From positions 424,893 to 488,892 of the forward strand of contig NZ_JALKAP010000001.1 in NCBI RefSeq assembly GCF_023016045.1: 64,000 bases of DNA, given 5' to 3'. The DNA is from Marinobacter sp. S6332. GTDB taxonomy: Bacteria > Pseudomonadota > Gammaproteobacteria > Pseudomonadales > Oleiphilaceae. A program made the translations under genes and the position numbers. The notes under the pieces are model-generated. The model searched no databases and was not told where the DNA came from. It saw nothing but the letters and a program-made list of their open reading frames with translations. Below are positions 1 through 64,000 of the stretch, piece after piece; within the stretch, counting starts at the first letter, position 1; each line of letters starts with the position of its first letter.

Positions 1-170
1 ACCCGACATTTCAAACCATGCACTAGCGCATTGAGTTGCCAGTATTCCGGGAACAACACCCAATCTGCATTGCGCAGCAGTTCCTTATGGCGCAAGTAAT
101 TCTCCGGCTTCAATACAGTGGTATCCGGAAAGCCAAGGGTGCGGAAGACATTAAACGATACGAAGTTCAT
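1..170 (-). CDS. N-terminal fragment of a RimK-like ATP-grasp protein (runs off left edge)
   Basis: The minus strand is open from an ATG at 170 to the window edge and encodes the first 56 residues, beginning MNFVSFNVFRTLGF and containing WVLFPEYWQLNALVHG. An in-frame stop lies shortly upstream, which fixes the start. I associate this opening with RimK-like ATP-grasp ligases of marine gammaproteobacteria, from memory only. The ATP-binding and catalytic parts are outside the window, so the family call cannot be confirmed here. It is divergent from the small secreted protein gene that starts at 329. Confidence 0.45.
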   Translation of the reverse strand, partial: MNFVSFNVFRTLGFPDTTVLKPENYLRHKELLRNADWVLFPEYWQLNALVHGLKCR

Positions 171-328
171 GGGCGGGGTCGCGCTGGTCAAAGTGGGTAA
201 GTTTTAAGCAGTTTTAACCTGGGTGCAAGTATTTTTTGTGAGTCGAATTGACGGTGGTCATGGTTTTTAAAAGCGCATCTGATAATAATTCGCATTATAT
301 TTTGAGTTAACTTATTACGGAGCACACT

Positions 329-697
329 ATGACCATTCTTCGACAGTTTACCGCTGTAGCCGCCTCCTTGCTGATCGCTGTCCCTGCATTTGCAAGCGAT
401 AGTGATCACTTCAAAGGTCAGCCATCACACACCCTAGAGCAAGCCGTTGCCAACTTCTCCGAATACAACAACAAGCTAGAAAAAGTGCTGGCTGGGGATC
501 TAACGCCAGAAGCTATGAACGAAGTGCACCAACTAACATACACACTGGAAAACGCGCTACAAAAACTGGATGACGAGATTGATGCACTTGAGGAGACCCT
601 TGAGAAAGTTCACAAAGCTTCTGAGCACGCCGACCCCGGTACCGTGCGCTCTGCTGGCGAGCAATACCTCAGCAAAAGCCGAAAGCTCGTAAACTAG
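329..697 (+). CDS. Small secreted helical protein (DUF6746-like)
   Basis: A 122-residue protein with a clear signal peptide (positive MTILRQ, hydrophobic core, cleavage after PAFA near residue 22). The mature part is acidic and almost wholly helical, with a heptad-like stretch around residues 70-100 (LENALQKLDDEIDALEETL) that suggests a coiled coil, so it is probably periplasmic. The start is preceded by GGAG at the right distance. It resembles the DUF6746 family of Marinobacter and Halomonas, whose function is unknown. It is transcribed alone, convergent with hrpB, with only about 10 bases between the stop codons. Confidence 0.75.
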   Translation: MTILRQFTAVAASLLIAVPAFASDSDHFKGQPSHTLEQAVANFSEYNNKLEKVLAGDLTPEAMNEVHQLTYTLENALQKLDDEIDALEETLEKVHKASEHADPGTVRSAGEQYLSKSRKLVN

Positions 698-706
698 TAG
701 TGGGCG

Positions 707-3196
707 TTACTTTCTTTTGACGCCCTGCTGGGCAACAGCGGTTAGCGGATCTTCCGGCCAAGGATGTTTAGGATAACGGCCGCGGGTGTCTTTGCGCACC
801 TGCGGATACACGTTAACCCAAAAGCTGGCCAGATCAGCGGTGACCGCCAGCGGCCTTTGGGCTGGAGACAACAGGTGTATCAATACCGGCACCTTGCCCC
901 CGGCCACTTCGGGCGTTTTCGTCCAACCAAACAACGCCTGCAACTTGGCCGCCAAAACCGGGCCATTCTCAACGCAATAATCCAGTGTAACGGAGCTGCC
1001 AGTGGGGATGGTCAGACTGGTTGGCGCAAGCTCAGCCAGTTGCTGCTGTTGCGGATAATCCAACAGGCTGTTCAGGGCGTTTTGTATATTCAGACGCGCC
1101 AAATCAGACCAGCGATGAATGCCCGCCAGAAAGGGGGCCAACCATTGTTCCAGCGACTCTGCCAAAGCCTTGTCACTTACATCCGGCCATTGCTCAGGGT
1201 AGTGCTTTGCCAGCAGCGATACCCTTGCCCGCCACTGCTTGGCGGCAGGCATCCACGGCAGGCTGTCCAAACCTTTACGCCGCACCGCTGCGAGTATGCC
1301 CTGTTGAATCAACTCGGGTGACGGCTTGGTTAGTGGTTTCTCCGCTAAAAGCAGTGCCCCTAACCGTCGGGTTTTACGCGCAATGACTGTGCCGCGTTTA
1401 TCATCCCATTCTGCTTCGTCTTGCTCTTTTATATGGGCGGCCAGATCCGTTTCCAACGTGGGTAAGTCCACTGGCGCAGCCAAATAGATCCTTGCTTCGC
1501 GGGCCTTGCCGTCTAGATCTGCAGCCACCAGCCACTCGTGCCGCGCAAGCCCATCGTCATCCCGCAATAGGGCGCCTTTGCCGTTGCTGAGTTGATAGCG
1601 CGGTGTATCTCCGGGGCGACGTTTGCCAATGCGATCCGGATAAGCGAGTGCTAACAAACGTCCAACTTCTGTGGCCGTGGGCATAGTTTCCTGTTCGCTG
1701 TTTCCATTCGCCTGAGACACGGATAGGCGTTTAGCCTGTTGGCGCAGCGCGTGAAGACGGTGTGGATCTATACGTTGCGACCCACGTTCGCCACGAAGGA
1801 CTCGAATGCGCTCATGCATGTCGGCCCCGGCGCCCGGCCCCAGTATGTCTCTGTCTTCCAGCAACGCGGCAAGCTCAGCTGCCAACCGGCCCAATTCAAG
1901 CGACCTGCCCAATAGGACCATGTGCGCAAGCCGTGGGTGGATGCCCAAGGCTCGGGCAGACTTACCGTGTTCGGTAATCGCGCCATCGTCGTCTAGCATA
2001 TCCAGCCACTGCAGCAGTTCCACGGCCTGCTGCCAATGAGCTGGCGGTGGCGGATCTATCCACACCAAGTTATCCGGTGTTCGGGCACCCCATTGCGCCA
2101 GCTCAAGCGCCAAAGGCGCGAGATCGGCCTCGCGAATCTCCGGTGGCGTAAATTCCGCTAGCCCGAATTGCTCAGACTCACTCCACAACCGATAGCACAC
2201 GCCCGGCTCCACACGGCCTGCGCGGCCTTTGCGCTGCTCTGCGGAAGCCTTGGACACACGGCCGGTTATCAAACGCGTCATGCCGCTGTTCGGGTCAAAC
2301 ACGGCCCTGCGTTGCTGGCCGCTATCCACCACCACGCGCACGCCCTCAATGGTCAAACTGGTTTCGGCAATGGCGGTTGCTAGTACCACTTTGCGGGTGC
2401 CTGCCGCAGCTGGCGCAATGGCCTGATCCTGCTCTGCTGCTTTGAGATTGCCAAACAAGGGCGCAATCACTACATTCGAAGCCACCTGCCCGGATAAACT
2501 CTGGGCCACCCGGTGAATCTCACCTGCGCCCGGCAAAAACACCAGTATTGAACCCAGCTGCTGCGCCAAGGCTTCGGTGATGACCGCCACTGTGTGATCC
2601 ACCAGCCGTGGATTGCGATGGGTGGCAGGTACAGGGCGATATAACACATCCACCGGGAAGGCTCGCCCTTCGCTGCTTAAAACAGGTACATCTCCAAGCA
2701 TACGGGCAATGGGCGCAGTATCTAATGTCGCGGACATCACCAGCACCCGTAGATCTTCTCGCAGCGCTTCTTGTGTTTCCCGCACCAACGCAAGACCGAG
2801 ATCCGCCTGAAGGGAACGCTCATGAAATTCATCGAACAACACAACGGCGTAGTCTTCCAGCATGGGATCGCTCTGGATCAGCCGGGTGAGAATACCCTCG
2901 GTGACGACTTCAATACGCGTAGTGCCAGACACTTTGGTGTCCAGCCGAGTGCGGTAGCCGATGGTTTGCCCGGGCTTTTCACCCAGCTGCGACGCCATAA
3001 ACCTTGCAGCCGAGCGGGCTGCCAGCCGCCGTGGCTCCAACATCAGGATCTTTTTACCATGCAGCCATGGAGCGCCCAGCAATGCGAGGGGCACTCTCGT
3101 CGTCTTGCCTGCGCCAGGGGGTGCTTGCAAAAGCGCCGTGGTGGTCTGTTCCAGAGTGTGTTTCAACTCTGGGAGAATGTGGTCTATTGGGAGCAC
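707..3196 (-). CDS. hrpB: ATP-dependent RNA helicase HrpB
   Basis: A DEAH-box helicase of the HrpB family, about 829 residues from the chosen start, close to the usual family length. Visible motifs are Walker A (QAPPGAGKTTRVP), DEFHERS (the DEAH box here is DEFH), SAT (VMSATLD), and QRKGRAGR in the second RecA domain, followed by the HrpB C-terminal region. The frame is open upstream to 3493, but that would overlap the transporter gene by 289 bases; a GTG at 3196, eight bases after the transporter stop, gives a normal HrpB N-terminus (VLPIDHILPEL). It is probably co-transcribed with the transporter. The substrate of HrpB in cells is not well defined. Confidence 0.93.
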   Translation of the reverse strand: MLPIDHILPELKHTLEQTTTALLQAPPGAGKTTRVPLALLGAPWLHGKKILMLEPRRLAARSAARFMASQLGEKPGQTIGYRTRLDTKVSGTTRIEVVTEGILTRLIQSDPMLEDYAVVLFDEFHERSLQADLGLALVRETQEALREDLRVLVMSATLDTAPIARMLGDVPVLSSEGRAFPVDVLYRPVPATHRNPRLVDHTVAVITEALAQQLGSILVFLPGAGEIHRVAQSLSGQVASNVVIAPLFGNLKAAEQDQAIAPAAAGTRKVVLATAIAETSLTIEGVRVVVDSGQQRRAVFDPNSGMTRLITGRVSKASAEQRKGRAGRVEPGVCYRLWSESEQFGLAEFTPPEIREADLAPLALELAQWGARTPDNLVWIDPPPPAHWQQAVELLQWLDMLDDDGAITEHGKSARALGIHPRLAHMVLLGRSLELGRLAAELAALLEDRDILGPGAGADMHERIRVLRGERGSQRIDPHRLHALRQQAKRLSVSQANGNSEQETMPTATEVGRLLALAYPDRIGKRRPGDTPRYQLSNGKGALLRDDDGLARHEWLVAADLDGKAREARIYLAAPVDLPTLETDLAAHIKEQDEAEWDDKRGTVIARKTRRLGALLLAEKPLTKPSPELIQQGILAAVRRKGLDSLPWMPAAKQWRARVSLLAKHYPEQWPDVSDKALAESLEQWLAPFLAGIHRWSDLARLNIQNALNSLLDYPQQQQLAELAPTSLTIPTGSSVTLDYCVENGPVLAAKLQALFGWTKTPEVAGGKVPVLIHLLSPAQRPLAVTADLASFWVNVYPQVRKDTRGRYPKHPWPEDPLTAVAQQGVKRK

Positions 3197-3204
3197 GTTT
3201 GGCT

Positions 3205-4419
3205 TCAATCGTGCTGAATCGTTCTTGCGTGCCAAGCTTCTGGGCGGGGCACAAAGAAGACGAAGATCAGGCCGAAAACCAGCGCGCCTACGCCGATTCC
3301 GAAGGCAGATACCAGCGTGCCACCCGCATCGAGCCATTGTTTGGTGAGCCATGGGCCGACCATTTGGGTGAAACCGTAGAGGGCAACCATGGCCGCTGAC
3401 AAACGTGGGCCCTGATGTGGGTGCAGGGCGCGGCCGAGGCGTTGGGTCAGCAATACGGTACCCAGAAAAGTGCCGCCTACCAGTGCTGCGCACAGCATTA
3501 TGCCCAGAGCACCGGGCAAAACGACGGCGGCCACAACCCCTACCAACTGAATAAGGAAGTTCAATTTGAGTGCAGGTATGTCACCCATTTTGCTTCCGAG
3601 TTTGTTCCAGACCCATGCGGCGGGAATGGTGCTCAGGGCAACAATTAGCCAAGCGCCATCCAGCAGCCAATGCTCAGCATCCAGTTCCAGCTTCGCCAAC
3701 AATGGCAGAAAAGTCATGGGGAGGATGTACCCCAGCCCTGCACCCGCGTATGAGAGAAACAAGGGGATGCTGGCACGGTCTATAAGCGGGGTGTTGGTTG
3801 TGCTTTTGCCATTTTTTGCCGACTCTTGGTCTGGCACTTCTAACTTCATCAGCCGGTAAGCGCCCCAAATGGCCAAAGGAATGGATGCCAGTGCCACAGG
3901 CCACCAACGCTCAGCGCCTTCCAGCCAATCAGCGGTGCCGGTAACCAGCCCACTGGAGAGCAACAAACCCAAGCCCACACCAATGTAGACCAACCCACTC
4001 ATGCTAGAGCGGTTGCGCAAGACCAACCATTCAAGAATCAGCGCAGGCGCCTGTACGAAAACAACACCATTGGCCACGCCGTTCAGCCAGCGTGCAGTTG
4101 AAATGGCGGTGAGGTTGTCTGTTTGGGTAACGAAGATGGTGGTTAACACATGCACCACAAGAAAGGCTGGCAACAAAATACGGATATGGCTAACCCGATG
4201 CCAACGAATCGCCAACATGGCACCCACTAGATAGCCGAAGTAGTTCCAGGTGGCGATGGCGGCACCTTCTGGTGCGGTGAGCTGGCCATCGCCGATCAGA
4301 TAGGGCAACAGCGGGGTGTACACAAAACGGCCAAGCGTGTGCACCACCAAAAGTACGATGGCACCTGCGGCCAGAACGCCAAAGAGTTCTTTCGGGGTTG
4401 TGGAGTTCTGTTGGTACAT
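3205..4419 (-). CDS. MFS transporter, YbfB/YjiJ-like
   Basis: A 404-residue integral membrane protein with about 12 hydrophobic segments in two halves and a soluble central loop near residues 195-215 (EVPDQESAKNGKSTT). The N-terminal half (LLVVHTLGRFVYTPLLPYLI, WNYFGYLVGAML) matches the YbfB/YjiJ type of the major facilitator superfamily. The substrate is unknown and nothing nearby points to one. The stop lies eight bases before the probable hrpB start, so the two are likely co-transcribed. Confidence 0.85.
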   Translation of the reverse strand: MYQQNSTTPKELFGVLAAGAIVLLVVHTLGRFVYTPLLPYLIGDGQLTAPEGAAIATWNYFGYLVGAMLAIRWHRVSHIRILLPAFLVVHVLTTIFVTQTDNLTAISTARWLNGVANGVVFVQAPALILEWLVLRNRSSMSGLVYIGVGLGLLLSSGLVTGTADWLEGAERWWPVALASIPLAIWGAYRLMKLEVPDQESAKNGKSTTNTPLIDRASIPLFLSYAGAGLGYILPMTFLPLLAKLELDAEHWLLDGAWLIVALSTIPAAWVWNKLGSKMGDIPALKLNFLIQLVGVVAAVVLPGALGIMLCAALVGGTFLGTVLLTQRLGRALHPHQGPRLSAAMVALYGFTQMVGPWLTKQWLDAGGTLVSAFGIGVGALVFGLIFVFFVPRPEAWHARTIQHD

Positions 4420-4561
4420 GCTGTCGGTTCCGGCGAGTGTGTTTCAGCCGTGCAGTTTATGCGAGTACCGCAGCGATGTCAGTTTGACCTTAGCAGAACC
4501 GCTCGGTTGCCGGACAATCTGAAGAGAAAAAGCTCCTTTTACAATCTACCGCATGACCGTC

Positions 4562-4888
4562 TTAAGCTTGCGAAACACCATAAGCCCGCTCTACCTTTGC
4601 TATTCGCACCTCGAATTCGGAATACCAAGTTTTATGGCCCAAACGCTGAGCTTCAAGGTGCTCAGCATTTTGTTTCCAGTTTCGAATCGCTTCCTCGCTC
4701 GACCAGTACGAAACGGTAATACCCACACCCTCACGGGCGGACTCGATACCGAGAAACCCCTCCTGCTGGGCTGCCAGCTCAACCATTCTGTCAGCCATAG
4801 CGCTGTAACCATGGTCACCATCCGTGCGAACAGAGCTGAAAATCACCGCGTAATATGGCGGATTTGGAGTTTTAGCGATCCCTGACAT
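4562..4888 (-). CDS. Antibiotic biosynthesis monooxygenase (ABM) family protein
   Basis: A small protein of about 108 residues with the ABM dimeric alpha-beta barrel pattern: YYAVIFSSVRTDG first strand, YSAMADRMVELAAQQEGFLGIESA helix and turn, then GITVSYWSSEEAIRNWKQNAEH. Family members oxidise small aromatic substrates or degrade haem, but many are uncharacterised, so the reaction is not assigned. The ATG at 4888 was preferred over upstream in-frame codons because AGAGGA lies just before it and the extra 16 residues do not fit the family. It lies 22 bases downstream of the small membrane protein gene. Confidence 0.85.
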   Translation of the reverse strand: MSGIAKTPNPPYYAVIFSSVRTDGDHGYSAMADRMVELAAQQEGFLGIESAREGVGITVSYWSSEEAIRNWKQNAEHLEAQRLGHKTWYSEFEVRIAKVERAYGVSQA

Positions 4889-4910
4889 GACGTCCTCTTT
4901 GTGCTTGCAC

Positions 4911-5192
4911 TTACCCGCTCCCCACTGACTGTGCAATCAATGCCGCCACAGATATAAGTGCAGCTAAGCCAATTAACGAAACTATAAAGCCGCTCAAGGT
5001 ATTAACGTAACTTTGATCATTGATCGGCTCTTTGGGGAAGTAACCAAAACTAAGAATGCGGCATACAGGCCATCCAACGTACCAACCGAGCTCCCAGAAA
5101 CAAAGCTCCCAAATAAGCCAAATCAAAGAGCGAACAACTAGACCCGCAAAGCGCAGTATGGATTTAATCAAACCTTCAGCTATTTCTTCCAA
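4911..5192 (-). CDS. Small inner-membrane protein, unknown function
   Basis: A 93-residue protein rich in Trp with two hydrophobic stretches, near residues 15-45 (LVVRSLIWLIWELCFWELGW) and 65-90 (LSGFIVSLIGLAALISVAAL). No family is recognised. The only credible start is a TTG at 5192, preceded by AAGGA about nine bases upstream; there is no ATG in the frame. It lies just upstream of the ABM gene on the same strand, and the two may form a small operon. Confidence 0.55.
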   Translation of the reverse strand: MEEIAEGLIKSILRFAGLVVRSLIWLIWELCFWELGWYVGWPVCRILSFGYFPKEPINDQSYVNTLSGFIVSLIGLAALISVAALIAQSVGSG

Positions 5193-5294
5193 TGAGTGAA
5201 ATCCTTCGTGAACATAACGGCCACTACCCGCAATGGGGTAGCCAACTTCAGGGCTGGCGGCGAGCCAAATGGAGATACTCAGCTTGATTCGTTT

Positions 5295-5954
5295 TTATGT
5301 GTCCTTGCGATTGGCTTTAGCCCACAAATAAATGCGCTCAAAAGCCTCTGCGAGATGTTCGGGGTTGTGGGGGGGCTGAATCAATGCGGCTAGCTGGCCA
5401 TCCGGGTTTATCAACGCAAAATGCCCGCTGTGGTCGACCAAGGTTTCGCCGTCCACATCACGATGCACAAACACCGCACTCAGGCTTTGAGCCAGTGCGC
5501 GCAGTGTTTCCAAATCGCCAGTCAAGCCGTGGAAGTTCTCACCGAAAAAACCGGTGTAAGCTTTGAGCTGTTCAGGCGTGTCATTTTCGGGGTCTGCGCT
5601 AACCAGCAGGTAATCTGGCTGGGGCAGCTCTTTCGAGAGTAACTTATCGGTTCGGCGCAGGTTCGCCATTGCGGCCGGGCAGATATCCGGGCAGTTGGTG
5701 TAGCCCACGAACGCAAACGTCCATTTGCCACGAAGGCTGTCCCGGGTAGCGGTTTCGCCGTTTTCGTTGGTGAGCGTGAATTCGACCAACGACCGGGGCT
5801 GGTCATACACATAGGTATTCATTTCAGCAAGATCCGGAGCAGGCGTTGGCTCCCCGTTATCCACCAGAAATACCTGCCGACCTATAACCAGGCCAAATAC
5901 GAGTACAACCAAGAGCAGAAGTACAAATAAGGTGACCTTCAGCGAACGATTCAT
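5295..5954 (-). CDS. SCO1/SenC family copper chaperone
   Basis: A 219-residue membrane-anchored, thioredoxin-fold protein. An N-terminal anchor (residues 8-30) precedes the copper-binding CxxxC (Cys88 and Cys92 in NCPDICP), and a later VDHSGHF supplies the expected histidine. SCO proteins deliver copper to the CuA centre of cytochrome oxidase subunit II outside the cytoplasmic membrane, which fits its place downstream of cyoE at the end of the oxidase assembly genes. An 80-base hairpin lies between cyoE and this gene and may separate their transcription. Confidence 0.92.
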   Translation of the reverse strand: MNRSLKVTLFVLLLLVVLVFGLVIGRQVFLVDNGEPTPAPDLAEMNTYVYDQPRSLVEFTLTNENGETATRDSLRGKWTFAFVGYTNCPDICPAAMANLRRTDKLLSKELPQPDYLLVSADPENDTPEQLKAYTGFFGENFHGLTGDLETLRALAQSLSAVFVHRDVDGETLVDHSGHFALINPDGQLAALIQPPHNPEHLAEAFERIYLWAKANRKDT

Positions 5955-5996
5955 TATTGCTCCAAATGGAAAACTCTACGGTAACGCAGCGACAGT

Positions 5997-6076
5997 AGGA
6001 GGGGTGCCTTTTCTGCAGGGAAAAAGATGTCTGAGCGCAGCGAGTTGTTTTTCCCGGAAGAAAAGGCACCCCTCCT
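5997..6076. repeat. REP-like palindrome, copy A
   Basis: An 80-base palindrome with perfect 18-base outer arms (AGGAGGGGTGCCTTTTCT at 5997-6014, complement at 6059-6076) and inner GGGAAAAA / TTTTTCCC arms at 6018-6025 and 6048-6055. The centre, GATGTCTGAGCGCAGCGAG, is shared with copies at 22711 and 23008. It lies between cyoE and the SCO gene and could act as a transcription terminator or mRNA 3'-end stabiliser. Confidence 0.85.
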
Positions 6077-6096
6077 GCTGGCGCGTCTGCACCAAG

Positions 6097-7017
6097 TCAG
6101 AAAAACACGTAATGATCCACAAGGAGTACCACAAACAGCGCCATCAGGTAAGTGATGGAATATTTGAAGGTGTTGAGAGCTACCCGGCGATCGTCGCCTT
6201 TCAGCAGCTTTATGGCGTACTGGAGGAAGCGCAGGCCGAGAACCAAGGCGCCCGCCAGATAAATCCAGCCGGACATACCTGTGACAAAAGGAAGCAGGCT
6301 GACTGCCAGCAACATCAGGGTGTAGAGCAGGATGTGCAATTCGGTGAATTTATTGCCATGGGTGACCGGCAGCATAGGAATGCCAGCTTTGGCGTATTCT
6401 TCTTTACGGTGAATCGCCAAAGCCCAAAAGTGTGGGGGCGTCCAAGCGAAGATGATAAGAACGAGCAGCAGAGCATGACCCTCTACCTGACCGGTTACGG
6501 CCGTCCACCCGAGTAGTGGCGGCATGGCCCCCGCTAACCCACCAATAGTGATGTTCTGAGGCGTGGCCCGCTTTAGGAACAGGGTATAAACGCCAGCGTA
6601 ACCAACCAATGAAGCCAAGGTAAGCCATGCGGTTAGATGGTTCACCTGCCACATCAACACCACCATACCAATACTGGCCAGCAGAGTGGCAAAGGTTATG
6701 GCTTCTACCGGAGAGATTTTACCGGTTGCCACAGGGCGCTTACGGGTACGGGCCATGACGGTATCGATTTTTTGGTCGACTACATGGTTGACCACGGCGG
6801 CAGCACCAGCAAGGAAGGCTATGCCAAGGTTGCCCCAGACCAGCACACTCAAGCTGGGCAGGCCGGAGGTGGCCAATAACATGCCAATGGCCGAGGTCAG
6901 GATCATCAAGGCCACAACATTGGGCTTGGTCAGCTCCAGATAATCCCGCCAGGATATAGCCCGCGAGGATTGACTGGTCGTGTTCTGGGCCGGCAGTACG
7001 TCCACGTGCTCACTCAT
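6097..7017 (-). CDS. cyoE: Protohaem IX farnesyltransferase (haem O synthase)
   Basis: A 306-residue UbiA-family polytopic membrane enzyme that adds a farnesyl group to haem B to make haem O, the precursor of the haem A needed by the aa3 oxidase encoded nearby. The prenyl-diphosphate-binding NxxxDxxxD motif is visible (NHVVDQKID, near residue 79), with about eight membrane segments. Its ATG overlaps the ctaA stop in ATGA, so translation is coupled to ctaA, which makes haem A from its product. Confidence 0.95.
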   Translation of the reverse strand: MSEHVDVLPAQNTTSQSSRAISWRDYLELTKPNVVALMILTSAIGMLLATSGLPSLSVLVWGNLGIAFLAGAAAVVNHVVDQKIDTVMARTRKRPVATGKISPVEAITFATLLASIGMVVLMWQVNHLTAWLTLASLVGYAGVYTLFLKRATPQNITIGGLAGAMPPLLGWTAVTGQVEGHALLLVLIIFAWTPPHFWALAIHRKEEYAKAGIPMLPVTHGNKFTELHILLYTLMLLAVSLLPFVTGMSGWIYLAGALVLGLRFLQYAIKLLKGDDRRVALNTFKYSITYLMALFVVLLVDHYVFF

Positions 7018-8138
7018 GCCGTTATCTCCTGATGCATTATTGTTGTATGTGTTGCTTTTACAGCTTGTGCCTGAGGCAGCAGGTGGTGCCGCCAGATCAG
7101 GTATATCACCGACAGCAGCAGCCCGGCACCCATGGCGTTATGGGCGACTGCAATCGGCAGGGGAATATGGAACACAATGTTGGCGAGCCCCAGAGTTATC
7201 TGAGCCACCAGCGCTGCGGTAACAAGCAACACGGGGCGATGCAGTTCGCGGTTTTTGCTTCGGCGCCAAATCAAGGTAAGCAGTACAGAAAAGTACGCCA
7301 GAACCACTAGGGCACCGACTCTGTGGGTTACGTGTATAGCTACGCGTCCATCGGCTGTGAGCTGCCCGCCCAGATAGTTAGGGCCTACATGTTGGGTGAT
7401 ATCAAAGCCGTGCTGGAAATCCATGCCTTCCGGCCACCATTGGCCCTGACAAGTCGGCAGATCAGTGCAAGCGACGGCGGCGTAGTTGGAAGCCGTCCAA
7501 GCGCCTAAGGCAATCTGCACAACAATCAACAGCAGACCGCCATAAAGCCAAGGGCGAAGGCTGGCGAGTCGGGAAGCAGCCACAGACGGCTTCAGGGGTT
7601 TTTCTGGATCTGTTTTAGCAGCACCAGTTTCTGCCGCCGAGAACTTTCTTAACCTCAGCACCAGCAGGGTCAGTAAGCTCAGCGTGGTAAAGCCTCCAAG
7701 AAGATGAAGGGCAACAACTTGCGGCCAGAGCTTCAACGTAACCGTCCACATGCCAAAGGCACCCTGAAGCAGGATAAAACCCGCAATAAACAGGGGCAGT
7801 TTGAAAGGCACGCCGCTTCGGCGCTGACGGACTGCGCTTGCGGCCAAGCCGAACACCACCAGCCCCAGTGTTCCCGCTGCATAGCGGTGGATCATTTCCG
7901 GCCAGCCTTTAGCCACATCTACCGGTGTATCCGGGAAACGGGCATTAGCTATGGCAATGTGGGTGTCGCTCTGGGGTACGGTCAGAAAGCCATAGCACCC
8001 GGGCCAGTCCGGACAACCCAGCCCGGCATGCACCAGCCGTGTCCAGGCGCCAAGCATGATGACCACTACGGCGAGAACCACTGCAAAAGTCGCCCAATTT
8101 GCCATGGCTCTGGGCTGGCTGTCGGTAGGCAGGTGCAT
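7014..8138 (-). CDS. ctaA: Haem A synthase (COX15/CtaA)
   Basis: A 374-residue polytopic enzyme of the COX15/CtaA family that oxidises the C8 methyl of haem O to give haem A. It has eight predicted membrane segments and conserved histidines, such as HRYAAGTLGL and HVTHRVGAL. The frame is open further upstream, but the ATG at 8138 has GGAGG about eight bases before it and gives a normal N-terminus (MHLPTDSQPR). The stop overlaps the cyoE start by four bases. Confidence 0.93.
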   Translation of the reverse strand: MHLPTDSQPRAMANWATFAVVLAVVVIMLGAWTRLVHAGLGCPDWPGCYGFLTVPQSDTHIAIANARFPDTPVDVAKGWPEMIHRYAAGTLGLVVFGLAASAVRQRRSGVPFKLPLFIAGFILLQGAFGMWTVTLKLWPQVVALHLLGGFTTLSLLTLLVLRLRKFSAAETGAAKTDPEKPLKPSVAASRLASLRPWLYGGLLLIVVQIALGAWTASNYAAVACTDLPTCQGQWWPEGMDFQHGFDITQHVGPNYLGGQLTADGRVAIHVTHRVGALVVLAYFSVLLTLIWRRSKNRELHRPVLLVTAALVAQITLGLANIVFHIPLPIAVAHNAMGAGLLLSVIYLIWRHHLLPQAQAVKATHTTIMHQEITA

Positions 8139-8163
8139 CAAGGTAGTTCCTCCAGGCTGTGCC

Positions 8164-8814
8164 TCAGCCCACCTGTGACAGTTTGAGCAGGTGTTTGAGA
8201 TCCTTGAGCATGTCCTTACCGGAGTTCTCGGGGCCATAATGCATCATCACGTTACCGAAGGGATCGATTAACATAATACGCGGCTCTTTTTCCGGGTTAA
8301 TGCTTGCAGGCCAGCCCGGTGTGGTACCCGGCACTGGTCTCAGGCGCTCCATCAACCGGTATTCGGTGGGCCAGCGCGCCGCTAGATCACCGGAAATGCC
8401 ACCCAGTACGGCGGCTCGGGATACGCGGTTAGCGTTTTTGCCCAGTGCAATATTGGCCTGCCGGGCAAGGTAGAGAAGTTCTTCGCAACGGCTATCGCAC
8501 TCGCCAGCTGCAACCACGAGTAGCCACTGGGGATCTGTCTGGCCTGCGCTAAAGCGTTCAGCCAGAGGCTCGCCCGAGAGCGTCTCAAGATTAAGCGCGG
8601 CAACAGGCACCGTCGGACTGATCAATGCGCCCTGATTGGTGTGGCCTGCCGGGTTTAGCCAACCGGTATAAAACATAATAGTGGCCAAAATCATCGGCCC
8701 AAACCCAAGTGCAAACAGCAACATAGCGGTGCGTCTGCCTCTGCGGACCTGTTCCGGTGTAGGGCCTTCTGTTTCTTCTTGCTGTGGTAATTGGTTAGCC
8801 ATTGTCATTGTCAT
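8164..8814 (-). CDS. Oxidase-cluster membrane-anchored thioredoxin-like protein
   Basis: A 216-residue protein with one N-terminal membrane segment (residues about 29-50) and an extracytoplasmic domain with the outline of a thioredoxin fold (WLLVVAAGECDSRCEELLYL, then PRIMLIDPFGNVMMHY). A CDSRC motif near residue 105 is compatible with redox or copper handling. Similar genes lie between surf1 and ctaA in Pseudomonas-type oxidase clusters, so a role in oxidase assembly is likely but unproven. The start overlaps the surf1 stop by 20 bases; ATGs at 8814, 8808 and 8802 are all possible. Confidence 0.75.
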   Translation of the reverse strand: MTMTMANQLPQQEETEGPTPEQVRRGRRTAMLLFALGFGPMILATIMFYTGWLNPAGHTNQGALISPTVPVAALNLETLSGEPLAERFSAGQTDPQWLLVVAAGECDSRCEELLYLARQANIALGKNANRVSRAAVLGGISGDLAARWPTEYRLMERLRPVPGTTPGWPASINPEKEPRIMLIDPFGNVMMHYGPENSGKDMLKDLKHLLKLSQVG

Positions 8815-9532
8815 TATTGGTTCCTGTCTTTCGATAACTCGCCACTACACTCAATATAGTCAGCACCACTGCAAGCGCAAACCATTGTGTCGCATATCCG
8901 TAGTGGGTTTGTGGCCCCATGAGATCTGGTTCCCAATCAGCGCGGTAAGCTCCCGGCTGTTCGCTACCGCTAAGCCGAATAATTGCGCTAGGCAATCCCG
9001 GAACATCTTCTCTCGCAACGTCTCCGGGAAGCGCCTGCACTCGCCGGGGCCAACTGTCTGAAACGGCTGATTCTCCAGACAACAAAGGCGGTTCCGGGTA
9101 AGAGCTTAACCGACCGGTTAGCTTGAAAACACCTTTGGGGGGAGAAACAACGGGCAGCCTGTCTCGGGTTCGTGGCGCCGCCACCCAACCTCTGTTGACC
9201 AAAACCGCGGGCCCCTGAAGCGGGTAAAAGGCCGTTAGCACTTCGTAGCCGGCAATGCCATCGCGGGTCCGGTTATCCAACAACCAACTACGTTCGCCAA
9301 AGAGCCCTGTAATCGTAACCGGCCTACCGTTATCCAGCCCGCTGGCAACCTGTTCAGGCCAATCGAGGTTTTGGGCTTCTTGTTGCCATTGCTCAATTAG
9401 AACCTGCTTTTCCGCAGCCCGGTTCAGTTGCCAAATACCCAGCCCTATCAACAATGGCAGGAAGGCTCCTGTAAAAACCATTAATCGCCAGTTTAGCTGC
9501 CATTTTCGCGCGTGTTGCTTTGTCTCAGTCAT
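8795..9532 (-). CDS. SURF1 family oxidase assembly protein
   Basis: A 245-residue protein with the SURF1 layout: membrane segments near residues 15-35 and 212-235 flanking a periplasmic domain. Typical motifs are LGIWQLNRAAEKQ, LLDNRTRDGIAGYEVLTAF, LVNRGWVAAPRTR and HYGYATQWFALAV. SURF1 proteins help insert haem A into subunit I of aa3 oxidases. It is the first gene of a minus-strand group surf1, thioredoxin-like, ctaA, cyoE and SCO, and is divergent from the DUF2909 gene. Confidence 0.92.
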   Translation of the reverse strand: MTETKQHARKWQLNWRLMVFTGAFLPLLIGLGIWQLNRAAEKQVLIEQWQQEAQNLDWPEQVASGLDNGRPVTITGLFGERSWLLDNRTRDGIAGYEVLTAFYPLQGPAVLVNRGWVAAPRTRDRLPVVSPPKGVFKLTGRLSSYPEPPLLSGESAVSDSWPRRVQALPGDVAREDVPGLPSAIIRLSGSEQPGAYRADWEPDLMGPQTHYGYATQWFALAVVLTILSVVASYRKTGTNNDNDNG

Positions 9533-9585
9533 GGTCTGCTATAGTAAATCTGGCAGCAATCAAAACAAAAACCAGAGACGTCTCT

Positions 9586-9789
9586 ATGCTCAAAGCCCTT
9601 ATCATTTTCCTCATGCTCGCCGTAATCTTCAGCCTTTTCAGTGGTTTGTTCTTTCTCATCAAGGACGGCGGCAAAACCAATCGAGTGGTGACTTCCCTCG
9701 CTGTGCGGGTAACGCTAAGCGTGCTTCTTTTGGCGGTTATTCTTTTTTCTTTGTGGCAAGGGAGCCTGACGTTACATCCGACTCCCTGA
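9586..9789 (+). CDS. Twin-transmembrane protein (DUF2909)
   Basis: A 67-residue protein made almost entirely of two membrane helices (LIIFLMLAVIFSLFSGLFFL and VTLSVLLLAVILFSLWQGSL) joined by a short polar turn (KDGGKTNR). DUF2909 genes are typically found beside surf1 and coxC in this position, and their function is unknown. The ATG at 9586 was chosen over an upstream in-frame start because the extra residues would overlap surf1 and do not fit the family. It is plus strand within a minus-strand cluster and abuts a tandem repeat at its stop. Confidence 0.82.
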   Translation: MLKALIIFLMLAVIFSLFSGLFFLIKDGGKTNRVVTSLAVRVTLSVLLLAVILFSLWQGSLTLHPTP

Positions 9790-9814
9790 CCCCACACCCC
9801 ACACCCCACACCCC
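9789..9814. repeat. Tandem repeat, 7-base unit ACCCCAC
   Basis: ACCCCAC is repeated about 3.7 times, starting in the DUF2909 stop codon and ending nine bases before the ctaE stop. It lies between two convergent genes and does not alter a coding frame. Its length probably varies between strains. Confidence 0.8.
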
Positions 9815-9822
9815 AAGTTGCA

Positions 9823-10710
9823 TCAAATAACGTACACGAACACAAACAATCCCAGCCAAACCACATCCACAAAGTGCCAATACCAAGCAGTCGCTTCAAA
9901 GCCGAAGTGATTGTCGCCCGTGAAATGCCCTTTTTGTATGCGTATCAGCATGATAATCAGCATGAGAGTGCCCAGCATCACATGAAACCCGTGAAAGCCG
10001 GTGAGCATGAAGAATGTGCTGCCGTATATGCCAGATTGCAGCGTCAGGTTAAGCTCCTGATAGGCGTGCATGTATTCTTCCGCTTGGAAGAAAAGGAACA
10101 CCAGCGCCAATATGATGGTCGCGCTAAGCCAAATTTTTGTTTTCTTGCGGTTATCCGCTTTGAGAGCGTGGTGGGCTATCGTCACGGTAAACGATGAAGC
10201 AACCAGCAGGATGGTGTTCAACAGTGGCAATCCCCAAGCGCCAATAACGGACTTTGGTGCTGGATAGGCTTCAGGATCGGGGTTGTTGATCAACGGCCAA
10301 GTAGCTTGGAAACCTTCCCAGAGCATGTTGGAGCTGCCGCGGTCACCCTCGCCGCCCAACCAGGGCACAGCGAACACCCGGGCGTAAAACAGTGCGCCAA
10401 AAAATGCCGCAAAAAACATGACTTCGGAGAAAATAAACCAGCTCATACCCCAGCGGAATGAGCGATCCATCTGTGGGCTATAGAGTCCGCTTCGGCTCTC
10501 TTTGATAACACTGCCAAACCAGCCGAACAGCATGTAAATCATGATCGCGATGCCAACCGCGAATATCATCCAGTCACCACTGGTGCTCTGGCCCTGATTG
10601 CTGCTGACCATAATCGAGGCTGCGCCGTAAAGCATGACACCAAGCCCCACCGTGGCCACAATCGGCCACTTGCTCTGTTCGGGAACGTAATAGCTCTGAT
10701 TTTCCGCCAT
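9823..10710 (-). CDS. ctaE: Cytochrome c oxidase subunit III
   Basis: A 295-residue polytopic subunit III with the expected segments and motifs (WFIFSEVMFFAAFFGALFYAR, FFMLTGFHGFHVMLGTLMLII, and ATAWYWHFVDVVWLGLFVFVYVI at the C-terminus). It stabilises the aa3 oxidase and holds the lipid cleft near the oxygen channel. It follows ctaG by 16 bases and is the last gene of the structural operon ctaC-ctaD-ctaG-ctaE. Confidence 0.95.
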   Translation of the reverse strand: MAENQSYYVPEQSKWPIVATVGLGVMLYGAASIMVSSNQGQSTSGDWMIFAVGIAIMIYMLFGWFGSVIKESRSGLYSPQMDRSFRWGMSWFIFSEVMFFAAFFGALFYARVFAVPWLGGEGDRGSSNMLWEGFQATWPLINNPDPEAYPAPKSVIGAWGLPLLNTILLVASSFTVTIAHHALKADNRKKTKIWLSATIILALVFLFFQAEEYMHAYQELNLTLQSGIYGSTFFMLTGFHGFHVMLGTLMLIIMLIRIQKGHFTGDNHFGFEATAWYWHFVDVVWLGLFVFVYVI

Positions 10711-10726
10711 AGCAATCTCCGATGGC

Positions 10727-11326
10727 TTATCCGTTATCGATTATTGTTGTGTTCGTTGTGCTTGTTACAGCCGCCTGCGGCTCGCCTTGATCATAAAGCG
10801 TGTAAGACAGCGTTAGCTTGGTGATGTGGCTGGGCAAGTCCTGATCCACAATAAAAACCAACGGCATATGGGTGTTCTCGCCGGCAGATAGCGGCTGCTG
10901 GTTAAAGCAAAAACACTCGGTTTTGTGGAAGTACAGGGTTCCTTCGGATGGTGACAGGCTGGGTACCGCTTGCCCCACCATATCCTTGTCCGTCGGATTT
11001 TCCGCATAAAAGTTCACCGTTGTAGCTTCACCGGGATGCACTTCAACACTGCGCTCCACCGGCCGGAACACCCAAGGCATGTCTGGCCCGTTCTGGGCCA
11101 GAAATTGCACTTTGATCGTGCGCGTCATGTCTGCAGCGGTGCGCTCAGTTGATTCATAGCGGCCGCTAGTTTTGCCATTTATGCCTGTAATGTCACAAAA
11201 CACATCGTACAGAGGCACCATGGCAAAACCGAAGGCAAACATGCCGAACACGCTGGCGACACACCAGCCAATAACCCGCTTATTGCTGCGTTGGGGCGTC
11301 GGTCTATTTGCCTGTTGCTCAGCCAT
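10727..11326 (-). CDS. ctaG: Cytochrome c oxidase assembly protein (Cox11/CtaG)
   Basis: A 199-residue protein with one N-terminal membrane segment (residues about 20-42) and a periplasmic immunoglobulin-like copper-binding domain. The copper motif CFCF is present (ECFCFNQQPL), as is the upstream VPLYDVFCDITG signature. Cox11/CtaG delivers copper to the CuB site of subunit I, and the gene sits directly between ctaD and ctaE. Confidence 0.94.
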   Translation of the reverse strand: MAEQQANRPTPQRSNKRVIGWCVASVFGMFAFGFAMVPLYDVFCDITGINGKTSGRYESTERTAADMTRTIKVQFLAQNGPDMPWVFRPVERSVEVHPGEATTVNFYAENPTDKDMVGQAVPSLSPSEGTLYFHKTECFCFNQQPLSAGENTHMPLVFIVDQDLPSHITKLTLSYTLYDQGEPQAAVTSTTNTTIIDNG

Positions 11327-11338
11327 TTTTGCCTACCT

Positions 11339-12922
11339 CTATTTCACTTCCGGTGGCGTCGAAAATGTGTGATAAGGCGCGGGTGACGGTACGGTCCACT
11401 CTAGCCCTTCTGCACCGTCCCAAGGTTTTGCAGCCGCTTTTTCGCCGCCTTTCACACACTTCACCACAATTAGAAGGAACAACAATTGGGTCGCGCCGAA
11501 CATAAAGGCACCGACGCTCGACACCATGTTGAAATCGGCAAACTGCAAGGCGTAATCCGGAATCCGGCGTGGCATTCCCGCAAGCCCCAAAAAGTGCATG
11601 GGGAAGAAAGCCAAGTTCATACCCACAAACGATAGCCAGAAATGGGTTTTCGCTAAGGTTTCGTCATACATGTGGCCAGTCCACTTAGGCAGCCAGAAGT
11701 ACGCCGACGCGAAGATGCCGAATATAGCTCCAGGCACCAACACATAGTGGAAGTGGGCCACTACAAAGTAAGTATCGTGGTATTGGAAGTCCGCAGGTGC
11801 AATCGCCAACATCAACCCGGAAAAGCCACCGATGGTAAAGAGGATCACAAAGGCAATGGCAAACAGCATGGGAGCTTCAAACGTGAGTGAGCCCCGGAAC
11901 ATGGTAGCCACCCAATTGAAAACTTTAACGCCCGTTGGTACCGCAATGAGCAAGGTGGCATACATAAAGAACAACTGCCCAGCCACTGGCACGCCTACAG
12001 TGAACATGTGGTGCGCCCATACCAAGAACGAAAGCAGGGCAATGGCACCCACCGCATACACCATCGATGCATAACCAAACAGCTGCTTGCGGGAAAACGC
12101 AGGAATGATCTGAGAGATCGCCCCGAAGGCCGGTAGGATCATGATATATACCTCCGGGTGCCCGAAGAACCAGAACACGTGCTGGAACAGAACCGGGTCG
12201 CCACCGCCAGCTGCATTAAAGAAGCTGGTGCCGAAGTTGATGTCCATCAGCATCATGGTAACCACGCCCGCTAACACAGGCATTACCGCAATCAGCAAGA
12301 ACGCGGTGATCAACCAAGTCCATACAAACATCGGCATTTTCATGAGTGTCATGCCCGGTGCCCGCATGTTGAGCACCGTGGCGATAACGTTGATCGCACC
12401 CATGATCGACGACACACCCATGATGTGAATGGCGAAGATAAAGAAAGTTGTGCTCGGTGGCCCGTAGGTAGTGGAGAGCGGGGCGTAGAAGGTCCAGCCG
12501 AAGTTAGGCGCACCGCCCTCCATGAATAGAGTTGATACCAGAATCAGGAACGCACAGGGCAGCAGCCAAAAGCTCCAGTTGTTCATCCGGGGCAGGGCCA
12601 TATCCGGCGCGCCGATCATCAGCGGTATCATCCAGTTCGCCAAGCCAACGAACGCTGGCATTACCGCACCAAAGACCATAATCAGGCCATGCATGGTGGT
12701 CATTTGGTTGAAAAATTCCGGCTGGACAATTTGCAACCCTGGCTGAAACAGCTCTGCACGAATGACCATCGCCATGGTTCCCCCTAAGAGGAACATGGTG
12801 AAGCTGAATATCAGGTACATAGACCCGATGTCTTTGTGGTTCGTGGTCAACAACCAACGGCTGATGCCGCGAGCCGGACCATGATGATGATCTTGTGCGT
12901 GGGTACCTGCAACCGCACTCAT
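11339..12922 (-). CDS. ctaD: Cytochrome c oxidase subunit I
   Basis: A 527-residue haem-copper oxidase subunit I, the catalytic subunit that reduces oxygen and pumps protons. Visible signatures are FWFFGHPEVYIMILPAFG with the CuB His and cross-linked Tyr region, WAHHMFTVG, and VVAHFHYVLVPG with the haem-ligand histidines. The first possible codon is a TTG seven codons upstream; the ATG at 12922 (MSAVAGTHAQ) is preferred. It lies between ctaC and ctaG in the structural operon. Confidence 0.96.
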   Translation of the reverse strand: MSAVAGTHAQDHHHGPARGISRWLLTTNHKDIGSMYLIFSFTMFLLGGTMAMVIRAELFQPGLQIVQPEFFNQMTTMHGLIMVFGAVMPAFVGLANWMIPLMIGAPDMALPRMNNWSFWLLPCAFLILVSTLFMEGGAPNFGWTFYAPLSTTYGPPSTTFFIFAIHIMGVSSIMGAINVIATVLNMRAPGMTLMKMPMFVWTWLITAFLLIAVMPVLAGVVTMMLMDINFGTSFFNAAGGGDPVLFQHVFWFFGHPEVYIMILPAFGAISQIIPAFSRKQLFGYASMVYAVGAIALLSFLVWAHHMFTVGVPVAGQLFFMYATLLIAVPTGVKVFNWVATMFRGSLTFEAPMLFAIAFVILFTIGGFSGLMLAIAPADFQYHDTYFVVAHFHYVLVPGAIFGIFASAYFWLPKWTGHMYDETLAKTHFWLSFVGMNLAFFPMHFLGLAGMPRRIPDYALQFADFNMVSSVGAFMFGATQLLFLLIVVKCVKGGEKAAAKPWDGAEGLEWTVPSPAPYHTFSTPPEVK

Positions 12923-12979
12923 GAAAACCCCCGTTACCGCCAATGTTTGTGGCTGGTGATATCTGTTATCTGGCGTAGA

Positions 12980-14104
12980 TTACTGTTGATTCTTGTAATC
13001 GAAGATTTCTTTTGGCGTGACCATGTCACCCACCTTATTACCCCAAGCGTTACGCTCGTAAGTAATGATGGCTGCAAGATCCGCTTCGCTCAGCTGTCCG
13101 CCAAAGGCCTGCATCGCTGTGCCGGACACGCCGTTCACTACCACATCGATGTGTGCGGCCATGTCTCCCGTAGCAATGGCGCTGCCTTTGAGAGCCGGGA
13201 ATGCCGGTGGAACGCCGCTGCCATCGGCCTGATGACAAGCTGCGCAGGCTGTGACATAGGCTTTTTCGCCCCGCTCCATCAGCTCTTCCATGGTCCAGTC
13301 TTTCTGGGTCAGCTCACGCTCTTTCTCGGCTGCCGCTTTCTGATCGGCAACCCAGGTGTTGTATTCCTCTTCCGGCACGGCTTTCACTACCACCGGCATA
13401 AAACCGTGGTCCTTGCCACACAACTCGGTACATTGGCCACGGTAGGTGCCCGGCTTGTCGACGCGGGTCCAGGCTTCGTTGATGAAGCCGGGAATGGCAT
13501 CTTTCTTGACGCCAAAATCAGGCACCCACCAGGAGTGAATAACGTCATTGGCCGTCAGCAAAAAGCGAACCTTCTTGCCCACCGGGATAATCATCGGGTT
13601 ATCCACTTCCAGCAGGTAGTTTTCACCTTTGGCCTGCCGGTTATTGATTTGATCTTTCGGTGTCGTCAGGTTGGAGAAGTAACCAAAGTCTTCGTTGATA
13701 TACTCGTACTGCCACTTCCACTGATAACCAGTCACCTTGATGTCGACATCCGACTCGGTGGTGTCGTACATGTCGATCAGGGTTGTTGTGGCAGGAATTG
13801 CCATAACAATGAGAATGACAAGCGGAATGAGCGTCCAAAGAACCTCAACCAACGTGTTTTCATGAAAGTTGGCCGGTTTTGCGCCCTGAGACTTGCGGTG
13901 GGCGAAGATAGACCAGAACATAATCCCGAATACCACGACGCCTATAACGACGCAGATCCAGAAAATGGTCATGTGAAGGTCAAATATATCGTTACTGGTA
14001 CCGGTTACCCCCGGGGTCATGTTTACCGTCCAGTCCGCCATGGACAACGCGGGAAACGATAGACCGCCTAAAAGGGCACCTACCCGCTGAGCGTGCACGC
14101 GCAT
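12980..14104 (-). CDS. ctaC: Cytochrome c oxidase subunit II with fused cytochrome c domain
   Basis: A 374-residue subunit II. A signal sequence is followed by two membrane helices (residues about 45-110), a cupredoxin domain holding the CuA ligands (QCTELCGKDHGFM), and a C-terminal cytochrome c domain with a CxxCH haem site (ACAACHQ) and a distal Met candidate (TAMQAFGG). The extra haem domain lets the complex take electrons through a tethered cytochrome, as in caa3-type enzymes and the Pseudomonas aa3 oxidase. It is the first gene of the operon, divergent from dinF across about 200 bases that must hold both promoters. Confidence 0.95.
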   Translation of the reverse strand: MRVHAQRVGALLGGLSFPALSMADWTVNMTPGVTGTSNDIFDLHMTIFWICVVIGVVVFGIMFWSIFAHRKSQGAKPANFHENTLVEVLWTLIPLVILIVMAIPATTTLIDMYDTTESDVDIKVTGYQWKWQYEYINEDFGYFSNLTTPKDQINNRQAKGENYLLEVDNPMIIPVGKKVRFLLTANDVIHSWWVPDFGVKKDAIPGFINEAWTRVDKPGTYRGQCTELCGKDHGFMPVVVKAVPEEEYNTWVADQKAAAEKERELTQKDWTMEELMERGEKAYVTACAACHQADGSGVPPAFPALKGSAIATGDMAAHIDVVVNGVSGTAMQAFGGQLSEADLAAIITYERNAWGNKVGDMVTPKEIFDYKNQQ

Positions 14105-14310
14105 ACTGTGTCTCCACAGAGTGTTATTCTTGTCGGATTTTGCGTAATCCCTCTACTCGTTAACCGGCGCTCGCATTCGCCAGAAAATCGCAGAGTGAAA
14201 GCCTGCTTATTGGATACATCACCATCGAGTATAGACACAGATCAAAAAAAGACTAAAAACCAATTAAACCCAAAACGACTAAGCATGTTCTTTTAAGAAG
14301 CAGATCGAAT

Positions 14311-15639
14311 ATGGCAATTAAGCTATCGGTAACAGACCGCCGTTTATGGGCACTGGCATGGCCATTAATGCTCACCAACCTCACTGTTCCATTGTTGGGA
14401 CTGGTGGATACAGCTGTACTTGGGCACTTGGAAACTCCGGAGTATCTGGGCGCCGTGGCGGTTGGCGCTAACCTGTTCAGCATTCTGTACTGGACGTTCG
14501 GATTTATGCGCATGGGCACAACCGGGCTCGCGGCTCAGGCCTGGGGCAAGCGCGACAGCTTCAGCCAGGTGGCACTGCTTCTACGCTCGGTCATGTTGGC
14601 CATCGGCATTGGCCTGCTGCTGATTCTATGTCATCAGCCGCTAATTCGAATCGGGCTGGAGCTGATGAATCCCAGCCCGGGCGTAACCGAGCTTGCTGCC
14701 GAGTACGCGGCCATAAGAATCTGGAGCGCCCCGGCGGTGCTATGCCAGTACACGCTTGTGGGCTGGCTGATTGGCACCCAGTTCGCCCGTGGGCCGATGA
14801 TCATGCTGATCGTGGCCAATGGGCTGAATATCGTGCTGGATGTATTTTTCGTAACGGTGTTGGGCTGGAATAGCCGGGGCGTGGCCATTGCCACGGTAAT
14901 CGCCGAGTACGGTGCTGCTATCATCGGTTTTATGATCGTGCTGCAGCGCATGCCTGATGGGCAAAAGCTCACCCGGGCATTGTTCGGTACCCTCTCAGAC
15001 TACCTGGCCATCCTCCAAGTGAACCGCTACATCATGGTTCGCACCATAGCTCTGCTATTGGTATTGGCATTTTTTACCGCTCAAGGGGCTCGTCAGGGCG
15101 ATACCATTTTGGCGGCCAACGCAGTGCTGATTACTTTCCTGCTTTTGATTTCCAACGCTCTGGACGGGTTTGCCAATGCGGCAGAAGCGTTGATTGGTGA
15201 GTCTGTGGGCAAAAACAGCAAAAGGCGCTTTATGGTGGTGTTCCGCTGCGCTCTGCGCTGGTCTTTGTGGGGGGCATTGCTACTGACCATTCTGTTCGTT
15301 GCCGGAGGCCGTGGCTTAATTGCACTGCTGACAGGCATTGAAGAGGTGCGTACCACCGCTTGGCAATACTTGCCCTGGCTCTGGTTGCTGCCTTTCGTAT
15401 CCGTATGGGGGTTTCTATTCGACGGCGTATTTATCGGCGCTACCCGTACCCGGGAGATGCAAAACACCATGCTGTTTTCCGCCTTGGGGGTTTTCGCCCC
15501 TGTGTGGTGGTTCACCACAAGCTGGGGCAATCACGGGCTCTGGTTTTCACTCATCTGCCTCATGTTAGCCCGAGCAGCGAGTATGGGTTGGCTATGTTGG
15601 TCACATACCCGTAACGATCGATGGTTCAGTAACCAATAG
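14311..15639 (+). CDS. dinF: MATE family efflux transporter, DinF type
   Basis: A 442-residue polytopic protein of the MATE superfamily with about 12 helices. The N-terminus (LAWPLMLTNLTVPLLGLVDTAVLGHL) and the GFMRMGTTGLAAQAWG segment match DinF. MATE proteins export cationic drugs or metabolites using Na+ or H+ gradients. No SOS box was sought quantitatively upstream, so SOS control is not claimed. It is monocistronic as far as can be seen. Confidence 0.88.
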   Translation: MAIKLSVTDRRLWALAWPLMLTNLTVPLLGLVDTAVLGHLETPEYLGAVAVGANLFSILYWTFGFMRMGTTGLAAQAWGKRDSFSQVALLLRSVMLAIGIGLLLILCHQPLIRIGLELMNPSPGVTELAAEYAAIRIWSAPAVLCQYTLVGWLIGTQFARGPMIMLIVANGLNIVLDVFFVTVLGWNSRGVAIATVIAEYGAAIIGFMIVLQRMPDGQKLTRALFGTLSDYLAILQVNRYIMVRTIALLLVLAFFTAQGARQGDTILAANAVLITFLLLISNALDGFANAAEALIGESVGKNSKRRFMVVFRCALRWSLWGALLLTILFVAGGRGLIALLTGIEEVRTTAWQYLPWLWLLPFVSVWGFLFDGVFIGATRTREMQNTMLFSALGVFAPVWWFTTSWGNHGLWFSLICLMLARAASMGWLCWSHTRNDRWFSNQ

Positions 15640-15799
15640 CCCAGAAGAGCAATCGTTAACAATATCTGACAGTCCAGAAATCGCAGCCCACAAAATCTCG
15701 TCTACACTTGTCAGAAAAGAAGGGCGCCTCGCGGTGGTGAGTCGAAGTAACCCGCCGCTTAGTTGTCCAGTTACTTTATTGCCCGTTACGGGAGGCGCC

Positions 15800-16489
15800 T
15801 TGCGACCTCAATTTGTTCAAATACCGGCATGTCCTCAAATGACTCCACAGGCAGTCCTAGAGATCATTGACCACGCGCGACGCAAGGAGGCTCGCTCGGG
15901 AACCTTTCTGAGACAGCTGCATGAGAAGGCAGCGGCATTGCCTTCGGCTGTCACCATCGAGGGCTTTCAACCCGCTTCTTGCCTGTTCCAGTTCGCCATA
16001 GAGTACATAGAAATGGCGCCACGGCTTATAGAATGCGTGGATGCCTGTGCCCGTGAAGCAGGAACGGCCCAGTTGTTTGATCCGTTTGTGAAAGCGGCCA
16101 TCGGTTACTTTACAGAGCCTTCGGCACTGCTTGTGCGCTACGATGGTTTGGACGGCCTGTTGATACGCGCCTACCTCTGCCACCGCCTGATGGAAGAAAT
16201 GCACGAAAACAATCACTCCATTCGAACCGGCGGCCTGGTCGATATGGAAGCAACTCGTGCAAACCTGCTGGTTCACGAGCTGATAGGCGAACCCTTCGCA
16301 AATGAGCTGGACAATTCCATCACCATAACAGTGCTGCAAATTGCCGGTACGCCGGATTACTATGAGCTCAACCTGGACCCCTTCGTAGAACAAGTAAATA
16401 ACGAAGCCTGGGACTGGATGCGGCGCTACTGGGAAAACCTTCTGGTCCGTAATCACATCCGCTTTTCTCTGGGCTCGGGCTTGGCCTGA
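15800..16489 (+). CDS. Conserved hypothetical protein
   Basis: A protein of about 229 residues, soluble and mostly helical, that I do not recognise. It carries LFQFAIEYIEMAPRLIECVDA near the middle and a YYELNLDPFVEQVNNEAWDWMRRYWENLLV segment near the C-terminus. A TTG start at 15800 is preferred because a strong GGAGG lies five bases upstream; a GTG at 15734 in the same frame has no such site. It stands alone between dinF and the cupredoxin operon, on the same strand as both. Confidence 0.7.
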   Translation: MRPQFVQIPACPQMTPQAVLEIIDHARRKEARSGTFLRQLHEKAAALPSAVTIEGFQPASCLFQFAIEYIEMAPRLIECVDACAREAGTAQLFDPFVKAAIGYFTEPSALLVRYDGLDGLLIRAYLCHRLMEEMHENNHSIRTGGLVDMEATRANLLVHELIGEPFANELDNSITITVLQIAGTPDYYELNLDPFVEQVNNEAWDWMRRYWENLLVRNHIRFSLGSGLA

Positions 16490-16553
16490 TTCGGCTAGGG
16501 GTGCTGGAATTTAGAGGGTGGAGCGCTGCGCAATTAATAGGTTCATATTCGTC

Positions 16554-17219
16554 ATGAGAGTAAAAACGCTTTGTTTGGTGGCCGCTTGCCTGCTACCGAC
16601 CCCGTTGATCGCGGAAGAGCTTAGAATGCGAGTACAGCTTACGGGCGGCGCAGGCCCGGTGACTGGTGCAGTGGTGTACCTCAATGACGGGAGCCACGCA
16701 GCGCCTATACGGGCAGAAGTGATTCAAAAAGACCGCATGTTTCATCCCCATGTTTTGATTCTGCCTGCTGGCTCCAGCGTCGACTTTCCCAATCAAGACA
16801 ATACCCAGCACCACGTGTATTCATTTTCGCCAGCGAAAACCTTTAACCTCGAACTCTATGCGGGCAAACCTGAGGCACCCGTACTCTTTGACCAGCCAGG
16901 CATTGTTGAGCTGGGCTGTAACATTCACGACCATATGCAGGCATTTATTGTAGTGGCAGACACCCGCGCCATCGGACAAACCGATGAACAGGGAGAGCTC
17001 ACGCTTGCACTGGATTTCGGTGCCGCCCCGAAACCGGACTCTCTAAGCTTGAATATCTGGCATCCCCGCTTACCGGATAACACCAAACCCATTGTCCGCG
17101 AATTAAGTTCCGCCAGTCTGGAAAACACTCCAGTGCACACTGTGAGCATTGAGCTCGACCCCGAGCCGAGGCACGAAGGCCCTCTGGACCACCTCCAGAA
17201 ACGCTTTCAGGAGCTTTGA
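16554..17219 (+). CDS. Periplasmic cupredoxin-like protein (methylamine-utilisation-like)
   Basis: A 221-residue secreted protein: a signal peptide (residues 1-19, ending LLPTPLIAEE), then a cupredoxin-type domain with candidate copper ligands in FPNQDNTQHHVYSF and GCNIHDHMQAFI (His, Cys, His, Met). The family is often labelled methylamine utilisation protein, but no methylamine dehydrogenase genes are present. The ATG at 16554 gives a clean signal peptide. Its TGA overlaps the ATG of the EAL gene, so the two are coupled. It could carry or sense copper or electrons; the role is unknown. Confidence 0.8.
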   Translation: MRVKTLCLVAACLLPTPLIAEELRMRVQLTGGAGPVTGAVVYLNDGSHAAPIRAEVIQKDRMFHPHVLILPAGSSVDFPNQDNTQHHVYSFSPAKTFNLELYAGKPEAPVLFDQPGIVELGCNIHDHMQAFIVVADTRAIGQTDEQGELTLALDFGAAPKPDSLSLNIWHPRLPDNTKPIVRELSSASLENTPVHTVSIELDPEPRHEGPLDHLQKRFQEL

Positions 17220-19576
17220 TGGAGCGCACAGCGAACCGCATCGGTTTTCGCGGTCGTCTTGTCACGGCCATGGTTGCGCTGGTTGCGTTAGTGAGCCTGT
17301 TAATTGGCGCACTGTTGATGGTGTACCTATTTGAGGACGAGAAACGCCGGGCACTGGAACAACTCAGCATCGCCGAACGCCTCACAAACGAAGTCATCGA
17401 GCGCCGCACGGATCTGGAGCTCTCCCGCCTGAGCGTGGTTGTTCGGGATTTCGGCTTCCGCTCTGCCATCGCGAGCCGCGATCCCGCCACTCTTAGCAGC
17501 GCGCTGGAAAACCACAGTGGGCGTGCGGAGGCAGATTTTGCATTACTTCTGGGCCAACAAGGCGAGCTTCTGGCATCCACTCTGGCCAAAGCCCTGCCCG
17601 ACATTACCTCCACGCAGCTATCCACCGCCCGTAGGGATGGGTATGACCGCTCACTGCTCACCGTCGACCAACGTGGCTACGAAGTGCTGGTAGTTCCGGT
17701 AGAAGCGCCCGGATTGCGGGCCTGGCTGGTCGCTGGCTTTGAATTGGATCAGGAATTGGCCGACATTATTGCGAGGCTCAGTGGCAGCTCCGTTATTTTC
17801 CGCACAAGCACTGACGCTTCGAGCGGTTTTACCAGCTTTGCAGCGTCAACAGACATCGACAGGGCAGAGGAGCCCGCACTTATCAGCTCTGCCGGTGGCG
17901 GCCACTTTATCGAAAGCGCCCGCTATTTCACGCGTACGCTCAACCTTGGCGCCTCTGGGCAAGGTGTCTTCGAGGCGATCCTGATGATCAGCCGCGAGGC
18001 CAGTCTACAGAACTACTACACACGCGCTCTGGAGATAGCTCTACTTGTTGCCGTGATCATGATACTTGCGACACTGCTGGCCTTGCTCATTGCAAGGCAT
18101 CTAGGCAGGCCGGTGTTGCAGCTTGCAGACTACGCCCGCGCTGTCGGCCAAGGGCTAAACCCCCAAGCCCCCAGCATCCGCACTGGGGGTGAACTCCTGC
18201 AACTCCGCGATACCCTGCGGGATACCTTGGCCCAACTCACTCGGCGCGAGGCAGAAATTCGCTATGCCGCAACCCACGATGAAGTAACCGGGCTGGGTAA
18301 CCGGAACGCACTGATGCACACGGCGAATGAGAGCTTTAAGTCAGGAGAGCCTTGCAGTCTGATTGGGCTGCGCGTGAGCGATCTTTCCGACATTAACGAT
18401 ACTCTCGGCATCGAGTTCGGCGATAAGGTACTACTTGGCCTCTCGAAACGACTGCGTGATGAACTACCCGATGCTCTCCACATAGCACGAACCGGCGGCG
18501 GCGAGTTTCTGGCATTACTCCCGGCGTGCAGTTTGGAAACTTTGGATCAGCAGGCGAAGAGCTTGCACGCCAGCGCCGAATCACCGCTAAGTATCGACCG
18601 TACGCCGTTTTCATTGCGTGCCACTCTGATATCCATGCAACTGCCCGCCGATGCCTCAAACACAAATGAGCTGAGACGGCGGGTGAACCTAACGTTCGAG
18701 CAGGCTTTGCAGCAGCGCCTCGCTATCACACGCTACGAACCCGGGCGTGACGAGAACCACCTACGGGAACTCAAACTGATCTCCGATCTTCACAGCGCCA
18801 TCCGCAACAATGGCCTGCACATGAATTATCAGCCTAAACTGGACAGCCACAACGGGCAGCTGCTTCAAGTGGAAGCTCTGGTGCGCTGGGTACACCCTGA
18901 GCTGGGCTTTATCTCACCGGAGGAATTCATCTTTCTGGCGGAACAATCCGGGCAGATCCACGATCTGACAGACCACATACTGCAGAGTGTTGCTGGTGAT
19001 GCCCGCGCTTGGTTTCGTGCTGGTCTGGATGCAGGTGTGGCGATCAATCTTTCCGCAATGGACTTAACCAGACCCGGGCTGGCCGAACGCGTCGCCAGAA
19101 CTTTTGAAGACTGGCACCACAACATGGACCGCATCACTCTGGAAGTCACCGAGAGCGCCTTGATGGAAGACCCCGCCGAAGCCATGGCGACCTTAAACCG
19201 CCTGAGGAATCTCGGCGTTACGCTTTCAGTTGACGACTTTGGTACCGGTTATTCCTCGCTGTCTCAACTGCGCATGCTGCCGGTTCAAGAGCTGAAAATT
19301 GATAAATCCTTCGTGTTAAAGCTGAACACAGAACCTCAGGATCAACTGATTGTAAAATCCACCATCGACATGGCTCACGGCCTTGGGCTAAAAGTTGTCG
19401 CAGAAGGCATCGAGAATCTCGAGACCTGGAAGCTGCTGCAAACCTGGGGCTGCAACGTGGGTCAGGGTTTTTACCTCAGCCGCCCAGTGTCTGCAGCAGA
19501 CCTTGCGCAAACAGCGGCCACCATTAAAGAGCGTCAGCAGGAGCTGGCCGACATTTCGCCGGAGCATTTGTCATGA
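17219..19576 (+). CDS. Membrane sensor with HAMP, degenerate GGDEF and intact EAL domains
   Basis: A 785-residue inner-membrane signalling protein. Two membrane helices (about 14-38 and 270-292) flank a periplasmic sensor, followed by HAMP, a GGDEF-like domain (about 345-495) and an EAL domain (about 515-770). The diguanylate cyclase site reads GGGEF (residues 426-430), losing the catalytic Asp, so cyclase activity is unlikely. The EAL domain keeps its key residues: EAL at 552-554, INLS, EVTES, DDFGTGYSS near 672, KIDKSF and AEGIE. It should therefore be a c-di-GMP phosphodiesterase. GGAG precedes the ATG at 17219; the stop overlaps the next start as ATGA. Confidence 0.92.
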   Translation: MERTANRIGFRGRLVTAMVALVALVSLLIGALLMVYLFEDEKRRALEQLSIAERLTNEVIERRTDLELSRLSVVVRDFGFRSAIASRDPATLSSALENHSGRAEADFALLLGQQGELLASTLAKALPDITSTQLSTARRDGYDRSLLTVDQRGYEVLVVPVEAPGLRAWLVAGFELDQELADIIARLSGSSVIFRTSTDASSGFTSFAASTDIDRAEEPALISSAGGGHFIESARYFTRTLNLGASGQGVFEAILMISREASLQNYYTRALEIALLVAVIMILATLLALLIARHLGRPVLQLADYARAVGQGLNPQAPSIRTGGELLQLRDTLRDTLAQLTRREAEIRYAATHDEVTGLGNRNALMHTANESFKSGEPCSLIGLRVSDLSDINDTLGIEFGDKVLLGLSKRLRDELPDALHIARTGGGEFLALLPACSLETLDQQAKSLHASAESPLSIDRTPFSLRATLISMQLPADASNTNELRRRVNLTFEQALQQRLAITRYEPGRDENHLRELKLISDLHSAIRNNGLHMNYQPKLDSHNGQLLQVEALVRWVHPELGFISPEEFIFLAEQSGQIHDLTDHILQSVAGDARAWFRAGLDAGVAINLSAMDLTRPGLAERVARTFEDWHHNMDRITLEVTESALMEDPAEAMATLNRLRNLGVTLSVDDFGTGYSSLSQLRMLPVQELKIDKSFVLKLNTEPQDQLIVKSTIDMAHGLGLKVVAEGIENLETWKLLQTWGCNVGQGFYLSRPVSAADLAQTAATIKERQQELADISPEHLS

Positions 19577-20484
19577 CACCCTTTGCCGCAGGATTCATCA
19601 ACACACTGGTGGCCGGGAGGTTTATCCCTCTGCTAACACTAGGAATTCTCTCAGCGCCTGCCGCCATGGCCGATATCGGCAGCCGTATCTGGGCCACCGG
19701 AGGCGTAACCACCATAGAAGGCAGTGCGGGCGGCGGTTTGGTGCCCTGGGCCATGCTTGGCAGTTACGCCAGTGATGAGGAATGGGGCGGTACACTTGCC
19801 CTTAGCCGAGCCGAGGTGGATGACTACTCCCTCTCGGTTACCGGTGCGGGCTTGAACTGGAATAACCGGGTTGAGGTAACCGTTGCGCGCCAGACACTAG
19901 ACCTGGACAGCTTAGTGTTCACCCTTAAAAACGGTTTTGGGCTAGAACAAGATGAACTCAATCAGGATATTTTTGGTGTAAAGCTAAGGCTGGCTGGTGA
20001 CGTTCTCTACAGCCCTTGGGGGCAGTGGTCTGCAGGCATTCAACACAAGCGGCAACGGGATTTCACCGTGCCAAACGCGATCGGCGCCCGGGATGACAGC
20101 GGCACAGATGTGTATCTTTCCGGCTCCAAAGTGTTTTTTGCCGCGGTGTTCGGCCGCAACCTTTTGGTAAACGCGACAGTACGTGGTACCCGCGCCAACC
20201 AAGGCGGGCTGTTAGGTTTTGGCGGCGATTTGAATAACGGATACGAGCTAATGTCGGAAGCCGGTGCTGGCGTTTTTATTAATCGACACTGGCTGTTGGG
20301 TGCCGAGTACCGACAAAAACCCGACAACCTGAGTTTTGCTCGGGAAGACGACTGGTGGGATGTATTCGTTGCCTGGGTGCCAGATCGTCGGCTAGCGGTA
20401 ACGGCTGCATTCGTGAATCTTGGCGATATCGCCACGCTGGAAGACCAGCAGGGTGTTTACCTGTCCATACAGGGGAGTTTTTGA
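19573..20484 (+). CDS. DUF3034 family protein, probable outer-membrane beta-barrel
   Basis: A 303-residue protein with a signal sequence (ending PAAMA near residue 34) followed by alternating-polarity strands rich in aromatic girdles (WAMLGSYAS, LTVARQ-like repeats, YELMSEAGAGVFINRHWLLGAEYRQKPDN) and a terminal Phe, which suggests an outer-membrane beta-barrel. It matches DUF3034 by sequence memory. The start overlaps the EAL stop by four bases and the stop is two bases before the haemoglobin gene. Function unknown. Confidence 0.82.
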   Translation: MTPFAAGFINTLVAGRFIPLLTLGILSAPAAMADIGSRIWATGGVTTIEGSAGGGLVPWAMLGSYASDEEWGGTLALSRAEVDDYSLSVTGAGLNWNNRVEVTVARQTLDLDSLVFTLKNGFGLEQDELNQDIFGVKLRLAGDVLYSPWGQWSAGIQHKRQRDFTVPNAIGARDDSGTDVYLSGSKVFFAAVFGRNLLVNATVRGTRANQGGLLGFGGDLNNGYELMSEAGAGVFINRHWLLGAEYRQKPDNLSFAREDDWWDVFVAWVPDRRLAVTAAFVNLGDIATLEDQQGVYLSIQGSF

Positions 20485-20486
20485 GC

Positions 20487-20930
20487 ATGAGCAACGTCAA
20501 ACCAATCATAGCTGCACTTTTGATCACGGCCGGGCTTGTCCTAAGTGGCTGCCAAAGCCTTCACAACGAACCTGACAACACCCTTTATCAACAGCTCGGT
20601 GAACGATCTGGAATTGCAGATGTAGTAGAAGACCTTCTTTACCTCATTGTTGCCGACGAGCGCATTAACCATCAGTTTAAGGGTATGAATGTGGCTCAGT
20701 TCCACCGCAACCTTACCGATCAACTGTGCGAGCTCAGTGGCGGCCCATGTACTTACTCAGGGCGCGAGATGCGTGAACTACACGCAGATATGGGAATTAC
20801 AAATACGCAGTTTAATGCGCTGGCAGAAAACCTTATTCTGGCCATGGAAAAAAATCAGGTACCAACAGCAGCGCAAAACAGGCTGATCAAACAGCTGCTG
20901 CCAATGTACCCGGATATACGGCATCTTTAA
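20487..20930 (+). CDS. Group 1 truncated haemoglobin, predicted lipoprotein
   Basis: A 147-residue protein with a lipoprotein signal (LVLSGCQS, lipidated Cys at about residue 23) followed by a truncated haemoglobin domain. Typical features are LYQQLGERSGIADVVEDLLYLIVADERIN, the GGPCTYSGREM segment, and the proximal haem-ligand His in MRELHADMGI. Most truncated haemoglobins are cytoplasmic, so a lipid-anchored one outside the cytoplasmic membrane is notable. It ends the four-gene operon; NO, O2 or sulphide binding at the envelope is possible but unproven. Confidence 0.88.
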   Translation: MSNVKPIIAALLITAGLVLSGCQSLHNEPDNTLYQQLGERSGIADVVEDLLYLIVADERINHQFKGMNVAQFHRNLTDQLCELSGGPCTYSGREMRELHADMGITNTQFNALAENLILAMEKNQVPTAAQNRLIKQLLPMYPDIRHL

Positions 20931-20977
20931 AAACCCGGGGGAATGCCGGGTGAACGTACATGAGGCGAGATACCAAC

Positions 20978-21208
20978 ATGACTGAGAAAAAAATAGACAT
21001 CCGGCCTGGCCGCTACCGGCATTACAAGGGTAAAGATTACGAAGTAATCGACATTGCCCGCCACAGCGAAACCGAAGAAAAGCTTGTAGTTTACCGCTGC
21101 CTATACGGCGATTACAGCCTGTGGGTACGCCCTCTTAGCATGTTCCGTGAAACAGTAAACGTAGCGGGTGAGCAGGTTGCGCGTTTTGCACGCATTGATA
21201 AGGACTGA
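20978..21208 (+). CDS. DUF1653 domain protein
   Basis: A 76-residue soluble protein that matches DUF1653 nearly end to end (IRPGRYRHYKGKDYEVIDIARHSETEEKLVVYRCLYGDYSLWVRPLSMF). The domain is a small SH3-like beta barrel with no assigned reaction. The ATG at 20978 starts a few residues before the domain. It lies 47 bases after the haemoglobin gene; an imperfect hairpin (ACCCGG...CCGGGT) in the gap may limit read-through. Confidence 0.85.
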   Translation: MTEKKIDIRPGRYRHYKGKDYEVIDIARHSETEEKLVVYRCLYGDYSLWVRPLSMFRETVNVAGEQVARFARIDKD

Positions 21209-21323
21209 CCGTTACACAAGTCTTTTGACTCAGCTAGCCAATTACTGCACATTACCGCGTTTTCATAATACCTGCCTTCACATGAAGGTCGACTAACCCA
21301 CCACGCGTACTCGGAGTTTTCCC

Positions 21324-22646
21324 ATGAATGCCGTTGTTGCTGCGGTGCTGATCATGCTCGTGCTGAGTTTGGCCCGCATCCACGTTGTTGTTGCCCTAAT
21401 CGTAGGCGCCGTTTCCGGTGGCCTAATCGCCGGACTATCCCTTGAAGCTACCATCGAAGCCTTTAACAACGGCCTCGGCGGCGGTGCTACCGTCGCACTT
21501 TCGTACGCAACCCTGGGCGCCTTCGCCGTTGCCATCGGCAAATCCGGCCTTGCCCATGCGCTGGCAGATAAAACGCTCACTATGGTCGGCCAGCAGGAAA
21601 ACAGCGCAGCCGCCAAAAGTGTGCGCTACATGATCATCGGGGTGCTGATCCTGATTGCGCTGTCATCCCAGAACATATTGCCGATTCACATTGCGTTTAT
21701 CCCGCTGGTTGTCCCTCCCATGCTGTACGTGATGGCCAAACTGAAGATGGATCGCCGACTAGTAGCCTGTGCGCTCACCTTCGGTTTGATCACGCCCTAC
21801 ATGTTCCTGCCCATCGGCTTCGGCGGCATTTACCTGAACGACATTCTAATGGCTAAAATCAGCACCAATGGTGGTGAAACAGAAGGCCTAAGCGTAATGC
21901 ACGCTATGGCTCTGCCCGCCTTGGGCATGCTCTGCGGCCTGCTGATCGCCGTCTTCTTCACCTACCGCGGTGAACGTGAATATGATTTAGAAGCCATCAC
22001 CCGTACCGAGCGCGTAAACGTCTCTTACAGCTCTGGCACACTGGTTATGGCCATTGTCGCAATCATAGCCGCCTTCGTGGTTCAGCTCTGGCTGGGTTCC
22101 ATGATTCTTGGCGCTCTGGCGGGCTTCCTGCTGTTCAATCTTTCTGGCGTCGTCAAATGGAAAGAAGCCGATGACCTGTTTACCGAAGGGATGAAAATGC
22201 TGGCCATGATCGGCTTCATCATGATCGCCGCTTCGGGTTTTGCGGAAGTAATGCGTGAAACCGGCGAAATCGCCACACTGGTGCAAAGCTCTGTAGACGT
22301 AATCGGCAACAACAAGCCCATGGCTGCGCTCCTGATGCTATTGGTCGGCCTGATGATCACCATGGGTATTGGCTCGTCCTTCTCGACGATTCCCATCATT
22401 GCCGCCCTCTACGTGCCTCTGGCGCTGGAAATGGGTTTCAGCTCTCTGGCTATCGTTGCTTTGGTCGGCACTGCAGGTGCCCTAGGTGATGCCGGCTCCC
22501 CAGCCTCCGACTCAACCTTGGGGCCAACGGCCGGCCTGAACGTAGACGGCCAGCACAACCACATCTGGGATTCCGTGGTGCCTACGTTCCTGCACTACAA
22601 CCTGCCGCTGCTCGGGTTTGGGTGGTTGGCGGCTATGGTTCTCTGA
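21324..22646 (+). CDS. Na+/H+ antiporter family transporter (NhaC/YuiF-like)
   Basis: A 440-residue polytopic protein with about 11 membrane segments. The N-terminus ([34 protein letters not shown]) and the [21 protein letters not shown] segment near the C-terminus match the Na+/H+ antiporter family pair related to NhaC and the putative amino-acid transporter YuiF. The true substrate is uncertain. It is followed by REP-like palindromes, which could terminate transcription. Confidence 0.82.
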
Positions 22647-22673
22647 CTTCGACTTTGGAGTTGGCCTTCTTTT

Positions 22674-22700
22674 CGTAGCCTGCCGGTTTTGGGGGCTACG
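22674..22700. terminator. Small hairpin after the antiporter gene
   Basis: CGTAGCC and GGCTACG form a 7-base stem around a 13-base loop, 28 bases after the antiporter stop. There is no U tract, so termination would be weak or factor-dependent. The REP-like palindrome copy B follows. Confidence 0.4.
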
Positions 22701-22710
22701 AGGTCACGTT

Positions 22711-22777
22711 GGGTCTTTTCTTCTGGAAAAAACAAACTCGCTGCGCTCAGACATCTTTTTTCCGCCAGAAAAGACCC
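22711..22777. repeat. REP-like palindrome, copy B (inverted orientation)
   Basis: Outer arms GGGTCTTTTCT (22711-22721) and its complement (22767-22777), inner arms GGAAAAAA and TTTTTTCC, centre ACTCGCTGCGCTCAGACATC, which is the reverse complement of the centre in copies A and C. It lies 3' of the antiporter gene. Confidence 0.85.
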
Positions 22778-22789
22778 ACCGCACCCTCT

Positions 22790-23007
22790 AGGCACACAGA
22801 ATAGTTATCGCTAGGGAAAGAATGGAAAGGGGAAAACGTTCCTGCAACATTTTCAATGCTGCCAACACCGGATACGCGAAACCATAATCTGGAATTTGAA
22901 ATCTAGAATCTGAAATACGGAATCCAAACCGTACTGAACGGTCCAAACATCTTTATCTTTTAAACCGATCTATCCTCGCAGTAAGAACAAGAGGACGTGG
23001 GGAGATG
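22790..23007. other. Intergenic, AT-rich, with imperfect short repeats
   Basis: No gene is seen between the two REP-like copies. Around 22890-22920 AATCTGGAAT, AATCTAGAAT and AATCTGAAAT occur as degenerate short repeats. No coding signal or RNA gene is evident. Confidence 0.5.
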
Positions 23008-23065
23008 TTTTTCTGCCGGGAAAAAGATGTCTGAGCGCAGCGAGTTGTTTTTCCCAGAAGAAAAA
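23008..23065. repeat. REP-like palindrome, copy C
   Basis: TTTTTCT and GGGAAAAA on the left (23008-23025) pair with TTTTTCCC and AGAAAAA on the right (23048-23065). The centre GATGTCTGAGCGCAGCGAG is identical to copy A. It lies between the antiporter gene and the convergent yheV gene. Confidence 0.85.
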
Positions 23066-23133
23066 TATATCGCCGCGGCCTCGTACACCACCTCTCCAGC
23101 AGACTAAAGTTTTTAGCAGCCAACTCCCAATTC

Positions 23134-23385
23134 TTAGTCCTCACTCCCAGCCTTAAAGAAAACAACCTGCTTAACCGTGTGATCATCTTGGTTATCACGC
23201 TGGTTAACCCGAGTTTCGAGCTCAGGATTGGCCGGCACCTCCGTATCCGACATAGCATCGGTAAAACCGCAAGCCACACATTCGCGAATCTGCTCGTCGT
23301 TGTCGTCGGTGAACATCATGATTTTGTCCATCTCCGCACAGCGGGGACAAACCGCACCGGCTATAAAACGCTTTGGGGTCGCCAT
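23134..23385 (-). CDS. yheV: YheV family putative zinc-ribbon protein
   Basis: An 83-residue protein with two CxxC pairs (CPRC near residue 13 and CVAC near residue 40) that should bind one zinc, followed by an acidic tail. The pattern matPKRFIAGAVCPRC matches YheV (DUF2387), usually next to prlC as here. The ATG at 23385 is preferred over an upstream in-frame codon that would add non-conserved residues. The molecular role is unknown. It lies 56 bases downstream of prlC on the same strand. Confidence 0.88.
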   Translation of the reverse strand: MATPKRFIAGAVCPRCAEMDKIMMFTDDNDEQIRECVACGFTDAMSDTEVPANPELETRVNQRDNQDDHTVKQVVFFKAGSED

Positions 23386-23441
23386 AACGTAACTCCAGAT
23401 TGATTCCCCAGTGCCTGCTATAGCCACCGGGGAGGATTAGG

Positions 23442-25487
23442 TCAGGCCGCTTCGTCTGTGATGCCAGTCTGCTTCAACAAGGCATCCACCTGCGGCTCGC
23501 GGCCTCGGAAGGCTTTGAACAGCTCCATTGGCTCCTGAGACCCGCCTTTTTCCAGAATGTTCTGCAAGAACGCCCGGCCGGTTTCCGGATCAAAGATGCC
23601 ATTTTCCTCAAACAGCGAGAACGCATCCGCAGCCAGTACCTCTGCCCACTTGTAGCTGTAATATCCCGCAGCGTATCCGCCAGCGAAGATGTGGGAGAAG
23701 GCGTTCGGGAAACGGTTGAACTCCGGCCCTTCCACTACCGCTATCTCCTCACGCACTTTTCGGTGCATGTGCAGCGGATTGGTAGGCGCCTCTTCGGCAA
23801 ACTCCGCATGGAGGCGGAAATCGAACAGGGAGAACTCCAACTGTCTCACCATAGCCATGCCTGACTGGAAGTTCTTGGCCGCCAGTAGCTTCTGCAGCAG
23901 GTCTTCCGGTAGTGGCTCCCCGGTCTCGTGATGGCTGGCAATCAAGGCTAAAGACTCTGGGTTCCAGCACCAGTTTTCGAGAAACTGGCTGGGCAGCTCT
24001 ACCGCATCCCAGGCCACGCCGTTGATGCCGGACACATCCATAACTTCCACTTGGGTAAGCATGTGATGCAAACCGTGGCCAAATTCGTGGAACAGGGTGG
24101 TTACTTCATCGTGGGTGAGCAGCGACGGTTTGCCATTCACCGGTGGCGTGAAGTTACAGGTAAGGAAAGCCACTGGCAGTTGCAGTGTGCCACGCTGGTC
24201 GCGCCAGCGTACCCGGCAGTCGGCCATCCAGGCGCCACCACGTTTGCCTTGACGGGCAAACAAGTCGAAGTAGAACCAAGCAATGGGTTCGCCGTTGCGG
24301 CTGATGCAGTAGGCGGTGGCGTCTTCGTGCCAGGTTTCTACATCTGATTTGGCTTCAATTTGTATATCGAATAGCTTTTCCGCAACTCGGAACAAACCGG
24401 GTACCACTTTATCCACCGGGAACCAGGGGCGGAGTGTTTCAGGGGAGATGTCGTAGCGCTGCTGGCGAAGCTTTTCGCTGTAATAGCCAACGTCCCAAGC
24501 CTTTAGGTCATCCAGACCGTGTTCGTCTTTGGCAAAGGCTTTCAGTTCTGCATAGTCTTTCTCTGCAACCGGCTTGGATTTGGCCGCCAGCTCGTTGAGG
24601 AAGCCCAGAACTTCATCCGTATAACGAGCCATCTTTTTGGCCAGCGAGCGCTCGGCATAGTTGTTGAAGCCCAGCAGTTTGGCCAGCGCATGGCGGCGCT
24701 TGAGGATTTCGGCCATTACCTGAGTATTGTCCCAGGTTCCGGCATCTGGCCCTACGTCTGAAGCGCGGGTAACAAAGGCTTCGTAGACTTCGTGGCGCAG
24801 CTCACGGTTGTCGCAATAGGTCATCACCGGAAAGAAACTGGGGAAATCCAGAGTAATTACATAGCCATCCAGTTCTTTCTGGCTGGCCGCCTGTTTCGCG
24901 CCTTCAAGAGCGGATTCTGGTATACCGGCCAGCTCTTCAACATCGGTAATATGCTTGAACCAGTTTTGGGTGGCATCCAGCACATTGTCGCTGAAGCGGT
25001 TCGTGAGTTCTGACAGCTCACGGGAAAGGTCCGCATACTGCTTTTTCTGATCGTCGGGCAGGTCGACGCCGCCAAGGTGGAAGTCGCGCAGGGTGTTATC
25101 CACCGCTTTGCGTTGGGCTTCGCTCAGTTCGTTGAAATCATCCCGGGCGGCGAGCTTTTTGTAGGCTTCACACAGGACTGAGTTCTGGCTGACTTCGGTG
25201 CTGTACTCTGTGAGCTTTTCCAGACAGTTTTTATAAACTTTGCGCAGGTCGTCGTTGTTCATCACGCTGTTGAGGTGCGAGATAACCGACCAGGCGTTGC
25301 TCAGCTTGTTTTCAAGTGACTGCATGGGCTGAACCAGTGTGTCCCAGGTGGGGTCTTCATTCTGGGCCAGACTGGCGATTTTCACGCGGTTTTCGCTGAG
25401 AATCTGGTCGATCGCCGTTTCCATGTGTTCGGGTCTCACATGGTCAAACCTTGGCAGCAAATCATTAGTCAATAACGGGTTATTCAT
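23442..25487 (-). CDS. prlC: Oligopeptidase A (M3 zinc metallopeptidase)
   Basis: A 681-residue cytoplasmic M3-family metallopeptidase that degrades short peptides, including cleaved signal peptides. The zinc-binding HExxH is visible (TLFHEFGHGLHH, around residue 465), with the downstream Glu expected in the helical domain. Length is normal for the family. It is followed by yheV, a pairing conserved in gammaproteobacteria. Confidence 0.95.
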   Translation of the reverse strand: MNNPLLTNDLLPRFDHVRPEHMETAIDQILSENRVKIASLAQNEDPTWDTLVQPMQSLENKLSNAWSVISHLNSVMNNDDLRKVYKNCLEKLTEYSTEVSQNSVLCEAYKKLAARDDFNELSEAQRKAVDNTLRDFHLGGVDLPDDQKKQYADLSRELSELTNRFSDNVLDATQNWFKHITDVEELAGIPESALEGAKQAASQKELDGYVITLDFPSFFPVMTYCDNRELRHEVYEAFVTRASDVGPDAGTWDNTQVMAEILKRRHALAKLLGFNNYAERSLAKKMARYTDEVLGFLNELAAKSKPVAEKDYAELKAFAKDEHGLDDLKAWDVGYYSEKLRQQRYDISPETLRPWFPVDKVVPGLFRVAEKLFDIQIEAKSDVETWHEDATAYCISRNGEPIAWFYFDLFARQGKRGGAWMADCRVRWRDQRGTLQLPVAFLTCNFTPPVNGKPSLLTHDEVTTLFHEFGHGLHHMLTQVEVMDVSGINGVAWDAVELPSQFLENWCWNPESLALIASHHETGEPLPEDLLQKLLAAKNFQSGMAMVRQLEFSLFDFRLHAEFAEEAPTNPLHMHRKVREEIAVVEGPEFNRFPNAFSHIFAGGYAAGYYSYKWAEVLAADAFSLFEENGIFDPETGRAFLQNILEKGGSQEPMELFKAFRGREPQVDALLKQTGITDEAA

Positions 25488-25553
25488 GGATCCCCTTCTC
25501 AGCTGTTAAAGTGTGAGGTAGCTTCCTTTGTATCAAACATCGGGGGAAGGCGT

Positions 25554-25652
25554 CTGTGTAGAGGCTTTGCCAAAACACGCCGTAAATACGTCCATGTAGG
25601 CTCGGCTCCGCCATCCATGGCTCCGCACGGTTTTGGCAAAGCCTCTACACAG
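25554..25652. repeat. 99-base inverted-repeat element
   Basis: Perfect 23-base arms at 25554-25576 and 25630-25652 (beginning CTGTGTAGAGGCTTTGCC) flank a 53-base centre with ATGTAGGCTCGGCTCCGC. It lies in the gap between the divergent prlC and gamma carbonic anhydrase genes. The arms are long enough for a miniature inverted-repeat element or a dispersed intergenic repeat; I know similar sequences from marine gammaproteobacteria only loosely. It differs from the three REP-like copies. Confidence 0.85.
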
Positions 25653-25694
25653 CCGCCCTCAGCTCCCGGAAAAACGCAACATAGGGTATATGTA

Positions 25695-26231
25695 ATGACG
25701 AATGTACGTTCTCACAAGGGTATCACGCCAAATTTAGGGGAGCGCACTTTGGTGGACCCCAGTGCAGTAGTGATCGGCGATGTTAAAACCGGAAACGATT
25801 GCTCCATCTGGCCGATGACCGTGGTGCGGGGTGATATGCACAGGATACGTATCGGCGACCGTTGCAGCATTCAGGACGGCTCGGTGCTTCACATCACCCA
25901 TGCCAGCGATTTTAACCCGGGTGGTCATCCGCTTACCTTGGGCGACGATGTGACTGTCGGGCACAAGGCCTTACTGCATGGCTGCACCATTGGTAGCCGG
26001 GTGCTGGTGGGCATGGGCTGTATCATTATGGATGGTGCGGTGGTGGAGGATGAGGTGATTGTGGCAGCGGGCTGTTTGGTGCCGCCAGGCAAAACACTGG
26101 AGTCCGGGCATCTTTATGTTGGCTCGCCGTGCAAGAAGGCACGGGCTTTGACCGATAAGGAGCGCTCGTTTTTTGCGTACACGGCGGCCAACTATGTGAA
26201 GCTCAAGGACGAGTATCTGGCCGACGCTTAG
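25695..26231 (+). CDS. Gamma carbonic anhydrase family protein (YrdA-like)
   Basis: A 178-residue left-handed beta-helix protein of the gamma carbonic anhydrase family, with hexapeptide repeats from about residue 20 to 140. The metal-ligand histidines expected in the family are present (HITHASDF and TVGHKALLHGC), as is the Arg-Gly-Asp turn WPMTVVRGDMHRI. It may be an active carbonic anhydrase or a structural homologue. The ATG at 25695 gives the standard N-terminus. Divergent from prlC; convergent with the PA4642-family gene, overlapping it by four bases. Confidence 0.9.
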   Translation: MTNVRSHKGITPNLGERTLVDPSAVVIGDVKTGNDCSIWPMTVVRGDMHRIRIGDRCSIQDGSVLHITHASDFNPGGHPLTLGDDVTVGHKALLHGCTIGSRVLVGMGCIIMDGAVVEDEVIVAAGCLVPPGKTLESGHLYVGSPCKKARALTDKERSFFAYTAANYVKLKDEYLADA

Positions 26232-26539
26232 TGCTCGGCCACAGTGCTTCTTTTTGCACCCGCCTGTTCCAGCGCCCGGGCGTAGTCTGCGCCTTTGCGG
26301 TGCTGGGATACGTGATCCAAAAAGGTTTTACCGGCCTCGTCAGTGGCGTTCAGATCGCCGCCGGCTTCTACGAAGAAGCCCACAAAGCGTTCAAAATCAT
26401 CTGCTCTCATGGCTCTGTATGCTTTCAGCAAGGCCGTGTAGTCAGATCCTTCTTCTTTGGGCTCGCTTGGCAAGTGGCTTTTTACGCGCTCGTCGCTCCA
26501 CTCTTCATCAAGAACCTTGGGTTTATCTGGGCCGCTCAT
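26228..26539 (-). CDS. PA4642 family protein
   Basis: A 103-residue acidic soluble protein matching the PA4642 family of Pseudomonas (PKVLDEEWSDERVKSHLP, then an ankyrin-like FVEAGGDLNATDEAGKTFLDHVSQH). Function unknown; the single ankyrin-like motif suggests protein binding. It lies 30 bases downstream of motB on the same strand and could be co-transcribed with it. Confidence 0.82.
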   Translation of the reverse strand: MSGPDKPKVLDEEWSDERVKSHLPSEPKEEGSDYTALLKAYRAMRADDFERFVGFFVEAGGDLNATDEAGKTFLDHVSQHRKGADYARALEQAGAKRSTVAEH

Positions 26540-26569
26540 ATTTTCCCTCCTATATTTGTATATTTATGC

Positions 26570-27403
26570 TCAAGGCAGGATTTCCACGGGCAAGTCGCTG
26601 GTTGAGACGGATTCGTCACACTCCGGATCGCGTATGGCAATTTCTACCCGGCGGTTCAATGCACGGTTTTCAGCCGTATCGTTCGGGGCAAGGGGGTTGG
26701 TTTCGGCACGGCCAGCGGCGACAACGCGCTCGGCGGGGACCTGCCGAGTCATAACCAATTCGTGTACCACAGAGACAGCACGGGCAGCGGAAAGGTCCCA
26801 GTTGGAGCGGTAGCGGCTGCTGGATATAGGTCTGTCGTCGGTGTAGCCAGAAACCAGTACATCCCCGGTGCACCCCGCCAACACGCCAACCACTCGCTCA
26901 ATAATGGGGATCATCTCTGGCTTGATAGCGGCCTCACCAGACCGGAAGGCGGCTTCTTCCGAGAACCGGATAACCACTTTATTTTTGTCGTAGTTAACGC
27001 TCAAAGCACCGGACGCCACTTCGTTTTCCAGCTCGCGGATCATGCTGCTGGCTAGGTCTATAACGCCGCCGGAAATAGCCGTGGTTGTGGAGTCCGGCGC
27101 GCGCTCGTCAATAAATTCAGGCTCCCGGGTTTGGGACTCCGTGGGCTCTGGCAGTGATACGGTATCTGACTCCACCAGAGTAATCGGTGAGCCGCCTATG
27201 TCATCACTCAACACATTGGCAGAACCGAACGCCACGGACATGGAATTCGCCATGGCTTTGTATTTTTCAATATCCATTTCCGCAAACGACAGCAACAGAA
27301 TAAAAAACGTTAGCAGCAGCGTGGCAAGATCGGCAAAAGTAACAATCCACGCAGGTGTTTGGTTTTTCTGCCGAGGCTTTCTGGCGTTCCGGATTGTTTG
27401 CAA
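26570..27403 (-). CDS. motB: Flagellar motor stator protein MotB/PomB
   Basis: A 277-residue stator subunit: one N-terminal membrane helix with the ion-binding Asp (TFADLATLLLTFFILLLSF, Asp near residue 27), a linker, and a C-terminal OmpA-like peptidoglycan-binding domain (VLVSGYTDDRPISSSRYRSNWDLSAARA). Together with MotA it forms the ion-driven torque generator anchored to the cell wall. The only plausible start is a TTG at 27403, five bases after the motA stop and preceded by GAGG. H+ versus Na+ use cannot be told from sequence alone. Confidence 0.92.
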   Translation of the reverse strand: MQTIRNARKPRQKNQTPAWIVTFADLATLLLTFFILLLSFAEMDIEKYKAMANSMSVAFGSANVLSDDIGGSPITLVESDTVSLPEPTESQTREPEFIDERAPDSTTTAISGGVIDLASSMIRELENEVASGALSVNYDKNKVVIRFSEEAAFRSGEAAIKPEMIPIIERVVGVLAGCTGDVLVSGYTDDRPISSSRYRSNWDLSAARAVSVVHELVMTRQVPAERVVAAGRAETNPLAPNDTAENRALNRRVEIAIRDPECDESVSTSDLPVEILP

Positions 27404-27407
27404 AACC

Positions 27408-28181
27408 TCAGGCCTCCCGCTCCGGTGCCAGCCCTTTGCGGTGCTCCGGCGTCACAAATGACGATAGCATTTCGGTCATCACTCTTGGGTTCTCGCCACG
27501 CATGATGTTGCGCATGGAGGTGATGATCAAAATTTGATTGCGGCTTTCATCTTCTGCCTTGAGCTGAAGCTTGTCCGCCAGTGGTAGGGCAATCAATTGA
27601 GCGATGAAGGCGCCGTATAGCGTTGTAAGCAAAGCCACGGCCATAGCTGGGCCGATGGACGAGGGGTCGTCCAAGGAATTAAGCATTTGCACCAACCCCA
27701 CCAAGGTACCCAACATACCGATAGCTGGCGCGGATTCACCAATGCCTCGGAATACCCGTTCCGCTACTTCGTAGCGTTCTGCCATTTGCTGGGACTCTTG
27801 GGCCAGTGCCTCTTCCACCAGTTCAGGCGGGTGGCCATCCACACACAGGTTGATGGCTTTTTGCAGAAATTCATTTTTGGTACTGTGGTTTTCTAGGCCC
27901 AAAATACCTTCTTTGCGCACTACCAGAGCCAGCGCACCTGCCTCACGAATCAGTTCTGTTGGTCGTTCGACTTTATCGGTAAACGCCGCACTCATGGCTA
28001 AACGGAAAGCACTCATTACCGAGGACATGCGAAACTTTACGAGTGTGACCGCAAAGGTGCCACCTACAACAATTGCCAAACCCGGCAGGTTTAGGAAGGT
28101 GAGAAGCGAGGCGTTTGCCAACATCGCCAGAATCACAATCAGAATACCGGCGACAAGCCCGACTAGGGTAAGAATGTCCAT
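27408..28181 (-). CDS. motA: Flagellar motor stator protein MotA/PomA
   Basis: A 257-residue polytopic stator subunit with four membrane helices. The two conserved proline-containing helices (GESAPAIGMLGTLVGLVQML and the GPAMAVALLTTLYGAFIAQLIALPLADKL segment) and the cytoplasmic loop with charged residues that contacts FliG are present. The length and GTLVGL signature resemble PomA of the Na+-driven Vibrio motor, but ion type remains open. It leads a two-gene operon with motB. Confidence 0.93.
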   Translation of the reverse strand: MDILTLVGLVAGILIVILAMLANASLLTFLNLPGLAIVVGGTFAVTLVKFRMSSVMSAFRLAMSAAFTDKVERPTELIREAGALALVVRKEGILGLENHSTKNEFLQKAINLCVDGHPPELVEEALAQESQQMAERYEVAERVFRGIGESAPAIGMLGTLVGLVQMLNSLDDPSSIGPAMAVALLTTLYGAFIAQLIALPLADKLQLKAEDESRNQILIITSMRNIMRGENPRVMTEMLSSFVTPEHRKGLAPEREA

Positions 28182-28263
28182 GCATAGCCCCTAATGATTA
28201 GCACTTACTAGATAGCCCTTGCGGGTTGTTGTCTGTAAGACAGGCCCCGTGCGGTGCAAGCTG

Positions 28264-29091
28264 TCAGTCGTTGCGCAAGGCGTCAATAACCAGCGCAGTG
28301 TCTGGCATTACTCCCCGCCACACACGGAATGATTCTGCGGCCTGTTCAATCAACATGCCCAAACCATCAAAAACGCGAACCGCCCCATTATCTATAGCCC
28401 ATTGGTTGAACGTGGTTGTTTGCAAAGAATACATCATGTCGTAAACAACCGTGGCAGCGTTGATCACATTTGTGTGAAGGGGTGGCAAGTCGCCCTGCAA
28501 GCTGGCACTGGTGCCGTTGATAATGATATCGAATGGCCGATTTGGTGCTTCAAACCCGCAAGCGCTCAGGGTCGTAGCACCCGCCTCATCTGCAAACAGT
28601 GTAGCCAGAGCTTCAGCTTTGGCCACTGTACGGTTTGCGATCATCAGGCTTGCGGGCAGCTGTGCAAGCAGGGGGCCGAGAACACCACGCACGGCTCCTC
28701 CAGCACCCAGAATCAATATTCGTGCGCCTTTGAGCTGTACACCATGATTGGCTGTCAGGTCCTGAACCAGTCCTGTACCGTCGGTATTATCGGCCATGAG
28801 TTGACCTTGATTGTTCTGGTACAGCGTATTCGCGGCACCCGCTTTTTCGGCTCTGGCAGCCCGGCTATCCGCCAGCGCCCACGCCTGCTCTTTGAAAGGT
28901 ACCGTTACATTCAGCCCCTTTCCGCCACCCTCGAAAAACTGGCGAACCGTCCCGGCGAAGTCTTCCAGAGGCGCTTGAATAGCTGTGTACTCAACCGGCT
29001 CTCCTGTTTGCTTAGCAAACAGGCTATGAATTCTCGGTGATTTGCTGTGGTTTATCGGGTGGCCAATCACTGCATAAAGCTCGTTACTCAT
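28264..29091 (-). CDS. aroE: Shikimate dehydrogenase
   Basis: A 275-residue NADP-dependent enzyme that reduces 3-dehydroshikimate to shikimate in aromatic amino acid synthesis. Substrate-site motifs are visible (VIGHPINHSKSPRIHSLF, NVTVPFKE with the catalytic Lys, DNTDGTGLVQDL), as is the nucleotide-binding ILGAGGAVRGVL. The ATG at 29091 gives the standard MSNELYAVIGHP start. It follows hemF by 12 bases in the minus-strand run tsaC-hemF-aroE. Confidence 0.95.
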   Translation of the reverse strand: MSNELYAVIGHPINHSKSPRIHSLFAKQTGEPVEYTAIQAPLEDFAGTVRQFFEGGGKGLNVTVPFKEQAWALADSRAARAEKAGAANTLYQNNQGQLMADNTDGTGLVQDLTANHGVQLKGARILILGAGGAVRGVLGPLLAQLPASLMIANRTVAKAEALATLFADEAGATTLSACGFEAPNRPFDIIINGTSASLQGDLPPLHTNVINAATVVYDMMYSLQTTTFNQWAIDNGAVRVFDGLGMLIEQAAESFRVWRGVMPDTALVIDALRND

Positions 29092-29103
29092 TAACAACCC
29101 CGT

Positions 29104-30611
<1,508 letters not shown>

Positions 30612-30655
30612 GATGATGTTGTCAGACCATAACGGAATTAATCATCACACTGAAT

Positions 30656-31777
30656 TCAGGCGATTTTCTGGAAGCCTCCGGGAACAGAGCTCACCAACCC
30701 TTCAAGCTCTAGAAGCAGAAGAGATTGGACAAGCTGGTCGGCCGGAAGACCGGTTGCCGAACACAGTGCATCGGTTGATTGAGGATCATACCCTAATGCC
30801 TCAAACACCGCGATTTCACGGCTGTCCAAAGCGTCCGTTGGGCTGGCTACTTCTTGCGCTAGGTGCCCGGCTGACAGTGACCAAGCACAGCCCAGCTCTT
30901 CCAGAATGTCGTCTACCTGATCAACCAAGCGGGCGCCCTGTTTGATGAGGTGATGGCAGCCTCGCGCCACAGGGCTATGAATCGACCCGGGAATAGCAAA
31001 TACCTCTCGTCCCTGTTCCAACGCTAGCCGGGCGGTAATCAGGGAGCCACTTTTAAGCCCTGCCTCAACGACCAATATGCCCCGGCTCAGACCACTGATA
31101 ATGCGATTGCGCTGGGGAAAGTGGGCAGCTCTTGCCGGTGTGCCAGGTGGGTACTCCGAAACCATAAGTCCATTGGCGATAACACGCTCGCCAAGTCGGC
31201 GGTGCTGGTTGGGGTATATTCGGTCAAGCCCGCACCCAATAACGGCAATGGTTGCATGCCCGGCATCCAAGGCCCCGGCATGGGCCGCGCCATCAACTCC
31301 CAGGGCCAGACCGCTGGTGACCAGCAAGCCTCGTTCGCCAAGCTCGGCAGCGAAGCGGCGCGCGTGATCAAGCCCCGCAGGCGTGGCGTTGCGGCTGCCG
31401 ATTATACCAATCTGCTCGCTGCACAATAAACGCGCATCACCCCGGGTGTACAACACCAAAGGTGCATCGTGGATGTGTCTCAGCGCTTCCGGATAACCAG
31501 CGCTCTGCCAAGTTACGATATCAATGCCATGCCGCTCACAGCCCAACAGAGCCTGCCGAGCTGTGTTGACCGCCGTATGGGTTTCATCACGCTGCTGCCA
31601 TGCCAGAATTGCCGCTATTGTTTCAGCGTGTAAGCTCAGAGCGCGGAGGGTAGCGGCATTTTTTGTAAGAAGATCGGGAAGGTCGGGAATTGTTGCGAGA
31701 AGCGCTCGCCGACGGGTACGCCCGAATTTAGGTAAGCAGGTAAGAAACAGCCACTGCGCAGAAAGGGAGGAAAACAC
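30656..31777 (-). CDS. dprA: DNA processing protein DprA (Smf)
   Basis: A 373-residue protein that binds single-stranded DNA and loads RecA during natural transformation. The Rossmann-like DprA domain has the GSRNAT site (IGIIGSRNATPAGL), LVTSGLALGVDGAAHAGAL, IAVIGCGLDRIYP and FPQRNRIISGLSRGILVVEA. A C-terminal winged-helix (about 310-370) follows. Translation starts at a GTG at 31777 with GGAG-rich sequence nearby. It lies downstream of the LysM gene, with a strong hairpin between them. Confidence 0.94.
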   Translation of the reverse strand: MFSSLSAQWLFLTCLPKFGRTRRRALLATIPDLPDLLTKNAATLRALSLHAETIAAILAWQQRDETHTAVNTARQALLGCERHGIDIVTWQSAGYPEALRHIHDAPLVLYTRGDARLLCSEQIGIIGSRNATPAGLDHARRFAAELGERGLLVTSGLALGVDGAAHAGALDAGHATIAVIGCGLDRIYPNQHRRLGERVIANGLMVSEYPPGTPARAAHFPQRNRIISGLSRGILVVEAGLKSGSLITARLALEQGREVFAIPGSIHSPVARGCHHLIKQGARLVDQVDDILEELGCAWSLSAGHLAQEVASPTDALDSREIAVFEALGYDPQSTDALCSATGLPADQLVQSLLLLELEGLVSSVPGGFQKIA

Positions 31778-31798
31778 GACATCATCCTTGAAGACAGC

Positions 31799-31825
31799 AA
31801 AGCCGGGCCTTCCTGGCCCGGCTTT
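31799..31825. terminator. Strong hairpin between the LysM gene and dprA
   Basis: An 11-base perfect stem (AAAGCCGGGCC and complement) with loop TTCCT. The U tract is short on either strand (TTTT on plus, TTT on minus). It lies 20 bases past the LysM stop and should terminate or attenuate transcription before dprA. Confidence 0.75.
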
Positions 31826-31844
31826 TGATTAACCGATTAAGAGA

Positions 31845-32864
31845 CTATGGGTTAGTAACTTTGTCGCCCACAGACAACGGACGCGTTGCTTGTAGAACCA
31901 GCCCGTAGCTCATTTTTTCGTAAACCTGAAACACCATCAATAAACCGGCCCGCTCCGAGGGCAGCTCAACGGTTTCGTTGGTCACCGGGTCGCGAACGAA
32001 ATTGCCGCTTTTGAGAACAGCCATTACGTTGCCAGCCTCCAGCCCCTCGCGAGTACCACGGCTAATGGCGACCACATCGAATTGACCAATTTGGGTAACA
32101 CCGCCATCCACTGACATCATCCTACCCTCAACCTTCTGCTTCGGCGCGCTGGGCACAAAGCTGGTGGTCAGGCGGCGATCTTCGTTGACCAGCAAGCGAT
32201 CACCAATACGGACTTCTTCGCTAGAGCGCGTGAGATTTACGGTTAGAACATCGCCATCTTCAGAAGACACGTCGCCACGGGCAATGCTACGAGCTTCAAG
32301 ACCCAGAAACTCGCCGGTGTCCGGATCGCGGAATTCCTTGCTGCGACGGAATACACCCACTTTATCCGCAGGCTTCTCGCCGCGGGCATACACCCTGTCG
32401 CCAGCACCGGTCACGATACGCCCATCTGCACCTTCCAGAACATACGGTGCCTTATTGATCAGCTCGGGGCTAACAATGCGGGTATCAGTCAGAAAGCTGC
32501 TGATCGCATCCAGAGGAATAGCCGGAATAGGCGTCTCTATCCGCTCCGAGCGCACCTGCGGCGACAACTTCACCACGCCGTTACTGTGCGCCACCTTGGT
32601 TACGCGAGGCTGGCCGTCAATATAAACCAGAGCAAGACGATCGCCCGGGTAGATTAGGTGTGGATTGGCAACCTGCGGATTTACGTGCCAGATTTCTGGC
32701 CAATACCAGGGATCATTCAAAAACCGCCCTGATATATCCCAGAGGGTGTCACCCTTCACAACAGTGTAACGCTCAGGATGATCAGACCGCAGTTCGGGTG
32801 CAGCATGAGCCCAGGAGGTGAATAGCAGCGTAGTGGCTGCCAGAGCGTACAGCAGTTTCCTCAT
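31845..32864 (-). CDS. Secreted LysM-domain protein
   Basis: A 339-residue protein with a signal peptide (cleaved after SWAHA near residue 22) and one N-terminal LysM domain (residues 33-85: YTVVKGDTLWDISGRFLNDPWYWPEIW...NPHLIYPGDRLAL), which binds peptidoglycan. The rest is a beta-rich domain (EVRIGDRLLVNEDRRL, GNVMAVLKSGNFV) typical of the PA0020-type proteins upstream of dprA. The catalytic role is unknown. It is divergent from def across about 400 bases. Confidence 0.88.
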   Translation of the reverse strand: MRKLLYALAATTLLFTSWAHAAPELRSDHPERYTVVKGDTLWDISGRFLNDPWYWPEIWHVNPQVANPHLIYPGDRLALVYIDGQPRVTKVAHSNGVVKLSPQVRSERIETPIPAIPLDAISSFLTDTRIVSPELINKAPYVLEGADGRIVTGAGDRVYARGEKPADKVGVFRRSKEFRDPDTGEFLGLEARSIARGDVSSEDGDVLTVNLTRSSEEVRIGDRLLVNEDRRLTTSFVPSAPKQKVEGRMMSVDGGVTQIGQFDVVAISRGTREGLEAGNVMAVLKSGNFVRDPVTNETVELPSERAGLLMVFQVYEKMSYGLVLQATRPLSVGDKVTNP

Positions 32865-33273
32865 TGTCTAAGTCCTTGATCGCGTGCCTTGGTTCTATGC
32901 ATTCTGGTAAGGATGCAGCCAGTTTTCTGCAGCTTATTACGTTGTTATGCAACTTACTATAGAAGAAGTCTCGCGAATTGTGATGTTATCTTTTGTTCTT
33001 CCAGTAAATTCTATGCCATTTACGAAAGGTTTTGGCTATTGCCTGATCAGTTTGTACTCAATCGACTATTTGTTGGATAATGTACTGCAAATAGGCAAGG
33101 CACCGCCAATATTAGTGTGAGGGGAACAATTTGCGCTCTTTGCTGTCGCAATTCAGAGATCGCTTTCACACAGTTACAAAAGGCAACGTTAAAATTTCGC
33201 CCAAGCCGTTAGTCATTCAGAATGTCAGCCAAAATTTCTGACGTTCGTCATACAGGCCAAAAGTACGAGCACT
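32865..33273. promoter_or_regulatory. Divergent intergenic region between the LysM gene and def
   Basis: About 400 AT-rich bases that must carry the promoters of both the minus-strand LysM gene and the plus-strand def operon. No promoter is assigned with confidence. A 36-codon frame starting with TTG at 33131, preceded by GAGGGG and ending in TGA at 33241, could encode a small peptide before def, but there is no family support. Confidence 0.4.
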
Positions 33274-33777
33274 ATGATACTAGATATTCTTGAATACCCG
33301 GACCCCCGTCTTCGCACTATTGCCAAGCCGGTAGACGAACTGACAGACGCCGACCGCACACTGATCGACGACATGTTCGAGACCATGTACGATGCGCCCG
33401 GCATTGGTTTGGCCGCCACTCAGGTCAACGTGCACAAGCAAATCATTGTGATGGATTTGTCCGAGGACAAAAGCGAGCCACGGGTATTTATCAACCCGCA
33501 GGTTGAAGTCCTCGATGGTGAGCGCGAAGCCATGCAAGAAGGTTGTCTCTCGGTGCCCGGATTTTATGAAGACGTCGAGCGGGTGGAACACTGCATTATT
33601 CGCGCTCTGGATCGCGATGGAAAGCCGTTTGAGCTCGAAGCTCGGGGCCTTTTGGCGGTGTGTATCCAACACGAGATGGACCACCTGAATGGCAAGTTGT
33701 TCGTGGATTACCTGAGCAACCTTAAGCGCAACCGCATTCGCAAGAAGCTGGAAAAGCAGCAAAAGCAGAGCGCGTGA
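33274..33777 (+). CDS. def: Peptide deformylase
   Basis: A 167-residue metalloenzyme that removes the formyl group from nascent proteins. All three motifs are intact: GIGLAATQ (43-50), EGCLS (89-93, metal-ligand Cys) and HEMDH (133-137, two metal-ligand His and catalytic Glu). It is the first gene of def-fmt-rsmB-trkA, an arrangement shared with Pseudomonas; a hairpin after it may adjust downstream expression. Confidence 0.97.
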
Positions 33778-33828
33778 ATATTGCCTGACAGGCGCGCGAG
33801 TAAATTGCAGAACGCTTGATAAGTATCG

Positions 33829-33852
33829 GACCGGGCAACGCCCGGTCTTTTC
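33829..33852 (+). terminator. Intrinsic terminator-like hairpin between def and fmt
   Basis: GACCGGGC and GCCCGGTC form a perfect 8-base stem with loop AAC, followed by TTTT. It should partly terminate transcription after def; fmt begins 29 bases later. Confidence 0.75.
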
Positions 33853-33880
33853 GTATTCAACGAAACAGAGACCCAACACC

Positions 33881-34816
33881 GTGCGACTCGTTTTTGCTGG
33901 CACCCCGGATTTCGCAGCCACCGCCCTAAGCGCTTTATTGGGCACCCACCACACCCTTGTAGGCGTTTACTCCCAGCCAGACCGGCCAGCCGGTAGGGGT
34001 CGCAAGCTTCAGCCCAGCCCCGTCAAACAAGTTGCGCTAGACAACGGAATCCCGGTGTTTCAGCCGGAAAGCCTGAAAACTCCAGAAGCACAGCAAGAAC
34101 TGGCCAACCTCCAACCGGATGTGATGATTGTTGCAGCCTATGGGTTGATTCTGCCAGAGGCGGTTTTGGCGATACCCGTTCATGGCTGCCTCAACATTCA
34201 CGCATCGCTTTTACCCCGTTGGCGCGGCGCAGCCCCCATCCAACGCGCGATTGCCGCGGGCGACGAAAATACCGGTATTACCATCATGCAGATGGACAAG
34301 GGATTGGATACCGGCGACATGCTGCTGAAATCCGCCACGGCTATTGAATCAAACGATACCGGCGGCAGCCTTCATGACCGCCTTGCACAAATGGGCGGCC
34401 AAGCGCTCCTAAACGCTCTGGAGCTGCTGGAAAAAGGCAAGCTTCAAGGCGAAGCGCAGAGTGACGAGCAGGCATGCTATGCCCACAAGCTGTCAAAAGA
34501 AGAAGGCCATATTGACTGGACCCAAAGCGCACAAAACATAGAGCGCCTGATTCGCGCCTTCAACCCATGGCCCGGCACTTATACAGACCTTGAGCAGCAA
34601 CGCCTGCGAATCCACGAGGCCACAGCCACCGATGAGCAGAGTCAAAATCCGCCCGGCACCGTCATCAGACGGGAGAGAGAAGGTATTGATATCGCCTGTG
34701 GCACCGGCACTCTACGCATTACGCGCCTGCAACTACCAGGGTTCCGGGCCCAGAGCGTGAACGACTTAATCAACGGTGGCAAACAACTGCTGCTACCCGG
34801 ACAGGAGCTGAACTAA
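33881..34816 (+). CDS. fmt: Methionyl-tRNA formyltransferase
   Basis: A 311-residue enzyme that formylates initiator Met-tRNA with 10-formyl-tetrahydrofolate. The N-terminal domain begins MRLVFAGTPDFAATALSALL and holds the HASLLPRWRGAAPIQRAI catalytic motif (residues near 109); a C-terminal OB-like domain contacts tRNA. The start is a GTG at 33881. It follows def and is one base from rsmB, so translation is likely coupled. Confidence 0.96.
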   Translation: MRLVFAGTPDFAATALSALLGTHHTLVGVYSQPDRPAGRGRKLQPSPVKQVALDNGIPVFQPESLKTPEAQQELANLQPDVMIVAAYGLILPEAVLAIPVHGCLNIHASLLPRWRGAAPIQRAIAAGDENTGITIMQMDKGLDTGDMLLKSATAIESNDTGGSLHDRLAQMGGQALLNALELLEKGKLQGEAQSDEQACYAHKLSKEEGHIDWTQSAQNIERLIRAFNPWPGTYTDLEQQRLRIHEATATDEQSQNPPGTVIRREREGIDIACGTGTLRITRLQLPGFRAQSVNDLINGGKQLLLPGQELN

Positions 34817-34817
34817 C

Positions 34818-36119
34818 ATGGGCGACTACTATGTGCCCATGCGCGCTGTTGCTGCGGATGTGCTGCTGGCGGTAGAAGAGGGCGAGTCTTTATCGCAATG
34901 CCTACCTCCTGCTCTGCAACGTCTCGCGCCCAACGAGCGCCCTGTGCTGCAGGCTCTGTGCTACGGCACTTGCCGCTGGTTTCACCGCCTCGACAGCGAG
35001 CTGAATAGTCGGCTCAAAAAACCGATTAAAAGACAGGATCGCATTGTTCACCACCTGATGCTGGTCGCGCTTTTCCAACTCCGTTTCAGCCAGCAGGCTA
35101 CTTACGCTGTTCTGAACGAATCTGTGGAAGCGTGTCGCGCACTCGACAAGCCCCACCTCACCGGTTTGGTGAACGGTATTTTGCGGGCCGCTGAACGCGA
35201 AGGTGCCCCGGAACCGGGAGACGATTCCAGCCGTTTCAGCCACCCCGTATGGATGGTGGAAAAACTGCGCCATAACTGGCCCGACCATTGGCAGCAGATT
35301 ATGGAAGCAAATAATGCCCAAGCTCCCATGACGCTTAGGGTCAATGCTCTGCGCTTCAGTCGCGACGAGTATCTCGCGCTATTAAACGAAGCAGGCATCG
35401 AAGCTAGTGCCACCCGCTTTGCACCTCACGGCATCCAACTGGGCCGTCCAGCACCGGTTGATCAGCTGCCTTGGTTCGCTGACGGCGCCGTTAGCGTGCA
35501 AGACGAAGCTGCGCAACTTTGCACCACACTGTTAGACCTAGCCCCCGGCCAACGGGTTTTGGATGCCTGCGCGGCACCAGGGGGTAAAACCTGTGCCATT
35601 CTGGAAAACCAGGCAGAGCTTGCCGAAGTGGTCGCTATCGACGAATCTGCTGCGCGACTGCCACGGGTTCAAGAAAACCTAGACCGATTGGACTTGCAGG
35701 CCAATTTGCTTCAGGCCGATGCAGCAGATATAGAGCAATGGTGGGACGGTCAAGCATTTGATCGCATATTGCTCGACGTGCCTTGCAGCGCCAGCGGCGT
35801 AATCCGCCGCCATCCGGATATCAAATTACTGCGCCGGGAAACCGATATTGTGTCATTGGCAGCAATACAGCTTGGGCTACTCGACGCCATGTGGGCCGTG
35901 CTCAAACCGGGCGGTCGCTTGGTATACGCCACCTGTTCCGTGTTCCCACAGGAAAACCACCGTATAATCCAAAGGTTTATTAAGCAGCAAAGCAGCGCTG
36001 TTCTGATTGAACCAGAGGTTCAATGGGGCCGCGATATGGGCGCAGGGCGACAGCTTCTACCCGATCCAATCAGCCATGACGGCTTTTTCTATGCCGTGCT
36101 GGAGAAACCTGAATCATGA
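34818..36119 (+). CDS. rsmB: 16S rRNA m5C967 methyltransferase RsmB
   Basis: A 433-residue protein with an N-terminal NusB-like RNA-binding domain (about 5-135) and a C-terminal SAM methyltransferase domain. The SAM site [14 protein letters not shown] and the catalytic cysteine motif [18 protein letters not shown] are present, plus the second Cys in [12 protein letters not shown]. Its stop overlaps the trkA start by four bases (ATGA). Confidence 0.95.
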
Positions 36120-37492
36120 ATATCCTGATCCTCGGTGCTGGCCAAGTGGGTGGTACTCTTGCAGAGAATCTAGCCAGCGAAGCCAACGACATTACCGTCA
36201 TAGACACAGATGCAATACGGCTTCGGGAGCTGCAGGATCGTCTTGATATTCGCACCGTACAGGGCATGGCCTCCTACCCCACGGTGCTGAGCCAGGCGAA
36301 TGCGGAAGACGCAGACATGCTGATTGCTGTCACCAACAGCGACGAAACCAACATGGTCGCCTGTCAAATAGCCTCGCTTCTGTACAGCACGCCCAAACTC
36401 ATCAGCCGGGTGAGAGCTAGCGCTTACCTTTCGAACAAAAAACTGTTCGGCCGAGAAAGCGGCTTCCCGATCGATGTAATGATCAGCCCGGAGCATCTGG
36501 TTACCCGTCACATTACACGGTTGGTTGAATACCCGGGTGCCCTGCAGGTTCTGGAATTCTCCAAAGGTCTGGTTCGGCTAGTGGCTATCCGCGCCACCGA
36601 AGGTGGGCCGCTGGTGGGCCGAGAGCTGTCCTATCTGCGCACGCACATGCCGAAAATAGAAACCCGGGTTGCCGCCATTTTCCGCAAAGACCGAGCCATT
36701 ATGCCCAAAGGCGACACGGTGCTTGAAGACGGCGACGAAGTGTTTTTTATCGCTGGCGCCGATCACATACGCTCGGTGATGAGCGAGCTGCAACCGCTGG
36801 TAAAAAACTACAAACGTATTTTTATCTGCGGCGGTGGCAACATCGGCCAGCGTTTAGCCTACACCTTGGAAGACCGTTATCAGGTAAAGCTGCTTGAACG
36901 CGACCACGAGCGCTGTGTGCTGCTTTCCGAAAGCCTGCGCAAAACGGTTGTGCTCGAAGGCAATGCTGCAGACAAAGACATTCTGCTGGAAGAAAACATT
37001 GAGAATACCGATGTGTTCATCGCCGTTACCAACGATGACGAAGCCAATATCATGGCGTCTTTGCTGGCCAAGCGTTTGGGCGCCCGCAAAGTATTCACCC
37101 TGATCAACAACCCCGACTATGTGGACTTGATTCAGGGCGGCGAGATTGATGTGGCGATTTCTCCCCAGCAAACCACCATTGGCAGCCTGCTCACCCATGT
37201 ACGCCGTGGCGACGTTGTAAACGTTCACTCACTGCGTAGGGGCGCTGCCGAGGCAATCGAAGCCATTGCCCATGGGGATCATAAATCCTCAAAAGTCGTT
37301 GGCCGGCGGCTGGATGAAATCAACCTCCCTCAAGGTGCGACCATTGGCGCAATTGTTCGCCTCAATGAAGTGCTGATCGCACATGATCACTTGCGTGTGC
37401 AACCAGACGACCACGTTATTCTGTTCCTGGTAGATAAATCCCGGGTACGGGAGGTTGAGAAGCTTTTCGCCGTGGGGCTAACGTTCTTCTAG
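36116..37492 (+). CDS. trkA: Trk potassium transporter regulatory subunit TrkA
   Basis: A 458-residue peripheral membrane protein with two tandem RCK units. Each NAD-binding site is visible ([19 protein letters not shown] at the start and [18 protein letters not shown] near residue 235), each followed by a TrkA-C regulatory domain. It gates TrkH/TrkG K+ channels, which are not in this window. The start overlaps rsmB by four bases. Confidence 0.95.
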
Positions 37493-37542
37493 TTCAAAAT
37501 CAATAGCATGAAGACTACTTAGAAATACCGCTTTGGCGAGCG

Positions 37543-37548
37543 TATAAT
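37543..37548 (+). promoter_or_regulatory. Candidate -10 box of the glyQS promoter
   Basis: A perfect TATAAT lies about 115 bases upstream of the proposed glyQ start; no convincing -35 is seen at 16-18 bases. The leader between them contains a small hairpin (CGGGC at 37576, GCCCG at 37587). Nothing resembles a T-box or riboswitch. Confidence 0.45.
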
Positions 37549-37661
37549 GCGCCTTTTTTCCGAATGACCCTCTTGCGGGCGAATGAGCCCGAGATTGGCG
37601 CGATGAATGCGATCGATATAAAAGAGTGGCTACACACAGACCGAATCAGCAGGCAAACGTT

Positions 37662-38696
37662 GTGAAAGAGAAGGCGACAGACAAGGCAACGAACAGCACT
37701 CCAGACATCAAGACTTTCCAAGGCTTGATTTTGGCTCTGCAAAATTTCTGGGCGCAGCAAGGCTGCGTTGTGCTTCAACCATTGGATATGGAAGTGGGCG
37801 CAGGTACCTTTCACCCGGCTACCTTCCTTCGGGCCATAGGGCCGGAAACCTGGAACGCTGCCTACGTACAACCGAGTCGCCGCCCAACTGACGGTCGCTA
37901 TGGCGAAAACCCCAACCGCCTGCAGCATTACTATCAGTTTCAGGTGGTACTCAAGCCGTCGCCAGACAATATTCAGGAACTTTATCTCGATTCGCTGAAA
38001 GCACTAGGGCTTGACCCGCTGGTGCACGACATTCGTTTTGTAGAAGACAACTGGGAATCGCCCACGCTCGGCGCCTGGGGTCTGGGTTGGGAAATCTGGT
38101 TGAACGGTATGGAAGTCACCCAGTTTACCTACTTCCAACAAGTGGGCGGCCTTGAATGCTACCCGGTCACCGGCGAGCTGACGTACGGTCTTGAGCGCAT
38201 CGCCATGTACTTGCAAGGCGTAGACAGCGTTTACGATCTGGTATGGATCGAAGGCCCGGACGGCGTAGTCACCTACGGCGACGTGTTCCACCAGCAAGAA
38301 GTGGAAATGTCCACGTACAACTTTGAGTACGCAGACGTTGAGTTTCTGTTCCAGAGCTTTGATGTGCACGAGCGTGAAAGTGCCCGGTTGATCGAAGCGG
38401 GCCTTGCGTTGCCTGCTTATGAGCAGGTTTTGAAGGCTTCTCACACATTTAACCTATTGGACGCCCGCCACGCTATCTCCGTTACCGAGCGCCAGCGCTT
38501 CATTTTGCGTGTACGCACTCTGGCTCGGGCTGTTGCTCAGGCGTACTTCGACAGCCGCCGCAAACTCGGCTTCCCGCTAGCCCCGGAAGCATTGCGCCAA
38601 GAAGTATTAGCCGTCGCCGAAGCCGCCGATAACAAGGCCAACGGCAAGAAAGGCAAAAAAGCGAAGCAGGCACAACAGGAACAGGGAAACGCATAA
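37662..38696 (+). CDS. glyQ: Glycyl-tRNA synthetase alpha subunit
   Basis: A protein of about 344 residues, the catalytic subunit of the bacterial-type (alpha2beta2) glycyl-tRNA synthetase. It is recognised by [65 protein letters not shown] and [14 protein letters not shown]. Two in-frame GTG starts exist, at 37626 and 37662; the second has AGCAGG eight bases upstream and is preferred. The C-terminus carries a Lys-rich tail ([16 protein letters not shown]). It is two bases from glyS. Confidence 0.94.
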
Positions 38697-38698
38697 TC

Positions 38699-40780
38699 AT
38701 GGCAAAGCAGGATTTTCTCGTCGAACTGGGCGTTGAAGAACTCCCCTCGAAAGCACTCAAGCCACTGTCTGATGCGTTCACTCAGGGTATCACCAAGGGT
38801 CTGGAAGAAGCTGGCATCGCATTCGGTAAGGTAGAAGCCTTTGCTACGCCTCGCCGTATGGCTGTGCGCATACGCGATCTGGCCGATGCCCAGCCCGACA
38901 AGCCCGTTGAAAAACGCGGCCCGGCCGTGAAAGCCGCGTTTGATGACTCCGGCAACCCAACACGGGCTCTTACGGGCTTCGCCACCTCTCTGGGCGTCAC
39001 TCCGGATCAGCTCGACACGCTGGAAACCGATAAAGGTGCCTGGTTGGTTTACCGCACCGTAGAGCAAGGCAAGCCAACTGTGGATCTGATGTCCGGGCTG
39101 GTTGAGCAATCGCTTGCGGCGCTGCCTATTCCCAAGCGCATGCGCTGGGGCGCTCACCGCACTGAGTTCGTTCGGCCTGTACATTGGCTGGTTATGCTGT
39201 TCGGCAATAAAGTTATTGATACGCCCATCATGGGGCTGACGCCAGGCAACAAAACCATGGGCCACCGCTTTCATTGCCCAAAAACACTGATCATCCCAAC
39301 GCCAACCGATTACGAAGTTGTTCTTGAGCAAGAAGGCTATGTGATTGCCGATTTTGCCAAGCGCAGAGAAATGATTCGCTCCGGCGTCAGCGCTCTTGCT
39401 GAAGCTGAGGCAGGTGGCAAGGCAGTGATCAACGAAGACCTTTTGGATGAAGTCACCGGCCTTAACGAATGGCCAGTACCGCTTATGGGGCGGTTTGACA
39501 AACGCTTCTTGGAAGTGCCGGCAGAAGCTCTCATTTCCTCCATGGAAGAGCACCAAAAATACTTCCACGTGGTAAGCACCGACGGCGACATGCTGCCCTT
39601 GTTTGTAACCGTTGCGAACATTGAGAGCAAAGACCCTTCTCAGGTTATCTCCGGCAACGAAAAAGTGATTCGGCCACGGCTGGCGGATGCCGCTTTCTTC
39701 TACGAAAACGACCGCAAGATCCGTTTGGAAGACCGCGTAGAAAGGCTCAAGCCGATTGTCTTTCAGGAGAAACTCGGCAGTATTTACGACAAGTCTGTGC
39801 GGGTAGCCGCATTGGCGAAGAAAATCGCCGCCGCCATTGGCAGCGATCCCGCTCTGGCGGAACGTGCCGCCATGCTGGCGAAGACGGATCTGGTAACCGA
39901 GATGGTGCTGGAGTTCAGCGACCTTCAGGGCATTATGGGCCAGTACTACGCAGCCGACGACGGCGAGCCTGCAGATGTGGCCAAGGCCATGAACGAACAG
40001 TACATGCCCCGCTTCGCTAAAGATGGCCTACCTACAACCATGACCAGCTGCGCACTCGCCATTGCAGACCGTCTGGATTCCTTGGTAGGGCTATTTGGTA
40101 TCGGCCAGCCACCCTCCGGCACCCGCGACCCCTTCGCCCTGCGCCGGGCCTCTTTGGGCGTACTGCGCATCATTATTGAGCGGGAACTGCCGCTGGATCT
40201 GCAAACGTGCTGCGAATGGGCGGAAGAAAACTTCTCCGGGCTGACTGAAGATAACACTGCCTCCAACGTAGTGGACTACATGCTCGACCGGTTCCGCGCC
40301 TACTACGATGAGCGCGGCATTGGTGCCGAGGTATTTCTAGCTGTTCACGCCCGTCGCCCTACACGCCCACTGGATTTCGACCGCCGGGTAAAGGCGGTGG
40401 AAGCCTTCCGCCAGCTACCAGAAGCCCAAGCGCTCGCCGGTGCCAACAAGCGTGTTTCCAACATCCTGTCCAAGCAGGGCGGAGACAGCGTTGGGGAAAG
40501 CGTAAACAGCAACCTGCTGCAAGATGCCGCCGAGAAAACACTGGCAGCACAGGTAGAGCAGCAAGCTGCCAAGGTGATTCCACTGTTTGAGCAAGGCAAC
40601 TACGCCAACGCGCTGCAATCACTGGCCAGCCTGCAAGAGCCTGTAGACAGCTTCTTTACCGAAGTGATGGTGATGGCAGAAGATGACGCCGTGCGAGATA
40701 ACCGCCTCGCATTGTTGAACCGGCTGCACAACCTGTTCTTGCGCGTTGCCGATATATCATTGCTGCCCACCGCTGGCTGA
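38699..40780 (+). CDS. glyS: Glycyl-tRNA synthetase beta subunit
   Basis: A 693-residue beta subunit with the expected start (FLVELGVEELPSKALKPLSDAF), the central RRMAVRI and HRFHCPKT regions, and a C-terminal anticodon-binding domain. It is required for tRNA recognition by the alpha subunit. It is coupled to glyQ by a two-base gap and followed by gmhB after three bases, the same order as in Pseudomonas. Confidence 0.96.
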   Translation: MAKQDFLVELGVEELPSKALKPLSDAFTQGITKGLEEAGIAFGKVEAFATPRRMAVRIRDLADAQPDKPVEKRGPAVKAAFDDSGNPTRALTGFATSLGVTPDQLDTLETDKGAWLVYRTVEQGKPTVDLMSGLVEQSLAALPIPKRMRWGAHRTEFVRPVHWLVMLFGNKVIDTPIMGLTPGNKTMGHRFHCPKTLIIPTPTDYEVVLEQEGYVIADFAKRREMIRSGVSALAEAEAGGKAVINEDLLDEVTGLNEWPVPLMGRFDKRFLEVPAEALISSMEEHQKYFHVVSTDGDMLPLFVTVANIESKDPSQVISGNEKVIRPRLADAAFFYENDRKIRLEDRVERLKPIVFQEKLGSIYDKSVRVAALAKKIAAAIGSDPALAERAAMLAKTDLVTEMVLEFSDLQGIMGQYYAADDGEPADVAKAMNEQYMPRFAKDGLPTTMTSCALAIADRLDSLVGLFGIGQPPSGTRDPFALRRASLGVLRIIIERELPLDLQTCCEWAEENFSGLTEDNTASNVVDYMLDRFRAYYDERGIGAEVFLAVHARRPTRPLDFDRRVKAVEAFRQLPEAQALAGANKRVSNILSKQGGDSVGESVNSNLLQDAAEKTLAAQVEQQAAKVIPLFEQGNYANALQSLASLQEPVDSFFTEVMVMAEDDAVRDNRLALLNRLHNLFLRVADISLLPTAG

Positions 40781-40783
40781 CCG

Positions 40784-41353
40784 ATGCTAATCATCCTCGA
40801 CCGGGACGGGGTCATCAACGAATACGATGGCAACTACATCTGCTCTGTGGATGATTGGCAACCCATTCCCGGCAGTATCGAAGCGATGGCACGGCTTTAC
40901 AAAGCGGGCCATCGCATAGCCATCGCCACCAATCAATCGGGCATTGCCCGCGGGTTCTACGGCACCGACATACTGGATGGCATGCACGAAAAGATGACGC
41001 AACTGCTGGAGGCTATGGGCGGACGCATTGAGTTCATTGCATACTGCCCACACCTTCCGGATGACGGTTGCGCTTGCCGCAAGCCACTCACCGGTCTACT
41101 GAAACAAATCCGTGATCACCTACAACTGAACACCCTCAAGGGTGCCATTATGGTGGGGGACAGCCGCAAAGATCTGGAAGCTGGCGTTGCGGAAGACTGC
41201 CAGCCTGTACTGGTAAGAACCGGCAATGGCAAAGACACCGAGCACCATCTGAAAACCCGCCCGATCCCCAGCGCTAAAGTGGCAATATACGATCACCTTA
41301 GTGCTTTCACGGATGCGTTTTTATCCGGCCCAGGGCTGGAAAAGAGTAAGTGA
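40784..41353 (+). CDS. gmhB: D-glycero-beta-D-manno-heptose-1,7-bisphosphate 7-phosphatase
   Basis: A 189-residue HAD-family phosphatase in ADP-heptose (LPS core) synthesis. The catalytic DxD is in [11 protein letters not shown] (residues 7 and 9), the Thr/Ser motif is [11 protein letters not shown], the C-terminal Asp pair is in [12 protein letters not shown], and a zinc-binding [11 protein letters not shown] loop is present. It follows glyS by three bases and is the last core protein gene before the tRNA and the island. Confidence 0.93.
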
Positions 41354-41358
41354 ACCCG

Positions 41359-41364
41359 TATAAT
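41359..41364 (+). promoter_or_regulatory. -10 box of the tRNA-Pro promoter
   Basis: TATAAT lies 13 bases before the first tRNA base; CTGGAA 17 bases further upstream is a weak -35 candidate within the end of gmhB. Confidence 0.6.
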
Positions 41365-41377
41365 ACCGGCGGTTAAT

Positions 41378-41454
<77 letters not shown>

Positions 41455-41468
41455 GATATCAACGACTT

Positions 41469-41496
41469 AGGGCGCATCTTCGGGTGGGCCCTTTTT
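41469..41496 (+). terminator. Intrinsic terminator after tRNA-Pro
   Basis: AGGGCGCATC, loop TTCG, GGTGGGCCCT (two mismatches) followed by TTTTTC, 14 bases past the tRNA. Confidence 0.8.
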
Positions 41497-41732
41497 CGTT
41501 TCTGGCTAGGTACAGGTTGGGTACATAAACCGGCCACCACTCTATCCCCGGTTCACACCCGTTCATCGAAAGCCGCTTCAACGTGCCACGTCTGCGCACG
41601 CTCTCGTTTCCGTTGGCTACTACTTTACCACGCAATCTTTGGCTTATTGCAGTTATAGCCTAATTACACCAGCCAAACATATCTCGTATCCACGTAGAAT
41701 TTAATCGTGTTCACAACTAAACGGAGATGGAG

Positions 41733-41942
41733 ATGAAAGATACGCAGAAAATGTACTTCTCAGATACGGAGGTGGGAAACTACTACTCACTATCCCGATA
41801 CACCATTAGGCGCTGGGTTCGCGAAGGCAAGTTTCCCCCCGGAAAGAAACTGGGCTCTAGAACCAGGCGCTGGCCACTGAGCGACCTTCAAAAGTTCGAT
41901 CAGGAGGTGCTCGGCCGGAATGGGGGTGTGCCTACTGAGTGA
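41733..41942 (+). CDS. AlpA/excisionase-like DNA-binding protein
   Basis: A 69-residue MerR-type winged helix-turn-helix protein (MYFSDTEVGNYYSLSRYTIRRWVREGKFPPGKKLGSRTRRWPLSDLQKF) of the AlpA/excisionase family, which activates integrase genes or directs excision of mobile elements. The second ATG (41733) is chosen because GGAG lies six bases before it. It is 280 bases downstream of the tRNA and on the opposite strand from the defence genes; no integrase is next to it, so the element may be rearranged. Confidence 0.82.
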   Translation: MKDTQKMYFSDTEVGNYYSLSRYTIRRWVREGKFPPGKKLGSRTRRWPLSDLQKFDQEVLGRNGGVPTE

Positions 41943-41953
41943 TCATGACGTCT

Positions 41954-41985
41954 GGGGCAAAGACCTCTACTGGAGTCTGCGCCCC
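41954..41985. terminator. Hairpin after the AlpA-like gene
   Basis: GGGGC...AGAC pairs with GTCT...GCCCC around a CTCTACTGGA loop, 12 bases past the stop. There is no T tract, so any termination would be weak. Confidence 0.4.
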
Positions 41986-42029
41986 ATCGCCACTCTCGTG
42001 ACGTATGGGCGGCTACAGCATCATTACAA

Positions 42030-42064
42030 ATTAATTCAGAGCGATTTGAGTTTCGAGAATTAAT
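42030..42064. repeat. Inverted repeat ATTAATTC / GAATTAAT
   Basis: Perfect 8-base arms at 42030-42037 and 42057-42064, just past the end of the phosphoribosyltransferase-like gene and in AT-rich sequence. It may be a 3'-end structure or a protein-binding site. Confidence 0.5.
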
Positions 42065-42081
42065 GTTAACCGCGGCTAGGT

Positions 42082-42801
42082 CTAGGCGTGAGAAAAAGGT
42101 GTCGACTCATCGGAGGAAAGGTTTCTGCGGCGATTGATCACTAATTCCGGGGTGTAATGATTCTTATCATCCTGATCTTCAAACCCCAAGCGCTGGTAAA
42201 CGTTACCACCGATACCTGGTATGACATTATTATCCGCTGATTTTTGATCGTCCTGAGCAAAATAAGAATAAGAGAAGCGGCGAGTAATATCGCTCGCGAA
42301 CTCTTTTTCAAGATTCAACTTAGCGTTTGTAAACATCACCGGAGCAACTACATAAATCATTGATGGATTCGATTCACGAATAAGGTGCGTAAGATTCGTT
42401 TTTACCACACAAGCACCAGAAATGATTGATTTTGCGACAATAAGACTCTCTACCGACTTTATAGCAGGTTCGGAGTACTTTCTCTGGATGGGTGCTGTAT
42501 CGGGAATATTTCTGGTTTCGTCTCCAGGAAAACGCTTGTTCCAAAAGCAAGCTACGGAAATCGAGCTAACACTACCCTTCAAGCCTTCAATGATTCCCTG
42601 AGCCAGAAAATCTGCGTCTTCAACTGTACAGGCGATGCCTACAGATTTACCTTCGAGCTTGTCCCTGAGCGCTTTACCATGCTCAAAACCCAGCTGATAC
42701 ATGATATGTTTATATTCTTCAGGGGGCGTTGCAGGGGCGGCTAGACGATCCAATAAAGATTGAATGGAGGCGTTAGCGAGTTCGGTCAGTGTCCGGCTCA
42801 T
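42082..42801 (-). CDS. Phosphoribosyltransferase-like protein of unknown function
   Basis: A 239-residue soluble protein, not recognised as a named family. The order of elements resembles a type I phosphoribosyltransferase fold: VGIACTVEDADFLAQGIIEGL, VSSISVACFWNKR, then SLIVAKSIISGACVVKTNLTHLI, which aligns with the PRPP loop (normally a run of hydrophobics, two acids, then TG) but has AK in place of the two acids, and SMIYVVAPVMFTNAKL. The C-terminus (IPGIGGNVYQRLGF...NHYTPELVINRR) is also PRTase-like. If correct, it may bind rather than turn over a nucleotide. Its ATG overlaps the stop of the nuclease-like gene (ATGA). The call is inference. Confidence 0.5.
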   Translation of the reverse strand: MSRTLTELANASIQSLLDRLAAPATPPEEYKHIMYQLGFEHGKALRDKLEGKSVGIACTVEDADFLAQGIIEGLKGSVSSISVACFWNKRFPGDETRNIPDTAPIQRKYSEPAIKSVESLIVAKSIISGACVVKTNLTHLIRESNPSMIYVVAPVMFTNAKLNLEKEFASDITRRFSYSYFAQDDQKSADNNVIPGIGGNVYQRLGFEDQDDKNHYTPELVINRRRNLSSDESTPFSHA

Positions 42802-43694
42802 ATCAAGTGCCTCTCTAATTCTTCGAATGTAGACGGTTCTTCCATGACTATAATTCTTTGAAATTCAGAGAACTTCTCAGAGCCCACCGAGTACTCAAGT
42901 ACGCCAGAATCTGACTCCAGATAACTCCACTCGAAAAACCCTTGTCCCATAGTATAGTGGAAACCTTCAATTTGCATCAGTATCGCTTCAAATTTTTCAA
43001 GAATGTCAACTCTAGATAGCGATCTAACGTAATTTGGCTCGTGCCGCAGAACCCGCTCCCAAAGATCCTTGAGGTTACAGGGGGTACCACAGTTACTCAC
43101 CCACTCGCCGACAAATAAAGATCCCAGTCTTTCTATCTTATCGAGGTCAGCGTTAACACACAGACTCGCGAGCGCATCGCGGAGCTTGGGTTCAATCTGG
43201 AGGAGGTGGTTTAGAGTCTCTCCAAAGGCGAACTGTTCCACAGCCGAGTAGTTAGAAATATCTTCTGGGATTGATCTTTGGAGCCTTGCTGCTTTCTCTG
43301 CGCAGGGTAAGACGAGCGTGGAGGAAGTTTTGCCCACGCCAGCTCCTTCGTTCAAGAGCTTCTGATACCGGAAATCATCGGCAATCGGATGGTCACCTGA
43401 GCTCCAAGAGACGTTTTCAGTATTTTTGAGCTGGAAGTGCTGATGACAAGAATCTTCGTTCCAGAGAATTACAAAGTCATCGACGAAATCCATCGTTTGT
43501 GTCGATAGGTATGGCGCTGGCAGTCCGTTCTGGATTGTATCCCTCACGAGCTTTGCAGCATTGTAGACGGCGAACCAATTTTCGTATTGAACCCCCTCTC
43601 CACCAGCCTTTCCCCCACGGTGCTTATTTGCGAGATAAGTCGAGGCCGCGAGACCACATACCTTTTTGGAGAGTTCCAGATTGTCCATTTGCAT
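42798..43694 (-). CDS. Nuclease-like protein (candidate D-QxK, Cap4/DUF4297-like N-terminus)
   Basis: A protein of about 298 residues of no named family. The N-terminal region (GGKAGGEGVQYENWFAVYNAAKLV, FVDDFVILW, HQHFQLKNT) has the spacing of a PD-(D/E)xK nuclease core with Glu, Asp and a QxK pair, as in Cap4-type dsDNA endonucleases; the C-terminal part is helical. ATGs at 43694 and 43688 are both possible, with no clear ribosome binding site, and an upstream TTG frame to 43760 is unlikely. It is translationally coupled to the PRTase-like gene, so the two proteins probably act together. Base composition is more AT-rich than the core genes. Nuclease assignment is inference. Confidence 0.5.
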   Translation of the reverse strand: MQMDNLELSKKVCGLAASTYLANKHRGGKAGGEGVQYENWFAVYNAAKLVRDTIQNGLPAPYLSTQTMDFVDDFVILWNEDSCHQHFQLKNTENVSWSSGDHPIADDFRYQKLLNEGAGVGKTSSTLVLPCAEKAARLQRSIPEDISNYSAVEQFAFGETLNHLLQIEPKLRDALASLCVNADLDKIERLGSLFVGEWVSNCGTPCNLKDLWERVLRHEPNYVRSLSRVDILEKFEAILMQIEGFHYTMGQGFFEWSYLESDSGVLEYSVGSEKFSEFQRIIVMEEPSTFEELERHLI

Positions 43695-43760
43695 TATGAG
43701 TTGAGTCCAAATTCGCCAGTATGTAGAAATTAGATGCAGATAGGAGTATATCCGCGCCAA

Positions 43761-43971
43761 TTGGCAGGCCCTTAAAACTGCGTCACATTCAGGGTGAGTC
43801 GCAGTATCCGGGTCTACCCCATCATGTGTCGCCGTCTGGTGGATTGACTGATTTTTTACGTATCAACAAACGAGCGGAAACGGAGGGAAGCAAACACCTG
43901 TGTTGCCCTATGGTGATATAGGCCATCCAAAAGGGCAAAACTTGTACTTCTTGCTTCCAGGCCCCTGTTCG
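43761..43971. promoter_or_regulatory. Gap upstream of the nuclease-like gene
   Basis: About 210 bases between the res stop and the nuclease-like gene. It must hold the promoter of the two-gene cassette if that is transcribed separately; TATACT on the minus strand at 43750-43745 is a -10 candidate without a clear -35. Confidence 0.35.
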
Positions 43972-46900
43972 TCACTGCGTTGTGGACGCCCCCACCACGT
44001 CCATCAGCTTCGCGTAGTCAGTCACGACATCATATTTCACCTTGTCCTGAGCGACCTTTAAATTGATCTCGTCGAAGAACTTTCTAGCACATTCGATCTT
44101 GGTCTTTTCGATTTCCCGCAGTTTCATGGACGACATCGACCCTTTGGTCTCAGCAACAAAGTAGATGTGCTTGATGTTGTCAGCCTGAAAGGAAATCGCC
44201 CAGTCCGGATTGTAATCGCCCACGGGGGTAGGAATCAGAAAGCCTCTCGGCAGCTTGGCGTAAACCACCACTTCACTGCTCGTATCCAATTCTTTCACGA
44301 AGCGGCGCTCAACATCAGAATCCGTAATCGCGTAGTCATATACGTGGTTCTTCAGCTTTTCCGTGGCGCGGGAGAAGTCCTGGCAAGTCTGATTGGCGGT
44401 GAAGATATCCACATCGTACCGTTCATCAACTTCATCGTAGGCCAGTCGCTCAATCACCATAGCGGCTTTTTGTTCAGTGATAAGCCGTGATGCCTCGGCA
44501 ATGAAGTGTTCCGGGTTCTGGCGGAACTGGTTGAACACGGCGGTCTGAATGCTCTGAAGAATGCTGGCTGCGGTCCCACGGATCAAGTGGGCATTTTCTG
44601 ACACCTTACCCAACAGGTCATAGCGGACCCTTGAGTGGATGGAGTCGCCGTATTCGGTAGCCGTTTCTTCAACCTTGAAGCCATCGCCTCTACGCAATTG
44701 TTCGTCGGTCAGCGCCTCTTGCTGAATGCCTTTCTGTACGGTGTACTGCAGCGGTGTAACCCGCAGTTCCTTGTCCAGCGTTGCAATGCACTTGCGCACC
44801 AATTCATCGGAATCAAAATCGACGCGGTACACGGCTTTGCGATTGATGCGCTGCCACAGCGCCTGGAATTCTTTCTTGTCGAAGTTGGCATTGAGCAGGT
44901 TTGTCTTCGGTTTACGTCCATCCTCGATCTTGGGCAGCTGGCCTTCACTGAACACGGTGTCGATCAAGGCAAAGATCTGTTCACCGAATGGCTTCAGATC
45001 CTCGGGTAACTCCGCCAGGGCGCCTTGTGCCTTCGCATCATGGTAGGTATCGATAACTTGGTCTGTATCGTCGGTATAGTCGTTCTTTACCAGATAGCGG
45101 TATATCTTCTTTGCCATGGCAGATGTGACTTCTACAGTGCCTTGCTCGGTTGCCAATAGCTTGCCCGTGAAATAGGCTTCAGTTGCCTGACGCGGCCGGG
45201 CACTCAGATTTTCACTGATTTCCTGTTGCAGCCCGGTAACGAAATCCTTGTAGCTCTCGCTGGCGATCACGGTCAGTACGTTGATGTCATGAACGACGGC
45301 AGGGTTATCCATGCGGTCGCCGTGCCTATCGACTGACAATCGCAGGCCGCGCCCCACCTCTTGGCGGCGGGATATCATGTTGTCGCTGTGCTTAAGCATG
45401 CACATGATAAACACGTTGGGGTTGTCCCAGCCTTCACGCAACGCCGAGTGGGAAAAGATAAACCTCGTAGGTTCCTGAAAGGAGAGCAGACGCTCTTTGT
45501 CTTTCAGGATCAGATCGTAGGCGTCCACATCATCGGAATCGACAGCCCGCTTACCCACTGCGGGGTCTTTCAGACGTTTGGTCTTCTTATCGATGGCGAA
45601 GTAACCCTGGTGAGTGCTCGCCGGGTCAATATCTTCCAGGTACTGGCGGTAGGCCTGATTATCGATGACCAGTTCAGACAGGTATTCATTCTTCAGTAGC
45701 TGATACTCTTCCTCAAAGATGCGGGCGTACTCGCCATTGTCATCTTCCTGATCGTAGTCACGATACTTGGCCACCTCGTCGATAAAGAACAACGACAGTA
45801 CCTTGATGCCCTGCCCGAACAGCTGTTTCTCCCGGTCCAGATGCGCCTTGATGGTCTCGCGGATCTGAATACGACGGATGTCGCCTTCGGAAACGTCGCC
45901 ACTGGCCTCTCCAGCCGTGAGCACCAGCCCATTGGTGAACTCCACGGTGTCAGTAGTGGCGTCAATCTGGCTGATGGTGAAGCCGTCCCGGTATTGATCC
46001 AGCTCACCAGATTCCGCGAACAGATCATCTTTGAAGCGAAGACGCCTGAGCTGACGCTTGATCTCGCCGGATTTGAGTTTTACTTCAAGCTCTATGCGGG
46101 CGACCGGTGCATCCTTGGAGATGTCGATACCTTCCAGATACAGGTAGGCGTTGGTGCCGGCCAGGCCACGTGTCTGGATGCCGCGCACAGCGATCTTTTT
46201 GACCAGTTTTTGGTTGTAGGCGTCCAGAGCATCCAGGCGATGAATACGGTTGTGCTGGGTACGGTGAGTGGCCGAGTAGCGGAGAATTGCTAGCGGATTA
46301 AATTGGGGTAAGGCCTCCATGGTGGCTTTACCTTCCATCTTCTGCGGCTCGTCCAGAATCAGGAAAGGCCGGTTTGCGGCGATTACATCGATAGGCTTGC
46401 GCGACTGAAAGTCATCGAGCTCATCATAAATGCGTCTGTTATCGGCACCCCGGGCGTTGAAGGCCTGGATGTTCATAATCATCACATTGATGCCGGCGTC
46501 GGAAGAAAAACTTTCCAGCTCATGCAGTCGCTTGGAGTTGTAGATGAAGAACCGCGCCTTTTTGCCGTAGCTTTCGGTGAAATGCTCAGCGGTGATCTGC
46601 AGCGACTTATACACGCCCTCGCGGATAGCAATCGAGGGCACCATGATGATGAACTTGCTCCAGCCATAGCGCTTATTCATCTCGAAAATGGTTTTGATGT
46701 AGCAATAGGTCTTGCCGGTGCCGGTCTCCATCTCCACGTCCAGGTGGATGCGTGTGGCGGCCAGGGCATCCTTTTTGTAGGCGGCTTTAGCCGGCACACG
46801 GTTGTTCTTGGTGTCGTAGGTGGTGAAATCCGTCAGTGACGATGACGTCGGGAGGTTCTGCCGACGCTGAACGGCCTGAATGTTCTCTAATACCTGGGTT

Positions 46901-47079
46901 TCACCTAGTGCCAGGTCGGCATTCTTGAAGCCCTCCGCGTCGAAGGCGCCAGTCTGAGCCTGCTGGCCGGGGTCGATGCGGTAGGCCAGGCCGTCACGCA
47001 TGGGTTGACCAGCAAAGCAGTCCACTACGGATTCGACGGCATTCGTTTGGTAAGCCTGGGTTTTGAATTTGAGCTTCAT
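43972..47079 (-). CDS. res: Type III restriction endonuclease subunit Res
   Basis: A 1035-residue SF2 helicase-nuclease. Walker A is METGTGKT (117-124), the DEAD-like box is DEPQ (243-246) as usual in type III Res, helicase motif VI region is [18 protein letters not shown], and the C-terminal PD-(D/E)xK nuclease has Asp959 (NPDW), Glu977 and Lys979 (ETK). It cuts DNA together with Mod when two unmethylated sites are met. It is the last gene of the minus-strand defence run, 100 bases after the frameshifted ATP-binding gene, and appears complete. Confidence 0.93.
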
Positions 47080-47090
47080 AATAAAATTTT

Positions 47091-47174
47091 CTCTTTGCAG
47101 GCTCTTTGCAAAATGGCGGCTCCAAAGAGCTATAACTCGTTGAATGTAATGGGCTTTATGCGAATCTCTTTGCA
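47091..47174. repeat. Three TGCAAAGAG direct repeats upstream of res
   Basis: On the minus strand TGCAAAGAG occurs at 47099-47091, 47110-47102 and 47174-47166, with a weaker ACAAAGAG near 47190 and an inverted CTCTTTGG between them. All lie in the 100-base gap just before the res start. They could be protein-binding sites or mRNA elements controlling Res. Confidence 0.6.
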
Positions 47175-47179
47175 GTTCT

Positions 47180-48843
47180 TCATGTTCTCTTTGTCAGCCT
47201 CCAACAAGATGCTGTGTCGGAACCGGTGTTCTCAATCACTTTTCGGCGGCGCAGCTTTGTCAAAAGCGTGCTGACTTTGGTGCTTTTTTGTTTATCGCTC
47301 AGAGCATCACTCAGCTTATCCAGCAACAGCTGGTTGATCTCCGCTCGACTGGCCTGCCCAAATTTTTCCAGGTAATCCGTCAGCAACTTGGCATAGAACT
47401 CATCGTCTTGGGGGCGGGTACGGATATAGTCGGCCTTGTCTGCCGTTACCTTGGCAACCGTCGCAGAAACGTGCAAATGGGGTTTGCGACCCTCAATCAG
47501 ACCTGCTCGCCGTAGGCGGCTTATGGCCTCATCAGGAATTGGCAGTTTCTTTTGCACTCGATCCAGGGCCAGCACATCCGCCAGTGGCAGATCAGTTTTT
47601 TGAATCAATAGACGGCTGTAAGCGGGGTCAACCACGCCGCCGTATATGGTCAACCGCACACTACTCGGTTCGGCAAGGTCATATCCGGCATTGGGAAATA
47701 GCGACGAGCCTGACGGGCGTACATGTCGTGAATGCCGTATCCCATGGTATCAATCATGTTCAGCTCAGACATGGCCTGGGCAAGAAAGGGATTGCGGTAG
47801 CGGTGGGGTGTGCGATTGCCCTCCAGGTAATCATCCGGCGTGCCTTCGTAGAAGTTGCCTACATTTTCGAAGATCAGCCTGTCGGACTGTTCGATCACCA
47901 CCACCCGGCCATGGAGAGTGTAGTCCTGATGAGCGATGCAGTTATGCAAGGCTTCCAGCACCATCTTCTGGTCATATTTGGACACCTCAATCGGCAACAA
48001 CTCATCTTCTGGTAACAGACGCAGCTGGATATTACGGATGCATTGATACAGCTGGGTGGTGGTCAGCAGAAAGGGCGGGGCAAAGTGTTGATAGGCCCGC
48101 TCTGCGCCCTCCAGCTTCCAGGTCATCTGTGCAGGGTGTGGCGACAGGTGCCAGGCTGCCTCGGGCTTGCCCAGCAACAGGAGCGCAGTTCGGGTGACCT
48201 GACCGTTTTGGGTGACCCGTGCCCGATCAAGAAAGGTTGGCAATGGCCAGGCCATGACTTCCTCGGCATTAAAGCGGTTGGCATACTTTTTTGCGAACGC
48301 CTCCCGTGCTCTTGCAAGAGCCGCTTCGTCCAGATCGGTCAGGCTGGCGGCCGGCACCAATTGCGCGCTCCAGTCCTGAGCGAGAGTTTGCTGACGAATT
48401 TCGTCCAGCTTGTCCAGGCTGAGGGAGACCAGACTTTCCCCGGCCCGGGCGTGGTAGTGACCCTTCCAAGAGATTGGGATGCCCCTTGGAGCCGCGGGAA
48501 TTTCAAATAACAACACCCGCCCATCTGCGTGTTGTAGTTCGTGGATATCACGAAAGGTAATGCTGGGCTCGGTACTTTGTGCCACCTGCAGCTTCAGGCT
48601 ATGCAGCCGCTCGGATTCGCTGCGGTAGTTTGTTCCCACCACCTCCCGGGTTTTATTGCTCACGCCAAACACCAGCCAGGCACGCTCCAGCCCTCGCAAA
48701 TTGGCTTCGTTGCTGAGGGCAGAGAAATACGCACCAATCTTGTTGGTGTCGTAGTCATTGCCCGCCTCTTTGAACTCCGCCACCTCGTTTTCCCAAGTGC
48801 GGATCAAGCCTTCAAGCAGCGTGTTCAGGGCCAGTTGGTCCAT
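47180..48843 (-). pseudogene. AlbA/Schlafen-type ATP-binding protein gene, split by a frameshift
   Basis: Two adjacent frames together encode one protein of about 550 residues. The upstream part (48843-47650) carries an AlbA_2/Schlafen-like domain (ENEVAEFKEAG...ALSNEANLRGLERAWLVFGV) and a GHKL-type ATP-binding region (MVLEALHNCIAHQDYTLHGRVVVIEQSDRLIFENVGNF). It then reaches a stop at 47650. The downstream part (from a GTG at 47659 to 47180) continues with RLTIYGGVVDPAYSRLLI and a winged-helix C-terminus. Removing one TG from GTGTG at 47657-47661 rejoins them. It could be a pseudogene, a sequencing error, or a variable switch. Genes of this kind often sit between mod and res. Confidence 0.85.
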
Positions 48844-48854
48844 GCCGTGATTCC

Positions 48855-50720
48855 TTAGAGGCTTCTGACTTCGGTGCTGGGTGAAAGCTGGCGGAAAATC
48901 TGCTCGACGTTTATTTTCACCGCATCAGAGACGAACCCATTGTCGCGGAAAACTACGCGCAAGGGCTCATGCTTGGCCAGCTCTTTGACCAGATCCTCCG
49001 TAACACCACTGTCAAAACAAGCGACCAGCGCATTGTCATCGACGAAAAATACGGTTTTGTCTTGCAGGGTTTCGCGACGAATCGGCAGAGTCAGATCTAC
49101 ACCCCAGTCCACCAGCACCTGGAACAAAAGATCTTCTGGAGTGCGGTCGGATTTAACGTTATCCACCGCTTCTAGCAGATCGCCTTGAGATAGCTCATCG
49201 GGACGGTAGTAGATGTCCTTCATGTTCGAGTTGTCGAGCTTGAACACCCGGAATCCCTTTGTATTCTTGCCTTGAGCCTTAAACTCTTCGATGACGCTGA
49301 GCAAGCGCATCCTACCCATGTCGAAAATGGTCTTCATGCGGTCTTCGGGAATGGGGAGCGGCTCAGCAATTTGAACTCCGATAAAGCGCCGGTTTCCACC
49401 GTCTATTCGATTCTGCTCCAGAACAGCGTGGGCAGTTGGAGCGCTACCGGAAAAGAAGTCCATGACGATCGCATTTTCGTCTGGCTTGGTTGCTAGCTGA
49501 ACGATTCGCTGAACTAGCTCCACGGGTTTGACTGAGTTCAGTACGTTTTCGGTATTTTCGAATGGAACGTATTTAAGAAGCGTCTTCTTTGCATCCTGAG
49601 TGTGGCCAACCTCTTTATAAGACCAAAGTGTTTGTGGCGTCCGGCCAGAAGAAACTTCAGAAAGAAATTTTTTAACAGCAGGTGTGTTGTTTCCATCCTT
49701 TCCCCACCAGATTCGATTGTCAGCTTCGAGTGCAAGAAATTTTTCCTTGCTGATCCGCCAATATGTGCCGGTTGGTGGACCAGAAATTCTTCTGCCGGAA
49801 GGTGTTTCGACAGGATAAACACCCGCATCGTAGGGGTTGCGCGCGGTCATGTTCTCGGCTTTCCATGGTCCGCGCGGATCATCGTCTAGGTTCTTGTATC
49901 GAGCCGCCATCTCTTCTGTGCGGGGAAGCTGGTTTGGAAACCACGCCTGCCGGTTCTTGGCAAAAACCAGGACAAAATCATGGTCTTCTGAAAACCATTT
50001 GGCTGAGTTTTTAGGTGCATAAACCTTTTGCCAAATGATCGTGGCCACGAAGTTCATATCTCCAAAAACCTCGCAACCAATTTTTCTCAAACTATCGACT
50101 TCGTTATCGTCAATGGAGATGAAGAGAACCCCATCATCGGCAAGCAGATTTTTGGCCAGCCGCAGCCGGGGATACATCATTGAAAGCCAATCCGAATGAA
50201 ACCGACCATTCGCCTCAGTATTGGCAATAAGCCGATTACCAAGCTCCTCCGCTTGGCCGGACTGCCTTAAATAGTCTCCCGTCTCAGTTGAATAATCGTC
50301 GTCATAGATGAAATCCCGGCCGGTATTATAAGGCGGGTCTATGTAGATCAACTTGACCCGGCCAAGGTAGGATTCTTGCAATACCTTGAGCACCTCAAGG
50401 TTGTCACCCTCGATCAGAAGGTTGTCTGAAGTATCAAAGTCGACGCTTTGATCGCGAACCGGGCGAAGTGTCTTGCCAATTGGTGCATTTGCGGTCGCCA
50501 GCGCCTCTCGCTTCCCTGGCCAGTCAAGTCGATACCGCTCCTGTGGTCCCTCGACTATGTCATTACTCAGCTCCTGCTTCAGTTGATCAAAATCCACGGA
50601 TAGGCGCAATTTTCCGGTTGTTTCATCCCGAGTTTCGGTCACGCATCCTGGAAACAGCTCACGAATCTTTGCAATGTTGTCCTGGCTCAGATCAGGGCTG
50701 TGCATTTTGAGTTTGTCCAC
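48855..50720 (-). CDS. mod: Type III DNA-methyltransferase subunit Mod
   Basis: A 621-residue class-beta N6-adenine methyltransferase. The catalytic DPPY is at 128-131 (YIDPPYNTGRDFIYDDDYS) and comes before the SAM-binding motif (MDFFSGSAPTAHAV near 415), the order that defines the beta class. FSGSA is a slight variant of the usual FxGxG. The target-recognition domain lies between. A GTG at 50720 with AGAGG upstream is the likely start; an ATG at 50705 is the alternative. It methylates and specifies the site for Res. Confidence 0.93.
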   Translation of the reverse strand: MDKLKMHSPDLSQDNIAKIRELFPGCVTETRDETTGKLRLSVDFDQLKQELSNDIVEGPQERYRLDWPGKREALATANAPIGKTLRPVRDQSVDFDTSDNLLIEGDNLEVLKVLQESYLGRVKLIYIDPPYNTGRDFIYDDDYSTETGDYLRQSGQAEELGNRLIANTEANGRFHSDWLSMMYPRLRLAKNLLADDGVLFISIDDNEVDSLRKIGCEVFGDMNFVATIIWQKVYAPKNSAKWFSEDHDFVLVFAKNRQAWFPNQLPRTEEMAARYKNLDDDPRGPWKAENMTARNPYDAGVYPVETPSGRRISGPPTGTYWRISKEKFLALEADNRIWWGKDGNNTPAVKKFLSEVSSGRTPQTLWSYKEVGHTQDAKKTLLKYVPFENTENVLNSVKPVELVQRIVQLATKPDENAIVMDFFSGSAPTAHAVLEQNRIDGGNRRFIGVQIAEPLPIPEDRMKTIFDMGRMRLLSVIEEFKAQGKNTKGFRVFKLDNSNMKDIYYRPDELSQGDLLEAVDNVKSDRTPEDLLFQVLVDWGVDLTLPIRRETLQDKTVFFVDDNALVACFDSGVTEDLVKELAKHEPLRVVFRDNGFVSDAVKINVEQIFRQLSPSTEVRSL

Positions 50721-50762
50721 GGAAATATACCTCTTGAATTCTTTTCTCAGGCTCTGATATGG

Positions 50763-53114
50763 CTATACGCGAATACGTACCGGTACCCTGGTATCCAAGC
50801 GAGCCTTGATTTGTGTATAAAGTTGCGCGGATAAATTCTGCTTATCGCGGAGACTTACCAGAAGTGAGTAGCTTTCTTCGCTATCACATAGACTTTCGCC
50901 CCATGGAAAATCATTGCGCGTGACTACAACAAATAGTTTTTTATTGCGTAATGCGGAGTTGGAATTGAATTGAACAAATTTCCAGGATTCAGCTTGGACT
51001 GTTCCCTTGCTTCGGGCAGTCTGCCCAATAGTCGCCCCGGCCAGTTCCTTGATGCTTTGATAGTCATCCTTCTTCGTGGCCTTATTAAACATAGTAGTGA
51101 CATGCTCAAGGTCTCGCGCTGCAACCAATTTAAAATCAATGCGTGTGGCTCGATACTTTATTCGTGTTGAGCGAACAGGCGGCGCGTAGGCCAAAGCGAC
51201 CGCAATTTCCCGAAGTCGCTTCTTTCCGCCGCTGGTGAAGTCAGGCGGCACCGGGATTTCATAAAAATGGTGCCGCTTGTTTTCGATCCTGCTCTCCGTA
51301 ATGAGGGTGACAGCATTTTCACTGGACCGCTTCAGCGCAGTTTCATCCACCTCACCATAGCCACAAACCCGGCTAAGCGCTTTGTTTTGTTCAAAGAGGT
51401 GCTGACTGGCCTGTGGTATAGCTGCGTTCAGGCAGAGTTGCGCGCGGATGAAATTGGCTGTGGCATCCGGGTGTTCGTGGAATATGGATGCTGCCAGATG
51501 AGCCACCTGGGGAGCTGCCATGCTGGTCCCTCCATCCACTAAAAAAGGATGGCCGCTTGCAAACTGATGGTGTGTGGATACAACCCCAAGGCCGGTTAGC
51601 CCGTCCAATAATGCGTAGTTAGCGCGCGCGTGTATCGCCCAGTTTCCGCCATGTGCTACCAGTTCTGGTTTGATGGCTCCATCGACAGAGTGGCCGTTAC
51701 GGGTAAAAGGGGATGGCTGGTCCGCCCCTGCAATTGGTATTTCTGCCGGGTCGAGCGGATAACGCTGACTGTTATAAGTTTGGTTGTGTCGCGCCAGGCT
51801 GCCTACGGTAAGCGCGTTTAATGCGGGTGCGGGCTCAATGATCCGCCAACTTTCATTCAGTAGATAGTTTGGGTATTGATCCCGCCATTCCAGACCATCT
51901 GGAGAGTCTGCATTGATCCGATGGTTTCCTGATGACACTACAAACAGCACGCCGAGCTCACGAGAAAGGGTGTCCAACGTCACCGAAAATCCTTTCAGGT
52001 GTCCTCCAACGTAAGGCTTGTTGGAATCTCCAAAGGACAAGTTGAACACTTTGCAACCATGCTCGGTAACGAAGTATCGAACGGCCTCTTCTATGTGGTT
52101 CTCTACAAAGCCTGTAGTGTTTTCATTGTTTCTGTCGAGAATCCGACCACTGTACAAGCGCAAGGTTGGCGCAAAGGCTCCAGCGCGAAGATGTTTTTCA
52201 AAATCGCCATAGAGTGCCAGGCCCGCTACGTGGGTGCCGTGCCCATTTTCGTCATGCGGGCCTTCGCCCGGCAGAAAACTCGCTGTTTTAGCTACGGCAG
52301 CTTTCAACAACGGATGCCCATCGGCAATGCCACTATCCAGCACTACAACACCCGGCGCTTGGGCTGAAGGTGCCTGAATTTCTGGGAATTGCTGAATATC
52401 TTGGAATACTACCGAGCGCTCCAGCGCAAAGCTTGGTGGAAGGTCGATTGATCGAATATCCCTATGGTGGAGCAATGATTTAGCCTGAGCGGCTGTACAG
52501 CGCACACGGTAGAGTGTCAGCTCTGGCTTTTTGACCTGGTCGAGCTTCTCAATACTTTGTTCTGACAGCCAGCTTTCAAACTTAGTCCAGGCTTGTTGTC
52601 TGGCATCAGGCTTATCTTCTAAAGGCCAGATCTCGACGTCCAAAAGAAAATCTTCATTATCGGGAAAGCCATGCTGCTTCAGTGCCCAACCTTTACGGTC
52701 TGCCGAGCTCCAACCATCCACGCTTTGTAATGCGTAGATAACTTCTTTGTTGGTGACATATTTCCCCGAAGCCATGCTGGCAAGCCGAGCTTCAAATTGT
52801 GCCATTGCGGCATTCGTAGCGAAGCCGATGACGACGGTTTCGTCTTCCTGGCTGACAACTTCTATCTCAGTGGAAATTTTTCTCAGGTCGTCAGGGTTAA
52901 AACCTTTCTGAACTGTGAACCGAAAGAGCTTACGCTCATCAAAACCACCGACATCTTCACAGGCTTCCCTCGTTGCGTTAGCGAGTTTTCCGAGAAGCCC
53001 TCTTCCATGAGAGGGCACATCGTCCGGGATCTCGGTGCGCGGGCCACTACCTGAGCGCTTTTGGTTGACCGGCGCTTCTCGTTGAATATTCAGATGCGGA
53101 AAGGTTTCTTCCAT
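50763..53114 (-). CDS. ietS: S8 subtilisin-like protease, IetS-like
   Basis: A 783-residue cytosolic subtilase with no signal peptide. The catalytic triad is Asp260 (VVVLDSG), His292 (NGHGTHVAG) and Ser531 (GGTSMAAP), with oxyanion Asn397 (SSGN). The N-terminal 250 and C-terminal 200 residues have no recognised domain and may bind the partner. It follows the AAA ATPase by six bases, the ietA-ietS arrangement first described on Agrobacterium Ti plasmids and later reported as an antiphage system. Protease activation by the ATPase is expected but not demonstrated here. Confidence 0.88.
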   Translation of the reverse strand: MEETFPHLNIQREAPVNQKRSGSGPRTEIPDDVPSHGRGLLGKLANATREACEDVGGFDERKLFRFTVQKGFNPDDLRKISTEIEVVSQEDETVVIGFATNAAMAQFEARLASMASGKYVTNKEVIYALQSVDGWSSADRKGWALKQHGFPDNEDFLLDVEIWPLEDKPDARQQAWTKFESWLSEQSIEKLDQVKKPELTLYRVRCTAAQAKSLLHHRDIRSIDLPPSFALERSVVFQDIQQFPEIQAPSAQAPGVVVLDSGIADGHPLLKAAVAKTASFLPGEGPHDENGHGTHVAGLALYGDFEKHLRAGAFAPTLRLYSGRILDRNNENTTGFVENHIEEAVRYFVTEHGCKVFNLSFGDSNKPYVGGHLKGFSVTLDTLSRELGVLFVVSSGNHRINADSPDGLEWRDQYPNYLLNESWRIIEPAPALNALTVGSLARHNQTYNSQRYPLDPAEIPIAGADQPSPFTRNGHSVDGAIKPELVAHGGNWAIHARANYALLDGLTGLGVVSTHHQFASGHPFLVDGGTSMAAPQVAHLAASIFHEHPDATANFIRAQLCLNAAIPQASQHLFEQNKALSRVCGYGEVDETALKRSSENAVTLITESRIENKRHHFYEIPVPPDFTSGGKKRLREIAVALAYAPPVRSTRIKYRATRIDFKLVAARDLEHVTTMFNKATKKDDYQSIKELAGATIGQTARSKGTVQAESWKFVQFNSNSALRNKKLFVVVTRNDFPWGESLCDSEESYSLLVSLRDKQNLSAQLYTQIKARLDTRVPVRIRV

Positions 53115-53120
53115 GACGGC

Positions 53121-54116
53121 TTAGTTTCCTTGTATGCGAGCCCTTCGGGCGTCTTCACGACGAATGGCCGATTGAAGGTGTCGTTCGCTGAGAAATTCTT
53201 TACCTGTTAGCACCATGTCTTTTGCTGCCCGACGCAAGACGCGCTCCACATCGGCATGGCTCATGCCCTTGAAAAGACTGGTTATACGTGCATCGTCAAT
53301 GTCAAACTCGCGACGCAACCCGCGAAGCTTGATAGACAATAATCGCCGCAATTGCTCCAGGTTCGGAGATTCGAAGACCAGCACTTCGTCAAATCGGCGC
53401 CAGATTGCAGCATCTAGGATACGTTCATGGTTAGTGGCCGCGACCAGAATGCTCTTTCCCTCGTAGGCATCCAGCATTTGCAGGAAGGCGTTGACAACAC
53501 GCTTCAGTTCGCCATGCTCAGCCGTATCCGCGCGTTCTTTGGCCAACGCATCGAACTCATCAAACAAAACAACCATCGGTGTGGTGGCTATGAAATCAAA
53601 GACCTGCCGCAAATTGGAGGCGGTTTCTCCCAACAGAGAAGACACCACGCTATCAATGCGAACGATTGCTAGCGGTAGTCCCAGCTCGCTGGCCAGAACT
53701 TCTGCTGTCAGCGTCTTCCCACACCCCGGTGGGCCGCAGAACAACAGGCGGTCAGCTGGATGCAAGCCATAGCTATGCAGAGCTTCAGCTCGATGGTGTT
53801 CCTGTAATAGCTCGTTCAGTAAAGAAGCGTTTTCATCGGATAACACAGCATCTTCGATGCGACGGACGGGTTCGTTGATCTGCAAAAGTGGAAGGTTGCG
53901 TTCTTTATCTTTTGGGACGCGATCACTCAAGAGCGTATTTGTCGCCCCAGCGGTGTTACGGCGACCATAGAGAATTCTTTCCAGGTCGTTTGCCAGTAGA
54001 TGATGCTTTCTGGCACGTTCTTCCTGAATCAGTTGTTCAGAAACCCGCTTGAAGGCTTCGTGGTTGCCTTCTGTTCCCGTTTTTACAAGCTGCCGGAGAA
54101 GTTTGCCGGTGGCCAT
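53121..54116 (-). CDS. ietA: AAA+ ATPase, IetA-like
   Basis: A 331-residue AAA+ ATPase with Walker A GPPGCGKT (128-135), Walker B VVLFDEFDAL (Asp186, Glu187), an arginine-finger region near IWRRFDEVL, and an N-terminal helical region of about 100 residues. It is paired with the IetS-like protease. In known IetAS pairs the ATPase is needed to control the protease. It is preceded by the DUF4391 gene with a 47-base gap, the largest gap in the first half of the operon. Confidence 0.88.
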   Translation of the reverse strand: MATGKLLRQLVKTGTEGNHEAFKRVSEQLIQEERARKHHLLANDLERILYGRRNTAGATNTLLSDRVPKDKERNLPLLQINEPVRRIEDAVLSDENASLLNELLQEHHRAEALHSYGLHPADRLLFCGPPGCGKTLTAEVLASELGLPLAIVRIDSVVSSLLGETASNLRQVFDFIATTPMVVLFDEFDALAKERADTAEHGELKRVVNAFLQMLDAYEGKSILVAATNHERILDAAIWRRFDEVLVFESPNLEQLRRLLSIKLRGLRREFDIDDARITSLFKGMSHADVERVLRRAAKDMVLTGKEFLSERHLQSAIRREDARRARIQGN

Positions 54117-54163
54117 AGTGTTTCCCCTACAGGATTATTTCGAAAGTGATCAACAACTCTTGG

Positions 54164-54835
54164 TTATTTTAACCCTTCAAGCTCAGCTTTCATTCGCCGC
54201 AATTCTGCATTGATTTCAATCTTGCGATTAAACTGTTTTTCGCGCTTCAACCGAGCTGTGATCTTGTCTATTTGCCGTTGCCTGGCCTGTAGTTGCTCTA
54301 CACGGTCCACCGCGTCAGCTAATGACTCCTCTGGCCGTGAAGGTATGGGAATCAAGTGGTGCAACAGTTGTTCGTAAAGCCCGTTCATATCCAGCGCCAC
54401 CGGTAAGGTCTGACGTAGAATGTCCCTCGGCCACCAGTGTGTCTCGAAGTAATTGCCCGTCACTGAGTGGCTGCTGTCCGCCTCATTCTTCGGGTTCTGG
54501 GCTGGTCGCTTATAGGTGGCTGCTACCTTAATCCGCGCGCCTTGTATTAACTCGAAAATTAGTGGAAAAGGAATCGCCCGGTCAATTGCCTTGAGCACGT
54601 CCCGATCCAGTTCGGTGCCCTTGAGCGTGATGCGGAATACCTGAATCTCCTTCACTGTCTTAGTGGCGGGCAGGTTGACCGTCTCCGGGGCCAGTTTGTA
54701 GGCCCAGGTAATCTGCTCCACCTGTTGTACAAAACGCTCCTTCAGGGCACTACCGACGGCCCCATATTCGTATATCTTGCGCTTGGGTACCACCCGGTCA
54801 AAGGCAGCTGTCCTAGGCCAGGCAAACAGGGTCAT
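54164..54835 (-). CDS. DUF4391 domain protein
   Basis: A 223-residue soluble protein matching DUF4391 (FAWPRTAAFDRVVPKRKIYEYG at the start, FRITLKGTELDRDVLKAIDRAIPFPLIFEL in the middle) with a coiled-coil C-terminus (residues 180-223, Arg/Lys/Glu-rich). DUF4391 genes usually lie between an SNF2-type helicase and a methyltransferase in defence islands; no activity is known. Its ATG overlaps the helicase stop by four bases, so the two are coupled. Confidence 0.85.
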   Translation of the reverse strand: MTLFAWPRTAAFDRVVPKRKIYEYGAVGSALKERFVQQVEQITWAYKLAPETVNLPATKTVKEIQVFRITLKGTELDRDVLKAIDRAIPFPLIFELIQGARIKVAATYKRPAQNPKNEADSSHSVTGNYFETHWWPRDILRQTLPVALDMNGLYEQLLHHLIPIPSRPEESLADAVDRVEQLQARQRQIDKITARLKREKQFNRKIEINAELRRMKAELEGLK

Positions 54836-57800
54836 GTACCTTGCCTTTCGACGACCAGGAAGGCAATGAGTTCGAAGTCATCCAGACCTTTAATGGTATT
54901 GGTCAGCGCAGTGGTGCGGCCACCACCGAACAGGCTGTCGATGTCTTTTTCGTCTTTAACGTCAATCATGCTGCGGATGGCCTGGCTGAGCAGATCTGAG
55001 TAGCGCTTCATGTTGCGTCCGTCATCCGTGTGTGCATTGAACTTGTGGCACAGGTCGGGAATCGGTTCCATTTTGCCTTTGCAGCTGCTACGGACGAGGT
55101 CGAGCAAGCGTTTGACTTCGGTGTGGTCTGCGACCACCTCACCGTCGTCGCCAATATACACTAGGTAATAGGGGTGCAGGCGATTCTGCTGGTTGACGTT
55201 CACACTGTCGTGGATGTTTTTCAGTGCGAAGATCACGCCCGGCTCTATGCCCAGTTGCGGTTGGGCTGGCACGAGAGCGTGCATACCAAAGGGCACGTTT
55301 TCCAGCTCGCCGTGCTCTTTCACGTAGTTGAGTAGGTCCATGCGGAAGTCATTAAGGCCCAGGTCGGTAATCGACACACCGGCTTTGACGTCTTCCAGTT
55401 CGATCACCTCCTCCTGCATGCGTTTGAGCTGATCTTTCCGGTAAGCAATTTCACTGGATTTGGCGGTGAGCACGTTGTCATCGCCGGTGGCGGTCACGTC
55501 CGCAATCACCATGCGGTTTTCCACCCGCTCCTTCAGGTTGATGTACTCGTCCAGGCTGATGTCCGGCCAATAATTGACCAGCTGTATCTGTTGGTTGGGC
55601 GAGCCGATACGGTCGATCCGGCCGAAGCGCTGGATAATGCGCACGGGATTCCAGTGAATGTCGTAGTTGATCAGGTAATCGCAGTCCTGAAGGTTCTGGC
55701 CTTCGGAAATGCAGTCGGTACCAATCAGAATGTCCAACTCACTCGGCTCATTCGGGAGTGCGATGGCCTTTTCTTTGGAGCGGGGGGAGAACAGGGTGAG
55801 CAGGCTCTGGAAGTCGTAGGCCTTGTGCAGCGTTGACTTGGGCGCGGCCGATCCGGTCACTTTACCGACGTGAAGCCCCAATTTCCGCGCCATGGGGGCC
55901 AGGTTGTCGTAGAGGTAGTCGGCGGTATCGGCAAAGGCGGTGAAGATCAGAACTTTGCGGTTGCCGGGGTTGAGTGGATTTTCGAGCTTACCGTTGATCA
56001 GTTGTAGCAGGTGTTGGAGCTTGGCATCATCGGCCGGCGTCACTTTGCGCATGGCTTCTAACAGCCCGTCGATGAGTAGCAGGTCGGAATCGAGGTCATG
56101 GCGCCATGAGGGAAGATCCATGTCGGCGAGGCTGATCTGTACCTTTTTGCCGACAGTGAATTCGTCCAGCCCGGTCAGATCTTCATCATCACTATCAAAG
56201 CCGCCCGGATTATCCAGGTAGTCACCAATCTGAATCGCCTGACCTCTGGATTCAAATCCCTCGATAGCGTCCAGGGTGCGGGTGATATTGGCCCTGAGGG
56301 CTGCTAGCGTTAGCCGGAAAGCTGCGACGGAGCTTTCCAACCGCTTGAGCAAATTGGTTGTCATCAACGCCTGCAGACTGTGTTCGCGGTCAGCCTGGCG
56401 CAGCTTGCCTTTACCGCCCTCGACCTGGGTGTCGTACAGTTCTTCGTATTTGCGGATACGGCTTGGCAGGATGTAGCTGATGGGCGCATACACGGCCAGC
56501 TTGAGCAGGGATAGCTCGGTGAAAATATGGTTCAGGTCGGCGACATCCGACCGCTCAGTAATCGGGCAATGGAACGATAATGGCTTGCGCCGTTCCGGAA
56601 ACGGCCCGATATCCGTGGTGTCGTAGAAGGTCTGGATATGCTTGCGTGATCGCGCAATCGTTACGCTATCCAGGAGCTCGAAAAAGTCGAAATCCAGCGC
56701 CCGGAGAATTGAGGCCGCTGTGCGCTCTTCTGGTGGCAGTGCCGACCACTCGTTAAAGGCCTTTTGAGCCTGACGGAAGATCTCTTCTACGCTGGTTTCA
56801 GTTTTTAGGTGTTTGCCAAGTGCTTCTGACTGTCCCTCGTAAGCCAAAGCCAGTTGATTACGCAGGTCGTTGAAGCGATTGTTGACCGGAGTGGCTGACA
56901 GCATCAGCACTTTGGTTTTTACACCGGCGCGGATGACCTTATTCATCAGCTTCTGGTATCGCGTTTCCCGGTCTTTATAAACATCGTTATTGCGGAAGTT
57001 ATGGGACTCGTCGATGACGACCAGGTCGTAGTTGCCCCAGTTGACTCGGTTCAGGGGAATGCCAAAGGATTCCCCGCCAGTGCGCGACAGATCGGTATGG
57101 CAAAGCACATCGTAGTTAAAGCGGTCTTTGGCGAAGATGTTCGTTGTGAGGTTGCTGTTGAAGTTGCGCCAGTTGTCCGCGAGCTTCTTTGGGCACAGCA
57201 CCAATACCGACTTGTTGCGCAGCTCGTAGTATTTGACCACCGCCAGCGCAGTAAAGGTTTTACCCAAGCCGACGCTGTCCGCCAGGATGCAACCGCTATA
57301 GGTTTCCAGCTTGTTAATAATCCCGGTTGCGGCATCTTTCTGGTAGTTGAACAGTTTGTTCCAGACCAGGCTCTCGCGGTATCCCGTGAGGTCGTTGGGC
57401 AATACATCTTCATCTACATCCTCCAGGAAGTCGTGGAAGATGTTGTAGAGCATAATGAAGTAGATGCGCTCGGGGCCATTCTCCTGATAGACGGATTCAA
57501 TGTGGTCGCAAATGGCGCTAGTAACATCTTCCACCTTATCGGGATCGTTCCAGATTTGGTCGAACAGTTGCAGGTACATTAGAGCGTGGGCCGGCTCGTC
57601 CATGCGGGTAACGAAGTTGGAGACGGCATTGCCCTGCTGATAACCCAAGTCCACGGTGGTAAAGCCGTTGACCGGCATGTACGCAACACGGCTATCGCCC
57701 CCGGCCACGTGGACAAAGGACTGCATTGGAGCCTTCGTTTTATTGGAGCGGAACCTCGCTTTTTCGCGTATCCATTGGGCGCATTCCCGAGCCACCGCAC

Positions 57801-58164
57801 GCTGGGTGAGCTTGTTGCGCAGCTGAATTTCAAACTCGGTGCCGTAAAGTCCGCTTTCACGCTGAGATTTGGGGATAAAGAATTCCCGGCGCTCCTTTTT
57901 CAGGCGGTCGGTCACTTCGGTGGGTACAAACGTGGGGGCGGTGAACACGAACTGCAGGCTTTCCACATCAGACAGCTCGGCTTTCAGCGCTTCGAAGGCA
58001 TAGATAGAGAAGCAAGAAGCCGCAATTTTCAGGCGGGCACCTGGGATGATGGTTTCTTTTAAATCATCGCCCAGCAGGCGGTTGATGTTGTCGATCATTT
58101 CCAAAACTTGCCACTCCTGTGGGCATGCCCGCCCCATATACTGTTGTCTGCTTAGGCGACCCAT
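54832..58164 (-). CDS. SNF2-type helicase-related protein
   Basis: A protein of 1110 residues (or 1088 from an ATG at 58098, which has GGAA before it). A degenerate PLD-like N-terminal region ([20 protein letters not shown]) is followed by an SF2 helicase core: Walker A DSVGLGKT (296-303), DESH (385-388), and motif V/[43 protein letters not shown]. Such helicases occur with DUF4391 and a methylase in composite defence systems. The first gene after the RHH gene, from which it is separated by 24 bases. Confidence 0.88.
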   Translation of the reverse strand: [1110 protein letters not shown]

Positions 58165-58188
58165 TTCTTTGGACCGACAAGAGTAATT

Positions 58189-58371
58189 CTACTGAGCTTT
58201 GACCATTTCGCTGGTGACTGGCTTCGTAGGTTGGCTCGGATCACCGGCCAGCACAGCACTCTTTAGAATCGCTCGGGCTTCTGCTTCCATGCTGCGGCCG
58301 TTGATGGCTGCTTTCACACGCAGGGCTTGGTGAACTTCGTCGGGTAGATTGCGAACCGTGAGCATCGCCAT
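58189..58371 (-). CDS. FitA-like ribbon-helix-helix antitoxin, without a toxin
   Basis: A 60-residue protein with an RHH DNA-binding fold (MLTVRNLPDEVHQALRVKAAINGRSMEAEARAILKSAV), the FitA type usually paired with a PIN-domain FitB toxin directly downstream. No toxin gene follows: the helicase starts 24 bases later. The ATG at 58371 has GGAGG eight bases upstream. It may be an orphan left after toxin loss, or it may now act as transcription regulator of the defence operon that follows. Confidence 0.88.
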   Translation of the reverse strand: MAMLTVRNLPDEVHQALRVKAAINGRSMEAEARAILKSAVLAGDPSQPTKPVTSEMVKAQ

Positions 58372-58385
58372 TGCATTGGCCTCCT

Positions 58386-58400
58386 ATGCATACAATGCAT
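58386..58400. promoter_or_regulatory. Palindromic operator candidate
   Basis: ATGCAT-ACA-ATGCAT lies 14 bases upstream of the RHH start codon. Two identical half-sites spaced by three bases are the kind of target RHH antitoxins bind to repress their own operon. Here repression would also cover the defence genes. Confidence 0.55.
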
Positions 58401-58990
58401 GCAGTGTAGGTTGCTGTTTTTGCATGGGCAAGTTCGCCACGTGGGATTTTGTTGGATGAATTTTTCACAGCAATCCTGAGTTAACGCGGAAAATTCGTGT
58501 TTTCTCGCGTTGAGATCTGCAGAACGTTTTGCCAGACTTACTCTTAATTCCTCCCTTCCATTTTTCGGATAGGGGGTTGCTAGCTGGGCATTCAAAACAA
58601 TCAGCAATTGTTCCCGGCTTTGCCGGACTCAAAAACGATCCTCGTGATCACCCCTTCCAACGGATCATTCACGATCCATTATCTACAAATGGTGGCCACG
58701 CCACCTTACTTCCTATGTGCGTTTTTTACCTGGCGCCCGACCAAAACCCGATCACTGACCACTCAGCAGTGCTGCTGTTTACATAGTGAGATGGAAATAG
58801 GAAAGAGGCTTGCAAAAATACTAATATCAGTAAGTTGCAGGCCTAACCAATGACCGAAAATTGCGGAAAAGGTTTACGTTAACTCCGCAATTGAGCAACA
58901 GGGAACGTTACCAGCGCATCATCGTTGGCTGCTCACCTCTCCGGTCATCCCTCCGCCGTTTGGCAAATCCTCCGTTGTGATATCTCGCTG
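58401..58990. other. Intergenic region between the defence operon and the integrase module
   Basis: Nearly 600 bases with no supported gene. It includes a short CCGGC-TTT-GCCGG hairpin around 58616 and an inverted repeat at 58859-58892. Frames longer than 60 codons exist but show no protein-like sequence. Confidence 0.5.
58859..58892. repeat. Inverted repeat AATTGCGGA / TCCGCAATT
   Basis: Perfect 9-base arms at 58859-58867 and 58884-58892 with a 16-base centre, about 350 bases upstream of the integrase. GCAATTGAGCAA, overlapping the right arm, recurs at 61504. It could be a recombinase or regulator binding site. Confidence 0.5.
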
Positions 58991-59254
58991 ATGACGAGAT
59001 GCCGCTCCCCGTACACCCTGTCGATTCTCGACCTCGTGTTCACGGCTCGCAATCGAGACGAAACAGTGCTGATACAGCAGCACGATGGATGCTCCCACCG
59101 TCAGGGCCCTCTGGACCTTGGCACAGTCACACTTAATGCGGACTACGGGGCGGAGCATCAGCGTGGGAACCGGCTCTTTGCCCCAGATTCCGCATGGTTT
59201 GCCACGCACCCTGTATTCATGAGTTTTCAACAGAAAGGAGGAAGGTATGAGTAA
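58991..59254 (+). CDS. Possible small gene coupled to the integrase
   Basis: An 87-codon frame (ATG at 58991) whose stop TAA overlaps the integrase ATG region (ATGAGTAA). The coupling is suggestive, but the protein (LDLVFTARNRDETVLIQQHDGCSH) matches nothing I know and no ribosome binding site is visible. It may be a chance frame. Confidence 0.25.
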   Translation: MTRCRSPYTLSILDLVFTARNRDETVLIQQHDGCSHRQGPLDLGTVTLNADYGAEHQRGNRLFAPDSAWFATHPVFMSFQQKGGRYE

Positions 59255-60275
59255 TAAATCTGTTAAACGAGGTTGCCGCTCTGCAAAGCGGAGGAGGCCG
59301 GATTACCGGCGAAACTACGGCTATGGCAAAAAACTGAGCGAGGCTATTCATCAGGCCCTAGATCAGCACTACGGTCGGGACAGCCACTTCAACACGAGAG
59401 CGACTCACAAGCGTCGGGCGGGTGTGTTCGTGAGCTATTGCAAACGCCATGGTATGAACGACGCTCGAAAAATCGATCGGGAATTCACTCTTCAATTCGG
59501 GGCCTACATCAAAGCCAGACTGAGTTCTGATTACGAGTGGTCTGATGGGGAGGTTGATGAGCAAATCAGTGTCGCATACGCGCACAATGCCATCAGCACG
59601 GTTAACACCGTCATGCGCGCATTTCGTGGTGATGACACTCTGAAAGTATCGGCCCGGGAAGTTCTGGGGGTTTGCAGGAAATCGGTTCGGACCAAAGAAA
59701 TTAAGGTAGATGTGGTGGATGCAAGGTACGCAGCCAACGTGGCAATCGCTGCTGGATTTGAGCGTGGCGCTGCTTTGATTCTGTTGGCTCGTGCCTGGGG
59801 TATGCGGGTCAGGGAATGCATCCTTCAGGATCTTGATCGTATGAAGCGCGAAATCGAAGTTACTGAAGAGGCAGCCATTCTTGAGGGTTGCAAAGGCGGC
59901 AGAAAAGCGAAAGACCGCTCCATCAAAGTGAATGAATTTCGTATGGAAGCACTGAATTACGCCATCGAAGTTCGACCGGAAGGATCTAGGAATTTATTGT
60001 CGGAAACCGACACGGTAAAGTCTTTTTTGAGGACAGAAATCAATCCGTGCCGGCAATTTTTGCGATCATCCGGAATTCCTCAATTTATGGAGCTCAGGGC
60101 AGGTTTTGCCCAGGATATCTATGAAGAGGTGATGGGTGGGCCGTCACCGTTGAAAGGACCGATCCGCGATAAAGTTATGGACCGGATAGCCAGAGAAGAA
60201 GTCGCACGGCAGCTGGGCCACAACCGCGTATCAGTCGCAAGTGCATACGTGGGAGGCATGCGCAATGCAGCTTGA
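59247..60275 (+). CDS. Tyrosine recombinase (integrase)
   Basis: A 342-residue site-specific recombinase. The N-terminus is very basic (SVKRGCRSAKRRRPDYRRN), a core-binding domain covers about 25-145, and the catalytic domain holds Arg187 (AWGMRVRE), Arg284 (ELRAGF), His325 (RQLGHNRV) and the nucleophile Tyr334 (SAYVGG). The position of the box II His is Met281. Strong AGGAGG precedes the ATG. It points away from the tRNA-Pro and lies 18 kb from it, so it more likely belongs to a second element than to the AlpA-associated one. Confidence 0.88.
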   Translation: MSNKSVKRGCRSAKRRRPDYRRNYGYGKKLSEAIHQALDQHYGRDSHFNTRATHKRRAGVFVSYCKRHGMNDARKIDREFTLQFGAYIKARLSSDYEWSDGEVDEQISVAYAHNAISTVNTVMRAFRGDDTLKVSAREVLGVCRKSVRTKEIKVDVVDARYAANVAIAAGFERGAALILLARAWGMRVRECILQDLDRMKREIEVTEEAAILEGCKGGRKAKDRSIKVNEFRMEALNYAIEVRPEGSRNLLSETDTVKSFLRTEINPCRQFLRSSGIPQFMELRAGFAQDIYEEVMGGPSPLKGPIRDKVMDRIAREEVARQLGHNRVSVASAYVGGMRNAA

Positions 60276-60645
60276 CTATCTGTTTAAGCGGTTGGATTTC
60301 AGCTCACTCGGCGAAACGGAGCGGAGGCGGTATATCAATCGGATAAATCGAATTTTCGCGGTTATTGAGGAGCAATTCCCTCACGTAACCCGACCAGAAC
60401 AGATTAAGTTGAAACACTGCCAGTATTTCCGGAATGTCTGGTTGCCAGACCGTTCGAAGTCAACATCGACTCAACGGGAATATATGCGGGCACTTGGACT
60501 AATTGTTCGAGCGCTGGGCCGACCCGGAACCTGGTTGGGCGCTCTTGGAATCAAACCCGCGACGGAACGAGGCGGTCGCCCCGGAGAGGTCGGAATCAAA
60601 CGGTCCAAAAAGTATTGGCGAGAGAAAAACTGCCCCGACCACTAG
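60265..60645 (+). CDS. Integrase-coupled small protein
   Basis: A 126-residue basic protein overlapping the end of the integrase by 11 bases, with GGAGG before its ATG. It resembles a SAM-like core-binding domain (YINRINRIFAVIEEQFPHVTRPEQIKLKHCQYF, then STQREYMRALGLIVRALG) but has no catalytic residues. It could assist the recombinase in synapsis or direction control. I do not recognise a named family. Confidence 0.6.
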   Translation: MQLDYLFKRLDFSSLGETERRRYINRINRIFAVIEEQFPHVTRPEQIKLKHCQYFRNVWLPDRSKSTSTQREYMRALGLIVRALGRPGTWLGALGIKPATERGGRPGEVGIKRSKKYWREKNCPDH

Positions 60646-60659
60646 AATGTGATCGGGGC
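60632..60659. terminator. Hairpin at the end of the integrase pair
   Basis: GCCCCGACCAC and GTGATCGGGGC form an 11-base stem with one mismatch and loop TAGAAT, overlapping the stop codon at 60643. No clear U tract. It separates these genes from the convergent small genes. Confidence 0.55.
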
Positions 60660-60672
60660 TGTATATCGGCGC

Positions 60673-60885
60673 TCAGTGCAGTGTGGTTGATTCGTTCATC
60701 AAACCCACTTCAGCACCGCAATTGACAGGCGCCAATAGGCGACCCGGTTCGCTGGCGTTCTGGTACATATCGATGTTTAGCCAATCTTCACCACATTCCA
60801 TTTGGACATTGATATGCAAGTCGCCGCAGCCGAATTCCGCCGCAAGTGCGGCGGCCAAACGCTTTGCTTCGAACATTGATTTCAT
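60673..60885 (-). CDS. Hypothetical protein
   Basis: A 70-residue protein of unknown family (FEAKRLAAALAAEFGCGDLHINVQMECGEDWLNIDMYQNASEPGRLLAPVNCGAEVG) with four Cys. GGAGA lies eight bases before the ATG. It is 12 bases downstream of the 60898-61152 gene and probably in the same operon. Confidence 0.6.
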   Translation of the reverse strand: MKSMFEAKRLAAALAAEFGCGDLHINVQMECGEDWLNIDMYQNASEPGRLLAPVNCGAEVGLMNESTTLH

Positions 60886-60897
60886 AGTTAGCTCTCC

Positions 60898-61152
60898 TCA
60901 GAACCAGTTGTTCTTTTTAATGTCGCCCAACTGATCCACCAATGACTTTTGGGGCGGCGTTTGCGTGGTTGAAGATCCGATGTTGTCTGTGTCATCGCCG
61001 GAGTTGTCGAGTGTCTCTGTAATAGTGGCGGTGCTGCCGTCGAAACAAGACAGCGTCAGTGACGCCGTAGCACCTTTGAAGGGATCAATGGTTTCCGCAA
61101 CCGCAAGTGCTTCTCTCAGCAATGAGCTGATTTCGTTGAGTGCATTTCTCAT
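60898..61152 (-). CDS. Hypothetical protein
   Basis: An 84-residue protein, helical at its N-terminus (LNEISSLLREALAVAETI), beta-rich and Ser/Thr-rich in the middle, ending in LVDQLGDIKKNNWF. No family recognised. AGGAG six bases before the ATG is a strong ribosome binding site. It begins a two-gene unit with the 70-residue protein. Confidence 0.6.
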   Translation of the reverse strand: MRNALNEISSLLREALAVAETIDPFKGATASLTLSCFDGSTATITETLDNSGDDTDNIGSSTTQTPPQKSLVDQLGDIKKNNWF

Positions 61153-61219
61153 AATGAAACTCCTGTGAAATTAGATTTTTGACCTGTCGAATTCCACAAT
61201 ACATGAAGTCGCGGTTTGA

Positions 61220-61399
61220 CCAAGCAACTGGCTAGGGGAGCGGGTTTGTCATGATATTCTGAAGCTCTTCGAGGGCGATCAGATTACAGCGGATCGCTGG
61301 CTTTCATCGCCGATCAAGGTGTTAGATAACCATCCTCCTGCTTTGAAGTGGGAGACCAAAGAGGGACTTCAAACACTGCGGAGTCTCATCAAAAAATGA
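61220..61399 (+). pseudogene. C-terminal remnant of a MbcA/ParS/Xre (DUF2384) antitoxin
   Basis: The plus strand encodes 59 residues without a start codon, opened by a TGA at 61217: LGERVCHDILKLFEGDQITADRWL and SSPIKVLDNHPPALKWETKEG, ending LQTLRSLIKK. The pattern (Phe-Gly-like turn, WLxxPxxxLxxxxPxxxxxTxxG, helix to end) is that of DUF2384 antitoxin C-termini, normally paired with RES toxins. No RES toxin follows, so it is a decayed toxin-antitoxin locus. The call is by pattern only. Confidence 0.55.
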
Positions 61400-61537
61400 A
61401 AAGAAGGAGCGGTATCCTAGTCGATTGCCACTGAATCCAATTCTTGTAGAAAGCAGAGCGGGACGCAAAGGCTGCTCTCTCTTTGATTAATCAATTGAAA
61501 ACTGCAATTGAGCAAACAACGGCTTTGACGCCGGGCT
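61400..61537. other. Short intergenic stretch
   Basis: AT-rich bases between the antitoxin remnant and the out-of-frame tail of the ADP-ribosyltransferase-like gene. It includes GCAATTGAGCAA at 61504, identical to a site at 58887. No gene is seen. Confidence 0.4.
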
Positions 61538-61676
61538 CTATGCGAGGGAGCCCCAACCATTGAGCAGGCGATAGGCCTCTGAAACGCTCAATGGCGGCTC
61601 ACCATCATCCGGATTCCATTCTGGCGTCGCATCGATTTGCTCAGTTGGAATAAAAAACCCAATTAAAGCTGCCGAA
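61538..61676 (-). pseudogene. Out-of-frame C-terminal tail of the ADP-ribosyltransferase-like gene
   Basis: In another frame the minus strand continues past the stop at 61663 with RSAALIGFFIPTEQIDATPE and WNPDDGEPPLSVSEAYRLLN, then GWGSLA and a TAG at 61540-61538. It has no start codon of its own. Deleting eight bases at the CGCTCAA repeat (61677-61691) joins it seamlessly to the upstream coding part (VER to SAALIG), which argues that it was once the end of that protein. Confidence 0.55.
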
Positions 61677-62304
61677 CGCTCAATCGCTCAACCGAAATCG
61701 GCTTCAACAGTTTCCAGTTGATCAGGTCGACGGCGGTTTGGCCGGTACCGCGGATCTTCTCGTAGCGATCAAGCGTTTCCATCTTATCGTCACCGTTTTC
61801 GGTGGCGATTTCGTGAAAACTTAACCCATCGATCTGGAAGAGCAGTGGCTGATATTCGCTCTTGAGTATCGAGACCAATGGCCCGGGCAGCACATCCAAG
61901 CAATCAAGCGAGCCTGTTTTTAACTGAAGAAGGTGAATGAGATTCTTTATATAGTGAAGCAGCTCACAGCCTTCAGAGAACCCGTAACGTGCCGCGACCC
62001 TCTCTTCGGGGCAGATGTAGGTCTCTCCGTGTTGATAATTGTGCCGATTACCGTCGCAAGTGAGTCCTTGTTCGACGACAGGCAGCAGGTTGTGACGGTT
62101 ATCGATCCAGAGCGGCTGATCGTGCAATTGCCGGTCGGCGAACTCGAACAGATCGACAAACGCCTGAACCCAACCGTTTTCCTTCACAACATCCTGACCG
62201 CCCAGACCGAATCGATAGATATCGGGGAGAAACAGGGAGCTGGTGCCGTGAAAGAAAGGCACGGTGAACGTGCCATTGGCGTCTAATAACGTACTGGTTC
62301 TCAC
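61663..62304 (-). CDS. ADP-ribosyltransferase-like hypothetical protein, C-terminus frameshifted
   Basis: A protein of about 213 residues from a GTG at 62304 whose GTGA overlaps the stop of the upstream gene. VPFFHGTSSLFLPDIYRFGLGG and HGETYICPEERVAARYGFSEG resemble the His and Tyr motifs of ADP-ribosyltransferase-fold proteins (H-G-T near the start, Y in a strand with ExxAxRYG); the third residue, a Glu, is not assigned. The frame ends early at RQL because of a CGCTCAA repeat at 61677-61691. It could be a toxin or modification enzyme; this is inference from motifs. Confidence 0.45.
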   Translation of the reverse strand: MRTSTLLDANGTFTVPFFHGTSSLFLPDIYRFGLGGQDVVKENGWVQAFVDLFEFADRQLHDQPLWIDNRHNLLPVVEQGLTCDGNRHNYQHGETYICPEERVAARYGFSEGCELLHYIKNLIHLLQLKTGSLDCLDVLPGPLVSILKSEYQPLLFQIDGLSFHEIATENGDDKMETLDRYEKIRGTGQTAVDLINWKLLKPISVERLSVRQL

Positions 62305-62543
62305 CAGGCGGCCCTGACCAGGAACCACATACCGCTGTAGTGCGAACCCCTATCCGTTTTATCCGGGGTATCGAAGACGACCTCGTGTAGGTCTCCTTCA
62401 GTAGCGCCCTGCGCTACCTGATCAGCGATCACCCGAGCGGCAGTTTTCGCCAGCGCTTCTCTGTGACGGTCTGCGACCGGTCCTTCGCCTGTGTCCGATG
62501 TGGTGCACTTTGACCACCACTCAACGTCAAAAGTTACTTTCAT
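62301..62543 (-). CDS. Hypothetical protein
   Basis: An 80-residue protein of unknown family (MKVTFDVEWWSKCTTSDTGEG, then a helix HREALAKTAARVIADQVAQGATEGDLHEVVF, ending YSGMWFLVRAAW). AGGAG precedes the ATG at the right distance. The stop overlaps the GTG of the ADP-ribosyltransferase-like gene, so the two are coupled and may be a toxin and small partner. Confidence 0.6.
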   Translation of the reverse strand: MKVTFDVEWWSKCTTSDTGEGPVADRHREALAKTAARVIADQVAQGATEGDLHEVVFDTPDKTDRGSHYSGMWFLVRAAW

Positions 62544-62587
62544 GAGTCGGCTCCTTTTCGGAATTGTCGGCGCGGAATCGCTTCAGG

Positions 62588-62695
62588 TCATCCACGCTCA
62601 ACGATTGGTTGAATAGTTTGTTTCGTTACATTTTGGGAAAGTAACACAAAGCGCCGGAGATCATAGCGATTGCCCTGGGAGCAGCTCAGCCTCAT
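62588..62695 (-). CDS. Possible 35-residue coupled peptide
   Basis: An ATG overlapping the stop of the membrane protein gene (AATGA) opens a frame ending at 62588 that encodes a basic peptide (CSQGNRYDLRRFVLLSQNV). Coupling is the only support; it may be chance. Confidence 0.25.
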   Translation of the reverse strand: MRLSCSQGNRYDLRRFVLLSQNVTKQTIQPIVERG

Positions 62696-63111
62696 TTTTC
62701 GTCGCTGAGTCGGAGCATGACGACCACACCCAAGACCACCGCGCCTGTGCGCTGCGCGTCCTCCGAAAACGACCATTCCGAGCCCATGAACGCGGTTAAA
62801 ATGAGCGAAAAGCAAACCACAACGGCTGGCCAGTACCAGAGAAATTGTTTTTCCTTGCCGAGCATTTTGTTCACCGTGTAAGTCGAGAAGACGCACACAA
62901 GCGCCGTGGCCACTACCTGGAAGACCGGCTCGAACCATGGCGCCTGCTGAGCCAGATCGACACCGGCGTAGGATGCAAAGATTGAAGAGAGGGCTCTGTA
63001 AGTGAATGCAGCCCCAAGCGCCACTGCAGAAAGGATCACCAGCCCGCGAAAGTAAGATGCGGAAATTTCGAAAAAACGAGATTCAAGGAAACTGGGAACG
63101 CGATCAATCAT
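62692..63111 (-). CDS. Small multi-pass membrane protein
   Basis: A 139-residue protein with three or four hydrophobic helices (YFRGLVILSAVALGAAFTY, WFEPVFQVVATALVCVFSTY, FLWYWPAVVVCFSLILTAFM and a shorter last one). No family is recognised. The ATG at 63111 has CGGAG six bases upstream. It sits in the same minus-strand group as the ADP-ribosyltransferase-like gene and might be an immunity-like or mating-channel protein, but neither is shown. Confidence 0.6.
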   Translation of the reverse strand: MIDRVPSFLESRFFEISASYFRGLVILSAVALGAAFTYRALSSIFASYAGVDLAQQAPWFEPVFQVVATALVCVFSTYTVNKMLGKEKQFLWYWPAVVVCFSLILTAFMGSEWSFSEDAQRTGAVVLGVVVMLRLSDEK

Positions 63112-63337
63112 GAACAACTCCGGGAAAGACTCGAAAGCAGCCGAATGCTGCAGCGTTAAGTTTCAGTGTTGCATCTCTGAAAACCTGTGCAATGATGGCG
63201 ACCATCAAGCAGCAAAACGCAACGAACGCATTTGCAATGCTCAAACGAAAAAGCAACCCGGCTCCGAGGTTAATCGAGGGGCAGCTCAGCCGGCGATGGC
63301 TTAAACACCGGCAGTCGATCACGGGGTCAAGGTGCAT
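63104..63337 (-). CDS. Possible small hydrophobic protein upstream of the membrane protein
   Basis: A 77-codon frame from an ATG at 63337 ending eight bases inside the next gene (ATGATTGA). It contains a single hydrophobic segment (IANAFVAFCCLMVAIIAQVF). GGAGG is present but 13 bases away. Low support. Confidence 0.3.
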   Translation of the reverse strand: MHLDPVIDCRCLSHRRLSCPSINLGAGLLFRLSIANAFVAFCCLMVAIIAQVFRDATLKLNAAAFGCFRVFPGVVHD

Positions 63338-63398
63338 CCAAACCGCACCGCCTCCTCTCCGGGGGTCGACCGAAAGCCTACGGCATAGGCAAAAGATC

Positions 63399-63435
63399 AA
63401 ACCCCGCGTAGCCTGGCTGCCCGGGGTTTTCTTTT
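63399..63435 (+). terminator. Intrinsic terminator-like hairpin
   Basis: AAACCCCG and CGGGGTTT form an 8-base stem around a 15-base loop, followed by TCTTTT on the plus strand. No plus-strand gene clearly ends just before it. Confidence 0.55.
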
Positions 63436-63562
63436 ATCTGACATCTCCTTACTTTCTGGCAAGGGCAACCGTGGGTATGGAACTGGCGTTTTACGCTTTT
63501 TTCAGCCTTTTTCCTCTCCGTCACCTTAGTGTTTCTCACCAGCCTGTACTTCTCGGATTCTA
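63436..63562 (+). other. Remnant of a membrane-protein frame
   Basis: A plus-strand frame without any ATG, GTG or TTG start before its membrane segment (NWRFTLFSAFFLSVTLVFLT) continues to SDSIEKKVRRVFRKKDKSR and stops at 63612. The hydrophobic helix followed by a basic tail looks like real protein, so this may be a decayed or unusually started small gene. Confidence 0.3.
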
Positions 63563-63700
63563 TTGAGAAAAAGGTGCGCAGAGTGTTTCGGAAAAAAGAT
63601 AAGTCCAGATGAGGTGTTCGGCGCCGGCCACGCTCAGTGGAACCGACGCCAGATGGAGTGGTTCAGGCGTTATGTAAGTACCGAACGCGGCGAAGATTGA
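63563..63700 (+). CDS. Possible 45-residue zinc-binding-like peptide
   Basis: From a TTG at 63563 the frame reads RKRCAECFGKKISPDEVFG, then AGHAQWNRRQMEWFRRYV, ending at 63700. CAEC with a later His could bind metal. It overlaps the end of the previous remnant in a different frame. Low support. Confidence 0.3.
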   Translation: MRKRCAECFGKKISPDEVFGAGHAQWNRRQMEWFRRYVSTERGED

Positions 63701-63725
63701 ACGGCAGGCCGGAATTTAGGGAAGG

Positions 63726-64000
63726 CTACAAGAAACCATCATCGGAGCTACCAAAGGTGTCTATGCCAAAGTCGCTATCCATCCCAGTCCCGATGCTCAT
63801 ACTGTCGTCGCTCATTCCGTAAACGTTACCGCCGACATCAATCATACTGCCGGCCATAGGCAGCCCGGTCGCGGGGTTGATGCCACCGCTTGCGATACTG
63901 CCGTCATTGCCTAATAGGCCGGAGTAATCATTAAGCAAGCCGCCTGTGAACAGGCTTTCATCATCGATCACAGACTCCGTCTCTGAATCTTCGAAAAAAC
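63726..64000 (-). CDS. Gly/Ser/Asp-rich hypothetical protein, 5' end outside the window
   Basis: The frame runs from the right edge to a TAG at 63726. From the edge it reads FFEDSETESVIDDESLFTGG and continues with a low-complexity acidic, Gly-rich sequence containing INPATGLPMAGSMIDVGGNVYG and ending SSDDGFL. A GTG at 63971 is an in-frame candidate start, but the frame is open beyond it, so the gene may begin outside. No family is recognised; the tail resembles short structural or cargo proteins of mobile elements. Confidence 0.5.
   Translation of the reverse strand, partial: FFEDSETESVIDDESLFTGGLLNDYSGLLGNDGSIASGGINPATGLPMAGSMIDVGGNVYGMSDDSMSIGTGMDSDFGIDTFGSSDDGFL

Follow-up and report, generated by a model that had tools for sequence, protein, structure and literature searches.

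A UPRT-fold protein coupled to a predicted Cap4-type nuclease: a candidate toxin-antitoxin-like module whose putative restraint is found alone in Microcystis phages

On balance, we lean towards the view that two coupled genes of Marinobacter sp. S6332 form a toxin-antitoxin-like module, with a UPRT-fold pseudoenzyme acting as the restraint on a Cap4-type nuclease, and that phages captured this restraint as a counter-defense. The computed evidence consists of the folds of the two proteins, the conservation of their motifs, the overlap of the genes, their co-inheritance, a one-way loss, and phage copies of the second gene that carry a scar of the first.

The window (the whole 64,000-nucleotide stretch of DNA analyzed) carries both genes on the reverse strand. 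Gene 1, encoding the predicted Cap4-type PD-(D/E)XK nuclease, occupies 42798-43694 (-) and was read as 298 residues from an ATG at 43694; its frame is open further upstream, to a TTG at 43760. Gene 2, encoding the UPRT-fold protein, occupies 42082-42801 (-) and specifies 239 residues from an ATG that lies inside the stop of gene 1. The resulting ATGA start/stop overlap (42798-42801, -) is likely to couple the translation of the two genes. As noted in a preliminary description of this DNA, the genes overlap in this way, stand between an AlpA-like gene and a type III restriction gene near a tRNA-Pro, are AT-richer than the core (GC 0.449 for gene 2 and 0.475 for gene 1, versus 0.546 in bases 1-41000), and encode the motifs VDDFVILW, HFQLK and SLIVAKSIISGA. 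The observation made in that description is confirmed, and its interpretation is partly supported.

A rare two-gene unit

Relatives of gene 2 were sought in one genome per species from 84,980 species with two gene 2 peptide patterns, a design that makes the scan non-exhaustive and blind to gene 1 standing alone. The scan returned 38 loci from Cyanobacteria, Gamma- and Betaproteobacteria, a Bacteroidetes metagenome-assembled genome (MAG), and two MAGs of doubtful assignment. Gene 1 sequence was present directly upstream of gene 2 in 32 of the 38 loci and was essentially full length in 26, counting L017, in which the last ~40 residues are missing. The other six comprised one frame-shifted gene, three partial genes, one with the nuclease core deleted, and one locus at which both genes had decayed. 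Gene 1 was absent from six loci, and in these gene 2 was broken in two and cut by the end of the locus in one. Among 36 loci with both genes (the 32 scan loci, a congener, two plasmids, and a viral contig), the junction was a 4-bp overlap in 26 and a 1-bp overlap in 2. The proposal of a real two-gene unit was thus upheld, and the adjacency of the pair, which was to be checked across genomes, proved to be kept in several phyla.

The protein distance matrices of the two genes were strongly correlated across 29 loci (r = 0.93), and none of 2000 permutations gave a value as high. Mean identity was 0.53 for gene 2 versus 0.41 for gene 1, gene 2 being the more conserved. Comparison with a congener gave a dN/dS of ~0.1 for both genes, the gene 2 value being approximate. 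Since the adjacent frames are kept across phyla and dN/dS is this low, the pair is more than a product of chance.

Pairs were found on cyanobacterial plasmids of 10 kb and 319 kb, and tRNA genes lie nearby in the window and at L022, L037, and L040, three of the 19 other loci scanned. In the betaproteobacterial loci of Nitrosomonas nitrosa and Paraburkholderia, a tRNA-Arg (L037:4661-4736; L040:4661-4736) stands a few hundred bases upstream of the pair. Profile searches of genomes, in which at most 6 or 7 candidates per genome were scored so that misses are possible, detected either gene in the window's own genome alone among 369 gammaproteobacterial genomes, and full-length gene 2 in 9 of 386 cyanobacterial genomes, with a weak partial match in one more. 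Gene 1 was present in 2 of 97 relatives, the window's genome included. The two-gene unit is rare among the surveyed genomes.

Gene 1 is predicted to encode a Cap4-type nuclease

The gene 1 protein of the window had no match above cut-off in Pfam, PADLOC, NCBIfam, or PHROGs. No Pfam match to a Cap4-type nuclease was obtained with either this protein or 29 members of its family at E up to 1, and at that threshold searches of PADLOC with gene 1 and gene 2 of the window returned nothing. Sequence searches of the PDB with gene 1, as a single sequence or as a profile, gave only weak, unrelated rows, which were discarded. The AlphaFold (AF2) model of gene 1 had a mean pLDDT of 91.3 (26 rows). Foldseek matches to this model were weak, with mostly PD-(D/E)XK enzymes on top and none at E < 0.001; the best were nicking endonucleases (E 0.035), and an LmuA chain stood at rank 8. 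The family was not identified by Foldseek alone and was given by VIA, a re-alignment of the Foldseek candidates. The 13 best of the 50 VIA entries listed were Cap4-type immune nucleases or complexes that contain one (LmuA/Lamassu, Cap4, HerA-DUF4297, Hachiman, and Avs3), as classed by their titles, which do not give the subunit for 8zue_A, 9ux7_C, and 9hqx_A. These 13 entries aligned over 160-178 residues with Z scores of 8.4-12.3 and rmsd values of 3.3-4.2 (Z of 12.3 for LmuA, 11.9 for Cap4, 11.3 for HerA-DUF, 11.1 for Hachiman, and 10.7 for Avs3). The next entry was EcoT38I (Z 7.9), and further LmuA and HerA-DUF4297 entries scored only Z 4.7-5.6. The nuclease domain spans approximately residues 26-225; one VIA entry reaches residue 268, and residues 226-298 are barely covered.

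Residues E38, D72, D73, Q88, and K90 were invariant in all 29 selected full-length gene 1 rows. This alignment omits L010, L017, L019, L023, L029, L041, L046, and L047, which are near-copies, partial, core-deleted, or shifted, together with the loci without gene 1. The preliminary description had guessed at a Cap4-type nuclease from its Glu-Asp-QxK spacing. Because the best VIA entries are all of Cap4 type, this guess is now backed by fold as well as by spacing, and structure prediction, the check that had been suggested, returned a Cap4-type nuclease fold with the motif in 29/29 rows. These models predict that gene 1 encodes a Cap4-type PD-(D/E)XK nuclease; since the curated sequence models do not match it, gene 1 would be at best a sequence-divergent branch of this group.

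Gene 2 is a UPRT homologue with a rebuilt pocket

The gene 2 protein of the window likewise had no match above cut-off in Pfam, PADLOC, NCBIfam, or PHROGs. The UPRT model PF14681 was matched at E up to 1 by 5 of 37 gene 2 members (best 2e-4), and at this threshold the window protein had no match to it. With a 37-row gene 2 profile and a threshold of E 10, the PDB yielded a single sequence, the UPRT of Sulfolobus (1vst; E 2.5e-4, best stretch 0.0043). Searches of the AF2 model (pLDDT 85.6, 34 rows) with Foldseek matched UPRTs at E 4e-12. In VIA, the 14 best entries scored Z 16.9-20.2 over a fold covering residues 6-208; 11 of these are titled UPRT, and TT0130, AQ2163, and Fur1p, which are among the 14, we take to be UPRTs. 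Other PRTases scored at most Z 11.8. The PRTase-like fold previously proposed for the second protein was therefore found, as a UPRT fold. Weak rows for Herpes_UL3, DUF7894, and phrog_1353 and those from phmmer were dropped, and hhalign of gene 2 with close UPRTs of the Marinobacter order was uninformative. Among named relatives, that of M. orientalis (L010; 94% identical) is closest to gene 2, and an ordinary UPRT is encoded elsewhere in the window's genome.

Three charged residues of the UPRT pocket are replaced in gene 2. The arginine of RAG corresponds to E61 and the aspartate of DPMLATGGS to K124, both in the HMMER alignment to 1vst and in a MAFFT joint alignment, and the aspartate of PGLGD corresponds to G199 in the MAFFT joint alignment only. 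We assume that these three are PRPP and uracil pocket residues of UPRT. Each replacement is present in 37 of 37 selected gene 2 rows, and E61, D62, D64, N88, K124, and C131 are invariant in the same rows, an alignment that excludes L010, the broken or cut copies (L042 and L044-L047), and the phage copies (L005, L006, L008, and L009). Gene 2 has a PGIG loop like the PGLG of UPRT and a C-terminal extension, and it lacks a segment that presumably corresponds to the one forming the beta-arm of UPRT. The suggestion that the acidic PRPP residues had been replaced holds for the aspartate that became K124; the UPRT PRPP motif, however, contains a single acid where two are usual, and beyond this motif there are two more pocket replacements, R to E and D to G. 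Thus, gene 2 is a UPRT homologue with a rebuilt pocket. As judged from these sequences, ordinary phosphoribosyl transfer by a protein with such a pocket is unlikely, but gene 2 may still bind a nucleotide-like ligand.

One-way loss of the nuclease gene

In the same profile searches of 386 cyanobacterial genomes, an intact gene 1 was present in six, always beside gene 2, and no intact gene 1 without gene 2 was found. Conversely, three of the nine full-length cyanobacterial gene 2 copies lacked an intact gene 1. Two of these three represent one lineage with identical gene 2, in which a gene 1 remnant begins at about residue 221 and the nuclease core is gone. The gene 1 core was lost independently in Symploca (L023), and Leptolyngbya BC1307 (L035) has kept gene 2 in a genome with no gene 1 match. 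To account for the orphan state, the tree requires five changes, no fewer than four by its starred branches, and its bootstrap had not settled. The dN/dS between orphan copies was 0.20 (L023/L025), a value that cannot date the loss. Decay of gene 2 was also seen (L044, L045, and L047), as were gene 1 fragments without gene 2, one in G471 and a second fragment in G232. Upstream of orphan gene 2 copies, ORFs that appear PIN-like by eye were observed (L025:1609-2345 and L035:5498-5911); these had no NCBIfam match.

One-way loss of this kind is the pattern that an antidote would show, and it is also expected of a harmless neighbor of a costly nuclease. As in toxin-antitoxin pairs, the genes are coupled and one is retained on loss of the other; gene 2 would be the one that neutralizes.

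Gene 2 without gene 1 in Microcystis phages

Gene 2 without gene 1 was found in IMG/VR contigs that match nine Microcystis phage or cyanophage records of the Ma-LMM01 group (91-92% over 791-917 bases). The gene 2-bearing phage contigs encode a tail protein, as determined on an identical stretch of L007. A comparison set was formed from 63 viral loci with a common gene upstream of the site. Gene 2 follows a tRNA-Tyr in six of these, whole in four and cut in two by a contig end exactly 100 bases inside the gene; the six represent about two phage lineages and not six events. Both flanks without gene 2 were present in 34 loci, with 593-614 bases between tRNA-Tyr and the tail gene in 19 and 35-39 bases in 15, and another 22 had other neighbors or were cut. 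One of the 63 loci carries a different, 183-aa gene in the gene 2 slot (L107:4696-5247), which suggests that the site may be a variable cargo spot.

In five of the six loci, the 27 bases that precede phage gene 2 correspond to the final codons of gene 1, and ~22 such bases remain in L155. The left edge of the insert has the short word AAGACTTG in common with the empty site, and the right edge, less exactly, has CCTAACCC in common with it. In Ma-LMM01 itself (NC_008562; L163:4239-4265), 26 of the 27 scar bases follow tRNA-Tyr without gene 2, and L112 has 26 of 27 at the same distance from tRNA-Tyr, also without gene 2. Because the phage contigs carry gene 2 together with a scar left by the end of gene 1, these sequences suggest that phages took the partner and not the nuclease; some would then have lost gene 2 again, unless the scar spread by recombination.

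The phage gene 2 copies are >99% DNA-identical to the one in L019, a contig assigned to Beijerinckiaceae by binning, in which gene 1 is represented by its C-terminal part alone, at the contig end. Relatives of the 1070-aa protein encoded next to gene 2 of L019 are present in 34 of 292 cyanobacterial genomes, and L019 is for this reason probably cyanobacterial and mis-binned. Identification of L019 as a CyRepA1 plasmid was rejected, as the 1070-aa protein matched neither the CyRepA1 model nor the Geminocystis Rep. In L007, the whole pair is joined to a phage tail region; this contig may be an assembly chimera through the common gene 2.

Proposed mechanism and alternative explanations

In the module that we favor, gene 1 would be a DNA-cutting effector of Cap4 type, and gene 2, an altered UPRT homologue, would bind gene 1 or its trigger and so keep the nuclease off. 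Because both would be made from a single coupled mRNA, the nuclease would never lack its restraint. Release of the nuclease, and with it destruction of DNA, would follow infection or loss of the element bearing the pair, and phages carrying gene 2 alone would neutralize the nuclease. Retention of the UPRT pocket in an altered shape points to a nucleotide-like ligand that would govern this release, and the conserved pocket, together with the higher conservation of gene 2, suggests nucleotide sensing over plain binding. Nuclease activity, inhibition, the ligand, and the anti-phage function are what we infer from these patterns. The earlier proposal that a PRTase homologue controls a nuclease gains support from the one-way loss and from the phage capture of gene 2 alone, and it is kept here as a proposal. 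More tentatively, and at somewhat less than an even chance, a salvage enzyme would have become a nucleotide-gated catch on a Cap4-type nuclease, and phages of the Ma-LMM01 type would have gained, and some of them lost, the catch alone as an anti-defense; the Ma-LMM01 scar would then be a fossil of the nuclease gene.

Several points weigh against the proposed module. A protein that binds a ligand or catalyzes a reaction would explain the higher conservation of gene 2 better than a plain antitoxin would. With only the C-terminus of gene 1 in L019, a whole host pair for the near-identical copy is not in evidence, and the Ma-LMM01 scar could have arisen by recombination rather than by loss of gene 2. 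Early loss of a costly nuclease beside a harmless gene would mimic one-way loss, and the decayed gene 2 copies and solitary gene 1 fragments described above also count against the module, as does the little enrichment for defense among neighborhoods, for which the pair loci alone were scanned.

The same molecular logic could serve a plasmid or island rather than defense, the nuclease killing cells that lose the element. An addiction module of this kind would account for the plasmid-borne pairs, for the tRNA genes near the pair in the window and at three of 19 other loci, and for neighbors that vary among loci; gene 2 alone in Microcystis phage contigs is, however, easier to explain if the nuclease acts during infection. 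The phage evidence favors phage defense over plasmid stabilization, and we consider addiction unlikely. As cyclic oligonucleotides do for Cap4, a nucleotide might instead activate gene 1 through its C-terminal part, with gene 2 producing, modifying, or sequestering that nucleotide. Ligand-gated Cap4 is among the nearest nuclease relatives of gene 1, the gene 2 pocket is retained though re-shaped, and a sponge-like gene 2 would profit a phage too. Against such signaling, which we regard as improbable, the catalytic positions of gene 2 are replaced, only ~73 residues follow the nuclease domain, and no SAVED match was found among 29 gene 1 members (Pfam, E up to 1).

If gene 2 marked or protected DNA, for instance by exchanging a base, while gene 1 cut unmarked DNA, orphan and phage-borne gene 2 copies would resemble orphan methyltransferases. 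One-way loss and phage capture would fit this restriction-modification-like arrangement, as would the six gene 2 residues invariant in 37/37 rows, which is the behavior of an active site. It is nonetheless less probable still than signaling: no DNA-binding part is apparent in a 239-aa protein whose fold covers residues 6-208, the residues for phosphoribosyl transfer are replaced, and we know of no PRTase that acts on DNA. Least probable of all, gene 2 would serve phages and cells through a nucleotide-metabolism role of its own, and its association with a nuclease would be incidental. Its UPRT fold and the orphan copies in several lineages would agree with such a role, which is countered by the pairing across phyla, the conserved overlap, the correlated distances, the replaced pocket residues, and the ordinary UPRT elsewhere in the window's genome.

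Relation to known systems

Nucleases of the Cap4 type are found in unrelated immune systems, where a different partner controls them in each case, and several act with a separate partner gene. CBASS Cap4, LmuA, HerA-DUF4297, HamA, and Avs3, whose grouping as Cap4-type nuclease effectors is in part our assumption, share with gene 1 the fold of residues 26-225 and the E-D-QxK motif. The pair differs from these systems in that the partner of gene 1 is a UPRT-fold protein and there is no Pfam match. No HerA, HamB, LmuB, or CD-NTase gene was recognized next to the pair in the window. The partner genes of HerA-DUF4297, Hachiman, and Lamassu are thus missing from its direct neighbors, which are AlpA-like and type III Res genes; the CD-NTase of Cap4-type CBASS was likewise absent from the window neighbors scanned, and the constant partner is gene 2. 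The whole fold of gene 2 is like that of UPRT (upp, PF14681; Z up to 20.2), from which it differs in the three replaced pocket charges, the lack of a beta-arm segment, the C-terminal extension, and the coupling to a nuclease gene.

In PMC9122126, DprA-PRTase is an anti-phage pair and retron PRTases are probable effectors; these resemble the proposed pair in placing a PRTase-fold protein in a two-gene anti-phage unit. The PRTase of DprA-PRTase is there the presumed effector with DprA as its partner, whereas gene 2 is UPRT-like and has no PADLOC match. The partner of gene 2 also has a PD-(D/E)XK fold in place of the DprA-like partner of DprA-PRTase and ShosTA. DUF4297 contains a Cap4-like nuclease domain according to PMC12198126, and a validated E. 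coli system includes a PRTase according to PMC13092281, where a relative of gene 2 is possible. A pairing of a UPRT-like protein with a Cap4-type nuclease was not described among the top matches in open-licence PMC text. The statement that no named system has this pairing agrees with this result and with the lack of matches above cut-off in Pfam, PADLOC, NCBIfam, and PHROGs.

Phage neutralizers without their toxins have parallels: phage PhiTE reportedly carries an antitoxin mimic against ToxIN, and a phage-borne antitoxin mimic against DarTG is also said to exist. As with phage gene 2, the neutralizer is carried without the toxin; here the case is made from sequence, and the component has a UPRT fold. 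If the proposal is true, Cap4-type nucleases would have a control partner of a new kind, a UPRT-fold pseudoenzyme. Phages disturb pyrimidine or PRPP pools, and the pair could link these pools directly to a DNA-destroying effector. The phage scar would be a natural experiment that points to which component is the antidote, and the proposal assigns a possible function to the variable site of these phages, which infect a bloom-forming cyanobacterium.

The Marinobacter island

The island that holds the pair lies beside a tRNA-Pro (cgg; 41378-41454, +). Attachment repeats at this tRNA-Pro were rejected, since no second copy of its 3' end was found in the window. An AlpA/HTH_17-type small regulator (41727-41942, +) stands outside the conserved unit. 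Directly upstream of the pair is a type III restriction (Res) subunit gene (43972-47079, -), an order repeated in L002 and in M. orientalis (L010). The island also holds an IetAS defense system (50763-54116, -), composed of the IetS subtilase (50763-53114, -) and the IetA ATPase (53121-54116, -), and, farther along, a SNF2-type helicase gene.

Among homologues, neighborhoods were weakly defense-like in a scan of the pair loci alone. In 114 neighbor ORFs from 34 loci, no family had >5 matches among the 25 commonest families listed, defense families were few, and no third conserved gene was seen beside the pair. A defense-island explanation for all loci was set aside as weak, given this little enrichment. 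The placement beside a defense operon noted earlier holds in the Marinobacter window and, because homologue neighborhoods are weakly defense-like, is mainly a property of the Marinobacter island.

Within the type III region (43972-50720, -), mod and res are separated by a gene for an AlbA_2/HATPase protein (47650-48843, -) and by a small ORF (47180-47659, -). A 221-aa ORF beginning FHGTSSLFLP (61663-62328, -), without PADLOC or NCBIfam match, has a relative in M. orientalis (L010:10166-10807), where it is located past the opposite end of the pair. A mod-like gene of M. orientalis is followed directly by res, and its product is alike in the C-terminal part and different in the N-terminal part.
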